A DNA stretch of 55,165 bases from Levilinea saccharolytica (lineage in GTDB: Bacteria; Chloroflexota; Anaerolineae; Anaerolineales; Anaerolineaceae), in assembly GCF_001306035.1 (NCBI RefSeq), contig NZ_LGCM01000043.1, positions 1 through 55,165 on the forward strand. The letters run 5' to 3'. This document shows positions 1-55,165 of the stretch, piece after piece (the stretch's first letter is position 1; each line of letters opens with the position of its first letter). Position numbers and translations under genes: made by a program. Below the pieces are notes generated by a model. That model saw only the letters and a program-made list of their open reading frames with translations. It made no database searches and had not been told where the DNA came from.

Positions 1-102
1 GATCGTCGTGATCTGAGTATCTTTCAAATTGGATTGCGTTATATTGATCGTCAACTTCTCAACTCGCTTCCATTTCGGATTTTGCTATGTTCTTACTGTT
101 GA
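1..102 (+). CDS. IS transposase, C-terminal end only (partial, enters from outside the window)
   Basis: Frame 1 is open from the first base to a TGA at 100-102 and encodes 33 residues. They include the stretch RRDLSIFQIGLRYIDR, which resembles the C-terminal tails of IS4-type DDE transposases. The frame runs towards the broken solute-binding-protein gene next door, whose reading frame ends about 20 bases past this stop. That is what an insertion element with its right end near position 122 would look like. Everything upstream lies outside the window, so family and length are unknown. Moderate confidence: the similarity is from memory and the fragment is short. Confidence 0.5.
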   Translation, partial: DRRDLSIFQIGLRYIDRQLLNSLPFRILLCSYC

Positions 103-122
103 TTTTTCAAACTGTCAGGTGG
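1..122 (+). mobile_element. Right end of an insertion sequence (inferred boundary)
   Basis: The stretch holds a transposase-like tail plus about 20 AT-richer bases. It ends where the coding sequence of the adjacent lipoprotein gene stops making sense. Base composition is clearly lower in GC than the following genes. No terminal inverted repeat or target duplication can be confirmed, because the other end is not in the window. Confidence 0.4.
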
Positions 123-368
123 CTAGTCTTCGATATACAGTTCGATTTTGTACTTCTTGCCGCCGATATCAAGACCGCCAGCGTCATTAATTTCCTGGAC
201 GGCCATTTCTGCGGCGTTTTTGCAGGAAGCGCCCACAGCGGGGATATCGCCGGTCAACTCGGCGATGACACCCACGCGGACCACATCACCGCCGCCTCCA
301 CCGGTGCAGGCGGTGAGCACCAGGCTCAGGGCTACAAGGCAAGCGAGCCAAAAAGCAACTTTTTTCAT
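123..368 (-). pseudogene. Truncated branched-chain amino-acid-type ABC transporter substrate-binding lipoprotein
   Basis: The frame encodes 81 residues starting at an ATG preceded by AAGGAGGATGCA, a near-perfect ribosome binding site. It has a lipoprotein signal peptide (hydrophobic run, lipobox LTAC with the acylated Cys), a Gly-rich tether, and the first lobe of a LivK/type 1 periplasmic-binding-protein fold: VRVGVIAELTGD and AVQEINDAGG. Family members are about 370-400 residues, so some 80 percent is missing. The frame stops at a TAG right after IELYIED, and no continuation is visible in any frame in bases 1-122. The likely cause is the adjacent insertion sequence. A functional binding protein cannot be made from this fragment; permease and ATPase partners are not in the window. 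Confidence 0.75.
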
Positions 369-804
369 TGCATCCTCCTTAGATGTCTTAACCACGCACG
401 GAAAGAATCGAAAGGTTTCGTTTGGACGATAGCTGCGGACCGTTCAGGGTGGGGGGATACCTCCTTACTCGTTCGAATAGGGGCATGGATGGAGGCAGCA
501 CAAAACGACCCAGACGCTCGCGCGGGCGAGCATTCGGATTGCATTGTACGGTTCCAGTCAACGTCCTGATGAGCCATAAGTCGATGACAACCCAATTGCT
601 AAGGTAGGCTAAAAGACGTTTGCAAACCCTAATGGTTATTCACGATGAACGGTAAGGTGGTAAATTGGGGGATGCTGCTGCGAAAAGAATGTTTTGCCCC
701 ATTGGTATCTATCAACTATGATAGCAGGTTTGAAAGAAAAAACAAGCGAAAAACCAGGGGGAATTGTGAAACTCTTCACATTTACCCGCAGGAGACCGCG
801 GGGA
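369..804. other. 436-nt stretch without a convincing gene
   Basis: Short open frames here have no recognisable motifs and non-coding composition. Visible structure: a GC-rich hairpin with 6-bp stem at 516-531, a Shine-Dalgarno-like sequence on the minus strand (456-467) with no start codon behind it, and two small palindromes at 618-637 described separately. This is presumably the promoter and leader region of the truncated binding-protein gene, but no clear -35/-10 pair was found. Confidence 0.4.
618..637. promoter_or_regulatory. Two overlapping palindromes, possible operator
   Basis: GTTTGCAAAC (618-627) is a perfect 10-base palindrome. It runs into AACCCTAATGGTT (625-637), an interrupted inverted repeat with arms AACC/GGTT. 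The core AACCCTAATGG occurs again at 1594-1604 upstream of the CBS-ACT gene. That could make it a regulator-binding site used at both places. Function is inference only. Confidence 0.25.
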
Positions 805-840
805 GAAAAAAACGGGCCGGTGGACACCCACCGGCCCGTT
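805..840 (-). terminator. Rho-independent terminator of the CBS-ACT gene
   Basis: A perfect 13-bp stem (AACGGGCCGGTGG with its complement, loop ACAC) at 811-840. On the minus strand it is followed by a run of T (complement of the A-run at 805-812). It lies 14 nt after the stop codon of the gene at 855-1502. Confidence 0.9.
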
Positions 841-854
841 ACATGCTGTCGAAA

Positions 855-1502
855 TTAGCTCATCTCACGCACATCTACCACGCGTTCGATGATCGGTTCC
901 ATGGCTTTGACCAGGGCATCTTTGGAGACCCCGGCCACTTTGATGGTGACGGTGCGGTTGCCGGGGGTTTCACCCATGAAGGTTCCCAGGGCGATGATGT
1001 TTCCGTCCAGTTCGTCAATGGCTTTGGTCATATCGTGAAGTTTGCCAGGGGCTTCTTGTACCAGCGCGGTCAGGCGAATGCCGGGGGTGCGCGCGCCGAG
1101 CAGCTCTAAAAAGATTTTAAACAGGTCTGTTTCGGTGATGATCCCGATCACCTCGCCGTTGCGGCAGACGGGCAGGCCGCCGATCTTGTTATCCGACATG
1201 ATACGAGCGGCTTCTTCGATGGGGGTGTCTTCGGCGACGGTGATGACACGGGTGGTCATGACCTTTTCGATGGTGATTTTGCTGAGGAGGTAGTTAATTT
1301 CCCAAACGCTCAGGCTGGTAGCATCTGACGGAGAGGCGTTCAGCAGGTCCGATTCGGTGACAATGCCGATCAGCTTTCCGCGCTCATCCACAACGGGGAG
1401 GCGGCGGAATTTATCTCGCTTCATCATAGCCAGGGCTTCCTGGATGGGAACATCTTTGGTGACGGTGATCACCAGTTTTTTCATTCGTTCGCCGACAAGC
1501 AT
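855..1502 (-). CDS. CBS-CBS-ACT domain protein (AcuB-like)
   Basis: 215 residues. Two CBS repeats form a Bateman module: the first at about 7-55 (LVITVTKDVPIQEAL, FRRLPVVDERGKLIGIVTES), the second at about 79-132 (VMTTRVITVAEDTPIEEA, KIGGLPVC, GIITETDLF). An ACT domain follows at about 145-210. Such proteins bind adenine nucleotides through the CBS pair and small molecules such as amino acids through ACT; they act as cytoplasmic sensors, and no target is visible here. The start is ATG with AAAGGAG ten bases upstream. The gene stands alone with its own terminator. AcuB-like architecture is seen directly; a role in acetoin use is not implied. Confidence 0.8.
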   Translation of the reverse strand: MLVGERMKKLVITVTKDVPIQEALAMMKRDKFRRLPVVDERGKLIGIVTESDLLNASPSDATSLSVWEINYLLSKITIEKVMTTRVITVAEDTPIEEAARIMSDNKIGGLPVCRNGEVIGIITETDLFKIFLELLGARTPGIRLTALVQEAPGKLHDMTKAIDELDGNIIALGTFMGETPGNRTVTIKVAGVSKDALVKAMEPIIERVVDVREMS

Positions 1503-1590
1503 GGGATGGATTCTCCTTTCAACAGTTCCAGACCTGGATTAGGAATCAATGCATTACGATATGATTTTACACAAGAATTGTCAGAATGTG

Positions 1591-1612
1591 ATTAACCCTA
1601 ATGGGTGATTGT
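1591..1612. promoter_or_regulatory. Inverted repeat ACCC-TAAT-GGGT upstream of the CBS-ACT gene
   Basis: AACCCTAATGGGT is an interrupted palindrome about 90 bases upstream of the minus-strand CBS-ACT start. It shares AACCCTAATGG with the palindrome at 625-635 upstream of the truncated binding-protein gene. Two copies in two intergenic regions suggest a common operator, but nothing shows which regulator would bind. Confidence 0.25.
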
Positions 1613-1640
1613 GGACAAAATTAAGCATACTTGCTTTCAT

Positions 1641-1683
1641 AAAAAAAGCAAGCCCCTTCCCGTTGGCATTTTTAACAGGAAGG
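1641..1683 (-). terminator. Rho-independent terminator of the MFS gene
   Basis: Arms at 1655-1664 and 1674-1683 form a 10-bp stem with one G-T pair. On the minus strand a T-run follows (complement of A at 1641-1647). The upstream arm touches the stop codon of the MFS gene. Confidence 0.75.
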
Positions 1684-3003
1684 TCACTGGGGCGGCTGGT
1701 GGGAAGGCTGGGGGGATACAGCCGGAGCAGAAGCGTTTTGGCGGCGAGGCTCGATGACCCAAAAGCGCAGTAAAACCCAACCGACCAACCCCATCAGAAT
1801 GGAGATCCAAAAGACGGGCAGGTAGCCAAAGGAGAGCGCCAACCACCCGCCGAGGAGGGGGGCCAGCGCACTGGCGATGCCGGAGACGGTATTGCTGAGA
1901 CCGATATAGGTGGGGCGCACGCCCGCTGCGCTGAATTCCAGGACAAACATCATGATCAGCAGGACGACGGCCTGGTTAACGCCGCGCAGCCCAAAGGCCA
2001 GCCACAGCCAGCCTGGGCCAGGAGCGAACAGGGTGATCAAGAATGACCCTGCCAGCGCCAGCACACCAATTTCCAAGATGATCTTGTACCCTTTGCGGTC
2101 AGCCAGGGGGCCAAACGCCAGATTGGCCAGGGACTGGCCGATGAGGATGGCAGAGGTCAAGGCGCCGGTCTGGCTGTCAGGCAGGTTCCAACGTTGGGCG
2201 GCGAAGACCGCCTGGTAGCCCCAGCCCATTGCGGCGGTGCTCATGACCACCTGAGTGATGAGGAAGGCGCGGAAATTACCGTCGCGGCGCAGCAGCGCGG
2301 GCAGGCTGCCCCAGAACTTGCGGTGTGAAACGGGTTCTTCGTTATGAATGAGGGGAACTTCGCGGGTTTGGGCGATGAACAGCCAGGAGATAAAGATGAA
2401 AACGCCCGCCAGAGCGAAGGAATACACGTAGCCGGTGGGGAACACGTACCGGCCCAGCAGCCAGGCGGCGAAGGCCGCCCCCACCACGCCGGTGGCTGTG
2501 CCGCCGAAATTGGTCAGGCCCATGTAGAACCCGCGGCGGCGCACGGGGATGACCTTGGCGATCATATCTTGCCAGGCGACCCCGATGAGACCGGCGCCCA
2601 GAGAGTGCCATGCGTAGAGCAGCAAAAAGACAGCCAGAGCCACCTTGGGCGCGCGCGGAACCAGCACGGCCATGGCGATGGGCAGCAGGAAGATGGGCAG
2701 ACGTTCGCTGAACAAACCCACCTTAATCGGCAGGTCTTTCTTGATGGCTAATTGCTGTACCCAGTTGACGGTGAAAAGCTGGGGAAGGAGGAAGCCCGCC
2801 GAATTGATGACCGCGACCAGGCCGATGAGGAGGGGATTATCGGTGAGGCGGCTGACAAAGAGGGGCAGAATGACGCCTGAGGCGATAAAACTGGCGCCCA
2901 GCCAGAAGAATGTGCCGTCCAGCACACCGATGACAAAATTGTGGCGGTAGTTCTTCTCAACGGCGGCATGGTAGGCGGGGGATTCTTCGGTGAAGGGTTT
3001 CAT
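1684..3003 (-). CDS. Major facilitator superfamily (MFS) transporter
   Basis: 439 residues, about twelve hydrophobic segments, length normal for the family. An N-terminal cytoplasmic stretch of about 25 residues leads into a first segment with LDGTFFWLGASFIASGVILP. The loop between segments 2 and 3 is not a textbook MFS motif A, so this belongs to one of the divergent MFS groups. A second motif-A-like loop (GPLADRKGYK) appears in the C-terminal half. Substrate unknown. The ATG at 3003 is preferred over an upstream in-frame ATG because CAGGAGCCC sits directly in front of it. The gene is monocistronic, divergent from the glycosyltransferase. Confidence 0.8.
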   Translation of the reverse strand: MKPFTEESPAYHAAVEKNYRHNFVIGVLDGTFFWLGASFIASGVILPLFVSRLTDNPLLIGLVAVINSAGFLLPQLFTVNWVQQLAIKKDLPIKVGLFSERLPIFLLPIAMAVLVPRAPKVALAVFLLLYAWHSLGAGLIGVAWQDMIAKVIPVRRRGFYMGLTNFGGTATGVVGAAFAAWLLGRYVFPTGYVYSFALAGVFIFISWLFIAQTREVPLIHNEEPVSHRKFWGSLPALLRRDGNFRAFLITQVVMSTAAMGWGYQAVFAAQRWNLPDSQTGALTSAILIGQSLANLAFGPLADRKGYKIILEIGVLALAGSFLITLFAPGPGWLWLAFGLRGVNQAVVLLIMMFVLEFSAAGVRPTYIGLSNTVSGIASALAPLLGGWLALSFGYLPVFWISILMGLVGWVLLRFWVIEPRRQNASAPAVSPQPSHQPPQ

Positions 3004-3023
3004 AGGGCTCCTGAATGGGAGCA

Positions 3024-3032
3024 AGTATACCA
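3024..3032 (-). promoter_or_regulatory. Extended -10 promoter of the MFS gene
   Basis: On the minus strand TGGTATACT matches the extended -10 pattern TGnTATAAT at five of six hexamer bases. It lies about 20 bases before the ATG. No good -35 box is visible, as expected for an extended -10 promoter. Confidence 0.45.
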
Positions 3033-3146
3033 TGAGCGCTGCTATAGCAACATGGGCGCAGAAAAATGACAGGCGATGTTATGAATATGGTGTGGGGGGC
3101 TTGATGGTACAATACCTTGAATATTCGAAGCATGAGGTGAGGGACG

Positions 3147-3827
3147 TTGACTGAAGCGGAACTGCTGGCTTTGATTCCAGCTTATAACGAGAGCGAACGG
3201 ATCGCCAGGGTGGTGCAGGGGGCGCAAGAACACGTGCGCGTGTGCGTGGTGGATGACGGTTCGCGCGACAACACCCAGGAGGTGGCCCGGCGCAGCGGGG
3301 CGGAGGTGCTGCGGCAGGAGCCCAACCAGGGCAAAGGCACGGCCTTGCGGACGGGGTTTGCCCATGCGCTGGCGGCTGGGGCGGCGGGGGTGATTACCCT
3401 GGACGCGGACGGCCAGCATGACCCGGCGGAGATCCCTTTGTTTGTAGAAAATTTCCGGCGCACGCAGGCCGAGCTGATCATCGGCTGCCGCGACTTCTCT
3501 AAAATGCCCCCCATCCGGCGCCTGGCCAACACGACTGGGCGTTGGCTGCTGAGCTGGGCGATGGGGCAGCGGGTGGAGGACAATCAATCGGGATACCGCC
3601 TGATTGGGCGCAGGCTGATGCAGGCGATGTTGGACAGCGATGAGCACGGTTTTGAATTTGAAGTGGAAATGGTCGCGCGCTGTATCCGCATGGGGTGGGG
3701 AGTGGAATGGGTGCCCATTTCTACGATTTACGCAGGGGAAAAGAGCCATATCAAGCCTTTGCCCCATGCCAAGAATTTCATGCGCGTGGTGATGAAGATC
3801 CGGAAAGAACGTACCCAAGGGGGGTAA
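3147..3827 (+). CDS. Family 2 glycosyltransferase (dolichol-phosphate-mannose-synthase-like)
   Basis: 226 residues with a GT-A fold. Seen are the opening LIPAYNES, the nucleotide-binding VVDDGSRDNT, GKGTALRTGF, and the metal-binding LDADGQHDP with its DXD-type acidic pair. The downstream QSGYRLIGR and the absence of a C-terminal membrane domain point to the DPM1/polyprenyl-phosphate glycosyltransferase group. These transfer a sugar from a nucleotide sugar to a lipid carrier at the membrane. The start is TTG at 3147 with GAGGTGAGGG upstream; a TACAAT box at 3108-3113 may drive it. The aldo/keto reductase follows after 18 bases. Exact donor and acceptor cannot be read. Confidence 0.85.
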   Translation: MTEAELLALIPAYNESERIARVVQGAQEHVRVCVVDDGSRDNTQEVARRSGAEVLRQEPNQGKGTALRTGFAHALAAGAAGVITLDADGQHDPAEIPLFVENFRRTQAELIIGCRDFSKMPPIRRLANTTGRWLLSWAMGQRVEDNQSGYRLIGRRLMQAMLDSDEHGFEFEVEMVARCIRMGWGVEWVPISTIYAGEKSHIKPLPHAKNFMRVVMKIRKERTQGG

Positions 3828-3845
3828 AACCAAGGCAGCGGAGGG

Positions 3846-4790
3846 ATGATGGAAGCGGAAGGCAGCCGGCAGCACCCCATATTTGACGGGGTGCAGATTG
3901 GAACGGGCACCTGGGCGTGGGGGGACCGCATGGTGTGGGGTTTTGGGCAGGGCTATCAGGAAAATGACCTGAAAGCGGTGTTCGAGGCCAGCATGAAGGC
4001 GGGGATTCACCTGTTTGACACGGCAGAAGTGTATGGGCAGGGCAAATCTGAAACGTATTTGGGGCAGTTTCTGCGCGAGGCCGAGCAGCCCGCGGCGGTG
4101 GCCACCAAATTTATGCCCTACCCGTGGCGGCTGAGCCGCGCCAGTTTGCTGCGCGCGCTGCGCGGCAGTTTGCGGCGGCTGGGTGTGGAGCAGGTGGCTC
4201 TGTATCAGATTCACATGCCGCTGCCGCCGGTGACGGTGGAATCGTGGATGGAGGCTATGTTGGAGGCAGTTCACGCCGGGTTAACCCAGGCGGTGGGCGT
4301 GTCCAATTACGACCGGCGGCAGACCCAGCGGGCGGTGGATATCCTGGCTCACCAGGGGGTGAGGCTGGCCTCGAATCAGGTGGAATATCATCTGCTGAAC
4401 CGCAAAGTGGAAACCAGCGGCCTGCTGAAGCAGTGTTTGGAGAGCGGTGTCAAGGTGATTGCTTACAGTCCGCTGGCGATGGGGCTGCTGACCGGCAAAT
4501 ATGGGCCGGACCGGCTGCCTTCGGGCTTTCGGGGCGGGCGTACCAACCGGAAAACGCTGGCGGCTATCCAGCCGTTGATTGCCCTGCTGCGCCGCATAGG
4601 AGCAGACCATGCTGGCAAGACCCCGGCGCAGGTGGCGTTGAACTGGGTGATCTGCAAGGGGGCACTGCCCATCCCTGGGGCGAAAACCCTGGAACAATTG
4701 GAACAGAACGCTGGCGCCGTGGGTTGGACGCTGAGCGAGGCCGAGGTGGCGGAACTGGACGAAATGAGCGCGCGGGTGAGCGCGGCCTAG
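3846..4790 (+). CDS. Aldo/keto reductase
   Basis: 314 residues, a TIM-barrel NADPH-dependent oxidoreductase. The catalytic tetrad can be read as Asp58 and Tyr63 (FDTAEVYGQGKSE), Lys88 (VATKFMPY) and His123 (YQIHMP). Further family marks are VGVSNY, SNQVEYHLLNR and the cofactor-binding PIPGAKTLEQL near the end. Such enzymes reduce aldehydes or ketones; the substrate is not evident. The start is ATG behind GGAGGG, with a second ATG immediately after. It is probably cotranscribed with the glycosyltransferase 18 bases upstream. A weak hairpin (4808-4823) follows the stop. Confidence 0.88.
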   Translation: MMEAEGSRQHPIFDGVQIGTGTWAWGDRMVWGFGQGYQENDLKAVFEASMKAGIHLFDTAEVYGQGKSETYLGQFLREAEQPAAVATKFMPYPWRLSRASLLRALRGSLRRLGVEQVALYQIHMPLPPVTVESWMEAMLEAVHAGLTQAVGVSNYDRRQTQRAVDILAHQGVRLASNQVEYHLLNRKVETSGLLKQCLESGVKVIAYSPLAMGLLTGKYGPDRLPSGFRGGRTNRKTLAAIQPLIALLRRIGADHAGKTPAQVALNWVICKGALPIPGAKTLEQLEQNAGAVGWTLSEAEVAELDEMSARVSAA

Positions 4791-4895
4791 CTCTGTATGC
4801 AACTTTTTACGCCCCGAGGCGTATATCTTGTAGACCTTCAGATCGGAAACAACAGAGTCGATGAAGGCTGACTGCAAGTAAAAGGAGCATACACG

Positions 4896-5090
4896 ATGAA
4901 CGAAGTGAGTCACGCGCTGCGCCGGTCCCGCCGCAACCGCGTTTTGGCGGGGGTCTGCGGTGGTTTGGGTGAGTTTTTTGGGATCAGTGCTTTCTGGTTC
5001 CGCCTGGCTTTCTTGTTGGCCTTCCTGCCGGGTGGGGTGCCGGGGATTTTGTTATATGTTTTGGCCTGGGTGATCATCCCGGGCGGGTAA
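4896..5090 (+). CDS. PspC-domain small membrane protein
   Basis: 64 residues made of one PspC domain. It has a basic N-terminus (RRSRRNRVLAGVCGGLGEFFG) followed by two hydrophobic stretches ending in YVLAWVIIPGG. PspC proteins sit in the inner membrane and are linked to envelope-stress responses in other bacteria. There is no PspA or PspB in the window, so a stress role here is only by family. A strong ribosome binding site (AAAGGAG) precedes the ATG. A terminator follows 24 bases after the stop, so the gene is its own unit or ends the operon from 3147. Confidence 0.85.
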   Translation: MNEVSHALRRSRRNRVLAGVCGGLGEFFGISAFWFRLAFLLAFLPGGVPGILLYVLAWVIIPGG

Positions 5091-5114
5091 GCCCAGCATG
5101 ATTTGGTAATGCGC

Positions 5115-5153
5115 ACCTGGGGTTGTGACCTGCACAACCCCAGGTTTCTTGTT
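5115..5153 (+). terminator. Rho-independent terminator of the PspC gene
   Basis: A perfect 13-bp inverted repeat (5115-5127 with 5133-5145, five-base loop) is followed by TTTCTTGTT. The last bases overlap the TATAAT box of the next gene, so termination and initiation are packed into about 45 bases. Confidence 0.85.
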
Positions 5154-5158
5154 ATAAT
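5153..5158 (+). promoter_or_regulatory. -10 box of a probable leaderless transcript
   Basis: TATAAT at 5153-5158 ends seven bases before the ATG at 5166, and there is no Shine-Dalgarno sequence between. Transcription would start at or next to the ATG. The -35 region is weak and lies inside the PspC terminator. Confidence 0.55.
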
Positions 5159-5165
5159 CGGCTCT

Positions 5166-5714
5166 ATGAGCGAAAAACAAGCTAAGTTCCTCCCCTTTCA
5201 CAGTATCAACGAGTTTATGCTGCCTGAATACCGGCAGACTGTGCTGACCGCGGTGTTTAACCATCTGGAGCAGCTTTCGGGCGCACGGCGCGGGACGATC
5301 AACGCGCTGGTGCGGCGCATGGTGAGCGTGCCGGGCTTTCGCAACAGCGCCCTGGCGCCCACACCGATGAAAATCAAGGGCAGCGCCCAGGGTTTTGAGC
5401 GCTACCCTGAGTTTGTGGCGCAAATTCTTCAGGCCTGGAGCGAGATCAACGCCCCCCTGGCGGCGCAGGTGTACGAGCTGCTGAAGGCGCGCGGCTGGGA
5501 AATTTTGCCGCCGGAAGCCGACCGCAGCAAGCTGCCCGGGTTTTTGACCGAATGGCCCGCGGCGGACACCTATGATGTACTCAATGAAACCTACCGCACG
5601 ATGTATCCCGATTCGACCGCCAGCGAAGATGATGTGCGTTTGATGGCGGTGTGGATCGGCGGGCGGCTGCCGTACAGCGTGACGGAAGACCCGGACGAAG
5701 CCGAAGAAGAATAA
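5166..5714 (+). CDS. Conserved-looking protein of unknown function
   Basis: 182 residues, soluble, acidic at the C-terminus (PDEAEEE), no signal peptide or membrane segment. I do not recognise the family. Readable features are an N-terminal LPFHSINEFMLPEYRQ and a largely helical middle with a basic stretch (GARRGTINALVRRM). The C-terminal part contains GWEILPPEADRSKLPGFL and acidic YPDSTASEDDVRLMAVW. Codon use and composition match the neighbours, so it is likely a real gene. The ATG at 5166 is chosen over an upstream in-frame start because the TATAAT box ends seven bases before it. It converges on scpA across a terminator. Confidence 0.65.
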   Translation: MSEKQAKFLPFHSINEFMLPEYRQTVLTAVFNHLEQLSGARRGTINALVRRMVSVPGFRNSALAPTPMKIKGSAQGFERYPEFVAQILQAWSEINAPLAAQVYELLKARGWEILPPEADRSKLPGFLTEWPAADTYDVLNETYRTMYPDSTASEDDVRLMAVWIGGRLPYSVTEDPDEAEEE

Positions 5715-5745
5715 CCTGCGGGTTTTCTGGAAGATGGTTTGGTTT

Positions 5746-5784
5746 GCCCCTGAGAGCCGTTGAGGCCGCTTGGGGGCTTTTTTT
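5746..5784 (+). terminator. Rho-independent terminator after the unknown gene
   Basis: GCCCC (5746-5750) pairs with GGGGC (5773-5777) around an internally structured loop and is followed by seven T. It lies in the 72-base gap between the convergent unknown gene and scpA. Confidence 0.65.
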
Positions 5785-5786
5785 GG

Positions 5787-6575
5787 CTATTCGCTGAAGT
5801 CCAGCTCGGCCACTTCGGCATCCTGCAGGGGGCCTTCCGCTTGCAGCTGAATTTCGCCGAATAAGCTTTCCTGTTGGGCGTGGATGATGTGGCGCTTGAC
5901 CAGTTCCAACATGGCCAGGAAAGTGACCACAATTTCCACACGGCTGCGGGTGTTGAGCAGCTCGTGGAACTTGGCCCGGTCGGTGGCGTTGAGCTTATCC
6001 AGGATAATTTTGATCTTATCGCGGATGGTGATGCGGGGCATGTTGACCACCCGGTCGAGGTTGGTGAGGGAGGGCTGGCTGAGCAGAGATTCCTGGGCGG
6101 CCAGGAGAAGGTCGGCCAGGCTGACACCGGACAAGTCGAAGTGGGCATCCACTTTGATGGGCGGGGCAGCCAAACGCAGATAGGTGCGCAGACCTTGTGC
6201 GTCGCGCTGCTCCAGATGGACGGCCAATTCTTTGAAACGTTTGTAGAGGATGAGCTGGCGGGCCAGAGCTTCGCCGGGGTCTTCCTCTTCGGACAGTGCA
6301 TTTTCGGGGTCGGGAGGGCGCGGCAGGAGTTTTTGGGATTTGATCAGCACCAGGCGGGTGGCGATCACCAGAAAGGCGGAGACCTGATCGGCGTCGCGGT
6401 CTGTAAGCTGCGAGAGGTAGGCCAGGTATTGGTCGGTCACCTGGGCCAAAGCCAGGCTGGTGATATCCAACTCAGCCCGCTCGATCAGATCGAGGAGCAG
6501 GTCCAGCGGGCCTTCATACACAGGCGTGCTGACGCGGTAGCCATCGGTTTGGTGTCCGGCAATATGTAGACTCAC
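5787..6575 (-). CDS. scpA: Segregation and condensation protein A (kleisin)
   Basis: 262 residues, the kleisin subunit that bridges the Smc head domains in the bacterial condensin. The N-terminal domain is clear: [19 protein letters not shown], then [12 protein letters not shown], and a long helix with [14 protein letters not shown] helical linker and a C-terminal winged-helix-like region (about 170-250) follow, ending acidic. Its partner smc is 3.3 kb away on the other strand; scpB is not in the window. The start is GTG, seven bases after a TATAAT box with no ribosome binding site, so the mRNA is probably leaderless. It diverges from moaC. Confidence 0.92.
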
Positions 6576-6582
6576 GCCCCCG

Positions 6583-6588
6583 ATTATA
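6583..6588 (-). promoter_or_regulatory. -10 box of scpA (leaderless)
   Basis: GATATAATC on the minus strand. The TATAAT ends seven bases before the GTG start. The same nonamer is used for moaC on the opposite strand, about 85 bases away. Confidence 0.5.
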
Positions 6589-6650
6589 TCAGCCCAGTGG
6601 GGATCCTGGGATGGATTTTAAGACGCGGGAATGTGGCGGCGGCAGATGGG

Positions 6651-6679
6651 TAGAACATCTGCGGGCGATCGGATATAAT
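6651..6679 (+). promoter_or_regulatory. Promoter of the moa genes (leaderless)
   Basis: TAGAAC (6651-6656), a 17-base spacer, then TATAAT (6674-6679), which ends six bases before the moaC ATG. No Shine-Dalgarno sequence fits in the gap, so the transcript should begin at or beside the start codon. Confidence 0.55.
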
Positions 6680-6685
6680 CACCCT

Positions 6686-7168
6686 ATGACTGATGAAAAA
6701 TTGAGCCATCTTGATGAGGAAGGCCGCGCGCACATGGTGGACGTGGGCGCAAAGGCCGACACGGAGCGCAGCGCAACGGCGCGGGGTGAGGTGATCCTGC
6801 GCGCGGAGACGCTGGCGCTGATCCGGCAGGGTTTGATGAAGAAAGGGGATGTATTGACGGTGGCGCAGCTGGCGGGCATTATGGCGGCCAAGCGCACCAG
6901 CGAGCTGATCCCCTTGTGCCACCCCCTGGCTTTGACCCAGGTGGAAGTGTCTTTGGAGCTGGACGACCACCTGCCGGGGGTACAAATTTATGCCTCGGCG
7001 CGGCTGGTGGGCAAAACCGGCGTGGAGATGGAAGCCTTAACAGCGGTTTCTGTGGCGGCGCTGACCGTGTATGACATGGTGAAAGCGGTGGAGAAAACCG
7101 CGCGGATTCACAACATCCGCCTGGTGGAAAAACACGGCGGCCGCAGCGGCGACGTGATTAACGAATAA
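6686..7168 (+). CDS. moaC: Cyclic pyranopterin monophosphate synthase
   Basis: 160 residues, the usual length. MoaC completes the first step of molybdenum cofactor synthesis, turning the MoaA product into cyclic pyranopterin monophosphate in the cytoplasm. Diagnostic stretches are [33 protein letters not shown] with the conserved His of the active site, and [20 protein letters not shown]. The C-terminal KHGGRSGD is also typical. The ATG at 6686 is preferred over an upstream in-frame ATG because the promoter ends six bases before it. The moaD-moaE fusion follows after eight bases. moaA and moaB are not in the window. Confidence 0.95.
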
Positions 7169-7176
7169 GGGCTGCG

Positions 7177-7884
7177 ATGAAGATACGAGTGTTGCTATTT
7201 GCCACGTTAAAACAGCGCGCGGGCCGTGCGGAGCTGACCCTCGAACTGCCCGAAGGCGCGGCGGTGGGGGCGGCGCGGGCGGCTTTGGCCGAGAAGATCC
7301 CCACCCTGGACGCTGGGATTGTGGAGCGGGCTTTGGCAGCGGTGGATCAGGAATTTGCCGCGGACGAGGATGTGCTGCACGAAGGGGCGGAGCTGGCCTT
7401 CTTCCCGCCGGTGAGCGGCGGGGCGGGGAGCTTTCCGACCTTTGTAAAGATCACCTACGACCCGTTGGATTTGGACGAATTGACGGCGCTGATCACCCAG
7501 GAAACCACCGGGGCAATCTGCGTGTTCAGCGGAATTGTGCGCGGCAAAACGACGCGGGGCGAGGGGCACGATACGGCCTTCTTGGAATATGAAGCCTATG
7601 CGCCCATGGCCGAAGCCAAGATGACCCAGGTGGCCGAGGAAATCCGCGCACGCTGGCCGAGTGTGGAAGGTATTGTGGTGGTGCAGCGCATCGGGCGGCT
7701 GGATCCTGGAACGCCCACGGTGCTGATCGCCTGCGCCGCGGCGCACCGCGACACGGGTGTGTTTGAGGCGGCGCGCTACGGGATTGACCGGCTGAAAGAG
7801 ATTGTGCCGGTGTGGAAAAAAGAGGTCGGCCCCCAGGGTGAAGCCTGGGTGGAAGGGGACTATTTCCCAAAGCCAGGAGAGTGA
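7177..7884 (+). CDS. Fused molybdopterin synthase, MoaD-MoaE (MoaX-type)
   Basis: 235 residues. Residues 1-82 are MoaD, a ubiquitin-fold sulfur carrier starting KIRVLLFATLKQRAG and ending PPVSGG. Residues about 90-230 are MoaE, the catalytic subunit (ICVFSGIVRGKTTRG, LEYEAYAPMAEAKM, IGRLDPG, AAHRDTGVFEA, VPVWKKE). Together they would add the dithiolene sulfurs to make molybdopterin. In separate MoaD the Gly-Gly end must be free to carry the thiocarboxylate; here Gly81-Gly82 is followed by AGSFPTF and MoaE without a break. Mycobacterial MoaX has the same layout and is cleaved after the Gly pair, so processing is likely here too. Cotranscribed with moaC. Confidence 0.9.
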   Translation: MKIRVLLFATLKQRAGRAELTLELPEGAAVGAARAALAEKIPTLDAGIVERALAAVDQEFAADEDVLHEGAELAFFPPVSGGAGSFPTFVKITYDPLDLDELTALITQETTGAICVFSGIVRGKTTRGEGHDTAFLEYEAYAPMAEAKMTQVAEEIRARWPSVEGIVVVQRIGRLDPGTPTVLIACAAAHRDTGVFEAARYGIDRLKEIVPVWKKEVGPQGEAWVEGDYFPKPGE

Positions 7885-7890
7885 GAAAAG

Positions 7891-8994
7891 ATGCCCACGA
7901 TTCGCTGCGTTTCCTGCCGACAGGCTTACCCCGCTCAGGGGCTGCCGCACGTGTGCCCGACCTGCGGGGGCGTGTTTGATTTTGACGGCCCGCCGCTTTT
8001 TGACCCGGCGCAGGTAGACCCGCGCCAGCCGGGGATGTGGCGTTACCGGGCGGCTTTTGACCTGTTCAGCGGCGCGCCGGTGGTGACGCTGGGAGAAGGG
8101 CAGACGCCGCTGGTGTGGGTGCAGAGGGATGGACGTTCCATTGGTCTGAAACTGGAATCGCTGAACCCAACCGGCTCGTATAAAGACCGCGGTACGGCAG
8201 TGCTGATCAGCCAATTGCGGGCGCGGGGGGCAGAGAGCGCGGTGGAGGATTCATCGGGCAACGCGGGGGCTTCCTTCGCGGCGTATGCCGCGCGGGCGGG
8301 GATGAGGGGGCGGGTGTTCGTTCCGGCCAGCGCCTCGGGGCCCAAGCGCATTCAGATTGAAGCCTATGGGGCCGAGCTGGCGGCGGTGGCGGGGCCACGC
8401 AGCGCGGCGGCCGCGGCGGTGATGGAAGAGGTGCTGGCGGGGGCGGTGTATGCCAGCCACGCGTACTTGCCTTTTGGCTTAAGCGGGATCGCCACGATTG
8501 CTTATGAACTTTGGGAGACGCTGGGGGGTGCGCCGGGGACGGTGGTGGCCCCTGCGGGGCACGGCGGGCTGCTTTTGGGGCTGGTGCGCGGGTTTGCCGC
8601 CCTGGAGCAGGCCGGGCTGATCGCCCGCGCGCCGTTTTACGTGGGGGTGCAGGCAGCGGCCTGCGCGCCGATGGCCGAGGCCTTTTCGCAGGGTTTGCGC
8701 CAACCGGCGGCGGCAGCCGAAAACACTACCCTGGCTGAAGGCGTGCGCGTGACCCAGCCGGTGCGGGGTGCGGCGCTGCTGCATGAAATTCCGCCGGGCA
8801 AAGGGCTGTTTACAGCGGTTCCCGAAGCTGAAATTTTGCCCGCCGCGCAGGCGTTGAATCGCCAGGGTATTTATGTGGAGCCGACCTCGGCCCTGGTGTG
8901 GGCGGCGCTGTCACAGGTACGCGTGAATTTGCCTGAGCCTGTCATCTTGATTTTGACAGGTAACGGGTTAAAATATATTCCAACCGCTAAGTAA
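7891..8994 (+). CDS. Threonine synthase-like PLP-dependent enzyme with N-terminal zinc ribbon
   Basis: 367 residues, fold type II PLP enzyme. A zinc ribbon comes first (Cys6, Cys9, Cys22, Cys25). The lysine that binds PLP is Lys98 in NPTGSYKDRG, the phosphate and substrate loop is SSGNAGAS, and GHGGLLLGLVRGF is the glycine loop. Threonine synthase turns O-phosphohomoserine into threonine. Many Chloroflexi carry threonine-synthase paralogues of unclear substrate, and no other threonine gene is nearby, so the symbol thrC is withheld. It starts six bases after moaD-moaE. Its 3' end carries a possible promoter for rnc. Confidence 0.8.
   Translation: MPTIRCVSCRQAYPAQGLPHVCPTCGGVFDFDGPPLFDPAQVDPRQPGMWRYRAAFDLFSGAPVVTLGEGQTPLVWVQRDGRSIGLKLESLNPTGSYKDRGTAVLISQLRARGAESAVEDSSGNAGASFAAYAARAGMRGRVFVPASASGPKRIQIEAYGAELAAVAGPRSAAAAAVMEEVLAGAVYASHAYLPFGLSGIATIAYELWETLGGAPGTVVAPAGHGGLLLGLVRGFAALEQAGLIARAPFYVGVQAAACAPMAEAFSQGLRQPAAAAENTTLAEGVRVTQPVRGAALLHEIPPGKGLFTAVPEAEILPAAQALNRQGIYVEPTSALVWAALSQVRVNLPEPVILILTGNGLKYIPTAK
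8953..8981 (+). promoter_or_regulatory. Possible rnc promoter inside the end of the preceding gene
   Basis: TTGACA (8953-8958) is a perfect -35. TATTCC lies 17 bases on (8976-8981), and TATATT at 8974-8979 is an alternative at 15 bases. Transcripts would begin near 8988 and include the hairpin at 9012-9051. Confidence 0.4.
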
Positions 8995-9011
8995 CCCTGG
9001 AACTAATGGGC

Positions 9012-9051
9012 CGCCAGCCACCTGAACAGCTTGCCGAACAGGTGGTTGGCG
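9012..9051 (+). promoter_or_regulatory. Long hairpin in the rnc leader, possible RNase III autoregulation site
   Basis: A 13-bp stem (9012-9024 with 9039-9051, one G-U pair) carries a 14-base loop. It lies 27 bases before the rnc start codon. No T-run follows, so it is not an intrinsic terminator. In Escherichia coli, RNase III cuts a hairpin in its own 5' leader and lowers its synthesis; this hairpin has the right position for the same arrangement. Confidence 0.45.
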
Positions 9052-9077
9052 AGCCGTGAGTTCATACTGGAGGACTC

Positions 9078-9800
9078 ATGCAATCGAACAGTCAAGCGTC
9101 GGGGACTTTGGAAAGCCCCCAACAGCTCGCGCAGCGTCTTAACCTGCCGTTTACGGATTGGATGCTCCTGGGGCGAGCGCTGACCCACCGCTCCTATTTG
9201 AATGAACATCCCGAAGCCCTGGAAGACAACGAGCGCCTGGAGTTCCTGGGCGATGCCGTGTTGGATTTCGTGGTGGGGGCGTGGCTGTATAACCGCTACC
9301 CAGAGATGCCCGAAGGCGACCTGACGCGCATGCGTTCGGCCCTAGTGCACACGGAGCAGCTGGCTTATTTTGCCGGGCTGCTGAATTTGGGGCAGGCCAT
9401 GCGCCTGGGGCGGGGCGAATCACAGGGGGGCGGGCGCGAGAGACCGGCGCTGCTGTGCGACACCTTTGAGGCGGTGATCGGCGCTTTGTACCTGCATGCG
9501 GGCGTGGATGCGGTGATTCAATTTATCTCACCGCTGTTGGAAGATGCGGCTGAGGATGTGCTGGCCAACCACAAGGCTGAGGATCCCAAATCGCAGTTCC
9601 AGGAATGGGCACAGGCGCAGGGCTATACCACACCTATTTATCAGACGCGCAGCGCCACCGGCCCGGATCATTCCAAGAAATTTGACGTGGACGTGCTGGT
9701 GAACGGCGAGATTTACGGCAGCGGCAGCGGGTCGAGCAAGCAGGCGGCAGCCAAGATGGCTGCGCAAAATGCCCTGGATCGTCTGGGCCTGACGGACTAA
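9078..9800 (+). CDS. rnc: Ribonuclease III
   Basis: 240 residues, cuts double-stranded RNA in rRNA processing and mRNA decay. The RNase III domain (about 15-165) shows the signature NERLEFLGDAVLD with Asp59, and the second metal-binding pair in CDTFEAVIGALYL. A double-stranded-RNA-binding domain closes the protein (about 168-238: DPKSQFQEWAQAQG, SGSGSSKQAAAKMAAQNAL). ATG is preceded by GGAGGACTC. smc follows after 43 bases, the rnc-smc order seen in many bacteria. The leader contains a long hairpin that the enzyme might cut itself. Confidence 0.97.
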   Translation: MQSNSQASGTLESPQQLAQRLNLPFTDWMLLGRALTHRSYLNEHPEALEDNERLEFLGDAVLDFVVGAWLYNRYPEMPEGDLTRMRSALVHTEQLAYFAGLLNLGQAMRLGRGESQGGGRERPALLCDTFEAVIGALYLHAGVDAVIQFISPLLEDAAEDVLANHKAEDPKSQFQEWAQAQGYTTPIYQTRSATGPDHSKKFDVDVLVNGEIYGSGSGSSKQAAAKMAAQNALDRLGLTD

Positions 9801-9801
9801 C

Positions 9802-9823
9802 CGCGCTTTTGGGCGCGCATTTT
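9802..9823 (+). terminator. Weak hairpin between rnc and smc (possible attenuator)
   Basis: A five-base stem CGCGC/GCGCG (9802-9806 with 9813-9817) with loop TTTTGG, followed by CATTTTC. It is too short for a strong terminator but could reduce read-through into smc. Confidence 0.3.
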
Positions 9824-9843
9824 CAATAGAAAGTAAATAACGA

Positions 9844-12800
9844 ATGCCGCAGCGTTTAAAATCAATGGAGTTGCAGGGGTATAAAACGTTCGCCAGCCGG
9901 AACCTGTTTGAGTTCTCCGGCGCGATCACGACGATTGTCGGGCCGAACGGCGCGGGGAAATCCAATGTGGCCGATTCGCTGCGCTGGGTGTTGGGCGAAC
10001 AGTCCTATTCCTTGCTGCGGGGACGAAAAACGGACGATATGATTTTCGCGGGATCCGAATCTCGTCCGCGGGCCAGCATGGCTTCGGCCACGATCACGTT
10101 TGACAACCAGGACGGCTGGCTGCCGATTGATTTCAGCGAAGTGTCCATCTCGCGGCGAGCCTATCGGGACGGGCAGAACGAATACCTGCTGAACGGTCAG
10201 CGGGTACGTTTGAAGGAAATCTCTGAGCTTTTGGCGAAATCGGGCCTGGCTGAGCGCACCTACACCATCATCGGGCAGGGGCTGGTGGATGCGGCCCTGT
10301 CGCTGAAGCCTGAGGAGCGGCGGCGCTTCTTTGAAGAGGCGGCGGGGATTGGTCTGTACCGCACACGGCGCGAAGAAGCGCTGAACCGCCTGGACACCAC
10401 CAAACGCAATCTGGAACGGGTTCTGGATATTTTGAGCGAATTGGAGCCGCGGCTGCACAGCCTGGAAAAACAGGCGCGGCGGGTGCTTGAGTATGAACAG
10501 ATCAAGGCCGACTTGAAGGTGCTGCTGCGCGACTGGTATGGGTACCATTGGCACCGCAGCCAGCAGGAACTGCTGCGCACACGCGAGACCTTTCATCAGC
10601 AAGAAGAGCGGTTGGGGCAGGCGCGTCTGCGCGTGAACGAGGTGGAACAGCGCGTGGGCGTTCTGCGGGGTAAGCTGCAAGGGGTGCGCGAACGGCTGAA
10701 CCAGCTGCACGGCCAATCCGCCGAACTGCACCGCCAACGCGAAAAGATCAGCCGCGACCTGGCGGTGATGGATGAGCGTCAGCGGGCTTTGCAGGAACAG
10801 CAGAACACGTTAGGAGCTGATTTGGCGCGGCTGCAGGAGGCCGAGCAGGGCTGGAAGGCGCGCCTGGACACGCAGCAAGCTGAATTGCAGCGGCTGCAAG
10901 GGGAGGCGCAGGAAGCCCAGCGCCAGGTGGACGCGGCCCGCGAAAGTTTGAACCAACGCCGGCAGGAGCGCGACCGCAGCGAACGCGTTTTACGCGAGGC
11001 GCGCCAGCAGCTGACCCAGGCGGAAACGCGCCAGGTGCAGACCCGCGCGCATCAGGATGAACTGCGCCACCGGCTGGTGACCCTGCAAAAATCACGCGAG
11101 AGTCTATTGGCCGCCGCCAGCCAGGAAACCGAAGCCCTGCGGAAAGCCGAGCAGCGCTTTGAAGAGGCGCGCAAGAAAGCCGGACAGGCGGAAACGGTGC
11201 TGAACCTGGCGGAGGATGAGCTGCTGGAGGCGCGCCAGCATTTGGAAAAGCTGGAAGGGCAGCGCAAGACGATTCTGGATGAACGCGCTCATTTGGACGC
11301 GGAACGCACGCGGCTGCGCACGCAGCTGGATGTGCTGGAACAGGCCGAACGCTCGTTTTCGGGCCTGAACCAGGGGGCTAAGTTCCTGCTGGAGGCTGCG
11401 CAAAAAGGCCGCCTGCAAGGCCGTTTTCGCCCGTTCAGCGGCGTGTTGGATGTGCCGGCTGCCTACGAGGTGGCTGTGGCGGCGGTGCTGGGTGATTTTT
11501 TGGACGGCGTGCTGATGGGCGGCGAGAGCCAGAGCGATCAGGTTCTGGATCTGCTGGAAGGCGGCAAGGGACGGGCGGTTCTGTTCCCAGAACGGCTGAA
11601 TTTGAGCGTGGAACGCCCGGATTTGCCCGCGGGGGAGGGCATTGTGGGCAACGCCGCCGATTTGGTGCGCACCACGGAAGATTTATCCCCCCTGGTGGAA
11701 CAGCTGCTGGGGCAGGTGATTGTGGCCGAAAACCGCGGCGCGGCGCGCCGCGCTGCCCAAAAGCTGCCGGCTTCGGCGCGGGTGGTGACTTTGCGGGGCG
11801 AGGTCTTTTGGGGTTCGGGGGTGGTGGTGGCCGGGCAGGAGGCGCGGGCGGGGATGATTGCACGCCCACGGCAGATGCGCGAGCTGCAGGAAGCCCTGGA
11901 TACGGCTGAGGAACAGCGCGCGCGGGTGCAGGCGCAGTTGGAGCGCCTGGAAAAAGAACTGAACGACCGCCGCGGGCGGCTTCAGGAGCAGGACAAGCAG
12001 GTGCGCTCTTATGCGCAGGCCCTGACCCAGGCCAATCAGGCCCAACAGCAGGCCAAAAATGAGGTGGAGCAGGCCCGCCAGCGGGGAGAATGGCAGCGCA
12101 AGCAGGTGAGCGGGGTGGAAACCCAAATTAATCAAGGCGAAGCCGAACTGCGGAAGATTCAGACCGACCTGGAAGGACTGACCACCCAGATCACAAGTTT
12201 GCAGGAAGGTGTGCGCGAGAAGGTACGGGCTTTGAACAGCCTGCCGATGGAAGAATTCCAGGCCCAGGTGGCGCATTGGAGCACCGGCGTGGCAGTGGCC
12301 TCGCGCGCGGTGGGGGACGCGGAAAAACGCCTGGAAGAATACCGCCAGTCGCTGGAAGCCAACGGGCGCGAACGGCGCTCGCTGGAACAGCGCAGTCAGG
12401 GCGCGGCGGAGAGCCTGAAAACCCTGGATGCTGAAAAGAACCAGCTGCGCGGACGGGAAGCCGAACTGACGGCGCAGATGGATGCGCTGCAGGAGGAAAT
12501 CACCCCCGGCGAGGCAGAATTGGAAAGCCTGGAGGCCGATTACACCCGCCAGCAAGGGGATCAGGTTGCGGTGCAGCAGGCTTTATCGGTGGCTGAACGA
12601 CATACTGCCCAGGCGCAGATCGAACTGACCCGCCAGCGTGAATCGTTGGATTCACTCCAGCGGAGGATTGAGGACGATTTTGGACTGGTGATGTACGAAT
12701 ACAACCAGAAGGTAAGCGGCCCCACGCCTTTGCCCCTGGGCGATATGGTGGCGGAGCTGCCGACCTTGACGGAGATCCCCACGGACCTGGAAGAGAACAT

Positions 12801-13449
12801 CAACCGCCAGCGGTCGCTGCTGCGGCGCATGGGGGCAGTGAACCCGGATGCGGCCGCTGAGTATCAGTCGGTGAAGGAACGCTTTGATTTCCTGACCGCA
12901 CAGGTGCAGGATTTGCACAAGGCGGATCAAGACCTGCGCAAAGTGATCGCGGAGCTGGATGAGCTGATGCACCGCGAATTTCACAAAACGTTTGATGCGG
13001 TGGCGGCGGAATTCAAGGTTTTGTTTACGCGGCTGTTTGGTGGGGGCAGCGCGCGGCTGGTGCTGACCGATGAGGACAACATCACCGAGACGGGCATTGA
13101 CATTGAGGCGCGGCTGCCGGGGCGGCGCGAGCAGGGGCTTTCGCTGCTTTCGGGCGGCGAGCGCAGCCTGACGGCGGTGGCTTTGGTTTTCTCGCTGCTG
13201 AAGGTTTCGCCCACGCCGTTTTGCGTGATGGACGAGGTGGACGCCATGCTGGATGAGTCCAACGTGGGACGTTTCTGCGAACTTTTACAGGAACTGAGCG
13301 CCAACACGCAGTTTGTGCTCATCACCCACAACCGCAACACGGTGCAGACCGCGGATGTGATCTATGGGGTGACGATGGGGCGAGACTCGGCCAGCCAGGT
13401 GATCAGCCTGAAGCTGGACGAGGTGGGCGAAGATATGGTGCACTCCTAG
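9844..13449 (+). CDS. smc: Chromosome partition protein Smc
   Basis: 1201 residues, full length. The N-terminal head has the Walker A motif GPNGAGKSN (33-41) and LRWVLGEQS. Two long coiled coils rich in Gln, Glu, Arg and Leu flank a hinge at about 505-675 (FRPFSGVLDV ... GEVFWGSGVVV). The C-terminal head has the signature LLSGGERSLTAVAL and the Walker B VMDEVDAML. Smc dimers with ScpA and ScpB load on DNA and extrude loops to organise and separate chromosomes. scpA is also in the window. A shared terminator separates smc from the convergent PPIC gene. Confidence 0.97.
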   Translation: MPQRLKSMELQGYKTFASRNLFEFSGAITTIVGPNGAGKSNVADSLRWVLGEQSYSLLRGRKTDDMIFAGSESRPRASMASATITFDNQDGWLPIDFSEVSISRRAYRDGQNEYLLNGQRVRLKEISELLAKSGLAERTYTIIGQGLVDAALSLKPEERRRFFEEAAGIGLYRTRREEALNRLDTTKRNLERVLDILSELEPRLHSLEKQARRVLEYEQIKADLKVLLRDWYGYHWHRSQQELLRTRETFHQQEERLGQARLRVNEVEQRVGVLRGKLQGVRERLNQLHGQSAELHRQREKISRDLAVMDERQRALQEQQNTLGADLARLQEAEQGWKARLDTQQAELQRLQGEAQEAQRQVDAARESLNQRRQERDRSERVLREARQQLTQAETRQVQTRAHQDELRHRLVTLQKSRESLLAAASQETEALRKAEQRFEEARKKAGQAETVLNLAEDELLEARQHLEKLEGQRKTILDERAHLDAERTRLRTQLDVLEQAERSFSGLNQGAKFLLEAAQKGRLQGRFRPFSGVLDVPAAYEVAVAAVLGDFLDGVLMGGESQSDQVLDLLEGGKGRAVLFPERLNLSVERPDLPAGEGIVGNAADLVRTTEDLSPLVEQLLGQVIVAENRGAARRAAQKLPASARVVTLRGEVFWGSGVVVAGQEARAGMIARPRQMRELQEALDTAEEQRARVQAQLERLEKELNDRRGRLQEQDKQVRSYAQALTQANQAQQQAKNEVEQARQRGEWQRKQVSGVETQINQGEAELRKIQTDLEGLTTQITSLQEGVREKVRALNSLPMEEFQAQVAHWSTGVAVASRAVGDAEKRLEEYRQSLEANGRERRSLEQRSQGAAESLKTLDAEKNQLRGREAELTAQMDALQEEITPGEAELESLEADYTRQQGDQVAVQQALSVAERHTAQAQIELTRQRESLDSLQRRIEDDFGLVMYEYNQKVSGPTPLPLGDMVAELPTLTEIPTDLEENINRQRSLLRRMGAVNPDAAAEYQSVKERFDFLTAQVQDLHKADQDLRKVIAELDELMHREFHKTFDAVAAEFKVLFTRLFGGGSARLVLTDEDNITETGIDIEARLPGRREQGLSLLSGGERSLTAVALVFSLLKVSPTPFCVMDEVDAMLDESNVGRFCELLQELSANTQFVLITHNRNTVQTADVIYGVTMGRDSASQVISLKLDEVGEDMVHS

Positions 13450-13464
13450 GATCGAGAAGAAGTA

Positions 13465-13517
13465 TAAAAAACACGCCTCTGGATCAAAAACCTCCGGAGG
13501 CGTGCTGTTTTTAAGCT
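13465..13517. terminator. Bidirectional terminator between smc and the PPIC gene
   Basis: CACGCCTC (13472-13479) pairs with GAGGCGTG (13497-13504), with further inner pairs. A-runs on the left and T-runs on the right make it usable from both strands, which suits the convergent genes. Confidence 0.85.
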
Positions 13518-13526
13518 GAGGACGAA

Positions 13527-14861
13527 CTAGCTGAGCGGGACGCGGATTTCGGCGGGCAGGGTAGGCTCTACCGGCACATAATCCATCCAGCGGTCGAATT
13601 CTTCCACCAGATCGCTTGCGCGCTGCTCATCAAGCCAGGTTTGGAAGGCTTCCTGGCGGGCAGACATCCATTCAGCGGCGCTCAGGGGGCGGTCTTCGTG
13701 GCCCAGAACCTGGATGATGTGATACCCAAAGCTGGATTTGACCGGATCGCTGATGGCGCCGACTTCCAAACTGAAAGCGGCGTCTTCAAATTCTTTGACC
13801 ATCGCGCCGCGGGCAAACCACCCCAGGTCTTCCATGCGTTTTTCACCGGTGGTATCCTGGGCGATTTCAGCGGCGATCACGTTCCATTCCACGCCGGATT
13901 TGAGCCGCTCACTGATGAGCTTGGCTTCGGTTTCATCCTGAACCAGGAAATGGTGGGCCCACACTTTCTCTTCCGCAGCGGGCTGATCGGCGGTGAAGGC
14001 TTCCATCACCTTTTCGCGCAGAATCTGCTTACGGATAAATTCGCGGAAGAAGGTCTCAGAGACGTTAGATTCGCCCAGAGTCTTGATGTAATTGGCCACC
14101 TCGGTTTGATACCCTTCGAAGGTGTAGGGGGTGGCGGTGGGCTCGGCTGTGGGAACGGGGGTGGCCGTGGCGTTGGGATCGACCGTAGGGGTGGGGGCTT
14201 CCACGGAGGGTTCTGCGGTGGGCTCAACCGTCGCGGCCGGATCCAGCGTGGCGGTGGCGGTGGGCTGGGCCGTGGCGGTGGGGGCCGAGAGGGTCAACTG
14301 CAGCGGCGACAGGGTGGAGGTGGGCGCCGTGGTGGGGGCCACCGTGGGGGTGGGGGTGCCGTCGGGGAAGAAGCCAAAACCGTTTTTCAAATAGGCTTCC
14401 ACTTCGTCTGCGCTGACGGAAATACCCATTTCTTTGGCCTTATCAGCCACGAGCTGATCTTCCACCATCTTTTGCAGCACGGCAGTACCCACGCTGGAGG
14501 TGCTATCCAACTGGGTCTGGATCTGCACCAGATTTTGCTGGAAAGAGGCAGCAAAGTTGGGATCTTCGCCAAACATCTGGTAGATCTGGTAGGTATTCTG
14601 ATACTGACCAATGAGCTGCCAGCGGTAGAAACGGGCTTCTTCCACAAATTGATTGACGGTCAAATTTGTGGAGCCCACGCGAGCGACCGGGCGCATTTTT
14701 TCAAAGACGTTGACATTGAGAACGCCAAAAACAATCACCAGAATTGCGATAGCAACGGTGACAATGGCTCCAATGAGCAGCAGGCGGCGCTGTCTGCGTT
14801 CGATCTCAGCGCGGGCCTCATGTTTTCGGTTTACGATTTTCGGGGCAGTAGACTTCGACAT
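13527..14861 (-). CDS. Membrane-anchored PPIC-type peptidyl-prolyl isomerase (PrsA/SurA-like) with a Thr-Pro linker
   Basis: 444 residues. A basic cytoplasmic start is followed by one membrane helix at about 27-50, so the rest is extracytoplasmic. A SurA-N-like helical part (VGSTNLTVNQFVEEARFYRW onwards) is interrupted at about 168-250 by a low-complexity stretch full of TPTP, TAQPT and VPTAEPT repeats. It resumes with helices. A parvulin (PPIC) domain lies at about 300-395 (WAHHFLVQDETEAK, EDLGWFARGAMVKEFEDAAF, SSFGYHIIQV). It probably helps exported proteins fold. The odd point is the long Thr-Pro insert inside the chaperone module. It lies downstream of rpsR behind a terminator. Confidence 0.88.
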   Translation of the reverse strand: MSKSTAPKIVNRKHEARAEIERRQRRLLLIGAIVTVAIAILVIVFGVLNVNVFEKMRPVARVGSTNLTVNQFVEEARFYRWQLIGQYQNTYQIYQMFGEDPNFAASFQQNLVQIQTQLDSTSSVGTAVLQKMVEDQLVADKAKEMGISVSADEVEAYLKNGFGFFPDGTPTPTVAPTTAPTSTLSPLQLTLSAPTATAQPTATATLDPAATVEPTAEPSVEAPTPTVDPNATATPVPTAEPTATPYTFEGYQTEVANYIKTLGESNVSETFFREFIRKQILREKVMEAFTADQPAAEEKVWAHHFLVQDETEAKLISERLKSGVEWNVIAAEIAQDTTGEKRMEDLGWFARGAMVKEFEDAAFSLEVGAISDPVKSSFGYHIIQVLGHEDRPLSAAEWMSARQEAFQTWLDEQRASDLVEEFDRWMDYVPVEPTLPAEIRVPLS

Positions 14862-14882
14862 CGGGCAACCTTTGCATTAAAT

Positions 14883-14921
14883 ACAGGGCATAGAGTCAAG
14901 AAATTGCACTCCATGCCCTGT
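14883..14921 (-). terminator. Hairpin terminator after rpsR
   Basis: Arms 14883-14896 and 14908-14921 form a 14-bp stem with one G-T pair. The minus-strand T-run after it is weak, so some read-through into the PPIC gene is likely. Confidence 0.55.
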
Positions 14922-14938
14922 TGAGGATCATACTGGAT

Positions 14939-15220
14939 TTAGCGCAGAGCGTCTTCCAGGGGTTCAGCCGCATACGGCAGTAAAGCAATGTGGCGAGCAC
15001 GCTTGATAGCCATGGCTAATTCGCGCTGGTGGCGAGCGCAGGTTCCGGTCTGGCGGCGGGGGCGAATTTTGCCCTCTTCCGTCACGTAACGGCGCAGCAG
15101 TTCAACACTCTTGTAGTCAATTTTGATGTTGGCGTCCGCGCAGAACTGGCAGATCTTCGGGCGCGCGACATAGCGGCGACCAGAAGGAGCTCCACCTTCC
15201 ATCATATTTTCATCACTCAT
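14939..15220 (-). CDS. rpsR: 30S ribosomal protein bS18
   Basis: 93 residues. After a short acidic start comes the conserved core [11 protein letters not shown], then [28 protein letters not shown] and [13 protein letters not shown]. The CQFC pair with a later Cys and His suggests a zinc-binding form of S18. S18 pairs with S6 on the 30S platform. It has a good ribosome binding site (AGGAG) and follows ssb by 12 bases in the common rpsF-ssb-rpsR operon. Confidence 0.96.
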
Positions 15221-15232
15221 GGTGTCCTTCTC

Positions 15233-15637
15233 CTAGAAGGGGAATTCATCTTCAATATCTTCGGTTTCCGAACTATCGCCGGCAGGGGCGTGATTTGAGT
15301 CGCGTCGGTCTCCCAAGATCATCATTTCACTGGCAACAATCTCGACGCTGGTATGTTTGACACCCTCGGAGTCGTCCCACCGGCGGGTCTGTAAACGCCC
15401 TTCGATATAGACTTGCTGACCTTTGGTGAGATACTGTTTGCAGATCTCGGCCAGGTTTCCCCAGGTGACCACATTAAACCATTCGGTCTCGGTATGGCGC
15501 TCGCCGTCCGCGGTGTTCCAGGTGCGGCTGGTGGCGACGGTGAAGGTGGTGACCGGTCGGCCGGAGGGCGTGTAGCGCATTTCTGGATCGCGCCCCAGGT
15601 GGCCAATGATCATGACTTTGTTCAATCCTCGACTCAT
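15233..15637 (-). CDS. ssb: Single-stranded DNA-binding protein
   Basis: 134 residues. An OB-fold domain (1-110) opens SRGLNKVMIIGHLGRDPEMRY and includes TEWFNVVTWGNLAE and GQQVYIEGRLQTRRW. A short disordered tail ends in the acidic tip DIEDEFPF, the docking site for repair and replication enzymes. The ATG at 15637 has AAGGAG six bases upstream; a TTG two codons earlier would have no room for a ribosome binding site. It lies between rpsF and rpsR. Its tail could recruit RecJ, whose gene is a few kilobases away in the next operon. Confidence 0.96.
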   Translation of the reverse strand: MSRGLNKVMIIGHLGRDPEMRYTPSGRPVTTFTVATSRTWNTADGERHTETEWFNVVTWGNLAEICKQYLTKGQQVYIEGRLQTRRWDDSEGVKHTSVEIVASEMMILGDRRDSNHAPAGDSSETEDIEDEFPF

Positions 15638-15684
15638 ACCCAACTCCTTGCCGTGCGACCTGACATGGCAGGAACGTCCGGCGA

Positions 15685-15969
15685 TTACTCTGTTACCGTG
15701 ATCATGTGTCGCAGCACAGGTTCCAAGAAGCGCAGGTTGCGATCGAGCTCGCTGGTGGCGCTGGGGGCCATTTCAGCTTCGATGAGCACAAAGTAACCTT
15801 CGCGCTGCTTGCGGATCGCGTAAGCCATCCGGCGCTTGCCCCAGCGATCCACTTTCACAACGCTGCCGCCCGGTTCGGTAATCCAACCGGAAACTTTCTC
15901 GATGGCAGTGTTCTGACTGGTTTCGTCCAGGTCAGCCTGCAAAATAAACATCACCTCATATTTACGCAT
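15685..15969 (-). CDS. rpsF: 30S ribosomal protein bS6
   Basis: 94 residues, normal length. MRKYEVMFILQADLDE opens the protein; the RNA-facing VDRWGKRRMAYAI and GYFVLIEAEM are diagnostic. The ATG at 15969 has AAAGGAGGATTCC upstream; the frame stays open further upstream but that part is the antisense shadow of the oxidoreductase gene. It is the first gene of rpsF-ssb-rpsR. A leader of about 95 nt with a hairpin may serve S6-S18 autoregulation. Confidence 0.96.
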   Translation of the reverse strand: MRKYEVMFILQADLDETSQNTAIEKVSGWITEPGGSVVKVDRWGKRRMAYAIRKQREGYFVLIEAEMAPSATSELDRNLRFLEPVLRHMITVTE

Positions 15970-16033
15970 TTCGGAATCCTCCTTTCCTCGGGATAGCCCC
16001 TGGACAGCGCCGTGAGCGCGCCAGAAGCGGAAA

Positions 16034-16061
16034 GTACGGGGGTTATGATTCCCGTTCGTAC
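16034..16061 (-). promoter_or_regulatory. Hairpin at the start of the rpsF leader, possible S6:S18 control element
   Basis: On the minus strand GTACG pairs with CGTAC and GGG with CCC around an eight-base loop, leaving an asymmetric bulge next to a C-rich strand (CCCCCG). Known rpsF leaders bind the S6:S18 pair through a stem with a bulged CCG. This one has the right place and a similar composition, but the match is only approximate. Confidence 0.35.
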
Positions 16062-16069
16062 CGGCATGA

Positions 16070-16097
16070 AGTATATCACAAACAGGCGCATTTTCAA
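16070..16097 (-). promoter_or_regulatory. Promoter of the rpsF operon
   Basis: TTGAAA, a 16-base spacer, then TATACT with an upstream TG giving an extended -10 (TGATATACT). It overlaps the last codons of the oxidoreductase gene, giving the ribosomal operon its own start inside the preceding transcription unit. Confidence 0.6.
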
Positions 16098-17083
16098 GGG
16101 CGCAAGTGAACCGGCTGCTGGGTGCGGGCGGATTCATACAGGGCCAGCAGAGCGGCGGTGTTCTGGCGGGTTTCAGCCAGGGAAAGGCGCGGGGATTTGC
16201 CCTCCAGGATGCAGTCTTCCATGTCGCGGATTTCGCCCAGGTAGAGGTGGGGCAGGGAGAAGGAACGGCGTTTTTGGCGGCCGTCCTGGGTGATGAACAG
16301 ATCGGCGCGGCTGGAGAACAGGAAGGGTTTGGGAACCCACAGGGTGGCTTTGGAGCCGCGCACCTCGATGGTGGTGTAGGGCTGGGTGGCGAAACTGCTG
16401 TCGATCTGGGCCAGGATGTCGCCGGGGTAACGCAGCAGGGCGCTGAAGCTGGCGTCCACGCCGCTGGGAGCGGTGACCTGCCAGCCCTGGACGGTGAGGG
16501 GGGCACTGCCGGTGAGCATGCGGAAATAACTGACGGGGTAGCAGCCCACGTCCCACAGGCTGCCGCCGCCCGCGGCCGGGTCCCAGCGGTAATCATCGGG
16601 GCGGTTGAGGAAGAAGGAGAAAGCACCGCGCATCAGGCGAATCTCCCCCAGTTCACCGGAAGCGACGATCTCCTGCACGGCATGGGTGAGGGGATGGTGG
16701 CGGTACATGAAGGCTTCTGCGGCGACTTTGCCGCTGCTTTGGGCGGCCTCTTCCACCCGCTGCATCTCATCGAGGGTGAGCACGAGGGGCTTTTCACACA
16801 GGACGTGTTTCCCGGCCTGCAGGGCGCGCACGGTCCATTCGGCATGCAGATGGTTGGGCAGGGGGTTGTAGATCACGTCAATGTCTGGGTCGGCCAGCAG
16901 GTCTTCGTAGCGGGTGTACAGGCGGGGAATGCCCCAGGTGCGGGCAAACTCGCGGCCTTTGGCTTCATCCCGGCTGGCGGCGGCGGCCAGCACACTGCGG
17001 ACGGATTTGCGCAGGGCGGGGTTGAACTGGTTGGCGGCGATGCGCGCCGCACCCAAAATACCCCAACGGATTTTGTCTGTCAT
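16094..17083 (-). CDS. Gfo/Idh/MocA-family oxidoreductase
   Basis: 329 residues. The N-terminal Rossmann fold opens WGILGAARIAANQFNPAL. VIYNPLPNHLHAEWTVRALQ is followed by the catalytic-type EKPLVLT, and the C-terminal domain includes EAFMYRHHP and GGGSLWDVGCYP. These NAD(P)-dependent enzymes oxidise or reduce sugars and related compounds; the substrate is unknown. It begins 11 bases after recJ with a strong ribosome binding site (TAGGAGG) and so ends the repair operon, although its function shows no obvious link to DNA repair. A dimeric dihydrodiol dehydrogenase-like role is possible. Confidence 0.87.
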   Translation of the reverse strand: MTDKIRWGILGAARIAANQFNPALRKSVRSVLAAAASRDEAKGREFARTWGIPRLYTRYEDLLADPDIDVIYNPLPNHLHAEWTVRALQAGKHVLCEKPLVLTLDEMQRVEEAAQSSGKVAAEAFMYRHHPLTHAVQEIVASGELGEIRLMRGAFSFFLNRPDDYRWDPAAGGGSLWDVGCYPVSYFRMLTGSAPLTVQGWQVTAPSGVDASFSALLRYPGDILAQIDSSFATQPYTTIEVRGSKATLWVPKPFLFSSRADLFITQDGRQKRRSFSLPHLYLGEIRDMEDCILEGKSPRLSLAETRQNTAALLALYESARTQQPVHLRP

Positions 17084-17093
17084 CGGGAACCTC

Positions 17094-19418
17094 CTACGTA
17101 CGGGCGGGTGAATGAGCGGTCAAAGCGGCAGGGGCCGCTTGCAGATAATAGGCGTGAAAGGCGGCCGTCTCCTGCAAAGCGGCGCGCAGGGCTGCTTCCA
17201 GGCGTTGGGCGAGGGCCGGGTCAGGATCGCCGCCCGAGGAAAAAACAACTTGATTTTCAGGCGAAATGTGCATGTGGATATGCCCGGCAGCAGCCAGCCA
17301 TTCCAGCCCCAGGCGCACGTTGTGCGCTGGGTGGGCCATGGCAGCGGCCAGGCGGGTCAGAGATTCGGTGGGCTCGGGGCGCTTGAGCACGGCACGCACC
17401 AGTCCGCTGAGGCGGGTCAGGAAGGCCTGAGGCTCGTCGAGGCCGGGGTCAATGCCGAGGAGGATCACGGTTTGGGGCTGAACGGCCTGCAGGGCGGCGT
17501 TGAGGTCGCCGCGGCTGGGCGGCAGGGTGGCGACGGTCAGCACAGGGGCGGGACGCCAGCCCAACCGGTCTACTGAGCCAGGCAGGCGCGGGGTGAGACC
17601 CTCAGCCCAAATGAGCGCATCGGGGGGCAGGGGGGCAGGCAGGTCTTCCCAGGCGCGCACAGCGCGCCAATCGGTGAGGGTGACGGCGGCCTGGGCCACC
17701 GGAATGGGCGCACCCTCGCGGTCGCGGTAGGCTACCCATTCGCCTTGAACGCGGCGCTGACCCTGGAAGGTGCTGGCGCGCAGGCGGTAGGCCAGGTCAA
17801 ATTCGCCCTGGGGGTAGGGCAGATCGGCGGACTGCCACCAGAGCATTTCCAGCAGCGTTTCGCTTTGGGGGTCGAGCACCTGCATACGGCGGTGTTCCTG
17901 ACCGCGGCCAATTCCCACCGGTTCGCCGCGCAGTTTGACCCCGCGGGCCACGAAGGTGAGGGGGGGATTGCCGGGGCCGAAGGGGGCCAGGCGCTCCAGG
18001 CCGTCGACCAGATCTAAGTCAATGCGGCCGAGGGGCAGCTCAGCGTCAATGAGTAATTGGCCGACGGGGGCTTGCTGGGCGGTTTGGCGGCGGACGGCGC
18101 GGGCCAGCTCGCGGCGAAAGGCGCCCAATTTCTCGGCAGGCAGGGCCAGCCCCGCAGCCATGGGGTGGCCGCCGTAGCCGAGGAGCAGGGATTCGGTTTC
18201 GGCGATGGCCTGGGTGATGTGCACGCCCTCCACCGAGCGGGCCGAGCCGCGCAGCGGGCCGTCAGGATGACCGGTGAGCATCAGCACAGGGCGCTGGTAC
18301 AGCTCCACCAGGCGGCTGGCGACGATGCCGATGACGCCGCCGGGCCAGAGGGGGTGGTGGAGGATGAGCACCGGGCTGCGCAGCAGGCCAGGATCCTGGC
18401 GGATCTGGTTTTGGGCGGCGGCGAAGACTTGATCACACAGCTGGCGGCGTTCCAGGTTATACCCTTCCAACTGGGCGGCAAAGACCGCGGTCTGGCTGGG
18501 GCTGGTGCTGAGCAGGAACTCGACGGCGGGGTTAGCGTCAGAGAGACGCCCCAGGGCGTTGAGGCGCGGAGCGAGGGTGAAGCTGATGTGTTCTTCCGTC
18601 AGCCAGGTTTCTTTGATGTTGGCGTTTTCCAGCATGGCCTGTACGGCCAGGCGAGGATTTTGGCGCAGTTGTTCCAGGCCGCGCCACACCAGGGGACGGT
18701 TTTCGCCGGTCAGCAGGGCCAAATCCGCCACGGTTCCCAAGGCGGCCAAATCCTGCCATTGGGCTTCTTCGCCGGGGCGGCCGAGGTGCGCGTAGAGGGC
18801 CTCGATGAATTTATAGGCGGTGCCGGCACCGCACAGCGGACGCAGGGGGTGGGCTTCGGGAAGGCGCTGGGGGTTGATGACCGCGGCGGCGGGGGGCAGG
18901 GTGGGGGGCAGGCCGTGATGATCGGTGATGATGGTGTCCACGCCTTGCTGGGCGGCGAACTCCACCGCGGCGTGGGCGGTAACGCCCGTGTCGCAGGTGA
19001 GCAGGAGCTGTACGCCCTGCTGCAAGAAGGCGCTGAGCGAGGCGACATGCACGCCGTGGGATTCCTTCTCGCGGATGGGGATGTAATAACAGACGTCGCT
19101 GCCCAGGCTGCGCAGTGCGCCCACCAGCAGGGCGGTGGAGGTCTGGCCGTCCACGTCAAAATCCCCCCACACGCCGATGCGTTGGCCGAGTTTCAAGGCG
19201 CGGGCGGTGCGCTCTACACCCAGGTCGAGATCGGGCAGATCAGAAGGGGAATGGGCAGGCTGACCGGCGGGGTTGAGCAGGGCCAGAATGTCAGCGGGAG
19301 CAGTCACCCCGCGGCGGGCGAGCACACAGGCCAGCAGATCGCTGCCGGCGGCCTCGCGGGCCTGCGGAGAAGGCTCTACCGCGGCGGGTTCGATCCATTC
19401 CAGGGCGGGCAGGCTCAA
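17094..19418 (-). CDS. recJ: Single-stranded-DNA-specific exonuclease RecJ
   Basis: 774 residues, longer than the 577 of the Escherichia coli enzyme, with extra C-terminal sequence. The DHH core has VWGDFDVDGQTSTALL, LLLTCDTGVTAH and the name-giving ITDHHGLPP. DHHA1 marks are GYGGHPMAAGLAL and the OB-fold entry LAPFGPGNPPLTF. RecJ degrades single-stranded DNA from the 5' end and works with helicases in recombination and mismatch repair. The start is TTG at 19418, overlapping the stop of the upstream nuclease gene (TTGA), so translation is coupled. Its place directly behind two helicase-fold genes and a nuclease suggests a joint role in end processing. Confidence 0.92.
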   Translation of the reverse strand: MSLPALEWIEPAAVEPSPQAREAAGSDLLACVLARRGVTAPADILALLNPAGQPAHSPSDLPDLDLGVERTARALKLGQRIGVWGDFDVDGQTSTALLVGALRSLGSDVCYYIPIREKESHGVHVASLSAFLQQGVQLLLTCDTGVTAHAAVEFAAQQGVDTIITDHHGLPPTLPPAAAVINPQRLPEAHPLRPLCGAGTAYKFIEALYAHLGRPGEEAQWQDLAALGTVADLALLTGENRPLVWRGLEQLRQNPRLAVQAMLENANIKETWLTEEHISFTLAPRLNALGRLSDANPAVEFLLSTSPSQTAVFAAQLEGYNLERRQLCDQVFAAAQNQIRQDPGLLRSPVLILHHPLWPGGVIGIVASRLVELYQRPVLMLTGHPDGPLRGSARSVEGVHITQAIAETESLLLGYGGHPMAAGLALPAEKLGAFRRELARAVRRQTAQQAPVGQLLIDAELPLGRIDLDLVDGLERLAPFGPGNPPLTFVARGVKLRGEPVGIGRGQEHRRMQVLDPQSETLLEMLWWQSADLPYPQGEFDLAYRLRASTFQGQRRVQGEWVAYRDREGAPIPVAQAAVTLTDWRAVRAWEDLPAPLPPDALIWAEGLTPRLPGSVDRLGWRPAPVLTVATLPPSRGDLNAALQAVQPQTVILLGIDPGLDEPQAFLTRLSGLVRAVLKRPEPTESLTRLAAAMAHPAHNVRLGLEWLAAAGHIHMHISPENQVVFSSGGDPDPALAQRLEAALRAALQETAAFHAYYLQAAPAALTAHSPART

Positions 19419-20251
19419 AATTCGATCTCCCCAATCTGGTCAAAATCCACCGAGAGCGGCGCGGCGCTGGGCTGCGGTTCTTCGGCGTCCAGCTCCTCTT
19501 CCCAGGGGCCGGCGCTGACCCCGCGGTCGCACAGGGAGCGGTACACGCAGAACTGGCAGGCGCGGGTATCCACCGTCATGGGGAACTGGCCGGGGGGGCG
19601 GGTTTGCAAGTCGGCGATGTGGACACGCAGGGCGGCCTGGTCGCGTTCAAAATCCTCGGCGGAGTAGCGCCAACGCTCCGGCTCGTTGGGAAAATCGGCG
19701 AACCAGTAGATCATTTCCACCTGATCGGGCTGAAGAGGCTGCCCGCCGTTGAGATGAGCCCCGGCCAACACCAGCAGCAGCGGATACAGCCGGCTTTGCC
19801 AGCGGCGGCGCAGCAGCTTGCCGGGGGTGCGGCGGCGGGAGGTCTTCCAATCCACGATCACAGCGCGCTGACCCGGCTCTACAGCCAGGATGTCGTACTT
19901 GGCGGTCAGTCGAATCCCAGCGAAGGGCGCGTTGAGGGTATATTCCGGCCAGCGGCGGGCGGGCAGGGCAGACAGAGGGTCGGCCTGCAAGAAATTCTGC
20001 CACCAGCGGGCCAGGGCCGCGTCTGCGGCGGGCACGGGCTGCTGATGGACGGGCAGTCCGGCGATCCATTGGTGAATGCGGTGGTGAAAGCGCTCACCTT
20101 GCAGCCGGTGGGCTTCCTGTTCCAGGACGGGTTCGCTTTCCAGAGCGGGCCATTGAACTTTCAGGAGGTAGCGCAGCTCAAAACGGCGCGGGCAGTCTTC
20201 GTAATCCTGCAGGCTGCTTTGCGACAGGGCAAATTCACGCGGAAGGGGCAT
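19415..20251 (-). CDS. PD-(D/E)XK nuclease with Fe-S cysteine pattern (AddB/Cas4-like nuclease domain)
   Basis: 278 residues. It has the layout of the AddB or Cas4 nuclease domain as a stand-alone protein. Cys20 (YEDCPRRFELRYLL) and the C-terminal Cys232, Cys235 and Cys241 (CX2CX5C) can hold a 4Fe-4S cluster. Catalytic residues are Asp120 (AKYDILAVE), Asp134 and Lys136 (IVDWKTS), with a following Gln-Tyr pair (QSRLYP). ATG at 20251 has GGAGG five bases upstream and overlaps the end of the UvrD-like gene by 17 bases; recJ overlaps its stop. Fusion of such a domain to helicases is normal in AddAB; here it is separate. A disordered acidic tail ends the protein. Confidence 0.85.
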   Translation of the reverse strand: MPLPREFALSQSSLQDYEDCPRRFELRYLLKVQWPALESEPVLEQEAHRLQGERFHHRIHQWIAGLPVHQQPVPAADAALARWWQNFLQADPLSALPARRWPEYTLNAPFAGIRLTAKYDILAVEPGQRAVIVDWKTSRRRTPGKLLRRRWQSRLYPLLLVLAGAHLNGGQPLQPDQVEMIYWFADFPNEPERWRYSAEDFERDQAALRVHIADLQTRPPGQFPMTVDTRACQFCVYRSLCDRGVSAGPWEEELDAEEPQPSAAPLSVDFDQIGEIEF

Positions 20252-22508
20252 GGGGGTCCTCCTCCATTTGGCTTCTCCAATAGGACTCCAGGGCGGCCAG
20301 GGGCAAGGCCTGCAGGCAGTTCTTGCGGCGGCCCGTGTTCCAAAAGATGAGCAGCTCGCGGCGAGCGCGGGTGATGCCCACGTAAAGCAGGCGCAGGCGT
20401 TCCCCGCTGATGCTGTAGCGGGCTTCCTGAGTGGCGGGGCCTTCTTCCATGAACAAGGCGGCCAGGTCGTTTTGAGCGACGGCATCCAGACGCTGTAGGG
20501 CTTCGGCTACCCAATTCAGCCGCGGCTCGGTGAAATAGGACTCGGACTGGTATTCGTCAAAGGACTGCGCCGAGGGGAAGTCGTAATTGTTCACGCCGGT
20601 CAGGTACACACGGTCCCATTCCAGGCCCTTGGCCTTGTGGTAGGTGGTGACGAGTACTTTGCCGGGGTACTGGTCGGGGTCAAAGCCGGTATCCTGCTCG
20701 CTCAGGCCCAGGAACTTCTGGCGCTGCATGGCGATATTTTGCAGGAAGGCGGCGTAGTCGCGCAAATCCCATTCGGGGTTAAAGCGCCCCTGGGCTTGCA
20801 GGGCCTGGGCAATTTTATGGGTGAGGGCCAGCTCTGCGGGGTCGCTGAACAGGTCCTGCGCCAGGGTGAGCACCAATTGATCCACCGGCAGGGAAACGGC
20901 CTGGGCCCAATGGGCCAGCCGCTCGCGGAAGAGGGCCAGGTCGGTGAGGACGGGAGGCGGGAGGTGAGGCTCCTGGTCATGGAGCCAATCGTCAAAGGCC
21001 GCGGGCTGAATGTACCGTTCTGGACGGTTACAGGCGGCAAGAGCTTTGGCGGCCGCCTGACGAATTTCGGGCGGGACGGGCAGGTTTTGGTTGAGTTCAG
21101 CTTGCTGGTCGAGAAATTTTCCCCAGGCGGTGTACAGGCTGACCAGCTTTTTGATGTTGGTTGGCTCCACCAAAAAGGTGAGGATGTGGTGGAGCAGCAC
21201 GGCGGTGTCGCGCGTAGCAGCGGAAGATTGCAGCAGTTCGACGCAGGGGATATCGGCCTGAACCAGATTTTGGAAGAATTCGAAGGCGCGGCTGTTGGAG
21301 GTGAACAGCACCGCCACGGTCTGATGGGGGTGATCCGCCAGCCATTTCTGCACGTTGTTTTGAATGCCGGTCAGTTCTTCGTCTGAGGTGCGCTTTCTTG
21401 AGATGTAAATATTGTTGGGCGTGTCCGGCGGGTTTGGCTGGGGATCGCCGGGAGGGGTGGGGAAGATGTAAGGAGGGGCGAGTGCCTCGCGCAGTTCAGG
21501 CACCGGGTGCTCCTCCAGTGTCCATTCGATGAGGTGGTTGGCCAGATCGAGGATGCGGCGAGCGGAGCGCCCTGAATTGGGCAGGGTGAGGGCGCGCACA
21601 TGGGGGTCACGCAGGAAATTGCGCAGATACTGGGGGTTGGCGGTGGTGAAAGTCTCGTAGATGGCCTGGTTGGGGTCGCCCACGCGCACCCAGTTGCCGT
21701 TCGGGCCGGAGAGCAGGCGCAGGATCTCTTCCTGCAAGCGGCTGGAATCCTGGGCTTCATCTTCCAGAATATAGGGCCAGCGGTGACGCAGGCGGGCGAG
21801 GAATTCGGGGTCGCGCTGAATGGCCTCCAGCGCCAGCTGGATGAGGTCGTCAAAATCCAGCTCGCCGCGCATGCGCAAGGCGCGCTCGAAATCGGCGTAC
21901 ATTTTGCAGCCCAGGTCCACCACCCAGGGGCGTTCGGGGAGGGCGCTGAGAGCCTCTTCAATTTGGGCGGGGCTGAGTTGGAGGTCTTTGGCTTTGCGGA
22001 TCCAGGCGCTGCCGACCTCCACGACCAGTTTATTCCAGCGCTCTTCCTGTTTAAAGCGCGGGGTAGAGGCGTCGGTCTCTGCGCGGGTCAGGCTCTGAAT
22101 GAGTTCAATGTTGGCGCGGATCCAGGCATTGGCGGAGCTCATCAGCAGGCGGCTGCGCTCGCGTTCTTCAATGACCCCGAACTGCGTGCCCAACCCCACC
22201 AGGTCGGGACGTTCGCGGATGATATCGTAGGCCAGGCCGTGCAGGGTGCGCACGCGGTAGCCCATGCCGGGGATAAGGTTGACGCCGCGCAGGAAGCTGG
22301 CGATGCGGCTGGAAAAGTTATCCACCGCGGAATTGACCAGGGTGACGATGAGAATCTCTTGCTCCTCGGCCAGGCGGTCTTCGGCGATGAGGCGGGCGGC
22401 CAGGGAGCTGAGGGTGTGGGTTTTGCCGCTGCCGGGGACGGCGGAAACGCCCATCCAGCCGGATTCGTAGTTGAGGACTTCGACTTGGGAGGGACGGGGG
22501 TTAAACAC
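20235..22508 (-). CDS. UvrD/PcrA-like superfamily 1 helicase
   Basis: 757 residues. The ATPase motifs are intact: Walker A AVPGSGKTHTL near the start, motif II ILEDEAQDSS, motif III VRVGDPNQAIYETF, motif V TYHKAKGLEWDRVYL and motif VI RLLYVGITRARREL. It should move along single-stranded DNA 3' to 5' at the cost of ATP. The start is taken as GTG at 22508 (VFNPRPSQVEVL), overlapping the previous gene by eight bases; an upstream in-frame ATG lies inside that gene and lacks a ribosome binding site. It is shorter than AddA and lacks a fused nuclease domain, which the next gene supplies. Likely the motor of a multi-subunit complex. Confidence 0.88.
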   Translation of the reverse strand: MFNPRPSQVEVLNYESGWMGVSAVPGSGKTHTLSSLAARLIAEDRLAEEQEILIVTLVNSAVDNFSSRIASFLRGVNLIPGMGYRVRTLHGLAYDIIRERPDLVGLGTQFGVIEERERSRLLMSSANAWIRANIELIQSLTRAETDASTPRFKQEERWNKLVVEVGSAWIRKAKDLQLSPAQIEEALSALPERPWVVDLGCKMYADFERALRMRGELDFDDLIQLALEAIQRDPEFLARLRHRWPYILEDEAQDSSRLQEEILRLLSGPNGNWVRVGDPNQAIYETFTTANPQYLRNFLRDPHVRALTLPNSGRSARRILDLANHLIEWTLEEHPVPELREALAPPYIFPTPPGDPQPNPPDTPNNIYISRKRTSDEELTGIQNNVQKWLADHPHQTVAVLFTSNSRAFEFFQNLVQADIPCVELLQSSAATRDTAVLLHHILTFLVEPTNIKKLVSLYTAWGKFLDQQAELNQNLPVPPEIRQAAAKALAACNRPERYIQPAAFDDWLHDQEPHLPPPVLTDLALFRERLAHWAQAVSLPVDQLVLTLAQDLFSDPAELALTHKIAQALQAQGRFNPEWDLRDYAAFLQNIAMQRQKFLGLSEQDTGFDPDQYPGKVLVTTYHKAKGLEWDRVYLTGVNNYDFPSAQSFDEYQSESYFTEPRLNWVAEALQRLDAVAQNDLAALFMEEGPATQEARYSISGERLRLLYVGITRARRELLIFWNTGRRKNCLQALPLAALESYWRSQMEEDPHAPSA

Positions 22509-24615
22509 GGCCGCCCCCTTCTGCTTCTGCCTGACGGCGGAAGATCCGCTGGAAGGCAAACAGCAGCGGCCCGCGCTGCTCGCTGCCCTGTTCGTTGATG
22601 GCGTTGACCGATAGGGCGATGCGTTCACGGCAGCGCAGAAGCAGGCCGTTGGTCAGGCGGGCGAGGGTTTGGCGGTTGTTGATCTCTTCGTCGGCGTCCG
22701 TCCATACCTTGCCGGGGGTCCAGCGGCGGCTGAGCACCAGGGGGTGGGTGAGGGGTTGGTAGAGGCGTTCAAACCAGCCGCGGCTGCCCACATCCACCCA
22801 GAACTGAAAGCGCACGGGGCGGTTCATCATCAGGAAGGTGAAGGCGGGGGCCAGCAAGACCGCGCCGGCCGAGTCATCCTGCCATTCCTGGGTGTACTGA
22901 GCGGCGATGAGCCCCTGGGCGACCATTTCCACATACTCCTGACCAACGCTGCGGCCGCTGTCCTGCAAGGCGGCCCCGGCGGCCAGGCGGAATTTGCGGA
23001 TGGATTCGATCAGGCGGGCGGTGACGGCGGCGTTGTCGAAGCTGTTGTGAAAGCCAAAGCCGGGCTGAGAGAGCACTTCGCCAAACAGGCGGCTGATGAA
23101 CACATCCAGTTCCACGGGCGGGCCGCCCAGGTAATTCATCAGCCAGCCGCGCAGATGCTCAAATCGGCGGCCGACCTCAAAGGTGATGCGCTCCTGCATT
23201 TCGGGCTGAATTTTTTCAAAGGAGGTAAAGCCCGGGCCGTTCCAGGCGTTTTTTCGAAAGGTGATGGAATAGAGCAGGTGGGCGCGGGGCAGATCCAGGC
23301 CTTCGACGGCCTGCTGCAGGGCGCTGCGCACTTCCAGTTCGCGCGGGGTCAGGCCCCAGGCGGGGTGGGCCAACACAGCCAGGGTGAGCAGACATTGGGT
23401 GGCGTTTTCGGCGCGCAGGGAGCGCGAAGGGCGGTGAGAGCGCACGGGGATGCCGGCGGCTTGCAGCCTTTGGGAGAGGGCAAAGCGCAGCCCATCGGAC
23501 AGGAAGGGAGCCAGGACGACGATTTCCTCCGGGGGCACATCCTGTTCCTGCACCAGCGCGCGAATCTGCTCGGCGATCCAATCAGCGGATTGAGGCATGA
23601 AGCGGCTGAAATTGAACTCCAGGGCTTCAGGGATGAGAGGTGAGGCGCTGAAATCCTGCTGGCGCACCGAGGCTTCCAGGGTGGCGCGCAGGGCCTCGAC
23701 GGCAGGGGAAACCACCCAGGAGTCGTTGAAGAAGATTTCCTGATCGCAGGCGGGGTTCAACTGCTCGGCGCTGAGGGGATCGGCCCCCAGAAAGGCGCGG
23801 TATCCGCCGCCGCGGTCATAGACCAGGAGGGCGGACTCAAATTCACCCAGCCAACTGCTGACGATGTCGTGCACCACGGGGGCATCCTCTTCCACATTTT
23901 CATAGAAGAGGTGGCGGTATTGGGCGCTGAGGTGGGCGCGCACGGCGGGATGGGGCCAGAGCAGTTTTTGGAAGATCTCCATCTGGAGGGAGAAGTCCAA
24001 TAGATTGTTTTCCAGGCAGTATTGGCGAAAACGCAGGGCACATTCCTGGGCCTGTTCGTAGAGGTGCAGCTCGGCGGGTTTGCCCAGCGAGGCGCTTTTC
24101 AGTCGCTCGGCGATGGTGTTCACCTCAAAGCCGACCAGGGCAGCCTTGTTGAGATTATCCAGCACCTGACTGTACAGGCGGTTGGTATCCAGACGGATGG
24201 AATCGAAGAAATTCTCTTCCAGGAGCGGTTGAATGACATGCGCCAGGTAATATTGGGCGGTTTCCAGGGTGAGAAAGGTCGGCGGCAGCTCGGGGTGGGA
24301 AAAGCCGGCGGATTCGGCCACATAGGGCCAGAACAGGTCGATATTCCGCTGGGCGAGACCGCCCAGGGTGACGATGGTGACGGGGCTGCCGGAGGGCAAG
24401 GCTGGGTCGCGGACGGCGGTGGTGTAGGGCTGGGCCAGAGTGCGCAGGGGGGCCAGCACCAGGATGGAATCGCCGGGGATGCCGTTTTCCAGGGCGGCGC
24501 GCAGACGAGCCACGGCGGCGGTGGTTTTGCCCGTTCCCGGCGGGCCTTCCAGCCAGATTCGCTGTGAAAACGGCTGATCTACCAGGGCCTGCTGGGCGGG
24601 GCTAAGGTTGAACAT
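22501..24615 (-). CDS. UvrD-like helicase-fold protein with degenerate ATPase motifs
   Basis: 704 residues. Walker A is present (GPPGTGKTT, 24-32). The place of motif II, after LDFSLQMEIF and YRHLFY, reads ENVEED instead of DEFQD. The motif III position reads YDRGGGYRAFLGADP, lacking the Gln. Later parts still resemble the 2A/2B domains (EIVVLAPFLSDGLRFALSQRLQAAGIPV), but motif VI is not recognisable. This is the pattern of an inactive partner helicase, as in AddB or RecC, without a fused nuclease. It begins 22 bases after the exonuclease gene and overlaps the active helicase gene. I infer a DNA-binding or scanning subunit; binding of ATP may persist. Confidence 0.7.
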   Translation of the reverse strand: MFNLSPAQQALVDQPFSQRIWLEGPPGTGKTTAAVARLRAALENGIPGDSILVLAPLRTLAQPYTTAVRDPALPSGSPVTIVTLGGLAQRNIDLFWPYVAESAGFSHPELPPTFLTLETAQYYLAHVIQPLLEENFFDSIRLDTNRLYSQVLDNLNKAALVGFEVNTIAERLKSASLGKPAELHLYEQAQECALRFRQYCLENNLLDFSLQMEIFQKLLWPHPAVRAHLSAQYRHLFYENVEEDAPVVHDIVSSWLGEFESALLVYDRGGGYRAFLGADPLSAEQLNPACDQEIFFNDSWVVSPAVEALRATLEASVRQQDFSASPLIPEALEFNFSRFMPQSADWIAEQIRALVQEQDVPPEEIVVLAPFLSDGLRFALSQRLQAAGIPVRSHRPSRSLRAENATQCLLTLAVLAHPAWGLTPRELEVRSALQQAVEGLDLPRAHLLYSITFRKNAWNGPGFTSFEKIQPEMQERITFEVGRRFEHLRGWLMNYLGGPPVELDVFISRLFGEVLSQPGFGFHNSFDNAAVTARLIESIRKFRLAAGAALQDSGRSVGQEYVEMVAQGLIAAQYTQEWQDDSAGAVLLAPAFTFLMMNRPVRFQFWVDVGSRGWFERLYQPLTHPLVLSRRWTPGKVWTDADEEINNRQTLARLTNGLLLRCRERIALSVNAINEQGSEQRGPLLFAFQRIFRRQAEAEGGGRV

Positions 24616-24637
24616 GCGCGGTCACCTTTGGGTGCGG

Positions 24638-25222
24638 TTACACATTGGCTTCTTGGGCGGCGATATACTGCAGCAGAGCGCGGGTCAGACGGGTGTCATC
24701 CTGGGCGCGGTGCGAATTGGGGATGGAGATGCCCGCAGAACGGCCGGCTTCTTCCAACGAGAAAAAACGGTAGGTGCGCCGGCGCGGGTCAAAGATGCCG
24801 CGGAATTGGGCGTAGAGCTTCATGACGCAGATGCTCTTGAAGCGCTCTTGCCAGGGCATACGGTGTACCTGATGGGACTGCTGCATGAGGCGCAGATCGT
24901 ATTCTTCGTTGTAAATGGCAATCACGCGCCGATCGAGGTGCGCGCGCACGCTGGGCCACACCTCCGCCCAGGTGGGGGCGGACTTCACCATTTCGTCGGT
25001 GATGTGGTGCACGCGGGATGAATCCGGCGGGATGGGGCGGGTGGGGCGCACCAAGCTTTCAAAAAGCAAGGTGTCGTCGTGATCCACGATAGAAATCTCC
25101 ACAATTTCGGCCTTGCTGTCCAGGCCGGTGGTTTCGGTGTCCAGATAGACGGGCTTGGCTTGCAGCACTTTCTGGGCAATTTGAACGGCTTGCAGGCTGG
25201 GGTTTAAAATGGGTGCGGGCAT
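24638..25222 (-). CDS. DnaQ-like DEDDh 3'-5' exonuclease
   Basis: 194 residues, single-domain. Exo I is YLDTETTGLD (Asp28, Glu30), followed by EISIVDHDD. Exo II is IYNEEYDLRLM (Asp109), and Exo III is SHRAQDDTRLT (His171, Asp176). All five catalytic residues of the DEDDh class are present. It matches the epsilon/RNase T/ExoX group; the substrate may be DNA or RNA. The ATG at 25222 is chosen since the longer frame has no ribosome binding site. It precedes the helicase-nuclease genes by 22 bases. In this context a role in DNA end trimming is more likely than proofreading, since no polymerase gene is near. Confidence 0.82.
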   Translation of the reverse strand: MPAPILNPSLQAVQIAQKVLQAKPVYLDTETTGLDSKAEIVEISIVDHDDTLLFESLVRPTRPIPPDSSRVHHITDEMVKSAPTWAEVWPSVRAHLDRRVIAIYNEEYDLRLMQQSHQVHRMPWQERFKSICVMKLYAQFRGIFDPRRRTYRFFSLEEAGRSAGISIPNSHRAQDDTRLTRALLQYIAAQEANV

Positions 25223-25241
25223 GGCAGGCCTTTGTGCGGAC

Positions 25242-26108
25242 TCAGGGTAAATTCCAGTAGGCGATCTCATCCAGATTGACGCTGAGGCTGCCGGAGCTGC
25301 CCGCCACGTACAGGCCGTAATAACCGGCGTCGCTCAAACCCGCGCCGTTGACCTCGGTGATGAGTTTGTCGTTAATGTAGAGGGTGATGCGGTCGTTTTC
25401 CACCTTGACCCCCAGGCGGTTGGTTTGACCGGTGCCGCCCAGAACGGCCGGGTCGCCGCTGGAGGAAGCCAGGGAGGTGGTGCCGGTGGAATCCCAGCGC
25501 GACAGGCTGTATCCGCCGCCGCAGGTGATGCCGAAGTAGAAGCCGTGGCCGGAGTCGTAATTGGGAGCGCGGAAGACCAGGCCGTAACCGTCGCTGACCC
25601 CGCAGGTGTTGGCGTTGAAACTGCCTTCGAGGTAGAAATTCTTGATAGCCGGAGGACGCAGCCGCCAGGAACGCCAGCCGTTGGTCATTTTGCTGGCTGC
25701 GGTGAGGAAGCCGCCGCTGACGCGGAAGCTTGAGTAGTCATCCTCGTAGGGCGATTTGAGGCCGAAACCGCCGCCGCCGTCGAGGGTGTCTTTGCCAGTG
25801 GGTGCGCCCAGGGCCGCTTTCCAATCCTGCGGGGTGGGTGTGGGGGGCGGGGTGAGGGTGGGGATGGGGGTCTGGGTGGGTTCCGGCGTGGCGCTGGGCA
25901 GCATCTCCACCGGGGTGGCCGTGAGGGCCAGGGTGGGCAGGATGACGGCCGCGGAGGGCTGGGCAGCGAGAGTTTCAGCGACGGCTGTGGCCACGGGGGC
26001 GTTTTCGGTGGGGGCTGGGGCGGCGGTTTGGCCGGGCAAGTTGCAAGCCGCGGCGGCCAGAGCCAGAACCGCGGCGCCCAAGGTCAGTTTCCAATGTGTT
26101 TTTGTCAT
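25242..26108 (-). CDS. Lipoprotein with Thr-Pro linker and concanavalin-like C-terminal domain
   Basis: 288 residues. A signal peptide ends in the lipobox AAAC, followed by a 75-residue disordered part with TPEPTQTP and TPPPTPTP repeats. The C-terminal 190 residues are a beta-rich globular domain: FRVSGGFL, FYLEGSFNANTC, YGLVFRAPN, FYFGITCGG, NRLGVKVENDRITLYINDKLI, YYGLYV. That layout is typical of LamG or family-16-like jelly rolls that bind polysaccharide or protein. Two cysteines may form a disulfide. It is first in the operon leading to the repair genes, 19 bases before the exonuclease, but nothing ties it to them. ATG has TAGGAGGTAAGAG upstream. Confidence 0.75.
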   Translation of the reverse strand: MTKTHWKLTLGAAVLALAAAACNLPGQTAAPAPTENAPVATAVAETLAAQPSAAVILPTLALTATPVEMLPSATPEPTQTPIPTLTPPPTPTPQDWKAALGAPTGKDTLDGGGGFGLKSPYEDDYSSFRVSGGFLTAASKMTNGWRSWRLRPPAIKNFYLEGSFNANTCGVSDGYGLVFRAPNYDSGHGFYFGITCGGGYSLSRWDSTGTTSLASSSGDPAVLGGTGQTNRLGVKVENDRITLYINDKLITEVNGAGLSDAGYYGLYVAGSSGSLSVNLDEIAYWNLP

Positions 26109-26165
26109 CTCTTACCTCCTAACAATCCCGAATCGCGCGGGGTGCGTTCACCTGGTTGTGGGGTT

Positions 26166-26194
26166 ATTATAGCCCAGGAAGGGAGCATTGCCAA
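26166..26194 (-). promoter_or_regulatory. Promoter of the lipoprotein/repair operon
   Basis: On the minus strand TTGGCA (26194-26189), 17-base spacer, TATAAT (26171-26166). It is about 60 bases before the lipoprotein start. Its -35 shares five bases with the -35 of the divergent promoter. Confidence 0.7.
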
Positions 26195-26216
26195 ACCGCA
26201 TGGCTTTGGCTACAAT
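26188..26216 (+). promoter_or_regulatory. Promoter of the pseudouridine synthase gene (leaderless)
   Basis: TTGCCA (26188-26193), 17-base spacer, TACAAT (26211-26216), which ends eight bases before the ATG. No Shine-Dalgarno sequence is present. The -35 box overlaps that of the minus-strand promoter. Confidence 0.7.
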
Positions 26217-26224
26217 CACATACG

Positions 26225-26797
26225 ATGACAGCCAAAACACCCACCCTGGCGTTTTATAAGCCTTATGACGTTCTATCCTCGTTCACGGATCCCGAAGGAC
26301 GGGCGACGCTGAAGGATTACATTGACCTGCCGGGGGTGTACGCCGCCGGAAGACTGGACCGCGACAGCGAAGGGCTGCTGATTCTGAGCGGGGATGGGGC
26401 TTTGATCCACCATCTGACCGACCCGCGCCACCACCTGCCCAAGACGTATTGGGTGCTGGTCGAGGGTGTGCCCACGCCCGCGGCCTTGGGGCAACTGGCC
26501 AGCGGGGTGCAGCTGGGTGATTACCGCACGCGGCGCTGTCAGGTGATGGAGATGCCGGCGCCTGACTTGCCGCCTCGCAGTAAGCCGGTGACGCCCCACG
26601 GCCCAACAGCCTGGCTGCGGCTGGTGATCCATGAGGGCAAGAAGCGTCAGATCCGCCACATGACGGCGGCGGTGGGGCTGCCGACCCTGCGGCTGGTTCG
26701 GGTGGCGATTGGGCCGGTGACCCTGGAGGGTTTGCAGCCGGGGATGTGGCGTGAACTGCGGCCGGAGGAAGTCTCGGCGCTGCGCCGGGGCAGATGA
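26225..26797 (+). CDS. RluE/RsuA-family rRNA pseudouridine synthase
   Basis: 190 residues, without an N-terminal S4 domain. It has the RsuA/RluB/E/F hallmark GRLDRDSEGLLIL with the catalytic Asp after GRL, plus YKPYDVLSSF, PKTYWVLVEG and EGKKRQIRHM near the end. These enzymes isomerise a uridine in rRNA; RluE modifies 23S rRNA in Escherichia coli, and the small size without S4 fits that group best. ATG at 26225 follows the -10 box by eight bases, so the longer frame upstream is rejected. It diverges from the repair operon. Confidence 0.88.
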   Translation: MTAKTPTLAFYKPYDVLSSFTDPEGRATLKDYIDLPGVYAAGRLDRDSEGLLILSGDGALIHHLTDPRHHLPKTYWVLVEGVPTPAALGQLASGVQLGDYRTRRCQVMEMPAPDLPPRSKPVTPHGPTAWLRLVIHEGKKRQIRHMTAAVGLPTLRLVRVAIGPVTLEGLQPGMWRELRPEEVSALRRGR

Positions 26798-26837
26798 ACC
26801 GTTTGGCGGTGGCGGTAAGGTTTTTCTGATTTGATTG

Positions 26838-26843
26838 TATAAT
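26838..26843 (+). promoter_or_regulatory. -10 box of the baseplate-J-like gene
   Basis: TATAAT ends 12 bases before the ATG at 26856. The gap contains no Shine-Dalgarno sequence, so the leader would be zero to about six bases long. No convincing -35. Confidence 0.4.
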
Positions 26844-26855
26844 TCTCTCGCACCC

Positions 26856-28349
26856 ATGAAAACTTGCGTGATCCAGCTTGAACGGCATGACGATATCATC
26901 TCCACCCAGGATAAGATGGCCTGGGCGAAAACCCCGCGCGTGGTGTTGGTATGGCCGCCTAAGGGCAGCCCGCTACGGCGCCCGATTGACTTGATCATTC
27001 TGGCTCGCTATGCCCAGCAGCTGGGGGTGCAGGTGGGGTTGGTGACGGGGGATTACCATACGCGCCAACATGCCGCTCAGGCAGGGATTCCGGTGTTTGA
27101 TTCGGCGCGCGAAGCCCAGCGCCGGCCCTGGCGGCGCAAGGGGCGGCGAAAGATCAGCCCGCCCGCGGGAGCAGACAGCCTGGCCCGGCGGGAAAAGCTG
27201 AGCGAAACTCGCCCGCAGCGCCGCCATGTGAACGAATTGCCGTCCTGGGGACGGCTGGCGGCTTTCTCCGTGGGTGTTTTGGCGGTGGCGGCCTTGCTGA
27301 TCCTGTTTTTGCCGGGGGCAGAGGTGCGGCTGCCGCTGGCCGAGCGCCCTCAGCAGCTGACCCTGGATTTATTGGCACACCCCGATATTCAAGCTCCCAA
27401 TTTGTCCGGCGGCGTGCCAGCCCAGGTGCTGACCGTGACGGTGGAAGGACAGCGCGACGCCCTGAGCAGCGGCGAAATTTGGGTGGGCGACAGCGCGGCG
27501 CGCGGCGAGGTGCTGTTTACCAATTTGACCGACCAAACGGTGATCGTGCCGGAGGGGACGGTGGTGCGCAATTTGGGCGAGCCGGTGGTGCGCTTCCGCA
27601 CGCTGGAGGAACGCAGCCTGCCAGGGACTGGCGAAAAGAGCGCGGCGGTTCCTGTGGCGGCGGTGCAGCCAGGAGCGGTGGGAAACCTGGAGGCGGGGCA
27701 GATCACCGCCATCGAGGGGGCCGTGGGGGCACATCTGAGCGTGACCCAGGTCCAGCCCACCAGCGGCGGACGGGATCGGCGTGTGCCCAGCCCTTCCGAA
27801 GAGGACTACGCGGCTTTGCGTACAGAGCTGCTGGCCAATCTGCGGCAGACGGCTTTGAACGAGCTGAAAATGCAGCAGCCGGACGGGTTTTGGATTGAAG
27901 AATCGCTGGCGGTGGAACAAACTTTGGTTGAAAAACGTGAACCGGAGACCGGCAGCCCGGGCGATCAGCTGCGGCTGACCCTGCAAGTGGAGTTTGGGGC
28001 CTGGGTGGTGCGGGCGGCGGATGTGGAGCAGGTGGCACGCACGGCGCTGGACGCTAATTTGCCGCCAGGGCGGACGGCAGCGGACGGCCCACTGGGCATC
28101 AGCCCGGTGGGGGCGGTGAAATGGGACGAGACGGGTGCGCGCTGGCAGGCGGCGGCGGTACGCAATGAGCGCCAGGATTTGCGCTCGCTGGATGTATCCC
28201 GGCGGCTGGTGGGGCTGCGGCCGGAGCAGGCAGCGGACGAGCTGAGTGCGCATTTAGATTTGGCAGGTGCACCAGAAATAACCCTGCGGCCCGCCTGGTG
28301 GCCGTGGATGCCCTTCCTGGCCGGGCGCATTGAGGTGGTGTCGCCGTGA
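26856..28349 (+). CDS. Membrane-anchored baseplate-J-like protein
   Basis: 497 residues. An N-terminal soluble part of about 90 residues (TPRVVLVWPPKGSPLRRPIDL, LGVQVGLVTGD) resembles a small Rossmann-like fold. A very basic linker (RRPWRRKGRRK) and one membrane helix at about 133-152 follow. Then comes an extracytoplasmic beta-rich part with the pattern EVLFTNLTDQTVIVPEGTVV and VRFRTLEERSLPG, as in phage baseplate J/gp47 proteins. A longer helical and beta region follows to the end. It overlaps ruvX by four bases. Stand-alone membrane J-like proteins are known in Chloroflexi without a defined role; no other phage-tail genes are here. Confidence 0.65.
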   Translation: MKTCVIQLERHDDIISTQDKMAWAKTPRVVLVWPPKGSPLRRPIDLIILARYAQQLGVQVGLVTGDYHTRQHAAQAGIPVFDSAREAQRRPWRRKGRRKISPPAGADSLARREKLSETRPQRRHVNELPSWGRLAAFSVGVLAVAALLILFLPGAEVRLPLAERPQQLTLDLLAHPDIQAPNLSGGVPAQVLTVTVEGQRDALSSGEIWVGDSAARGEVLFTNLTDQTVIVPEGTVVRNLGEPVVRFRTLEERSLPGTGEKSAAVPVAAVQPGAVGNLEAGQITAIEGAVGAHLSVTQVQPTSGGRDRRVPSPSEEDYAALRTELLANLRQTALNELKMQQPDGFWIEESLAVEQTLVEKREPETGSPGDQLRLTLQVEFGAWVVRAADVEQVARTALDANLPPGRTAADGPLGISPVGAVKWDETGARWQAAAVRNERQDLRSLDVSRRLVGLRPEQAADELSAHLDLAGAPEITLRPAWWPWMPFLAGRIEVVSP

Positions 28350-28792
28350 AAGGGCGAGTTTTGGCGGTGGATCCCGGGGAAAAACGCCTGGGGATCGCGA
28401 TCAGCGATCCGACCGGGACAATTGCCAACCCATTGACGGTGCTGAAGCACGTCTCGCGGCGGGTGGATGCGGCGGCGGTGGCGCAGTTGGCACAAGAACA
28501 GGGGGCGGTGCGGATTGTGGTGGGGCAGGCGCTGGATTCGGAAGGTGAAATTGGCCCGGCGGCGCGGCATGCTTTGCGTGTAGCCGAAGAAATTCGCGGG
28601 CAGACCGATTTGCCGGTGGAGCTGTGGGACGAAAGCTTTTCCACGCAGACGGCGCGCGAGACGCGCGTGGCGATGGGCGTGCGGCGCAGCCAGCGCAGCG
28701 GGCATCTGGATGATCTAGCGGCGGTGATTGTGCTGCAGTCCTATCTGGATGCGCATTGGATGGGGGGTGAGGAGCAGGCGAATGGCGCGTAG
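28346..28792 (+). CDS. ruvX: Putative Holliday junction resolvase / pre-16S rRNA nuclease
   Basis: 148 residues, RNase H fold of the YqgF family. Motifs are LAVDPGEKRLGIAISDPTG with the first catalytic Asp, IVVGQAL, LPVELWDESFSTQTA with the second acidic residue, and HLDDLAAVIVLQSYL. In Escherichia coli YqgF trims the 5' end of 16S rRNA; a resolvase role was proposed earlier. The start is GTG, in the overlap GTGA with the preceding stop. mltG overlaps its end by 11 bases; the ruvX-mltG pair is common in bacteria. Confidence 0.93.
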   Translation: MKGRVLAVDPGEKRLGIAISDPTGTIANPLTVLKHVSRRVDAAAVAQLAQEQGAVRIVVGQALDSEGEIGPAARHALRVAEEIRGQTDLPVELWDESFSTQTARETRVAMGVRRSQRSGHLDDLAAVIVLQSYLDAHWMGGEEQANGA

Positions 28793-29921
28793 CGCGGGCG
28801 GCACGACCCGCCTTTTGATGGTGTTCCTGTTGATCTTGAGCTGTGCGGCGCTGCTTTTGGGCATCTGGCTGGTGGAAAGCGTGCCCAGCCAGGCGGCAGA
28901 GGTGTTTGGCCCGCCAGCGCCCCACCTGGGGCTGATGCAGCGCTGGAATTTGTCCCTGCGGCTGCTGCTGGCGCAGGATGCACTTACCCGACCCGCCGAC
29001 CCGGACGGGGTGGAACGGAAATTTACCGTGGAGCTGGGCGAGGCGGTGGATGCGGTGGCTTTTCGTATGGAAGATGAGGGCCTGATCCGCAGCAGTGAGG
29101 CCTTTCGCAATTTTTTGATCTATGCGGGTTTGGACACGGGCTTGCAGGCGGGGGAATATCAGCTCAGCCCGGCCTGGTCGGCGGTGGAGCTGGCCTACCG
29201 GCTGCAGGACGCCACGCCGATGCAGATTCCGTTTGTAGTGTTGGCGGGTTGGCGCGCTGAAGAGATTGCCGCGGCGCTGCCGACCTCGGGATTGACGATT
29301 GCGCCGGATGCCTTTTTGCGGGCGGTGAAACGGCCTGCACAAGTGGACTTGCCGGAGGAACTGCGCGGAGTGAAGCGGCTGGAGGGCTTTTTATACCCGG
29401 GCACGTATGAGCTAAAACGGGACACGGACGTGAACAGCTTGCTGGCCCTGCTGACGGCGGAATTCGCTGCGCAGATGGACGCGGATTGGCTAGCCGCGGT
29501 GGAGGCGCACGGGCTGACGCTGGAGGAGGCCGTGATTCTGGCTTCCATCATCGAGCGTGAAGCTGTGGTGGACGAAGAAGCGCCTTTGATCGCCTCAGTA
29601 TTTCATAACCGTCTGCAGGCCGGGATGCGTTTGGAGAGCGACCCCACGGTTCAATACGCGTTGGGATGGCAGGAGACAGCCGGAACCTGGTGGAAAAACC
29701 CGCTGACGTTGGATGACTTGCGGGCAGAATCTTTGTATAATACCTACAGGAACACCGGCTTGCCCCCCGGGCCAATCTGCAACCCCGGCCAAGCTGCTCT
29801 GCAGGCGGCAGCGTATCCGGCGGAGTCACCCTATTATTATTTCCGCGCGCGCTGCGACGGCTCTGGGAGGCATGCCTTTGCGGTGACCTTTGATGAGCAT
29901 TTGCAGAACGCCTGTCCATGA
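28782..29921 (+). CDS. mltG: Endolytic murein transglycosylase
   Basis: 379 residues. One N-terminal membrane helix (about 10-30) is followed by a LysM-like part and the YceG catalytic domain. It reads GFLYPGTYELKR, LASIIEREAVVDEEAPLIASVFHNRL with the catalytic Glu in IIEREA, and DPTVQYALG, then LYNTYRNTGLPPGPICNPG. MltG cuts growing glycan strands in the periplasm or outer face of the membrane and sets their length. ATG at 28782 has GAGGAG upstream, inside the end of ruvX, so the two are translated together. Confidence 0.93.
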   Translation: MARSAGGTTRLLMVFLLILSCAALLLGIWLVESVPSQAAEVFGPPAPHLGLMQRWNLSLRLLLAQDALTRPADPDGVERKFTVELGEAVDAVAFRMEDEGLIRSSEAFRNFLIYAGLDTGLQAGEYQLSPAWSAVELAYRLQDATPMQIPFVVLAGWRAEEIAAALPTSGLTIAPDAFLRAVKRPAQVDLPEELRGVKRLEGFLYPGTYELKRDTDVNSLLALLTAEFAAQMDADWLAAVEAHGLTLEEAVILASIIEREAVVDEEAPLIASVFHNRLQAGMRLESDPTVQYALGWQETAGTWWKNPLTLDDLRAESLYNTYRNTGLPPGPICNPGQAALQAAAYPAESPYYYFRARCDGSGRHAFAVTFDEHLQNACP

Positions 29922-29957
29922 CCGGCGGTTTTGAGAATTTTAGGTCAGGAGGAAGCC

Positions 29958-30743
29958 ATGCAGGTCGTTGGGATTGATATCGGCGGATCGGGGATCAAAG
30001 GTGCGTTGGTGGATACGGACACGGGCGAACTGGTGACCGAGCGTTTTCGGCTGCCGACTCCGGAGGGGGCGCTGCCCAAAGATGTGGCTGAGGTCACCCG
30101 TCAGGTGGTGGACCTCATTCCCTCCGAGGGACCGATTGGGGTGGGGTTCCCTGCGGTGGTGCTGCACGGTATCACCAGTACAGCGGCGAATGTGGACAGC
30201 GGATGGATTGGGCTGGACGCCCAGGCGCTGCTGCGCCAGGCGGTGGAACGGGATGTGTATGTGGTCAACGACGCCGACGCCGCCGGACTGGCTGAAATGC
30301 GCTTTGGGGCGGGGCGCCAGCAGCGCGGGGTGGTGATTTTGCTGACGATCGGCACGGGGATCGGCTCGGCCATCTTTGTGGACGGCCAGTTGGTTCCCAA
30401 CACGGAATTTGGCCACATGACCATCCGCGGCAAAGACGCCGAATGGCGAGCGTCTGACGCTGCCCGTCAACGCAAAGATATGTCCTGGGAAAAATACGCC
30501 CGGCGGATGCAGGAGCTTTTGAGTGAGATGGAAAAGCTGTTCTGGCCGGATCTGTTCATCATCGGCGGCGGGATCAGCAAGAACGCGCACAAGTTCTTCC
30601 CGTTGTTGGAAACGCGCGCGCCTGTTGTCCCGGCGCAGCTGCTGAACCAGGCCGGCATTGTGGGCGCGGCCATGTACGCGCATGAATGCAGTTTAGCCGC
30701 CGCCTCCGCCGCCAAAGATACCGCCCTCGGTGAGGGCGCGTAG
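29958..30743 (+). CDS. ppgK: Polyphosphate glucokinase (ROK family)
   Basis: 261 residues. The phosphate-binding start [25 protein letters not shown], the catalytic [26 protein letters not shown] and [10 protein letters not shown] match PpgK, which phosphorylates glucose with polyphosphate. It differs from plain ATP-dependent ROK glucokinases by the GSGIKGA form of motif 1, though ATP use cannot be ruled out. ATG at 29958 follows GGAGGAAGCC. The last 51 bases overlap the end of the convergent fumarase/aspartase gene. It would feed glucose 6-phosphate towards the glycogen genes 5 kb away. Confidence 0.85.
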
Positions 30744-32144
30744 GTCGGAGAGCGCAGCCACAATTTCCGTTTCCGTTACAGGTTGGCCCGTGTCGCGGTG
30801 CAGCAGCTGCCCGGCGCGGGCTTTTTCTACGGCGACTTCACGCACGGTGAGGTCGCGTTGAAGGGATTCCTTCACCAGGGCGGCCCCGGCGGCGTAGCCG
30901 ATGACGGGGTTGAGGGCGGTGACCAGGATGGCGTTACGCTCCAACCACAGGGCAGCTTTGTCAGGATTAGCTTGCAGACCGCGGACGCATTTATCCGTGA
31001 AGGCACGCACCGCGCCGATCATCACCTGCATGGCTTCGAAGAGGTTGTGGGCGATGATGGGCATCATCACGTTCAATTCCAACTGTCCGGCCTGGGCGGC
31101 CAGACTGACCGTCAGGTCGCAGCCCTGCACGTGGAACATGGCCATATTGAGCATTTCAGCCAGAACGGGGTTGACCTTGCCGGGCATGATGGAAGAGCCG
31201 GGCTGCACGGGGGGCAGGCGGATTTCATCCAGGCCGGTGGACGGGCCGGAGGAGAGCAGGCGGAAGTCGTTGGCCACGCGGGTGAGGGTGACAGCCAGGG
31301 TGCGCAGGGCGGCGGAAAAATCCGCGGCGTCGGCCATAGACTGCATGGATTCAAACAGGTTATCTGACGGTTCCAGCTCCAACCCGCAGATCTGGCTGAG
31401 GCGCTGCACCATACGCTGGTGATACTCGGGGTGGGCGTTCAGGCCGCTGCCGGTGGCCGTGCCGCCGATGCCCAGACGGCGCAGACCCTGGGCGGCGCGC
31501 TGGATGCGCTGGCGGTCGCGTTCCACGGCGCAGGCGTAGGCGGCGAATTCCTGTCCCAGGCGCACGGGCACGGCATCCTGCAAATGGGTGCGGCCGGATT
31601 TGACGATGGGGTCAAACACGATGGCTTTTTCGCGCAAGGCAGCAGCCAGTTGATCCACGCTGTCCAGAAGCTCATCTAAACGCCACAGGCAGCCCAGGCG
31701 CAGCGCGGTGGGGATGGTGTCGTTGGTGGACTGCGACATGTTGACGTGGTCGTTGGGATTCACCCGATATTCGCCCAGGGTTCCGCCCAGCAGTTGGGTG
31801 GCGCGGTTGGCGATGACCTCGTTGGCGTTCATGTTGTGGCTGGTGCCGGCCCCGGCCTGGAAGGGATCCACCACAAATTGATCGTCCCAGCGGCCCTGCA
31901 TGATCTCCGCAGCAGCCTGAGCGATGGCCTGGGCGCGGGGGGCATCCAGCAGGCCCAACTCAGCGTTCACCTCGGCGGCGGCGCGCTTGACGGCGGCCAG
32001 AGACCAGATGAAGGCCTGCCAGGGGCGCAGGCCGGAGATGGGGAAGTTGAGCACGGCGCGCTGGGTCTGCACGCCGTAGAGGGCCTGGGAAGGAACCTCC
32101 AGCGTGCCGAGGGAGTCTTTTTCCAAACGATATTCCTGGCTCAT
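30693..32144 (-). CDS. Class II fumarase / aspartate ammonia-lyase family enzyme
   Basis: 483 residues. The superfamily signature [11 protein letters not shown] is intact, as are [36 protein letters not shown] and [18 protein letters not shown]. Both fumarases and aspartases show these. The residues after the signature ([18 protein letters not shown]) and [11 protein letters not shown] fit aspartase slightly better, while HLQDA and TALNPVIGY are fumarase-like. I leave the reaction open: removal of water from malate or of ammonia from aspartate, both giving fumarate. The C-terminus ends in IFGGGGGG, and the final 51 bases lie antisense to the end of ppgK. ATG follows GGTGGAGGCAGC. Confidence 0.85.
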
Positions 32145-32198
32145 GCTGCCTCCACCAAGGGTTTAGCAAAGAGGGGAGCTTCTGTAGAAAGAGAATGA

Positions 32199-32229
32199 AA
32201 AGAGGAAGGCCGGGTTGGACTTCCTCTTT
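32199..32229 (-). terminator. Terminator after the ferredoxin gene
   Basis: A perfect 10-bp stem (32199-32208 with 32220-32229). On the minus strand it is followed by TTCATTCT. It lies between the ferredoxin stop and the fumarase/aspartase start. Confidence 0.65.
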
Positions 32230-32251
32230 CAAATGATCCATACAGAATGGG

Positions 32252-32665
32252 TTAGCTGTTCATGGCGCTGTAGCCGGGGCCTTCTTTGAAGAAGGCGCCG
32301 TTGACAGGGATGTCGGGGGTGAGATCCACCACCTCACCGGCAGCCAGGATGCGCGTGCCTTCCAGATGCACGGCGTCACCATCGTGGTTTGTGCCGTCAT
32401 AAACCGCGGTGAAACCAGCGGTTCCCACCGGCTGAGACAGGCGCTCGCCGCCTTTGGCGGTGTAGGCCGCGGGGACTTCGTCTTCGGGGAAGATGGCTTC
32501 GAAGGGGCACTCCGGCACGCAGGCGCCGCAGTCAATGCAGGTGTCCGGATCAATGTAGTACCACGGCCATTGGTCTTCGGGTTTCCCGGGGACGATGCAC
32601 TCGACTGGGCACACGGTGGCGCAGCCGCCATCGCGCAGGCACAGGCTGGTGATTACATGGGTCAT
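32252..32665 (-). CDS. Two-cluster ferredoxin with a C-terminal extension
   Basis: 137 residues. Cys9, Cys15, Cys19, Cys23 and then CIDCGACVPECP (Cys43, 46, 49, 53) are spaced like a 7Fe or 8Fe bacterial ferredoxin. Spacing in the first group (C-x5-C-x3-C) suggests a 3Fe-4S or modified cluster. It carries low-potential electrons between enzymes in the cytoplasm. The family usually ends after about 80-105 residues; here some 75 residues follow the second cluster, with no further Cys and two short beta-like segments (GFTAVYDG, GTRILAAGEVV). It has a strong promoter and its own terminator. Confidence 0.88.
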   Translation of the reverse strand: MTHVITSLCLRDGGCATVCPVECIVPGKPEDQWPWYYIDPDTCIDCGACVPECPFEAIFPEDEVPAAYTAKGGERLSQPVGTAGFTAVYDGTNHDGDAVHLEGTRILAAGEVVDLTPDIPVNGAFFKEGPGYSAMNS

Positions 32666-32737
32666 AGGTTCCTCCGACTGGTATTCAGATAGATGGGTGA
32701 GATGGATTTGTTGTTATAATCACAAACGCTTAGTATT

Positions 32738-32766
32738 AGTGTACCGTTGAATGGTGTAATTTGCAA
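32738..32766 (-). promoter_or_regulatory. Promoter of the ferredoxin gene
   Basis: On the minus strand TTGCAA (32766-32761), a 17-base spacer, TACACT (32743-32738). A leader of about 65 bases with GGAGG before the ATG follows. Confidence 0.55.
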
Positions 32767-32815
32767 GTGCCTATACATTATCTACCTGAAAAGTCTAGTT
32801 CAAGGCTGCGGTGTG

Positions 32816-33742
32816 ATGACAAGCGATAAACCGGTGATTTCCCCTATTCTGGGTCTGGGATTGGCTATTCTGGCGGTTTCGGCGGCGTCCATCCTGATTC
32901 GCATGGCGCAGCAGGAGGCACCTTCGCTGGTGATCGCGGCCTACCGGCTGGGGTTTGCCACAGTGCTGCTGGCTCCGGCGGCGTTGGGCCGCCGTTGGGG
33001 GGAAATCCGCGCTTTGAGTTGGAAAGCGCTGGGGGGGCTGGCGTTGGCGGGAGCATTCTTGGCGCTGCATTTTGCTGCCTGGATCACCTCGCTGGAGCAT
33101 ACAAGTGTGGCGATTTCTTCGGTGCTGGTGACGACCACACCCTTATGGGTGGCGCTGCTTTCCACCCTGGCGCTGGGTGAACGCCTGCCGCGCGGGGTGG
33201 TGCTGGGGTTGGGGGCGGCCCTGGCGGGCGGGGTGATCGTGGCGCTGAGCCAGACCTGCGCCTGGGACGGTGTGCGCCTGGCCTGCGACTGGCAGGCGAG
33301 CTGGCGCGGGCAGGGTTTGTGGGGCAGCCTCTTGGCACTGCTGGGGGCGGTGTTCGCCTCGGGGTATCTGTTGATCGGCCGACGCATGCGGGCTTCCCTG
33401 TCGCTGACGGCCTACACTTTTGTGGTGTACGGATCGGCGGCGGTGTGCCTGTGGGCGGCGGTGCTGTTTGCGGGGCTTCCGGCGGGGGGCTATCCGCTGA
33501 ACACCTACGCATGGATGTTGGCGCTGGCCGTATTTCCACAGCTCATCGGCCATTCCACCTACAACTGGGCGCTGCGCTATGTGTCTGCCACGGTGGTGTC
33601 CGTCTCGCTGCTGGGCGAGCCGATTGGGGCTTCGCTGCTGGCGGTGCTGCTGCTGGGTGAGGTTCCCGGGGCGGTGGAGCTGGTGGGCGGGGCGCTGATC
33701 CTGGTGGGCATTTTCCTGGCGGCGCGCAGCGAGCCGGTTTGA
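32816..33742 (+). CDS. DMT-superfamily transporter (two EamA domains)
   Basis: 308 residues, ten predicted membrane helices in two EamA repeats. Repeat 1 runs about 10-140 with ILIRMAQQEAPSLVIAAYRL and HTSVAISSVLVTTTPLWVALL; repeat 2 runs about 165-300 with ATVVSVSLLGEPIGASLLAVLLLGE. Members export or import metabolites such as amino acids; the substrate cannot be read. A start at ATG 32816 or GTG 32813 is possible; neither has a strong ribosome binding site. It is monocistronic and ends at a bidirectional terminator. Confidence 0.85.
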   Translation: MTSDKPVISPILGLGLAILAVSAASILIRMAQQEAPSLVIAAYRLGFATVLLAPAALGRRWGEIRALSWKALGGLALAGAFLALHFAAWITSLEHTSVAISSVLVTTTPLWVALLSTLALGERLPRGVVLGLGAALAGGVIVALSQTCAWDGVRLACDWQASWRGQGLWGSLLALLGAVFASGYLLIGRRMRASLSLTAYTFVVYGSAAVCLWAAVLFAGLPAGGYPLNTYAWMLALAVFPQLIGHSTYNWALRYVSATVVSVSLLGEPIGASLLAVLLLGEVPGAVELVGGALILVGIFLAARSEPV

Positions 33743-33758
33743 ACTGAACCATGAAAAA

Positions 33759-33794
33759 AACCGCCCCCCGCTTCATATGGATTGGGGGGCGGTT
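33759..33794. terminator. Bidirectional terminator between the DMT transporter and malQ
   Basis: AACCGCCCCCC (33759-33769) pairs with GGGGGGCGGTT (33784-33794). A-rich sequence before and T-rich sequence after make it work for both convergent genes. Confidence 0.9.
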
Positions 33795-33815
33795 GATTTT
33801 AAATATCCGGGGGAA

Positions 33816-35312
33816 TCACTCCTCCAGCCGGCTGTAGAGGGTGTTCAGCTCGCGCAGGCGGGCCGCCAGGGCGGGGGATAAATCGCTGGGGCGGCAGCGC
33901 CAGGTCCAGTTTCCACTGGCACGGCCGGGGAAGTTCATGCGCCCGTCGCCGCCCAGGCTGAGCAAATCCTGCAGGGGGGCCAGGGCCATGACCGCCACGG
34001 ATGACCACACGGCGCGGATCATGTCCCAGGAGATATCCTCACCAGAGCGGGCCAGATAACGGCGGCAGAAATCAGTTTCGACATCGGGGGCGGTTTGATA
34101 CCAGCCCAGGGCCGTGTCGTTATCATGGGTGCCGGTGTAGGCCACGCAGTTGGCAGGGTAATTGTGCGGCAGGAAGGGATCATTGGCATCGCTGGAGAAG
34201 GCGAATTGAAAGATTTTCATGCCGGGGAGCTGGAAGCGGTCGCGCAGCTCGATCACATCCGGGGTGATTTCGCCCAAATCTTCGGCGATGATGGGCAGGC
34301 CGCCCAGGGCCTGGGTGAGCGCCTCAAACAACGCTGCCCCAGGGCCGGGAACCCATTGGCCAATTTCGGCGGTGGGCATTTTGGCGGGGACTTCCCAATA
34401 GCCCGCGAAGCCGCGGAAATGATCCATGCGGATGATGTCCACCGTTTTCAGGGTGGCGCGCACGCGCTGGATCCACCAGGCATAGCCGCTTTTGGCGTGG
34501 GCATCCCAACGATAGAGCGGGTTGCCCCACAACTGACCGGTGGGCGAGAAATAATCCGGCGGTACGCCCGCTACCACGGTGGGAAGGCCTTCTTCGTCCA
34601 GATAGAACAGGTCGGGGTTTGCCCAGGCGTCGGAACTGTCGTAGGCCACGAAGATGGGGATATCGCCGATGATTTGGATGCCTTGCTGGTTGGCGTAGTC
34701 TTTCACCTGTTTCCATTGACGGAAGAACAGGAACTGGCGGAAGCTGTGGCGCAGAATATCCTTTTGGAACTGCTGGCGGAAGGAATTCAGCGCGGCTTTT
34801 TGACGGGTGCGCAGACCTTTGGGCCAATTATTCCAGGAACTGCCCTGGTTGGCCTCTTTGATGGCCATGAAGAGGGAAAAATCCTCCAGCCAGCCGGCAT
34901 TTTCGGCCTGGAAGGCGGCGAATTCCGCCTGGAAGGCCGGGATGGGGGTCTGCAGGAAGCGGTTGAAGGCGCGATCTAAGAGGGTCAGTTTCCACTGGAT
35001 GACGGGGCCAAAATCCACCGATCCTTCAGGGAACTCCGGTCGGTCGGCCAGATCGGTGCGGACGAGCAGGCCCTCTTCCAGCAGCAGGGTGGGGCTGACC
35101 AGATAGGGGTTGCCTGCGAAGGCAGAAAAACACTGATAGGGCGAATCGCCGTAACCGGTGGGGCCGAGGGGTAAAAGCTGCCACAGGCCGCAGCCGGTCT
35201 CTTTGAGAAAATCCACCCAGCGGTAAGCCTCGGGGCCAAGATCACCAATGCCATCCGGCCCGGGGAAGCTGGTCGGGTGCATTAAAATGCCGGACGCACG
35301 TTTAAAGCTCAT
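33816..35312 (-). CDS. malQ: 4-alpha-glucanotransferase
   Basis: 498 residues, GH77 amylomaltase of normal length. Seen are RASGILMHPTSFPGPDGIGDLG, LWQLLPLGPTGYGDSPYQ, IIGDIPIFVAYDSSDAWANP and the nucleophile region IIRMDHFRGFAGYWEVPA. IIAEDLGEITPDV provides the acid/base, and YTGTHDNDTALGW is also present. It moves maltodextrin chains between glucans in the cytoplasm and serves glycogen building or breakdown. The ATG at 35312 overlaps the end of glgC by 11 bases and has AGGAG upstream, so the frame that continues upstream is antisense-free overlap, not coding. It is the last gene of the glycogen run. Confidence 0.95.
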   Translation of the reverse strand: MSFKRASGILMHPTSFPGPDGIGDLGPEAYRWVDFLKETGCGLWQLLPLGPTGYGDSPYQCFSAFAGNPYLVSPTLLLEEGLLVRTDLADRPEFPEGSVDFGPVIQWKLTLLDRAFNRFLQTPIPAFQAEFAAFQAENAGWLEDFSLFMAIKEANQGSSWNNWPKGLRTRQKAALNSFRQQFQKDILRHSFRQFLFFRQWKQVKDYANQQGIQIIGDIPIFVAYDSSDAWANPDLFYLDEEGLPTVVAGVPPDYFSPTGQLWGNPLYRWDAHAKSGYAWWIQRVRATLKTVDIIRMDHFRGFAGYWEVPAKMPTAEIGQWVPGPGAALFEALTQALGGLPIIAEDLGEITPDVIELRDRFQLPGMKIFQFAFSSDANDPFLPHNYPANCVAYTGTHDNDTALGWYQTAPDVETDFCRRYLARSGEDISWDMIRAVWSSVAVMALAPLQDLLSLGGDGRMNFPGRASGNWTWRCRPSDLSPALAARLRELNTLYSRLEE

Positions 35313-36558
35313 TCGGGAGTCTCCTGGTTTGAATGTACTGCCCCGATTGTACAACAGATACGGTGTAATCGGGAGGGATGACATCGGTGCCCACGACGGC
35401 CCCTGGCTGGATAACCGTGCCAGGGGGGACGACGGAATTTTTGCCGACCAGGGCAATGGCAGGCTCGCCGTCTGGATCACCGCCGATGACGGCTTTTTCA
35501 CCGATGGTGGAGCGTTTATCCACAATGGCATATTTGATCACGGCGCCGGGCTGCACCTGGGTATCGGTGAGCAGAATCGAATGGTGCACGACCGCGCCGG
35601 AACGGACAATGACCCCTGGGGAGAGCACGCTGCGGTAAACACAGGCCCCATCTTCGATGATACAGCCGTCGCAGACCAGGCTGTCTTCGACGCGCGCGCC
35701 TTTTTGAATATTGGCGGGGGGGCGCTCTTCGGAGCGGGTGTGGATGACCCAGCCGCGGGTGTGCAGGTCCAGCGTGGGGGGCACACACAGCAGGTCCATG
35801 TGGGCCTGCCAGTAGGAATTGACCGTGCCCACATCCACCCAGTAGCCGCTGAAGGGATAGGCGTAGATGTCATCGCGTTCAGCCACCATTTTGGGGAGGA
35901 TGTCTTTGCCGAAATCGTGGCTGGAGTCTTTTTGCAGATGATCCTTCCATAATTCGTCGTCCAGCACCTGGCGGGTAAAGAGATATACGCCCATGTTCAC
36001 CAGGTTGGAGGTGGGGTCGGCGGGCTTTTCCACAAAGGAGGTGACGCGCTGATTCTCGTCCACGCTGACGATGCCGAAGCGGGAGGCTTCTTCCAGGGGC
36101 ACCTGAATGGTACACAGGGTGACTGCGGCCTTTTTCTCCAGATGGTAGCGGATGAGGGCGTCGTAATCCATCTTATAGACGTGGTCGCCCGAGAGGATCA
36201 GAATCAGGTCGGGGTCGCTGCGCTTGATAAACGCAAAGTTTTGCTGAACGGCGTCGGCGGTGCCGATGAACCAGCCCGCACCGCGCGCCTTGTAGGGGGT
36301 GAAGATCTTGAGACCGCCGGTGAACTCCCGATCCAAATCCCAGGGGCCGCCCGCGCCGATGTGTTCGATCAGGGATTGGGGACGGTATTGGGCGATGATG
36401 ACCACATCGAAGATATTGGAGTTGACGCAGTTGGAGAGGGGGAAATCAATGATGCGGTATTTTCCGGCAAAGGGCACGGCCGGCTTGGTGCGCTTGAAAG
36501 TCAAAACGCTTAGCCGTGTGCCTTCTCCACCCGCCAGGATGATGGCGCGGGTTTTCAT
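35302..36558 (-). CDS. glgC: Glucose-1-phosphate adenylyltransferase (ADP-glucose pyrophosphorylase)
   Basis: 418 residues. The nucleotidyltransferase domain opens [17 protein letters not shown] and continues with [21 protein letters not shown], then GTADAVQQN and [12 protein letters not shown] left-handed beta-helix with hexapeptide repeats follows from about 290. The enzyme makes ADP-glucose from glucose 1-phosphate and ATP, the committed step of bacterial glycogen synthesis. Its start overlaps the glgA stop (ATGA). Lys and Arg residues of the usual activator sites are conserved near the N-terminus. Confidence 0.95.
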
Positions 36559-38036
36559 GACCGCGATTCCACCAGCTTTTGATAGAGGGCCAGATATTCA
36601 CGCGCCGAACGGTTCCAGGAGAAATCCAGAGACATGCCGTTGCGCTGCAAGGCCTGCCAATGAACGGGGTCGGCAAAGGCTTTTTGGGCGCGCTGCAAGG
36701 CAGCTGTCAGAGCGGGCACGGAGGCCTGCTCAAACAGGAAGCCGGTGGCGGTGGCAGGATCGGGCGAATCGAGGATGGTATCTTTGAGGCCGCCGGTGGC
36801 GCGAGCGAGGGGGACGCAGCCGTAGCGCATAGCGATCATCTGGGCCATGCCGCAGGGCTCGTAACGCGAGGGCATGAGGATGACATCCCCACCGGCGTAC
36901 ATGCGGCGCGCCAAACGGGCATCAAAGCGCACGGCAGCGCGCACCTGGTCGGGGTAGGCTTTTTCCATCTGGCGGGCGTTTTCTTCCAAAATTTCGTCGC
37001 CGGTACCCAGGAGGATCAACTGCCAATGCGGATCGGGCAGCTCACGCAAGGCCTGGAGGGCCAGATCAATGCCTTTTTGCTGATCCATGCGGCTGATGAT
37101 GATGTATAGGGGCCAGTTTTGGGCAGGATCGAGGGCAAACTCTTTCAAGAGGGCCTGTTTGTTGGCCTGCCGCGCAGACAGGGTCTCCAGGCTGAAGGGC
37201 GAAACCAGGGCATCCGTGGCGGGGTTCCACAAATCCAAATCCAGGCCGTTGAGAATGCCGGAGAGATTGGCTTCGCGCGTTTTCAGGAAAGTTTCCAGCG
37301 TGCAGCCAAATTCGGGGGTTAAAATTTCGCGGGCGTAGGTGGGCGAAACGGCCACAATGTGATCGGCGGAAAGCAGCCCCAGGGGCAGAGGCATGCGCCG
37401 CGCCCAATCGGGCAGGCGGGGGTCGCTGGCGGCGGGCAGGCCGTACGCCGCGGTGGCTTCTTCGGCACCGGCGCCCATGAAGGGCAGGTTGTGTACAGCC
37501 AGCAGGGCGCGGGTGCGGCGGAAGAAATCATCGCCCGCTCGGTTGAGGTTCAGCCAGTAGCAAGACAGGGCGGTGTGCCAGTCGTTGGCATGCACCACGT
37601 CTGGGGCCCAGCCGATTTGGCGCATGGCTTCCAGCACGGCCAGGGAGAAGTAGGTGTAACGCTCGCCGTCGAGGTGCGGATCGCTGCCGTATACGGGGTC
37701 GCCTTCGCGGAAGGGCGGGCCGTCCACCAGATAGACGGGCAGGCCGGCGTTTTCGATCAAAAAGACCTGGCCGGTGAGGGTTTCGCTGCCGCGGCGGACG
37801 GTGAGACGGGAGAGCAGCTTGGGGTTTTTGGCTTTCTGGCGGATCATGGAGTGATAGGGGATGGCCAGGCGCACATCCAACTGCACCCCACCGGTTTCCT
37901 CAGGCGTGAGGGCGCGCAGGGCACGGGGCAGTGAGCCGGTGACATCCCCCAGGCCGCCAACTTTAACCCACGGGTCGGCTTCCGAGGCGATAAAGAGCAC
38001 ACGCAATTTTTTGGTTGAAGACGAGGGCGGCATCAT
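36555..38036 (-). CDS. glgA: Glycogen synthase (GT5)
   Basis: 493 residues. [27 protein letters not shown] holds the ADP-glucose-binding [30 protein letters not shown] and, in the C-terminal Rossmann domain, [19 protein letters not shown] complete the GT5 pattern. It extends alpha-1,4-glucan from ADP-glucose made by GlgC. It lies 31 bases after the amidohydrolase-CYTH gene and overlaps glgC by four bases. glgB and glgP are not in the window. Confidence 0.95.
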
Positions 38037-38067
38037 CGGTTTCCCTCCGAATGGATCAAAAGACGGC

Positions 38068-40044
38068 TTATGGTTTTAACAGCTCGACATAATCGCGGGA
38101 GATGGTGTTGTTGGGCGACGCGCCCAGCAAGGAAATCAGTTCCGCGGCCAGGGTGGATTTTTGTTCGGCGTCTTTGCGCGACCAGGTGCGGCTTTTGACT
38201 TCCAGGAATTTGCCGGTGCTGGGCTGGATGAGGGTGTCAATATTGATAAAGAACTCCGTGTCCTGGAAACGCACCAGATAGCGCAGACGGTCTTTTTCGA
38301 TTTCCATGACCTCGTCAGGGCGGAAGTATTCGCGGTAGAAGCGGATGCTCTGGGTGGCGGGGGCCAAGAAGCGGCTGCGGGAGAGGAGCACACCGCTGGG
38401 GAAGTTAAATTCGCTGGACACGCCCACGTGGGTCAGGCGAGAACGGACGTGGTCAATTTTCCCCTGATCGTCCACGAAATGATCTTCGCGGATGCGCAGA
38501 CGGCCTTGCTCAACGTCATTGAAGAGGAAATAGGTGTCGTATTCGCGGTAATGGCGCTTGCGAAGAATTTCGATCTGGGGGTTGTGCAGCAGAGCCTGGA
38601 GGATGGGCTGCTCATTGCTGATGGGCACTTTAGCCTGCACCTCGAAGCTTTCTTCCTCGGTGGCGCCGCCGATGGCGATGAGCTTGGCCAAAACCGACTG
38701 CTCGCGAGCGGTGAGGAAGGCGTCAATCTGGCGGGCATATTCCATGCTGGCGGCCAGGATCTCTTCTTCGTTGAGGGTGAGCAGTTCGCGGCCGCGCATG
38801 ACCCATTGGCCGTTGATCATCACGTCGGATACGTCGGTGGCTTTGGATGCGTAGACGATCTGCGCATAGGCAGCGTTGGGATCGCGGCGGAAGAAGGGGG
38901 CGTTGTGAATGCGGCGGTTGTCCACCAGGATCAAGTCGGCGCGCTTGCCCGGCTCTAAAGAACCGGTGATGTCATCCATGTGCATGGCCTGGGCGCCCTG
39001 GCGGGTGGCCATGAGCAGGGCGGTTTGGGCGGGCAGAGCGGTGGGGTCATTGGTGACGCATTTGGCCACAAAGGCGGCCAGACGCACTTCTTCGAACATA
39101 TCCAGGTCATTGTTGGAGGCCGGGCCGTCGGTGCCGATGCCCACATTCAGGCCCAGTTCCAACATGCGCTGAACCGGCGCAAAGCCGGAGGCCAGCTTGA
39201 GGTTGGAAGAAGGGTTGTGGGCCACGCCCGCGCCCAGGTGCTGCATGGTGCGGATTTCCCCTTCGTCCACATGAACGCAGTGGGCGGCCAGGACTTTGGC
39301 CTCGAACAGGCCGCATTTCTTCATGTAGGGCACCACGGGCATGCCGTTTTCCTCGCGCATGTTGGCCACTTCACCGGCGGTTTCGGAAATGTGTGTGTGG
39401 AGGGGCACATCAAACTCGGCGGCCAGCTCGGCCGCGGCGCGCAGGATCTCGGGCGTGCAGGTGTAGGCAGCGTGGGGGGCAATGGACGGCACGATGAGGG
39501 GATGGCCTTTCCAGCGCTGGATGAAATCACGGGCGATGGCCAGGCCTTCTTCATAGGAATCGGCGTCGGGGCTGGGGAACTTGAGCACGGATTCGGCGCA
39601 GAGGGCGCGCATGCCGGCATCGGCGGTGGCTTTGGCGACATCCTCTTCAAAGTAATACATATCGGCAAAGCAGGTGACGCCGCTGCGGATCATCTCCGCG
39701 CAGGCCATCTGCGTGCCCAGACGCACAAATTCAGGTGAGACGAATTCGCGTTCGACCGGCATCATGTAGCCCATCAGCCACACATCCAGGCGCAGATCGT
39801 CCGCCAGGCCGCGCAGGAGGGTCATGGGAACGTGGGTGTGGGCGTTGATCAGGCCGGGCATCAGAGTTTTTCCGCCGCAGTCAATCACCTGACTGGCGGT
39901 GTATTGGGCCTGGAGGGTTTCTTGGGGGCCGACAGCGACGATGGAATCGCCCCGGACGGCCACGGCGCCCGATTCATATTGGCTGAGGGCCTGATCCATG
40001 GTGAGGACCAGGGCGTTCGTCAATAAAACATCTACCTTTTCCAT
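38068..40044 (-). CDS. MtaD-like amidohydrolase fused to a CYTH (triphosphate tunnel) domain
   Basis: 658 residues in two parts. Residues 1-455 are a complete amidohydrolase of the MtaD/SsnA type. Metal ligands are His69 and His71 (INAHTHVPM), His216 (PLHTHISE), His255 and Asp306 (GTDGPASNN); relatives deaminate S-adenosylhomocysteine or methylthioadenosine. Residues about 465-650 are CYTH-like. They include FEVQAKV in place of ExExK (E468, Q470, K472), YDTYF, LRIRED, the charged strand EIEKDRLRYLV, and FLEVKSRTWS (E615, K617). CYTH enzymes act on triphosphates or make cAMP. The fusion is unusual. A single frame with no internal start or stop supports one polypeptide. It sits between cinA (17 bases) and glgA (31 bases). 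Confidence 0.8.
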   Translation of the reverse strand: MEKVDVLLTNALVLTMDQALSQYESGAVAVRGDSIVAVGPQETLQAQYTASQVIDCGGKTLMPGLINAHTHVPMTLLRGLADDLRLDVWLMGYMMPVEREFVSPEFVRLGTQMACAEMIRSGVTCFADMYYFEEDVAKATADAGMRALCAESVLKFPSPDADSYEEGLAIARDFIQRWKGHPLIVPSIAPHAAYTCTPEILRAAAELAAEFDVPLHTHISETAGEVANMREENGMPVVPYMKKCGLFEAKVLAAHCVHVDEGEIRTMQHLGAGVAHNPSSNLKLASGFAPVQRMLELGLNVGIGTDGPASNNDLDMFEEVRLAAFVAKCVTNDPTALPAQTALLMATRQGAQAMHMDDITGSLEPGKRADLILVDNRRIHNAPFFRRDPNAAYAQIVYASKATDVSDVMINGQWVMRGRELLTLNEEEILAASMEYARQIDAFLTAREQSVLAKLIAIGGATEEESFEVQAKVPISNEQPILQALLHNPQIEILRKRHYREYDTYFLFNDVEQGRLRIREDHFVDDQGKIDHVRSRLTHVGVSSEFNFPSGVLLSRSRFLAPATQSIRFYREYFRPDEVMEIEKDRLRYLVRFQDTEFFINIDTLIQPSTGKFLEVKSRTWSRKDAEQKSTLAAELISLLGASPNNTISRDYVELLKP

Positions 40045-40061
40045 AAAATTCGCTTCCCTTT

Positions 40062-41222
40062 CTATTTATGTTTTTGAAGAAGATGGCGCCGCAGGAAATC
40101 GAGGGCCATGTTGGAGGCCCATTGAGGGGCGTTTTCTGGCGACCCTCCATAGGCGCGCTGCTGGTCTACGGTGAGGGTGGGGGTCATGAGGCATAACGTC
40201 AGCACGTAGCGCGGGCCTTCGGGCAGGAGAACGGCCCCCAGGGCCACCTGCGCGCTGCGTTGATACCGTTCAGTTTCCAGAAGATGGCGCAGTTCGGGCA
40301 GCCCGCAAGGCTGGCTGCTGAGATCGGTGAGGGTGGAGATATTGGGTAGGGAGTTAATGCGGCGGTAGAGCTCGCCCTGGAGGCCGCATTCAATGGCCAG
40401 AGCGTACCATTGGCGGGCGGCCAGCAGAGACTGCACCACGCTGTCGAGGGTCTGGTCATCCTGACCGTAGATGTGGTCGCCCAGGCGCTTGTGCAAAGTG
40501 GCCAGGATGGGCTGCATCATGGTGTGGGCTTGATCGACGTCGTGGGCTTTGGCGGTGACGCGGATGTCCACAATCCCCGGATGCGCCAGCAGACCGACCG
40601 TGGGATTGCTCTCGGTTTCCAGATCAGCCACCCATTCATCCACCTGCGATTCGCCTACCCCGGCGGTGTGGAGGACGACAGCCTGGATGGTGCCGGATTC
40701 GGGCAGGCGGTCGCGCAGCAAGGGCAGCACTGTGTTGGCCAGCAGATATTCCATCTCGCGGGGGACGCCTGGCAGACAGACGATGAGAGCCGGGCCGTTT
40801 TCGGCATAGAAGGCGGGGGCTGTGCCAACGGGGTTTTCAATGGCTTGGGCCCCTTGGGGAACCCAGGCCTGACGGCGGTTGTTTTCGGTGGCCTGGCGGT
40901 TAAAGCGCTTAAAGCGGTCTTGAATCTGCTGCCACAGGTCGGGGCGGAATTCCAGGGGGACATTCAAACAATCAGCGACGGCCTGGCGGGTGGGGTCATC
41001 TACGGTGGGGCCGAGGCCGCCGGTGGTGATGATCACATCGGCGCGCTGGCAGGCTTCGCGCAGGGCATCGGCAATGCGGGAGACATTATCGCCGATGATG
41101 GTCGTGCGGTAGAGGTCAATGCCGAGTTCGCGCAGCGATCGGGCCAAAAAGCGGGTGTTGGTGTCTTGGATTTCTCCAAGGAGCAATTCGGTGCCGATGG
41201 CGATAATTTCAGCGGCCGGCAT
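40062..41222 (-). CDS. CinA-family protein with a degenerate C-terminal domain
   Basis: 386 residues. The N-terminal MoCF-like/COG1058 domain (1-170) is well kept: AEIIAIGTELLLGEIQDTN, IITTGGLGPTVDDPTRQA, NPVGTAPAF and CLPGVPREME. In standard CinA this half acts on ADP-ribose or NAD-type compounds. The C-terminal half should be the nicotinamide-mononucleotide deamidase with ESCTGG at its active site. Here that position reads IECGLQGEL, and the following glycine-rich motifs are missing, while the final helix (ALDFLRRHLL) remains. The deamidase is thus probably dead. It lies 15 bases after the cyclic-nucleotide-binding gene. Confidence 0.8.
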   Translation of the reverse strand: MPAAEIIAIGTELLLGEIQDTNTRFLARSLRELGIDLYRTTIIGDNVSRIADALREACQRADVIITTGGLGPTVDDPTRQAVADCLNVPLEFRPDLWQQIQDRFKRFNRQATENNRRQAWVPQGAQAIENPVGTAPAFYAENGPALIVCLPGVPREMEYLLANTVLPLLRDRLPESGTIQAVVLHTAGVGESQVDEWVADLETESNPTVGLLAHPGIVDIRVTAKAHDVDQAHTMMQPILATLHKRLGDHIYGQDDQTLDSVVQSLLAARQWYALAIECGLQGELYRRINSLPNISTLTDLSSQPCGLPELRHLLETERYQRSAQVALGAVLLPEGPRYVLTLCLMTPTLTVDQQRAYGGSPENAPQWASNMALDFLRRHLLQKHK

Positions 41223-41237
41223 GGGTCAACCTCCACA

Positions 41238-41750
41238 TTACGGGGTGGCGGGGTCATGTGCCCCGGGTTTTTGATAGAGCAGAACCTCGCGGATTTTCAA
41301 ATCGGCGCTGCGGATCTTCTGAGATAGGTCGAGGGCCAGGTTAAACATCACCCGGTGGCCCATTTCGGGGTCGGCGCTGCACAGATCGAGGAATTTTTGG
41401 CGCGAAATTTTGAGCACGCGCGTGTCGGGGGCTGCGGCGCGGGCGCTGGCCGAACGCACACCCTCATCCACCAGGGCGATTTCGCCGAAGGATTGGCCGC
41501 GCCACAGGCTGGCGATGGAAATGGGTTCGTGGCCCGCGTTTTCGGGAGAGACCAGGGCCGGGTTGAGCAAAATTTCCACGCGTCCGTTCAAGATCAGGTA
41601 CAATTCAGTGCTGCGGGAGTTCTCTTCAAAAATGGTTTCGCCGGGCTGGTACACCCGCTCTTCACACAATTCTTCAATGCGTTCTAATTGGCTGACGGTC
41701 AGTTTGTAGAACAGGTCGCTTTCTTTGATAAATGTGTGATATTTACCCAT
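41238..41750 (-). CDS. Cyclic-nucleotide-binding domain protein without DNA-binding domain
   Basis: 170 residues. The cNMP-binding beta-barrel spans about 10-130: YQPGETIFEENSRSTELYLILNGRVEIL, the phosphate-binding cassette GQSFGEIALVDEGVRSASARA with its Glu and Arg, then the C-helix. The Crp/Fnr helix-turn-helix is absent; the rest is about 35 residues, partly helical. It should bind cAMP or cGMP, or serve as a protein-protein sensor. It is first in the run leading to cinA, the amidohydrolase-CYTH gene and the glycogen genes, with a promoter carrying a perfect -35. Confidence 0.85.
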   Translation of the reverse strand: MGKYHTFIKESDLFYKLTVSQLERIEELCEERVYQPGETIFEENSRSTELYLILNGRVEILLNPALVSPENAGHEPISIASLWRGQSFGEIALVDEGVRSASARAAAPDTRVLKISRQKFLDLCSADPEMGHRVMFNLALDLSQKIRSADLKIREVLLYQKPGAHDPATP

Positions 41751-41776
41751 ACTGGCAGCCTCCGAGGTTGAAAATT

Positions 41777-41804
41777 AGTTTAGCACGTTTCGAGAAATTG
41801 TCAA
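41777..41804 (-). promoter_or_regulatory. Promoter of the cNMP-binding/cinA/CYTH/glycogen run
   Basis: On the minus strand TTGACA (41804-41799), a 16-base spacer, TAAACT (41782-41777). The perfect -35 and its place 30 bases before the ATG make it a good candidate for the start of the six-gene unit down to malQ. Confidence 0.6.
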
Positions 41805-41877
41805 TTTTTATGGGCGGCGCTGACTCTACAAGGGCAGTTTGGGCGCTGAGCGGGCTGCGCAGAAGGGTGAGGACGGC

Positions 41878-42279
41878 ATGAGAGCGAGAAAGGACAGCCG
41901 GCAGCAGGTGGGACGTTGGGGTGAAGAGGTGGCGCTGCGGACACTGGAGCAGAAAGGGCTGCAGTTGGTGGGGCGCAATGTGCGCACACCCTACGGCGAA
42001 ATTGACTTGATCCTGCAAGATGTGGACGAGATGGTTTTTGTAGAGGTGAAGGCGCGCACCACGGGCAGCTTTGGGCTGCCGGAGACGGCTGTGGACGGGC
42101 GCAAGCAAGGCCGGATAGTGCGTTCGGCCTTGTATTGGCTGCAAAATCACCCCGAATGGACAGGCGGCTGGCGGGTGGACGTCGTGGCGGTGTGCGGCAG
42201 GCCGGAATTGGCCGCCGCTGCGGAAGTCGCCTGGTTCCCCAACGCGGTTCAGGCGGGAATGGACGAGGACATGGGATGA
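41878..42279 (+). CDS. YraN/UPF0102 family endonuclease-like protein
   Basis: 133 residues. The PD-(D/E)XK-like core is VGRWGEEVALRTLEQKGLQ, YGEIDLILQD and MVFVEVKARTTG, which supplies Asp, Glu and Lys of a metal-dependent nuclease fold. Family members occur near rRNA, rnhB and DNA-processing genes; their substrate is unsettled. ATG at 41878 with AAGGGTGAGG upstream is chosen over an earlier in-frame ATG. miaA starts 15 bases later. Confidence 0.85.
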   Translation: MRARKDSRQQVGRWGEEVALRTLEQKGLQLVGRNVRTPYGEIDLILQDVDEMVFVEVKARTTGSFGLPETAVDGRKQGRIVRSALYWLQNHPEWTGGWRVDVVAVCGRPELAAAAEVAWFPNAVQAGMDEDMG

Positions 42280-42294
42280 TTGAGGGTACCAGTG

Positions 42295-43251
42295 ATGCAC
42301 ATTCCTGAGCGGGCGATTCTGGCGGTGGTGGGACCGACGGCCGTGGGCAAGACGGAGACGGCACTGCGCATGGCTGAGGCGTTGAACGCGGAGGTCATTT
42401 CGGTGGATTCACGCCTGTTTTACCGCAGCATGGATATCGGCACGGCCAAACCGACCGTTGAAGAGCGTGCGCGCGTCCCTCACCATTTAATCGACGTGGC
42501 TGAGCCAGATGAGGTGTGGAGCCTGGCGGTGTTCCAGCAGGCGGCCCAGCAAGCCATCGCCGAGGTGCACGCCCGCGGACATTTGCCGCTGTTGGTGGGG
42601 GGCACGGGCCAGTATTTGCGGGCGGTGATGGAGGGCTGGGAACCGCCGACCACCCAGCCGGATGCGCGGCTGCGGGCGGCCCTGGAAGCCTGGGGGCAGC
42701 AGATTGGGGCGCAGGCGCTGCACGAGCGCCTGGCGGTGGTGGACCCGGCGGCGGCGGCGGGGATTGACTTCACCAATGTGCGCCGCACGGTGCGGGCGCT
42801 GGAGGTGGTGTTTCAGAGCGGGAGGCGTTTTTCGGAACAGCGCGGCCGAGGCCCTTCGCCCTATACGCGTCTGACCATCGGCCTGCGCCGTCCGCGGGCG
42901 GAGCTGTACGCGCGCATTGACCAGCGCATTGAGCAAATGGTGGCGGATGGGCTGCTGGAAGAAGTACGCGGCCTGCTGAGCCGCGGCTATGGGGCGGATT
43001 TGCCGACGCTGTCGGCGATTGGCTACCGTGAGATGGCTGCGGTGGTGCGGGGGGAGATCTCATTGGATGAGGCGGTGGCACAGATGAAGCGGCAGACGCG
43101 GGTGTTTGTGCGCCGTCAGGCCAACTGGTTTAAAGAAAGCGACCCCAACATTCACTGGTTCACGGCGCAGCCGGGGGTGGAAAACGAGATCCTCGCCTGG
43201 CTGGCGGCAGACCCGCCCTGGCTGGCGGCTGGAGAAACCGTAGAAACATAA
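42295..43251 (+). CDS. miaA: tRNA dimethylallyltransferase
   Basis: 318 residues from ATG 42295; TTG 42280 and GTG 42292 are in-frame alternatives, and GAGGG at 42282-42286 fits the GTG or ATG best. The P-loop is VVGPTAVGKTETALRMA, followed by ISVDSRLFYRSMDIGTAKP, PHHLIDVAEPDE, LPLLVGGTGQYLRAVMEGW and RRQANWFK. It adds the dimethylallyl group to A37 of tRNAs that read codons starting with U. Length and motifs are normal. Confidence 0.94.
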   Translation: MHIPERAILAVVGPTAVGKTETALRMAEALNAEVISVDSRLFYRSMDIGTAKPTVEERARVPHHLIDVAEPDEVWSLAVFQQAAQQAIAEVHARGHLPLLVGGTGQYLRAVMEGWEPPTTQPDARLRAALEAWGQQIGAQALHERLAVVDPAAAAGIDFTNVRRTVRALEVVFQSGRRFSEQRGRGPSPYTRLTIGLRRPRAELYARIDQRIEQMVADGLLEEVRGLLSRGYGADLPTLSAIGYREMAAVVRGEISLDEAVAQMKRQTRVFVRRQANWFKESDPNIHWFTAQPGVENEILAWLAADPPWLAAGETVET

Positions 43252-43280
43252 AAAAAGCTGCCGGGGGTTAGCCGGCAGCT
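43250..43280 (-). terminator. Rho-independent terminator of ftsH
   Basis: A nine-base stem (43256-43264 with 43272-43280). On the minus strand it runs into a T-run (complement of A at 43250-43256). The run overlaps the stop codon of the convergent miaA. Confidence 0.85.
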
Positions 43281-43305
43281 CGGGATCCTGAAACCAGAAG
43301 GGGGA

Positions 43306-45171
43306 TTAATTGTTGCCCGCCAGCATCACGGGGGTGCCGCTGTGCTTGGGTTGAGGGGTGGGGAAGACCGCTTCAAACTCTTCGCGGGTGATGGTTTCTT
43401 TTTCCAACAGCAGTTCCGCCACACCGTCCAACTCGGCGCGGTACTGGGTGAGCAGGGCTTTGGCCTGTTGGTGCGCTTCGCTGACCAGGGCGCGTACCTG
43501 GGCGTCAATTTTTTGGGCGACAGCTTCGGAGTAGTCGCGCTGTTCCGAGATCTCGCGGCCCAAGAAGATCAATTCCTCTTTCTGACCGTAAACCATCGGG
43601 CCCATTTCATCGCTCATACCCAGGCGGGTGACCATGGTGCGGGCCATCTGGGTGACGCGTTCGATGTCGTTGGATGCGCCGGAGGTGATGTCATCGAAGA
43701 CCAGTTCTTCGGCGGCACGCCCGCCCAAGAGGCTAATCATCTCAGCGATGAGCTTCTTGCGGGACATGAGGATGCGGTCTTCTGCGGGGCGGGAGAGGGT
43801 GTAGCCGCCCGCCATGCCGCGCGAGACGATGGTGATCTTCTGCACCGGATCGGCTTCGGGCAGGGCGTTCATGACCACGGCGTGACCGGCTTCGTGATAG
43901 GCAATGATGCGTTTTTCTTCGGCGCTGATCAGGCGGCTCTTGCGTTCCGGGCCGGCGATGACGCGCTCGATGGATTCCTCAAACTCTTCCTGGGTGATGA
44001 CTTTCTTGTTACGGCGGGCGGCCAGGATGGCAGCTTCGTTGACCAGGTTTTCAATGTCCGCGCCGACGAAGCCAGGGGTCGAGCGGGCAATGGAGGCCAG
44101 ATCCACATTGGGTTCGAGGGGCTTGCCCTTGACATGCACTTTGAGAATGGCTTCCCGTCCGCGCACATCGGGGCGGTCGAGCACCACGCGGCGGTCAAAA
44201 CGACCAGGGCGCAGCAGAGCGGGATCGAGAATGTCGGGCCGGTTGGTGGCGGCCATGATGATGATGTTGGTGTCGGTATCGAAACCGTCCATCTCTACCA
44301 ACATCTGGTTGAGGGTTTGTTCGCGCTCGTCGTGCGAACCACCCAGCCCCGCACCGCGTTGGCGGCCGACGGCGTCAATTTCATCTACGAAGATGATGCA
44401 GGGGGAGTGGCGCTTGGCCTGATCAAACAGGTCGCGCACACGGCTGGCGCCCACACCCACGAACATTTCCACAAATTCGGAACCGGAAATGGAGAAGAAG
44501 GGCACACCGGCCTCGCCAGAGACGGCTTTGGCCAGGAGGGTTTTCCCGGTGCCGGGAGGGCCCACCAGGAGGACACCTTTGGGGATGCGCGCACCGAGGG
44601 CGATGAATTTCTGCGGCTCGCGCAAAAATTCCACCACCTCGCGCAGCTCTTCTTTGGATTCTTCCACGCCAGCCACATCCGCAAAGGTGACGGTGGGTTG
44701 GTCGCCCGCGAACATGCGCGCGCGGGACTTGCCAAAGGACATGGCGGCATTGTTACTGCCCTGCGCCTGGCGGAAGATGAAGAAGAACGCACCCGCCAGG
44801 ATGAGGAAGGGCAGCACATAACTGGCAAAGGTCATCACGTTCAGCCAGGGGCTGGGCGGTTTGATCTCTAATTGGATGGCAGCGGGAGAAAGCTGATCCG
44901 CGGTGACGCCCAATTGGAGAAACTGCTCGACCATGCTGGCGTTCGCATCCATATTGGATGTATTTTGCGTGCCGTCCGTTTTGGTAATACGCAGGCGGGT
45001 TTCATCCTGCACAATTTTGGCAATCTGCCCGCGTTTGATTTCATCGGCAACCTGGTTGATCGTCATGGCTTCCTGGCCGCTGTTTTGCGAGCTCCAGGAA
45101 TAAACCACCAGGGCAATAATTGCCATGAAGAGCAGAATGTAGATGGCGTAAGATTGATTTCTTGAGTTCAC
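43306..45171 (-). CDS. ftsH: ATP-dependent zinc metalloprotease FtsH
   Basis: 621 residues. Two membrane helices (about 7-27 and 116-135) flank a small outside domain. The AAA+ module has [33 protein letters not shown] and the second region of homology [18 protein letters not shown]. The protease has the zinc site HEAGH and a downstream Asp-containing [14 protein letters not shown]. It degrades misfolded membrane proteins and some short-lived regulators. The start is taken as GTG at 45171 (GGAGGATAC directly upstream) because a longer frame begins in an untranslated-looking leader. That leader is about 110 bases with a GGTGA-T-TCACC repeat. Confidence 0.94.
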
Positions 45172-45316
45172 GTATCCTCCGAAACAATTCGGGATGCGAT
45201 GTCCGGCTTGGTTTACCGGTGATTCACCACAGGAGGCAAGGTATGCGCCTTCCAATGGAAACGGTCTAATGGGTCTTACTGTGAGGGATTATACCAATCT
45301 CTAGGGGAGGTTTCCA
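45172..45316 (-). promoter_or_regulatory. ftsH promoter and leader
   Basis: On the minus strand TGGAAA (45316-45311), 17 bases, TATAAT (45293-45288). The leader that follows is about 110 bases. It holds two small inverted repeats: TTCCAATGGAA (about 45250-45260) and GGTGATTCACC (about 45221-45231). No CIRCE element is visible, so heat control by HrcA is not supported. Confidence 0.45.
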
Positions 45317-45357
45317 TAGTTTGTCTCATGAATCTATGAAAATCTAAGAAATCTCTT

Positions 45358-45399
45358 ATAAAAATTCACGCCCCGCGGCGGGCGCAGCGAGGCGTGAAT
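45358..45399 (-). terminator. Rho-independent terminator of the HAD-DinB gene
   Basis: ATTCACGCC (45364-45372) pairs with GGCGTGAAT (45391-45399). On the minus strand TTTTTATAAG follows. It sits 26 bases after the stop. Confidence 0.75.
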
Positions 45400-45424
45400 G
45401 TGGGTTTGGGTTGGCACAGACGGC

Positions 45425-46630
45425 TCAGGAGCGGATCTGGCGCAGGGTATCGGTGATTTGCTGAAGGTGCGAACGGTCGTGGGTGATGATAAAACGTACC
45501 AACTCCTGCAAAGTAGTGGGACCAAAAATGGCATGGCGGGCGGTTTGCTGCCAGGCTTCGGCGGGCAAATTTGTGAGGTGTTGGATGAGCTGGATGCGCG
45601 CCTGCACGAATTGAAGCAGGCCTTCGGGGCCGTGCTGCTGCCGGTAGCCGCGCTGTTCGGCCCAGGAATCAGTGTCCACACCGGGGAGGAAGGGGTTGCT
45701 TTCGGCGGCCAATTTTTGGAAACGTGGCAGGTTGACATCCTGATCCACGTCGCGCAAGTGGGCGAGAATCTCAGTCAACGACCATTCTTCGGCGGCGGGG
45801 CGCTGAGACCAGATATCCGCATTCAGGGACCGGGTCAGAGCCGCGACAGCAGCAGGCGCAGCGCGCAGCCAGGCCAACAGGGCCTGAGGAGTGTCGAGCT
45901 GGGGGGTGAATGTTTCGGCGGAGCGGGCCTCTAACCAGGGGATGATGCCTGCCAGGGAACCGGCGGCGCTTCCGGCGGGGAGCTCGGCTGGGACGGGGGA
46001 GCCGTCATCTGTGACCCAGTAGCCGGGGATGCCCAGAACCGCCGCAGGAAGCAGATCATCTTCCAGGCTGTTGCCCACCATGACCACCGGCCCTTCGGGG
46101 CAGCCCAATTGTCCCAGGATCTCGGCGCAATAGGCGGGGTTGGGCTTGGCAAAATGGAAGGTCTCGTAGGTGGTGATGAGGGCAAAGGGGTATTCTGCAG
46201 CGGGCAGCCCAGCCCATTCCAGACGCTGGTAGGTAGCAGTTTGGGGGAAGAGGGGGTTGGTGGCCACAACCACCTGCCAGCCGCGCTCGAAGGCGTGCTG
46301 CACGGCAGCGACCGCCTGAGGGCGGGGCTGGGTGACGGCGCGCAGCGCAGGGTAACGGTCGCGGTAAAAAGCGTTCAGATCCTCATTGATCTCTGCGCGG
46401 GGGATGCCGATGCCGGGGTAAAAATGCTGGTCAAAGACTTCCTCCAGGGCAAGGGCGGGGTTCATGTTTTCCGTCATTTTTTGGCTGGCGAAGAGCAGAG
46501 TTTGAATGAACTGACCCTGGGGGACGGCGGGAATGGATGCGCTTAGCGCTTTCAGATAGGCGGAAAGGAACGTATCCATGTTGTTGGTGAGGAGGGTGTC
46601 ATCCAGATCAAACAAGACGGTCAGTTTCAT
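45425..46630 (-). CDS. HAD-superfamily hydrolase fused to a DinB-like domain
   Basis: 401 residues. Residues 1-225 are a HAD phosphatase: nucleophile motif FDLDDTLL (Asp8, Asp10), motif II VVVATNP, motif III Lys162 (FAKPNP) and motif IV VGNSLEDDL (Asp191-192). Residues about 245-400 form a four-helix DinB/DUF664 bundle. It carries AEEWSLTEILAHLRDVD and THDRSHLQQI, whose His291, His384 and His388 match the metal-binding triad of the family. HAD substrates are small phosphate esters; DinB-like proteins include thiol-dependent transferases and proteins of unknown role. One continuous frame supports a real fusion. It overlaps the upstream Cys-rich gene by four bases. Confidence 0.8.
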   Translation of the reverse strand: MKLTVLFDLDDTLLTNNMDTFLSAYLKALSASIPAVPQGQFIQTLLFASQKMTENMNPALALEEVFDQHFYPGIGIPRAEINEDLNAFYRDRYPALRAVTQPRPQAVAAVQHAFERGWQVVVATNPLFPQTATYQRLEWAGLPAAEYPFALITTYETFHFAKPNPAYCAEILGQLGCPEGPVVMVGNSLEDDLLPAAVLGIPGYWVTDDGSPVPAELPAGSAAGSLAGIIPWLEARSAETFTPQLDTPQALLAWLRAAPAAVAALTRSLNADIWSQRPAAEEWSLTEILAHLRDVDQDVNLPRFQKLAAESNPFLPGVDTDSWAEQRGYRQQHGPEGLLQFVQARIQLIQHLTNLPAEAWQQTARHAIFGPTTLQELVRFIITHDRSHLQQITDTLRQIRS

Positions 46631-46959
46631 GATTGGGGTTCCTTGAGATCAAAGGGGAGCTGATGGCAGGCGCCGCAGCCCACGTGCGGTTCCTGGACAA
46701 CCTGGCTGGTTTTTCGGCAGTAGGCGGTCACCTGTACCCGGCGCCGGAAGCCCAGGATGCTGGTGATTTGGGGGCGCAGGCTCATGTGCTGGCAGGCGTT
46801 GGCGCGTTGGATGCCGGGGACGGGGCAGGTGCGGCACAAATCGGCTGTCCAGCGCAGGGGTGGGTTGGCGCCAGACAACAGGCGGCACTCTTCCTGCGAC
46901 TTTCCGCGGAAGTAGTTGCCGTAAAAATAGGGACATTCAATGCCGGCTGGCGTGCGCAT
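46627..46959 (-). CDS. Small Cys-rich protein of unknown function
   Basis: 110 residues with ten cysteines, including Cys9, Cys25, Cys42, Cys45, Cys56, Cys81, Cys95 and Cys98. The groups LCRTCPV, NACQHMSL and GCGACH suggest zinc or Fe-S binding. There is no signal peptide or membrane segment, and I do not recognise the family. Its stop overlaps the ATG of the HAD-DinB gene (ATGA), so the two are translated together. Upstream of its own ATG is AAGGGAAAAG, a moderate ribosome binding site. Coding potential is supported by the overlap and the regular cysteine pattern. Confidence 0.6.
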   Translation of the reverse strand: MRTPAGIECPYFYGNYFRGKSQEECRLLSGANPPLRWTADLCRTCPVPGIQRANACQHMSLRPQITSILGFRRRVQVTAYCRKTSQVVQEPHVGCGACHQLPFDLKEPQS

Positions 46960-47011
46960 ACTTTTCCCTTTCGTAGGCTCGTTTCACCCGATGGGTGCGT
47001 TTTTTTACCGA

Positions 47012-47038
47012 TAAAAAACTGTCCCCGTCAGGGGACAG
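47012..47038 (-). terminator. Rho-independent terminator of efp
   Basis: CTGTCCCC (47019-47026) pairs with GGGGACAG (47031-47038), loop GTCA. On the minus strand TTTTTTAT follows. Confidence 0.8.
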
Positions 47039-47092
47039 ATCCCCAGAGATGAAACAAGACTGGGGCATAATAAGATCAGGGTGAGGCCGCGG

Positions 47093-47650
47093 CTAAACGC
47101 GGGTGACGTAGGCGCCGGTGCGGGTATCCACGCGGATGGTATCGCCTTCGTTGACGAAGTAGGGGACATCCACGGTGGCGCCGGTTTCGACGGTGATGCG
47201 TTTGGTCACGCCGGTGGCGGTGTCACCTTTGACGGCGGTCTCGGCCTGGGTGACAAGGAGATCCACCGAGGTGGGCAGTTCGATATCAATGACCTCGTCT
47301 TTATAGAAGGTCAATTTGACTTCGAGGTTTTCTTTCATGTAACCAGCGGTTTCAGTCAAAATGGCTTTGCCGACGGTGATCTGCTCGAAGGTTTCGGTGT
47401 TCATGAAATAATAAAAATCGCCGTCGTTGTACAGGTACTGCATGTTGACATAATCCAGGCGAACATCCTGGACGCGGTTGCCGGAGTTAAAAGTGCGCTC
47501 GATGGTGGAGCCGGAACGCATGTTGCGGGCTTTAATGCGGATGCTGGCGTTGCCGCGGCCGCTTTTGTTGTGTTCGTAATCCAACACTTTATACAGCTGG
47601 CCGTCCATTTCAAAAGTGACGCCTTTGCGAAGTTCATTTACGTCGATCAT
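47093..47650 (-). CDS. efp: Elongation factor P with Arg32 at the tip
   Basis: 185 residues, three beta-barrel domains. DVNELRKGVTFEMDGQLYKVLD opens it; ERTFNSGNRVQDV and the C-terminal GDTIRVDTRTGAYVTRV are diagnostic. EF-P helps ribosomes through proline runs. The tip of domain I reads HNKSGRGNASIR, with Arg32 where Escherichia coli has the lysinylated Lys34. Pseudomonas and Neisseria also have Arg32, which EarP rhamnosylates; no EarP-like gene is in the window. The many Pro-rich linkers of this genome make EF-P dependence plausible. It has its own terminator. Confidence 0.95.
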   Translation of the reverse strand: MIDVNELRKGVTFEMDGQLYKVLDYEHNKSGRGNASIRIKARNMRSGSTIERTFNSGNRVQDVRLDYVNMQYLYNDGDFYYFMNTETFEQITVGKAILTETAGYMKENLEVKLTFYKDEVIDIELPTSVDLLVTQAETAVKGDTATGVTKRITVETGATVDVPYFVNEGDTIRVDTRTGAYVTRV

Positions 47651-47756
47651 AGATGCTTGCCTCTTAATCTAATTGGGAGCAGGAGATAGCTGCTCATGGG
47701 ATGTGCATGTTGTCAAACCTTTTTATTATAGCGCAGGGCGGGATGGGTGACAAGAT

Positions 47757-47791
47757 TAAAAAAACACCGGCGGGGCTGCCCCGCCGGTGTT
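47757..47791 (-). terminator. Rho-independent terminator of hpf
   Basis: A perfect 13-bp stem with loop CTG (47763-47775 with 47779-47791). On the minus strand a T-run follows (complement of A from 47757). Confidence 0.92.
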
Positions 47792-47813
47792 GGCTGTAAA
47801 AGATGAGGCTGGT

Positions 47814-48377
47814 TTAGCCGAGCTTGGGCTCGATCAAGCCATAGGTTCCGTCGCGGCGCATGTACAGGACGTTAATGGCATTGGAATTGACGTTATAGAA
47901 GACGAAGAAGTTTTCGTGACCCAAAAGCGCCATTTGCTCGATGGCTTCCATCTCATCCATGGGCACCAGGGTAAACTCTTTGCGGCGGGCAATGATGGGG
48001 GTCTCTTCCAACTCCTCGATCTCGGGGATGTTGGGAACCACTTCGGAAGCCGGGGTACCGTCGCCGCGGCCGTGAGCGCGCTTACCCTTAAAGCGCTCGA
48101 TCTGGCGCTGAATCTTTTCCACGGCGATGTCAATGGAGGTGAAAAGATCGTCGGAGCGTTCTTCGGTGCGCAGGATGTAACCGCGCCCGCGGATGGTGAT
48201 CTGAGCCACCTGGCGGTCGGCGGCGGAGCGCGCCGATTTGACGTACGCTAAATCTACCCGAGCTTCTTCAATGTCGCTCAAAAACCGGTCGAGTTTGGAC
48301 ACTTTCTTTTCGACGTAATCCTTAATGCGATCGGTAACTTCCATGTTTTTGACGAACAGTTCCACTTTTATAGCCAT
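47814..48377 (-). CDS. hpf: Long-form ribosome hibernation promoting factor
   Basis: 187 residues. The N-terminal S30AE domain (1-100) includes IKDYVEKKVSKLDRFLSDIEEARVDL, QITIRGRGYILRTEE and SIDIAVEKIQRQI. A variable linker leads to the C-terminal dimerisation domain (132-187: KEFTLVPMDEMEAIEQMALLGHENFFVF, AINVLYMRRDGTYGLI). Long HPF pairs 70S ribosomes into inactive 100S dimers in slow growth. ATG has AGGAGGATGAA directly upstream. It lies downstream of comF with a 16-base palindrome in the gap. Confidence 0.95.
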   Translation of the reverse strand: MAIKVELFVKNMEVTDRIKDYVEKKVSKLDRFLSDIEEARVDLAYVKSARSAADRQVAQITIRGRGYILRTEERSDDLFTSIDIAVEKIQRQIERFKGKRAHGRGDGTPASEVVPNIPEIEELEETPIIARRKEFTLVPMDEMEAIEQMALLGHENFFVFYNVNSNAINVLYMRRDGTYGLIEPKLG

Positions 48378-48403
48378 TTCATCCTCCTGTTGTGTATTTG
48401 TGG

Positions 48404-48419
48404 GGCAGACTTGTCTGCC
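48404..48419. promoter_or_regulatory. Palindrome upstream of hpf
   Basis: GGCAGAC-TT-GTCTGCC is a perfect inverted repeat with seven-base arms and a two-base centre, 27 bases before the hpf start. Lack of a loop favours a protein-binding site over an RNA hairpin. No known operator matches. Confidence 0.3.
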
Positions 48420-48447
48420 GCCATGTGGGGAATGCGGTGAGGCCGTC

Positions 48448-49209
48448 TCATGGCTGTTGATCTCCGTCGGGGGACGGATGGGCTGCCCGAGCCAGGGTCA
48501 ACCCATAAACACTGCGCGCGCCAGCGTCTCGTAGGGCCTGAGCGCAGGCTTGCATGGTCGCACCGGTTGTGGTGACATCATCCAAGATGAGGATGGATTT
48601 GCCAGCCACATCGCGCGGGTCGGCCATAAAAGCCCGGCTTACGTTTTCGCGGCGTTCCTGCGCATTCAGCCCGACCTGTGCCTGGGTGATGCGTGTGCGG
48701 CGGAGGGCACGGGGTCTGAGCGGAATGCGCAGGTGGAGGGCAAGAGGGCGGGCCAGGAGAGTGGATTGGTTATATCCGCGCTCCCAGGCATGGTCTGCGC
48801 TGAGGGGCACCGGCACCAATAGATCCACCGGCCAATTGACTTGTTGGTAAAGTTCAATTAACGATTGGGCGAAGATTTCGCCCAACCCCACATCTTGATG
48901 ATATTTTAATCGAAGAATCGCTAAACGCAATGGCCCTGTATAGATTGCCCAGGAACGCAGGGCATCAAAAGCGGGGGGCTGGGCGGCACATTCGGCGCAC
49001 ACAGAGCTAAGCGAAGCTTCTGGCCGGCCGCAGCGGGGACACCCAGAAATAATTCGGCGGCAGTCAGATTGGCATTGCGAACACCAACGTGTTCCCAAGG
49101 TCTGACAGCCGCCGCACTGAGGGGGGTACAACCAATCCAACGCGCCCCAGAACAGGTGGTGGAGCCATTCGGCAGGGTATTTGAGACGATACCTGCCAGC
49201 AATCTGCAT
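48448..49209 (-). CDS. comF: ComF-family phosphoribosyltransferase-like protein
   Basis: 253 residues. N-terminal zinc-finger-like part: PPQCGGCQTLG, RWCSQCQ, GCPRCGRP and VCAECAAQ give four Cys pairs. The phosphoribosyltransferase fold follows, with the PRPP loop ILILDDVTTTGATM and DLLVPVPLSADHAWERGYNQS. ComF is needed for DNA uptake in competent bacteria, probably for moving single-stranded DNA into the cytoplasm. It begins 24 bases after tadC, so it may be expressed with the pilus genes; that could link the Tad-type pilus with DNA uptake. No other competence gene is in the window besides the CinA homologue. Confidence 0.9.
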   Translation of the reverse strand: MQIAGRYRLKYPAEWLHHLFWGALDWLYPPQCGGCQTLGTRWCSQCQSDCRRIISGCPRCGRPEASLSSVCAECAAQPPAFDALRSWAIYTGPLRLAILRLKYHQDVGLGEIFAQSLIELYQQVNWPVDLLVPVPLSADHAWERGYNQSTLLARPLALHLRIPLRPRALRRTRITQAQVGLNAQERRENVSRAFMADPRDVAGKSILILDDVTTTGATMQACAQALRDAGARSVYGLTLARAAHPSPDGDQQP

Positions 49210-49233
49210 ACCGCTCCCTTCGATAGGGTCAGG

Positions 49234-50184
49234 CTATTTGAACATCCCTCCCAGGGCAGACTTGAAAATGCGCAAGGCTGCCGGAGTTAACAGAACGATC
49301 ATCAACGACGGGAAGATCAACAAACCCATCGGGATAAGCATTTTAATGGGGGCTTTGTGGGCCTCTTCTTCGGCCAACTGGCGGCGCTTGACGCGCATTT
49401 GATCCGATTGGATGCGCAGCACCTTGGCCAGGCTGACGCCCAGCTGCTCGCTTTGGATCACCGCGGCCACAAAGCTGGTCATTTCGGCCAGGCCGATGCG
49501 GTCGGCCATATCGCGCAGGGCCTCGCGGCGCAGCTTGCCCAGCTGAATTTCCTGGATGACGCGGGCAAAGGCCAGGGAAAGATCGGTTTCCCATTTTTCC
49601 GACACTTTCGACATGGCGGCGTCAAAGCCCAGGCCGGCTTCCACGCAGATGGTGAGCAAATCCAGGGCGTCTGGCATGGCTTTACGGATGTCTTTTTGGC
49701 GTTTGGCAATTTTACTGGACAGCCAGAGCTGGGGGAAGAAGAAGCCTAAAAGGCCGAAAGCCAGGGAGGCCAGAATGATGCGGCCCAGGGGCCATTTGGT
49801 GGCGCCAACGGTGAAGACCAGGGCCACCAGACCGCCGAAGATGGCCATGGCAATGAACTGCATGGCCAGGATCATGGTGGGGTCCAGGCGGGCCGGGCTG
49901 CCGGCCAGCTCTAGCTTGCGCGCCAGAGACTGCAGGGCGTTTTGTGGGGTGAAGCGGATGGCAATTTCACCCAGACGGCGGGCGACCGGGAAGATGACAC
50001 GCTCGGAGAAAGGCTGTGAAAGCTCAATTTTCTCCAGGTTAATGGTCTCGCCGCTCTTGTTAAATTCTTCCAGGCGGGCGGCCAAAGCGCGCTCGTTGGC
50101 GGTTTGGGGGTTGCGAATGCCGATGTAAACCAGCGCGGCGGCACCGATGAGAATGACTGCTCCTACAATCAAAATGATCGTCAT
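49234..50184 (-). CDS. tadC: Tad pilus inner-membrane protein TadC
   Basis: 316 residues. An N-terminal membrane helix (about 1-20) and three further helices surround a T2SSF domain at about 175-300 (KAMPDALDLLTICVEAGLGFDAAMSKV, FARVIQEIQLG, FVAAVIQSEQLGVSLAKVLR). TadB and TadC form the platform on which the ATPase TadA drives pilin assembly. It follows tadB after 18 bases. Confidence 0.93.
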   Translation of the reverse strand: MTIILIVGAVILIGAAALVYIGIRNPQTANERALAARLEEFNKSGETINLEKIELSQPFSERVIFPVARRLGEIAIRFTPQNALQSLARKLELAGSPARLDPTMILAMQFIAMAIFGGLVALVFTVGATKWPLGRIILASLAFGLLGFFFPQLWLSSKIAKRQKDIRKAMPDALDLLTICVEAGLGFDAAMSKVSEKWETDLSLAFARVIQEIQLGKLRREALRDMADRIGLAEMTSFVAAVIQSEQLGVSLAKVLRIQSDQMRVKRRQLAEEEAHKAPIKMLIPMGLLIFPSLMIVLLTPAALRIFKSALGGMFK

Positions 50185-50202
50185 GCTCTCACCTTCCCTT
50201 GG

Positions 50203-51165
50203 CTAAATCTCGATATCGCCAAGTTTGTTCATGGCGAAGTAACCCAATACAATCAATAAACCGGAGAGGCCCAGGGCGATGTAACCGCAGGGGACGTTTT
50301 CGGGGTTCAGGAATTCCATCATATACGGGCGGTTGAGCAGGTACAGGATGGCAATCACGAAGAGGGGCATCATGGCCAGGAAGCGGCCGGAATACATCAC
50401 CTGGGTGGTGAGGACGCGGATTTCGCCTTTGATGCGCACGCGTTCGCGAATGGTGTAGGAGATGGTATCGAGAATTTCGGCCAGATTACCACCTACCTCG
50501 CGCTGAACGTTGATGGCGGTGATGACCAGGTCGAGGTCGTCGGACGGGATGCGGCGGTGGAGGTTATCCAGGGCTTTTTCCATGGGGACGCCTAACTGCA
50601 TTTCCTGCACCACACGGCGGAACTCGTCACTGATGGGTGGGGGAAGCTCTTTGGAGACGGCTTCCATGGCCTGGGTGGTGGAGTAACCAGCGCGCAGGCC
50701 GTTGACCATCAGGTTGAGCATGTCGGCTAACTGTTCGTTAAAGCGAATCAGGCGCTTGCCCTGCATCCGTTTGACGTACATGCCGGGGAGGAAAAAGCCG
50801 CCGATGGCGCCGAGAAGGCCGATGGGCAGGTTTTGACCGGTGATGAACCATACCACCACGCCCACACCAAAGGCTGAGATCATCTGCAGGGCGATATATT
50901 CGCCCGCTTTCATTTTGATGTCGGCGCGGGCCAGATCGCGGGCAATTTTGTCGCCAAAGTTTGAGCCTTCGACGCGCTTATTGAGCCAGTCCACCATCGG
51001 GGTGGCTTTCTGGCGAGCTACGGCGGTCTGGCGCTGATCTACATACCGGCCCAGGCGTTCCTCAACCAGGCTGCGCTCGCTGGAGACGGTGACAACAATC
51101 CCCACGATCAGGAGGATGACTGCCAGCCCACCGCCGAGGCCGAGGATCAGAATTGGAAGAGACAT
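50203..51165 (-). CDS. tadB: Tad pilus inner-membrane protein TadB
   Basis: 320 residues. Membrane helix near the N-terminus (LPILILGLGGGLAVILLIVG), a pair at about 92-130, the T2SSF domain at about 145-270 (FNEQLADMLNLMVNGLRAGYSTTQAME, LGVPMEKALDNLHRRI, VGGNLAEILDTIS), and two helices at the end. Together with TadC it forms the pilus platform. It starts 63 bases after tadA. Confidence 0.93.
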   Translation of the reverse strand: MSLPILILGLGGGLAVILLIVGIVVTVSSERSLVEERLGRYVDQRQTAVARQKATPMVDWLNKRVEGSNFGDKIARDLARADIKMKAGEYIALQMISAFGVGVVVWFITGQNLPIGLLGAIGGFFLPGMYVKRMQGKRLIRFNEQLADMLNLMVNGLRAGYSTTQAMEAVSKELPPPISDEFRRVVQEMQLGVPMEKALDNLHRRIPSDDLDLVITAINVQREVGGNLAEILDTISYTIRERVRIKGEIRVLTTQVMYSGRFLAMMPLFVIAILYLLNRPYMMEFLNPENVPCGYIALGLSGLLIVLGYFAMNKLGDIEI

Positions 51166-51228
51166 ACTTCACCAACCTTTTCTGCGTAACCGATACAGAG
51201 TTTGCAGGGGTAAGAAACCATGCATCTC

Positions 51229-52614
51229 CTACCGTCTGCGGTCGCCGACGCCAAAAATGGAAGGGGGCAGGCTGATACCGGAGGTTTCGATCTTTTCCAT
51301 AAAGCGCGGGCGCAAACCGGTGGGGCGCAGCCGTCCAATCACTTTGCCGTTTTCATAGCCGACCTGTTCAAAGACGAAAAGGTCGGTGAGGGTGATGATT
51401 TCACCTTCCATGCCGGTGACTTCGGTGATGTGGGTTACTTTACGCGTGCCGTCGCGCATACGTTCCTGATGGACGATTAAATCCACGGCAGAGGAGATCT
51501 GCTCACGGATGGCGCGCACTGGCAGGTCCATGCCGGCCATGAGGGTCATGGTTTCCAGACGGGCCAGGGTGTCGCGGGGGCTGTTGGAGTGGGCAGTGGT
51601 CATGGAACCATCGTGGCCGGTGTTCATGGCCTGGAGCATGTCGATGGCGGCGGCGTCGCGAATTTCACCTACGACGATGCGGTCGGGACGCATACGAAGG
51701 GCATTCACCACCAGATCGCGGATGGTGACTTCACCGCGACCTTCAATGTTGGCCGGGCGGGATTCCAGAGTGACCACATGTTCCTGGCGAAGCTGAAGTT
51801 CCGCGGCGTTTTCCACGGTGAGAATGCGCTCATCCGCGGGGATGAAGCCGGAAAGCACGTTGAGCAGGGTTGTTTTTCCGGAGCCAGTACCACCAGAAAT
51901 GACCACGTTCAGGCGGGCTTCCACGCAGGCTTTGAGGAATTCCACCGCTTCGGGGGTGAGGGAGCCAAAGCTGATGAGCTGTTCGACCGTGATGGGGTTG
52001 CGGGAAAATTTACGAATGGTGATGACCGGGCCCACCAATGAAATGGGGGGGATGACGGCATTCACACGGGAGCCGTCAGGAAGACGGGCGTCCACATACG
52101 GGCTGGATTCATCAATACGGCGGCCGAGCGGGGCGACGATGCGGTCGATGATGCGCATGACGTGCTCATTGCTCTCGAAGGAGATGGGCACGCGGGTGAT
52201 CTTTCCGCGGCGCTCGACATAGATATTGCGGGCGCCGTTGACCATGATTTCTGTGATGGTGTCATCCTGCAGCAGCGGTTCCAACGGCCCAAAGCCCAGA
52301 ATTTCTGCGGCGATTTGCTCGAACAGGCGAGCGCGCTCTGGGCGAGAGAGGACGATGTTTTCTTCATTCAGAATCTGCTCGAACATCTCCTGAATGGTGC
52401 GGCGAACTTCGGCCACGCGGGTGACATCCGCGTTGGGATCCAGGCTGGCCAGCAGCTTGTTCTGGACGCGGTTTTTCAGGTCCTGATAGGTGTTTTGCGC
52501 GGGCGAAGTGGGCGGCGCGACAATACGCCGGGCCTGAACCCCCTGGTTTTGAGTGCCGGTGGGCTGGGTGTTCTGATTATTGTCACCACCTTGCAGCCGT
52601 TTTAAGATTGACAT
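51229..52614 (-). CDS. tadA: Tad pilus assembly ATPase TadA/CpaF
   Basis: 461 residues, a VirB11-like secretion ATPase. A disordered, Gln- and Asn-rich start is followed by [20 protein letters not shown]. The Walker A is [16 protein letters not shown] and the Asp box is [12 protein letters not shown]. Walker B lies in [18 protein letters not shown], and the His box [14 protein letters not shown] follows. It powers pilus extension and, in Caulobacter, retraction. It lies 29 bases after tadZ with GGAGG upstream of the ATG. Confidence 0.95.
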
Positions 52615-52643
52615 ACGATAAATTTACCTCCGACCAACCCGTG

Positions 52644-53882
52644 CTATTTCTTACCAGCGGCTTCTGGCTGGCCTTCAGGGTTGGTGAGCCGTTCGCGGAC
52701 GAGATCAGCCAGTTGGAAGACGGCTTTGCTCGTCGGTTGGGCTTTGTTATCAATAACAAATGGGACGCCGCGGTTGATGGAACCGCTGACGATGCGGTCG
52801 TCCAGGGGGATAGCGATGGGGATGGGTTGACGCAGGCTTTCTCCGACACGTTCGGGGGTGATGCTGATGCGTTTATCGAAGCGGTTCATGGTGAAGATGA
52901 TTTTTTCGCGCTTAATGCCCGATGCATCTGTGAGAGTCAGGAAAGAGTTGGCGTTCTTGATGGCGGGGATATCCTGAGTGGTGATGAGCACGATCAAATC
53001 CGCCGCTTCGATGGACACCTGCACCACATCGGTCAGGTACGAAGAGGTGTCCAGGAGAACATAGGCATACATCTGACGCAGGTATTGCAGCATTTTGCCA
53101 AACTGATCGGCGTTGACTTTTTCCGCCATTTCGGGGCGGGGCGGGGCGGCCAGAATATCAATGCCGGACGCGGAGTGATGAATGGCCACATCTTTGACCA
53201 CGTCGGGATCCAATTCTTCGGCGCGCGGGACCAGCTCTAAGAGAGAATTTTTGACCTGTTCATTGAGGAACACGGCCACATCCCCAAACTGGAGCGAGGC
53301 GTCAATCAGGATGGCGTGGTTTTCTTCGCTGTGCAAGGCAATGGCCAGGTTAGTGACGATGGTGGTGGTTCCGGAGCCGCCTTTGGGGCTGTAGGCCATG
53401 ATGATTTTGCCCAAAGGTTTGCCCGCCATGCCGGGGGAGGATGTGCCGCCGGTGGTGCTGGCGGTGGGAAAACTGGAGGCGAGCTTGGATCGCTCATCAA
53501 TGGCCATTTCACCTGCACGGTGAATGGCCGCGGTCAGGTCATCAATGGAGGGCGGCTTGGTAAGAAAATCGCGCGCGCCTGCCAACATGGCACGGCGCAT
53601 GTAGCCTGGGTCGCTTTGAACCGACAGGATCACAATTTGGGTGTAGGGGACTTTGCGGCGAATGGCTTCGGTGGCCGTGATGCCGTCCATATCCGGCATG
53701 TTGATATCCATGATGACCACATCGGGCTTGAGGCTTTGGGATAAATTGATCGCCTCTTGCCCGCCGCGGGCCATGCCCACAACTTCCACAGCGTTATCAA
53801 ACTGGAGCAAACGTCGGACGTTTTCTCGTGTTTCGCTGATGTCATCAACGATGAGCACGCGAATTTTTTCAGTGATTGGCAT
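52644..53882 (-). CDS. Receiver-domain TadZ/CpaE (ParA/MinD-like localisation ATPase)
   Basis: 412 residues. A REC domain (1-125) has VLIVDDISETREN with the acidic pair, Asp59 in VVIMDINMPDMDG as the phosphorylation site, and TKPPSIDD with the conserved Lys. A linker and a MinD/ParA-like ATPase domain follow (about 158-390): the deviant Walker A AYSPKGGSGTTTIVTNLA and ILIDASLQFGDVA. TadZ/CpaE places the Tad machine at the cell pole. Many TadZ proteins have a dead receiver; here the Asp is present, so phosphorylation-controlled placement is possible. The gene starts 103 bases after cpaB. Confidence 0.88.
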   Translation of the reverse strand: MPITEKIRVLIVDDISETRENVRRLLQFDNAVEVVGMARGGQEAINLSQSLKPDVVIMDINMPDMDGITATEAIRRKVPYTQIVILSVQSDPGYMRRAMLAGARDFLTKPPSIDDLTAAIHRAGEMAIDERSKLASSFPTASTTGGTSSPGMAGKPLGKIIMAYSPKGGSGTTTIVTNLAIALHSEENHAILIDASLQFGDVAVFLNEQVKNSLLELVPRAEELDPDVVKDVAIHHSASGIDILAAPPRPEMAEKVNADQFGKMLQYLRQMYAYVLLDTSSYLTDVVQVSIEAADLIVLITTQDIPAIKNANSFLTLTDASGIKREKIIFTMNRFDKRISITPERVGESLRQPIPIAIPLDDRIVSGSINRGVPFVIDNKAQPTSKAVFQLADLVRERLTNPEGQPEAAGKK

Positions 53883-53985
53883 ACAGCTCTCCAGCGCTAC
53901 CTTTACGATCCAACCGGACGAAGCGGCCGGTTTTTCTTTCCGTTTGGTACTTCAGTAAGCCGGCCTCAGGCTGGGGCGGCCAGGT

Positions 53986-55014
53986 TTACGGCCAAAGCAT
54001 CTCATCCGTTCGCGGTTCTAGGCCCACGGGCAGCTTGACCGGATTGGGGATGCGGTATTGATCCAGAATGAACTGGAGGGTGGCGGCCTGGGTGTCAATG
54101 CGCTGGTCGTCACCGTAGCTGCGCATGGCCAGGCTGAGCTTGCCGCCGGCCAGGATGAGGTAGTTGAGGGTGACCGCATCCTGCGGGGAGACGATGAGGG
54201 TGATGATGTCGGGGCGGGGGGCCGGCGCTTCGGGGGCGGCCTGCTGACCTTCGGGGGCAGGGGTGGGGGTGGGCTTGGGGCCTTCCTCAATCTTGCCGTC
54301 CTCAGGAAATTCGCCCACCCACAGAACGGTGGCGTCTTGCACCAGGGTTTGGCTGACGATCCGCCCGCGCTGTTCTTCAGAAGGCAGGACGTAGACGGCC
54401 TGGTTGAGGGTGGTATCCAATTCGGCGCGCCCCTGAACAGAGCCAGGGCCGCCGGAGACCACTGAGATGGTGGCAGTCGTCCCGCCGGTTTCAGCGCTGC
54501 CAGGGCCGGGGGCGATGATGGAAGCGGCCAGGTTGGGCAGGCGGCTTTGGAACTGGGTGTCGACATCCACCAACATGAGTGAAGCGATGATATTGACATG
54601 ATCGCCGGACTGCAGGGCATAAGAAACCGAGGTCAGGCGGTTGATGGGGATGGAGACGGCCACTTGCCCGCGGGGGATGCGCACGGCGGCATAGGAGCCG
54701 GTGGGCTTATCGGTGAGCAGGCTGGGGGTCAGGGGTGTGCCCTGATCCAGGTCGTAGCGGGTGCGCTGACCGATGACCAGGTTGATATCGGTGAAGAACA
54801 AGCCTTCGACCATTTGAGCCTGGGGGTAGCTGACGCGGGCCAACACGCCTTCGGATAAGACGGTGCCCCGCGCAACAGGCTGAGCCAGGATGACAATTTC
54901 CACCAGGTTCTGCTGCGGAGTGGGCGTGGCCAGGTCTTGTGCTGTGCTGCCGCCGCCTCCCCCCAATAATTGACCCCGCAGTAAGAACGCGGCAACGCCT
55001 AAGACCGAGATCAA
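53986..55014 (-). CDS. cpaB: Tad pilus assembly protein CpaB/RcpC, N-terminus disturbed
   Basis: 342 residues from a TTG at 55014. The CpaB pattern is clear: EIVILAQPVARGTVLSEGVLARVSYP (SAF domain) and DLDQGTPLTPSLLT, then VRIPRGQVAVSIPINRLTSVSYALQSGDHVNIIAS. The C-terminal part has ITLIVSPQDAVTLNYLILAGGKLSLAMRS, with a Pro-rich insert (GPKPTPTPAP). The open frame runs on upstream to 55095 through a full membrane helix (FLVFILIAIVLISVLGVAAFLL) but holds no ATG, GTG or TTG. A TTG start at 55014 would cut that helix in half and has no ribosome binding site. The true start is thus missing, most likely removed by the inserted element that starts near 55075. Confidence 0.82.
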   Translation of the reverse strand: MISVLGVAAFLLRGQLLGGGGGSTAQDLATPTPQQNLVEIVILAQPVARGTVLSEGVLARVSYPQAQMVEGLFFTDINLVIGQRTRYDLDQGTPLTPSLLTDKPTGSYAAVRIPRGQVAVSIPINRLTSVSYALQSGDHVNIIASLMLVDVDTQFQSRLPNLAASIIAPGPGSAETGGTTATISVVSGGPGSVQGRAELDTTLNQAVYVLPSEEQRGRIVSQTLVQDATVLWVGEFPEDGKIEEGPKPTPTPAPEGQQAAPEAPAPRPDIITLIVSPQDAVTLNYLILAGGKLSLAMRSYGDDQRIDTQAATLQFILDQYRIPNPVKLPVGLEPRTDEMLWP

Positions 55015-55074
55015 AACGATCGCGATTAGGATAAAAACTAAGAACCTATCCCAAAAAAGAAAAGGGTTGAAAGA

Positions 55075-55135
55075 AGAGACGCTTCCTGTTAAAACTTAGT
55101 TCGCCAAAACACAAGTTAGACAGGAGAACGTCTCT
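55075..55135 (+). repeat. Long interrupted inverted repeat ending at a start codon
   Basis: Three nested pairs of arms face each other: AGAGACG with CGTCTCT, CCTGT with ACAGG, ACTT with AAGT, around a central loop of 15 bases. The right arm carries the ribosome binding site (CAGGAG at 55121-55126) of the gene starting at 55136. Folded RNA would hide that site. On the minus strand the hairpin is followed by a T-rich run. Confidence 0.6.
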
Positions 55136-55165
55136 ATGAACAAGAATAACACAAAATCCAAAACC
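55136..55165 (+). CDS. Start of an unidentified plus-strand gene, probably a transposase (partial)
   Basis: ATG behind CAGGAGAACGTCTCT; ten codons (MNKNNTKSKT) before the window ends. Codon use is AT-rich and unlike the rest of the window, which with the broken cpaB start suggests a mobile element. Nothing in ten residues identifies a family. Confidence 0.35.
   Translation, partial: MNKNNTKSKT

Follow-up and report, generated by a model that had tools for sequence, protein, structure and literature searches.

A UvrD-like motor, a pseudo-helicase and a stand-alone Fe-S-type nuclease of Anaerolineae as a candidate split DNA-end-processing helicase-nuclease

Known end-resection systems and the gene run of Levilinea saccharolytica

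In RecBCD, the nuclease is fused to RecB. According to a 2019 survey, RecBCD, AddAB or AdnAB is encoded in 88% of bacterial genomes, and AdnAB was found solely in Actinobacteria (PMC6452273). Each AdnAB subunit is described as one chain that joins a motor to a nuclease (PMC13309787). The helicase-like domain of AddB is presented as the Chi scanner in an account that likewise ascribes an inactivated helicase domain to RecC (PMC4824097). In Clostridiales, a predicted operon of an unfused UvrD and a Cas4-like protein (pfam12705) has been described, with repair as the suggested function (PMC5704561).

The window analysed here is the whole 55,165-nt stretch of L. saccharolytica contig NZ_LGCM01000043.1. 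Five genes, encoding an exonuclease, HLP, UVR, NUC and RecJ, occupy positions 17094-25222 on its minus strand (Table 1). The tight spacing reported in the initial annotation, a 22-base gap or overlaps, was confirmed: the exonuclease and HLP genes are 22 nt apart, followed by overlaps of 8 nt (HLP/UVR), 17 nt (UVR/NUC) and 4 nt (NUC/RecJ). RecJ is identified by the NCBIfam recJ model (9.2e-137; 456.6 bits, over the cut-off of 396.9), and the exonuclease by RNase_T (4.7e-19) and the PADLOC DEDDh model (1.8e-31); a longer in-frame start of the exonuclease ORF is possible at 25270. Promoter-like sites were assigned by consensus match only; six in the region score at least 9, where 2.0 would be expected.

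Table 1. Coordinates of genes and sequence features in the window
Feature	Position	Strand	Remarks
DEDDh 3'-5' exonuclease	24638..25222	minus	194 aa; neighbour and no conserved member
Pseudo-helicase HLP	22501..24615	minus	704 aa; complete SF1A fold
HLP P-loop GPPGTGKT, residues 24-31	24523..24546	minus	G29 and K30 invariant in 28/28 and 45/45
HLP ENVEED, residues 239-244, at DExQD position	23884..23901	minus	N240, E242 and E243 invariant
UvrD-like motor UVR	20235..22508	minus	GTG start, 757 aa; SF1A motifs present
Fe-S-type PDDEXK nuclease NUC	19415..20251	minus	278 aa, stand-alone protein
SSB-tip-like C-terminal tail of NUC (SVDFDQIGEIEF)	19418..19453	minus	short pattern; low pLDDT
RecJ 5'-3' exonuclease	17094..19418	minus	774 aa; TTG start overlaps NUC stop
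Sigma-70-like promoter, best match, TTGGCA-17-TATAAT	26166..26194	minus	11/12 consensus, upstream of the gene run

The search for RecBCD and AdnAB covered the source genome. No AddB match was obtained there among the best 5 of 12 candidates scored, and RecC (PF04257) gave 0 matches. The genome encodes only two PDDEXK_1 proteins, the second being a 176-aa Cas4; its UvrD_N proteins are just three, HLP, UVR and one that is closest to PcrA.

Pseudo-helicase, motor and nuclease

HLP matches Pfam UvrD_N weakly (3.5e-07). Its AlphaFold2 model (pLDDT 89.4, pTM 0.87), for which 44 of 80 loci were used and L155 and L171 were dropped because of an in-frame stop, resembles the UvrD family (Z 29.8, 582 aligned, rmsd 9.8; Z 29.3, 453 aligned, rmsd 3.5), AdnB (Z 25.9, 616 aligned, rmsd 5.0) and residues 2-696 of AddB (Z 22.6, 613 aligned, rmsd 6.3). 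Motifs II, III and V were assessed under their SF1A helicase names. The replacement of motif II by ENVEED had been noticed in the initial annotation, and the segment indeed aligns with motif II of UVR and with VDGFD of AddB; N240 (Asn for the motif II Glu), E242 and E243 are invariant in 28/28 and 45/45 aligned homologues, two sets that share some members. The change is therefore not a decay of a single genome, and of the former label "decayed helicase" the loss of the motif II Glu stands while the decay does not. Judging from the alignments, HLP is a conserved pseudo-enzyme. Motifs III and V are unrecognisable, GDxxQ and TxHxxKG being absent from the alignment, and with Asn in place of the motif II Glu as well, HLP lacks these hallmarks of an SF1A helicase (UvrD/PcrA).

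Like HLP, the AddB proteins of the class keep the P-loop (GKT) and have an altered motif II (VDGFD); HLP shares this combination, with K30 and N240 invariant, in a likeness that is not AddB-specific. The best PDB matches of HLP by HMM are to UvrD (9.5e-11), with AddB at 5.2e-05, and no NCBIfam AddB match was obtained at E<=1. A profile comparison (hhalign) of HLP with AddB gave 2.7e-17; however, the control comparison of UVR with AddB scored equally well (1.4e-19). The likeness is therefore non-specific, and profile comparison was rejected as proof of orthology between HLP and AddB.

UVR matches UvrD_N (4.3e-43) and UvrD_C (2.6e-23), and its residues K29, D250, E251, Q281, K627 and R714 are invariant in 23/23. 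The chain gives UvrD-family matches only and ends at residue 757, and no nuclease domain was found in it; it thus lacks the PDDEXK nuclease that AddA carries C-terminally of its SF1A motor. Outside UvrD, PcrA and Rep, its best PDB profile match is AdnB (1.8e-31). On NCBIfam addA_Gpos, UVR reaches 71.3 bits (cut-off 707.65), but AddAs of the class also remain below (427.3 and 293.6), and three AddBs of the class that match addB_Gpos at 1.2e-39 or better reach 158.8, 159.7 and 135.8 against a cut-off of 903.7. These cut-offs were therefore withdrawn as proof of non-membership. In a motor tree constructed with FastTree as the sole method from HLP, UVR, AddA, AddB and PcrA-like sequences, with no AdnAB or RecBCD members, HLP groups with AddB (SH-like support 0.998). 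This supports the orthology, although the branch may result from long-branch attraction. AddA groups with PcrA-like helicases (0.99), with UVR outside the AddA branch. The nine "PcrA" sequences of the tree were picked by length and profile score; in the three of them that were checked, NCBIfam pcrA was the best match, below its cut-off.

NUC matches PDDEXK_1 (PF12705; 6.2e-27) and is, as had been proposed, a separate 278-residue nuclease with AddB-type cysteines: C20, C232, C235 and C241 are invariant in 25/25 and 42/42. The same holds for H56, E103, D120, K136, Q152 and Y156, whereas D134 is found in 25/25 and in at least 90% of the 42. These residues represent the motifs GxxxH, D, DxK and QxxxY of the PDDEXK_1/RecB family, all of which NUC possesses together with the four cysteines. 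Its fold is of the AdnA type, the AdnA nuclease domain standing first in the list (Z 18.2, 222 aligned, rmsd 2.8); the AddB nuclease, region 780-1148, gave Z 15.4 (235 aligned, rmsd 3.7).

The short pattern of the NUC tail, which was composed after the tails had been inspected, occurs in 54 of 72 NUC homologues, counted as distinct ORFs with E<=1e-30, and in 18/30 SSBs. The background was 8/2902 for ORFs of all kinds; because many of these are not genes, it was redone on 1383 non-overlapping distinct, gene-like ORFs, of which six carry the pattern. The SSB-tip-like tail is perhaps a docking site, and it offers a direct and cheap binding test.

Like AddAB of the B. subtilis type, the set pairs a motor with a UvrD-type fold that is inactivated, and its PDDEXK nuclease bears Fe-S cysteines; HLP and NUC align to separate regions of AddB, 2-696 and 780-1148, respectively. 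In contrast to AddAB, the nuclease is separate, the motor lacks a nuclease domain, one nuclease takes the place of two, UVR lies outside the AddA branch, and AddB itself is present in some of the carriers (see below). The inactivated helicase fold and the Fe-S nuclease that AddB unites are encoded by two genes; no such fused frame occurs among loci L036-L175, nor does any natural HLP/UVR/NUC fusion, sought there as proof of contact. The likeness to AdnAB lies in the nearest fold of NUC, the AdnA nuclease domain, and in AdnB as a close fold for HLP; however, two motor-nuclease subunits are not encoded, since among HLP, UVR and NUC the nuclease domain resides solely in NUC. A UvrD-like helicase with a stand-alone Cas4-like nuclease also characterises the Clostridiales operon, which is set apart by its description, where other taxa are concerned and a pseudo-helicase is not mentioned in the part bearing on the operon (PMC5704561).

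Distribution and gene order in Anaerolineae

Among 150 genomes of the class, HLP was counted in 80 (84 matches minus four genomes at E 4.8e-4 to 9.8e-4), UVR in 80 and both in 78. NUC was found in 72, of which 70 also have HLP; ten of the 80 HLP genomes lack NUC at E<=1e-20. All three occur together in 68 of the 83 genomes having any. HLP, UVR and NUC are present or absent jointly in seven of the eight families of mixed HLP presence, and they co-occur even where unlinked, for example in G067 and G130. HLP presence tracks families: these eight are the mixed ones among 36 multi-member families, against a mean of 27.4 and a minimum of 20 after shuffling. The conserved unit is three genes, HLP, UVR and NUC.

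The one-strand order HLP, UVR, NUC, RecJ recurs in 15/40 loci of other families and in 33/80 nearest loci, and is therefore not due to chance. As direct neighbours, UVR follows HLP in 64/106, NUC follows UVR in 54/75 and RecJ follows NUC in 39/60 assessable loci; RecJ is a frequent neighbour and not a fixed part of the system. The exonuclease lies beside HLP in 9/80 nearest loci, those of close relatives only, and no exonuclease match was found near HLP in any of the 40 other-family loci. The five-gene unit proposed in the initial annotation was consequently rejected. That annotation had also named beforehand two observations that would speak against it, namely a regular AddAB, RecBCD or AdnAB elsewhere in the genome and a gene order not conserved in relatives; with no AddB or RecC match and a recurring order, neither was made.

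AddB was counted in 42 genomes with best E<=6.6e-74, out of 71 at E<=1e-10; the 29 uncounted genomes start at 9.0e-22, and PcrA-like helicases too score on the AddB profile. On this count AddB is present in 28/80 HLP carriers and 14/70 non-carriers, a trend weakly opposite to exclusion. Replacement of AddAB by mutual exclusion was thus rejected, and the system is not simply an AddAB substitute. Since Fisher values on carrier counts ignore relatedness, within-family contrasts were preferred. Furthermore, 56/150 genomes have neither HLP nor AddB, and to call the set the main resection system of the lineage was too strong. The remaining 52/80 carriers gave no AddB match, so that HLP-UVR-NUC is a specific protein set that could supply the step missing there.

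Across the phylum, 31/301 genomes gave matches and, with the best three first-look candidates per genome scored, none of these 31 is labelled as another class. Among the matches listed in the open-licence PMC literature on Chloroflexi, Chloroflexota or Anaerolineae, no title concerns the HLP-UVR-NUC set.

Candidate function, competing explanations and named carriers

We think it somewhat probable that HLP, UVR and NUC, though made as separate polypeptides, assemble into a single helicase-nuclease that processes DNA ends; the best reading is a split system for DNA-end resection that would act like AddAB/AdnAB yet fits the definition of neither. UVR, with its SF1A motifs intact, would be the motor, of putative 3'-5' polarity, that unwinds from the break. 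HLP, a whole UvrD-type fold which has a P-loop and no motif II Glu, could serve as a scaffold or scanner without motor function; it would keep hold of the duplex end and steer the unwound strand, a role modelled on AddB and RecC. Cutting of the guided strand would fall to NUC, whose RecB-family active site is complete and whose cysteines are AddB/AdnA-like. RecJ, which lies in the same gene run in many genomes, may take over and degrade the 5' strand; RecFOR, of which RecO is present in the source genome, would then load RecA onto the 3' tail. The SSB-tip-like tail might dock the nuclease to a partner.

The three proteins could also stem from a regular AddAB or AdnAB whose genes underwent fission, HLP and NUC being the halves of AddB or AdnA and UVR an AddA or AdnB minus its nuclease. 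The grouping of HLP with AddB in the motor tree, the structural proximity of NUC to the AdnA and AddB nuclease domains, the successive regions of AddB covered by HLP and NUC, and the AdnB match of UVR all agree with such an origin. It is nevertheless unlikely, given that UVR lies apart from AddA, whose sequences sit with PcrA-like helicases, that AddB coexists with the set in 28 genomes, that HLP has no NCBIfam AddB match where three AddBs of the class do, and that the hhalign likeness is non-specific. If no complex existed, UVR and NUC would be independent repair or replication enzymes on forks or gaps, and HLP a regulator. We regard this as quite unlikely, since HLP and UVR keep together in nearly all genomes, unlinked cases included, and joint presence or absence prevails in the mixed families; scattered genes in several families, such as f2 and f36, the coming and going of RecJ and the exonuclease, and the HLP genomes without NUC at threshold are nonetheless in its favour.

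A Gabija-like anti-phage helicase-nuclease, instead of a repair enzyme, is very improbable. PADLOC GajB models do match UVR (2.3e-42) and, weakly, HLP (6e-07), and the Argonaute-associated Cas4-like and Cas4 models match NUC weakly (1.5e-05 and weaker). However, PADLOC itself labels GajB a UvrD helicase, so the match to UVR is generic, and the presence of the genes follows families; moreover, the neighbours are RecJ and, in 6/120 loci, ssb.

A split helicase-nuclease suggests that fusion of motor, pseudo-helicase and nuclease is dispensable. Since each part is a protein of its own, the contribution of the pseudo-helicase, which is hard to isolate in AddB and RecC, would be separable by omission. 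A more far-reaching and rather doubtful proposal is a fourth resection architecture consisting of a motor, a nucleotide-holding pseudo-helicase and an exchangeable Fe-S nuclease, in which the NUC tail would dock in the SSB-tip pockets of RecJ or RecO and, as an SSB mimic, couple cutting to digestion of the other strand and to mediator loading.

The named-genome scan covered the best 80 of 534 confirmed relatives. Named carriers are Anaerolinea thermolimosa IMO-1, Longilinea arvoryzae KOME-1 and Ornatilinea apprima P3M-1. One locus among these best 80, L174, is titled Candidatus Fraserbacteria and perhaps lies on a misbinned contig.

The gene run and its conservation in Anaerolineae

The five-gene run pointed out by the initial annotation was confirmed, and its family assignments were borne out by family scans. 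The exonuclease and HLP genes are separated by 22 nt, and the next three junctions are overlaps of 8, 17 and 4 nt. HLP shows weak UvrD likeness by Pfam (3.5e-07), and none of the three NCBIfam hits that it has at E<=1 comes near the respective cut-off. Immediately upstream of the exonuclease gene, 25242-26108 (-) encodes a 288-aa protein with no Pfam match, in which a signal-like N-terminal stretch and a Pro/Thr-rich stretch were recognized by eye; its gene may be the leader of the transcript.

Features of the run and of the adjoining ssb region
Feature	Coordinates	Strand	Remarks
DEDDh-type exonuclease, 194 aa	within 17094-25222	-	first in transcription order
HLP (pseudo-helicase), 704 aa	within 17094-25222	-	second in transcription order
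UVR (UvrD-like protein), 757 aa	within 17094-25222	-	third in transcription order
NUC (PDDEXK nuclease), 278 aa	within 17094-25222	-	fourth in transcription order
RecJ, 774 aa	within 17094-25222	-	fifth in transcription order
SSB-tip-like conserved C-terminal tail of NUC	19418-19453	-	acidic linker precedes
Ribosomal S6, ssb and ribosomal S18 genes	14939-15969	-	shortly after recJ, same strand

Among 150 genomes of the class, HLP was found in 80 (four weak matches dropped), UVR in 80 and NUC in 72. HLP and UVR are common to 78 genomes and HLP and NUC to 70, and all three occur together in 68 of the 83 genomes having any of them. Co-occurrence without linkage was seen, for example, in G067, where the genes lie in three distant places on one contig, and in G130, where they lie on three contigs. 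The presence of HLP tracks families: of 36 families with at least two members, 15 are all positive, 13 all negative and 8 mixed, compared with a mean of 27.4 mixed families (minimum 20) after shuffling. In seven of the mixed families (f14, f20, f25, f27, f37, f43 and f46) the three genes are jointly present or absent; in the eighth (f23), one 73% complete genome, G109, is without HLP alone. Ten HLP genomes, including four of the six members of family f5, have no NUC at E<=1e-20, which counts against an obligate trio. At phylum level, none of the 31 matching genomes among 301 Chloroflexota genomes is labelled as lying outside the class.

The gene order is also kept in relatives, as the initial annotation had proposed to check. 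Of 40 loci from other class families, 15 have HLP, UVR, NUC and RecJ in this order on a single strand. A scan of named genomes confirmed 534 HLP relatives, and 33 of the best 80 of these have the four genes in order on one strand, some with intervening genes; many contigs outside the 33 stop early. The best 80 include Anaerolinea thermolimosa IMO-1, Longilinea arvoryzae KOME-1 and Ornatilinea apprima P3M-1. Direct same-strand neighbours, counted over 117 different loci, were HLP>UVR in 64 of 106 assessable cases, UVR>NUC in 54 of 75 and NUC>RecJ in 39 of 60. The exonuclease adjoins HLP in only 6 of 92 assessable loci and precedes 8 of the 33 four-gene runs; it is therefore an addition in the near relatives of the window, not a fixed member of the set. 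A locus of the four-gene type (L174) was found in a record titled Candidatus Fraserbacteria, its HLP being 50% identical to that of the window; this may reflect transfer or misbinning. In two loci, L155 and L171, an in-frame stop lies inside the range of the HLP match, for which a pseudogene, a frameshift and an assembly error are alternatives.

HLP as a conserved pseudo-enzyme

Conservation was assessed in a diverse set (n=28) and a nearer set (n=45) of HLP homologues, which overlap in part. The P-loop residues G29 and K30 are kept in 28/28 and 45/45 sequences. At the Glu position of UvrD motif II, HLP has Asn (N240), again in all 28 and all 45, and E242 and E243 after it are equally invariant. 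UvrD motifs III and V were not recognisable in the HLP alignments. This combination indicates a conserved pseudo-enzyme rather than a decaying gene. The "decayed helicase" of the initial annotation thus stands as regards the lost motif II Glu and falls as regards decay, since the replacement itself is conserved. The UVR motifs are kept in 23/23 homologues. The active-site residues and four cysteines of NUC are kept in 25/25 homologues, and in a second set (n=42) they are invariant except for D134 (at least 90%); the cysteines suggest that NUC may bind Fe-S.

The HLP model (pLDDT 89.4, pTM 0.87) shows a whole SF1A fold. Its nearest folds are UvrD-family helicases (Z 29.8, 582 residues, rmsd 9.8; Z 29.3, 453 residues, rmsd 3.5), followed by AdnB (Z 25.9, 616 residues, rmsd 5.0) and AddB residues 2-696 (Z 22.6, 613 residues, rmsd 6.3). 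The NUC model (pLDDT 87.0) is nearest to the AdnA nuclease domain (Z 18.2, 222 residues, rmsd 2.8), then to AddB (Z 15.4, 235 residues, rmsd 3.7), with further matches to Argonaute-associated ACE1 nucleases (Z 15.3) and RecE (Z 14.3).

Profile comparison matched HLP to AddB (2.7e-17) and to UVR (2.3e-13), but it is undecisive on descent, because the control pair UVR-AddB matches as well (1.4e-19) and UvrD outscores AddB in a PDB profile search with HLP (9.5e-11 and 5.2e-05). NCBIfam cut-offs are unhelpful for AddAB membership, since the class's own AddA and AddB fall below them. In a FastTree of 61 motor domains, sampled from HLP, UVR, AddA, AddB and PcrA-like helicases, HLP groups with AddB (0.998), AddA groups with PcrA-like helicases (0.99), and UVR forms a separate branch. 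If this tree is right, HLP would be AddB-like by descent and the UVR motor would not be AddA; long-branch attraction is a possible source of the grouping.

Relation to AddAB and a proposed scheme

AddAB, RecBCD or AdnAB is used by most species, one of them being present in 88% of surveyed genomes (PMC6452273). The initial annotation read the run as a split AddAB- or AdnAB-like machine, perhaps the main break-resection system of the lineage. This reading is partly supported: the own genome (97.65% complete) gave no match to RecC, and none to AddB among the best 5 of 12 candidates scored, but the exonuclease is not a conserved member of the set. The UvrD_N proteins of this genome are HLP, UVR and one nearest to NCBIfam pcrA (802 bits, cut-off 911). 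Besides NUC, this genome has a single PDDEXK_1 protein, a Cas4 of 176 aa (NCBIfam cas4, 77 bits, cut-off 65) encoded stand-alone on contig C56 (L002, 1366-1896, +); it has a hydrophobic N-terminal stretch by eye and is possibly membrane-anchored. RecO is present. Across the class, AddB was found in 28 of the 80 HLP carriers and 14 of the 70 non-carriers, and both are missing from 56 genomes, so HLP-UVR-NUC is not simply an AddAB stand-in, and plain replacement was rejected. Inside families AddB is patchier than HLP (18/36 mixed; shuffled mean 23.4, minimum 16).

In the scheme we infer, UVR would probably unwind from the DNA end, while HLP would hold ATP, scarcely hydrolyse it, and guide or scan a strand, as AddB and RecC are described to do (PMC4824097). 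NUC would cut the strand guided by HLP, RecJ would remove the 5' strand, and RecFOR would load RecA. The nearest precedent is an unfused UvrD and Cas4-like operon of several bacteria, mostly Clostridiales, with a suggested repair role; a third partner goes unmentioned in the section that describes it (PMC5704561). Among the literature matches listed, no title describes a set of HLP, UVR and NUC.

The NUC tail and ssb

The linker before the NUC tail is acidic (of the last 40 residues 11.1 are acidic, against 3.9 in the background), and the terminal motif is most commonly D-F-E-Q-I-A/G-E-I-x-F/Y. An aromatic last residue occurs in 64/72 NUC homologues, 1/124 HLP, 1/80 UVR and 63/1383 gene-like background ORFs. 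A short SSB-tip-like pattern, composed after inspection of the NUC tails, fits 54/72 NUC, 18/30 SSBs of relatives and 6/1383 background ORFs. The likeness is partial, because SSBs here end mostly in E-F/Y-P-F, whereas NUC has a longer motif that mostly ends in E-I-x-F. Many partners dock on the SSB tip (PMC10164576), and the low confidence of the NUC tail in the monomer model is as expected of a docking peptide. HLP or UVR could just as well be the partner of this tail.

The window ssb lies 1.45 kb past recJ on the same strand, inside the ribosomal S6-ssb-S18 cluster, with which a promoter-like site at 16097-16070 is associated. Within limited flanks, 6 of 120 HLP loci contain an ssb match. 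The own genome has four SSB-domain matches, its nearest relative (G431) eight.
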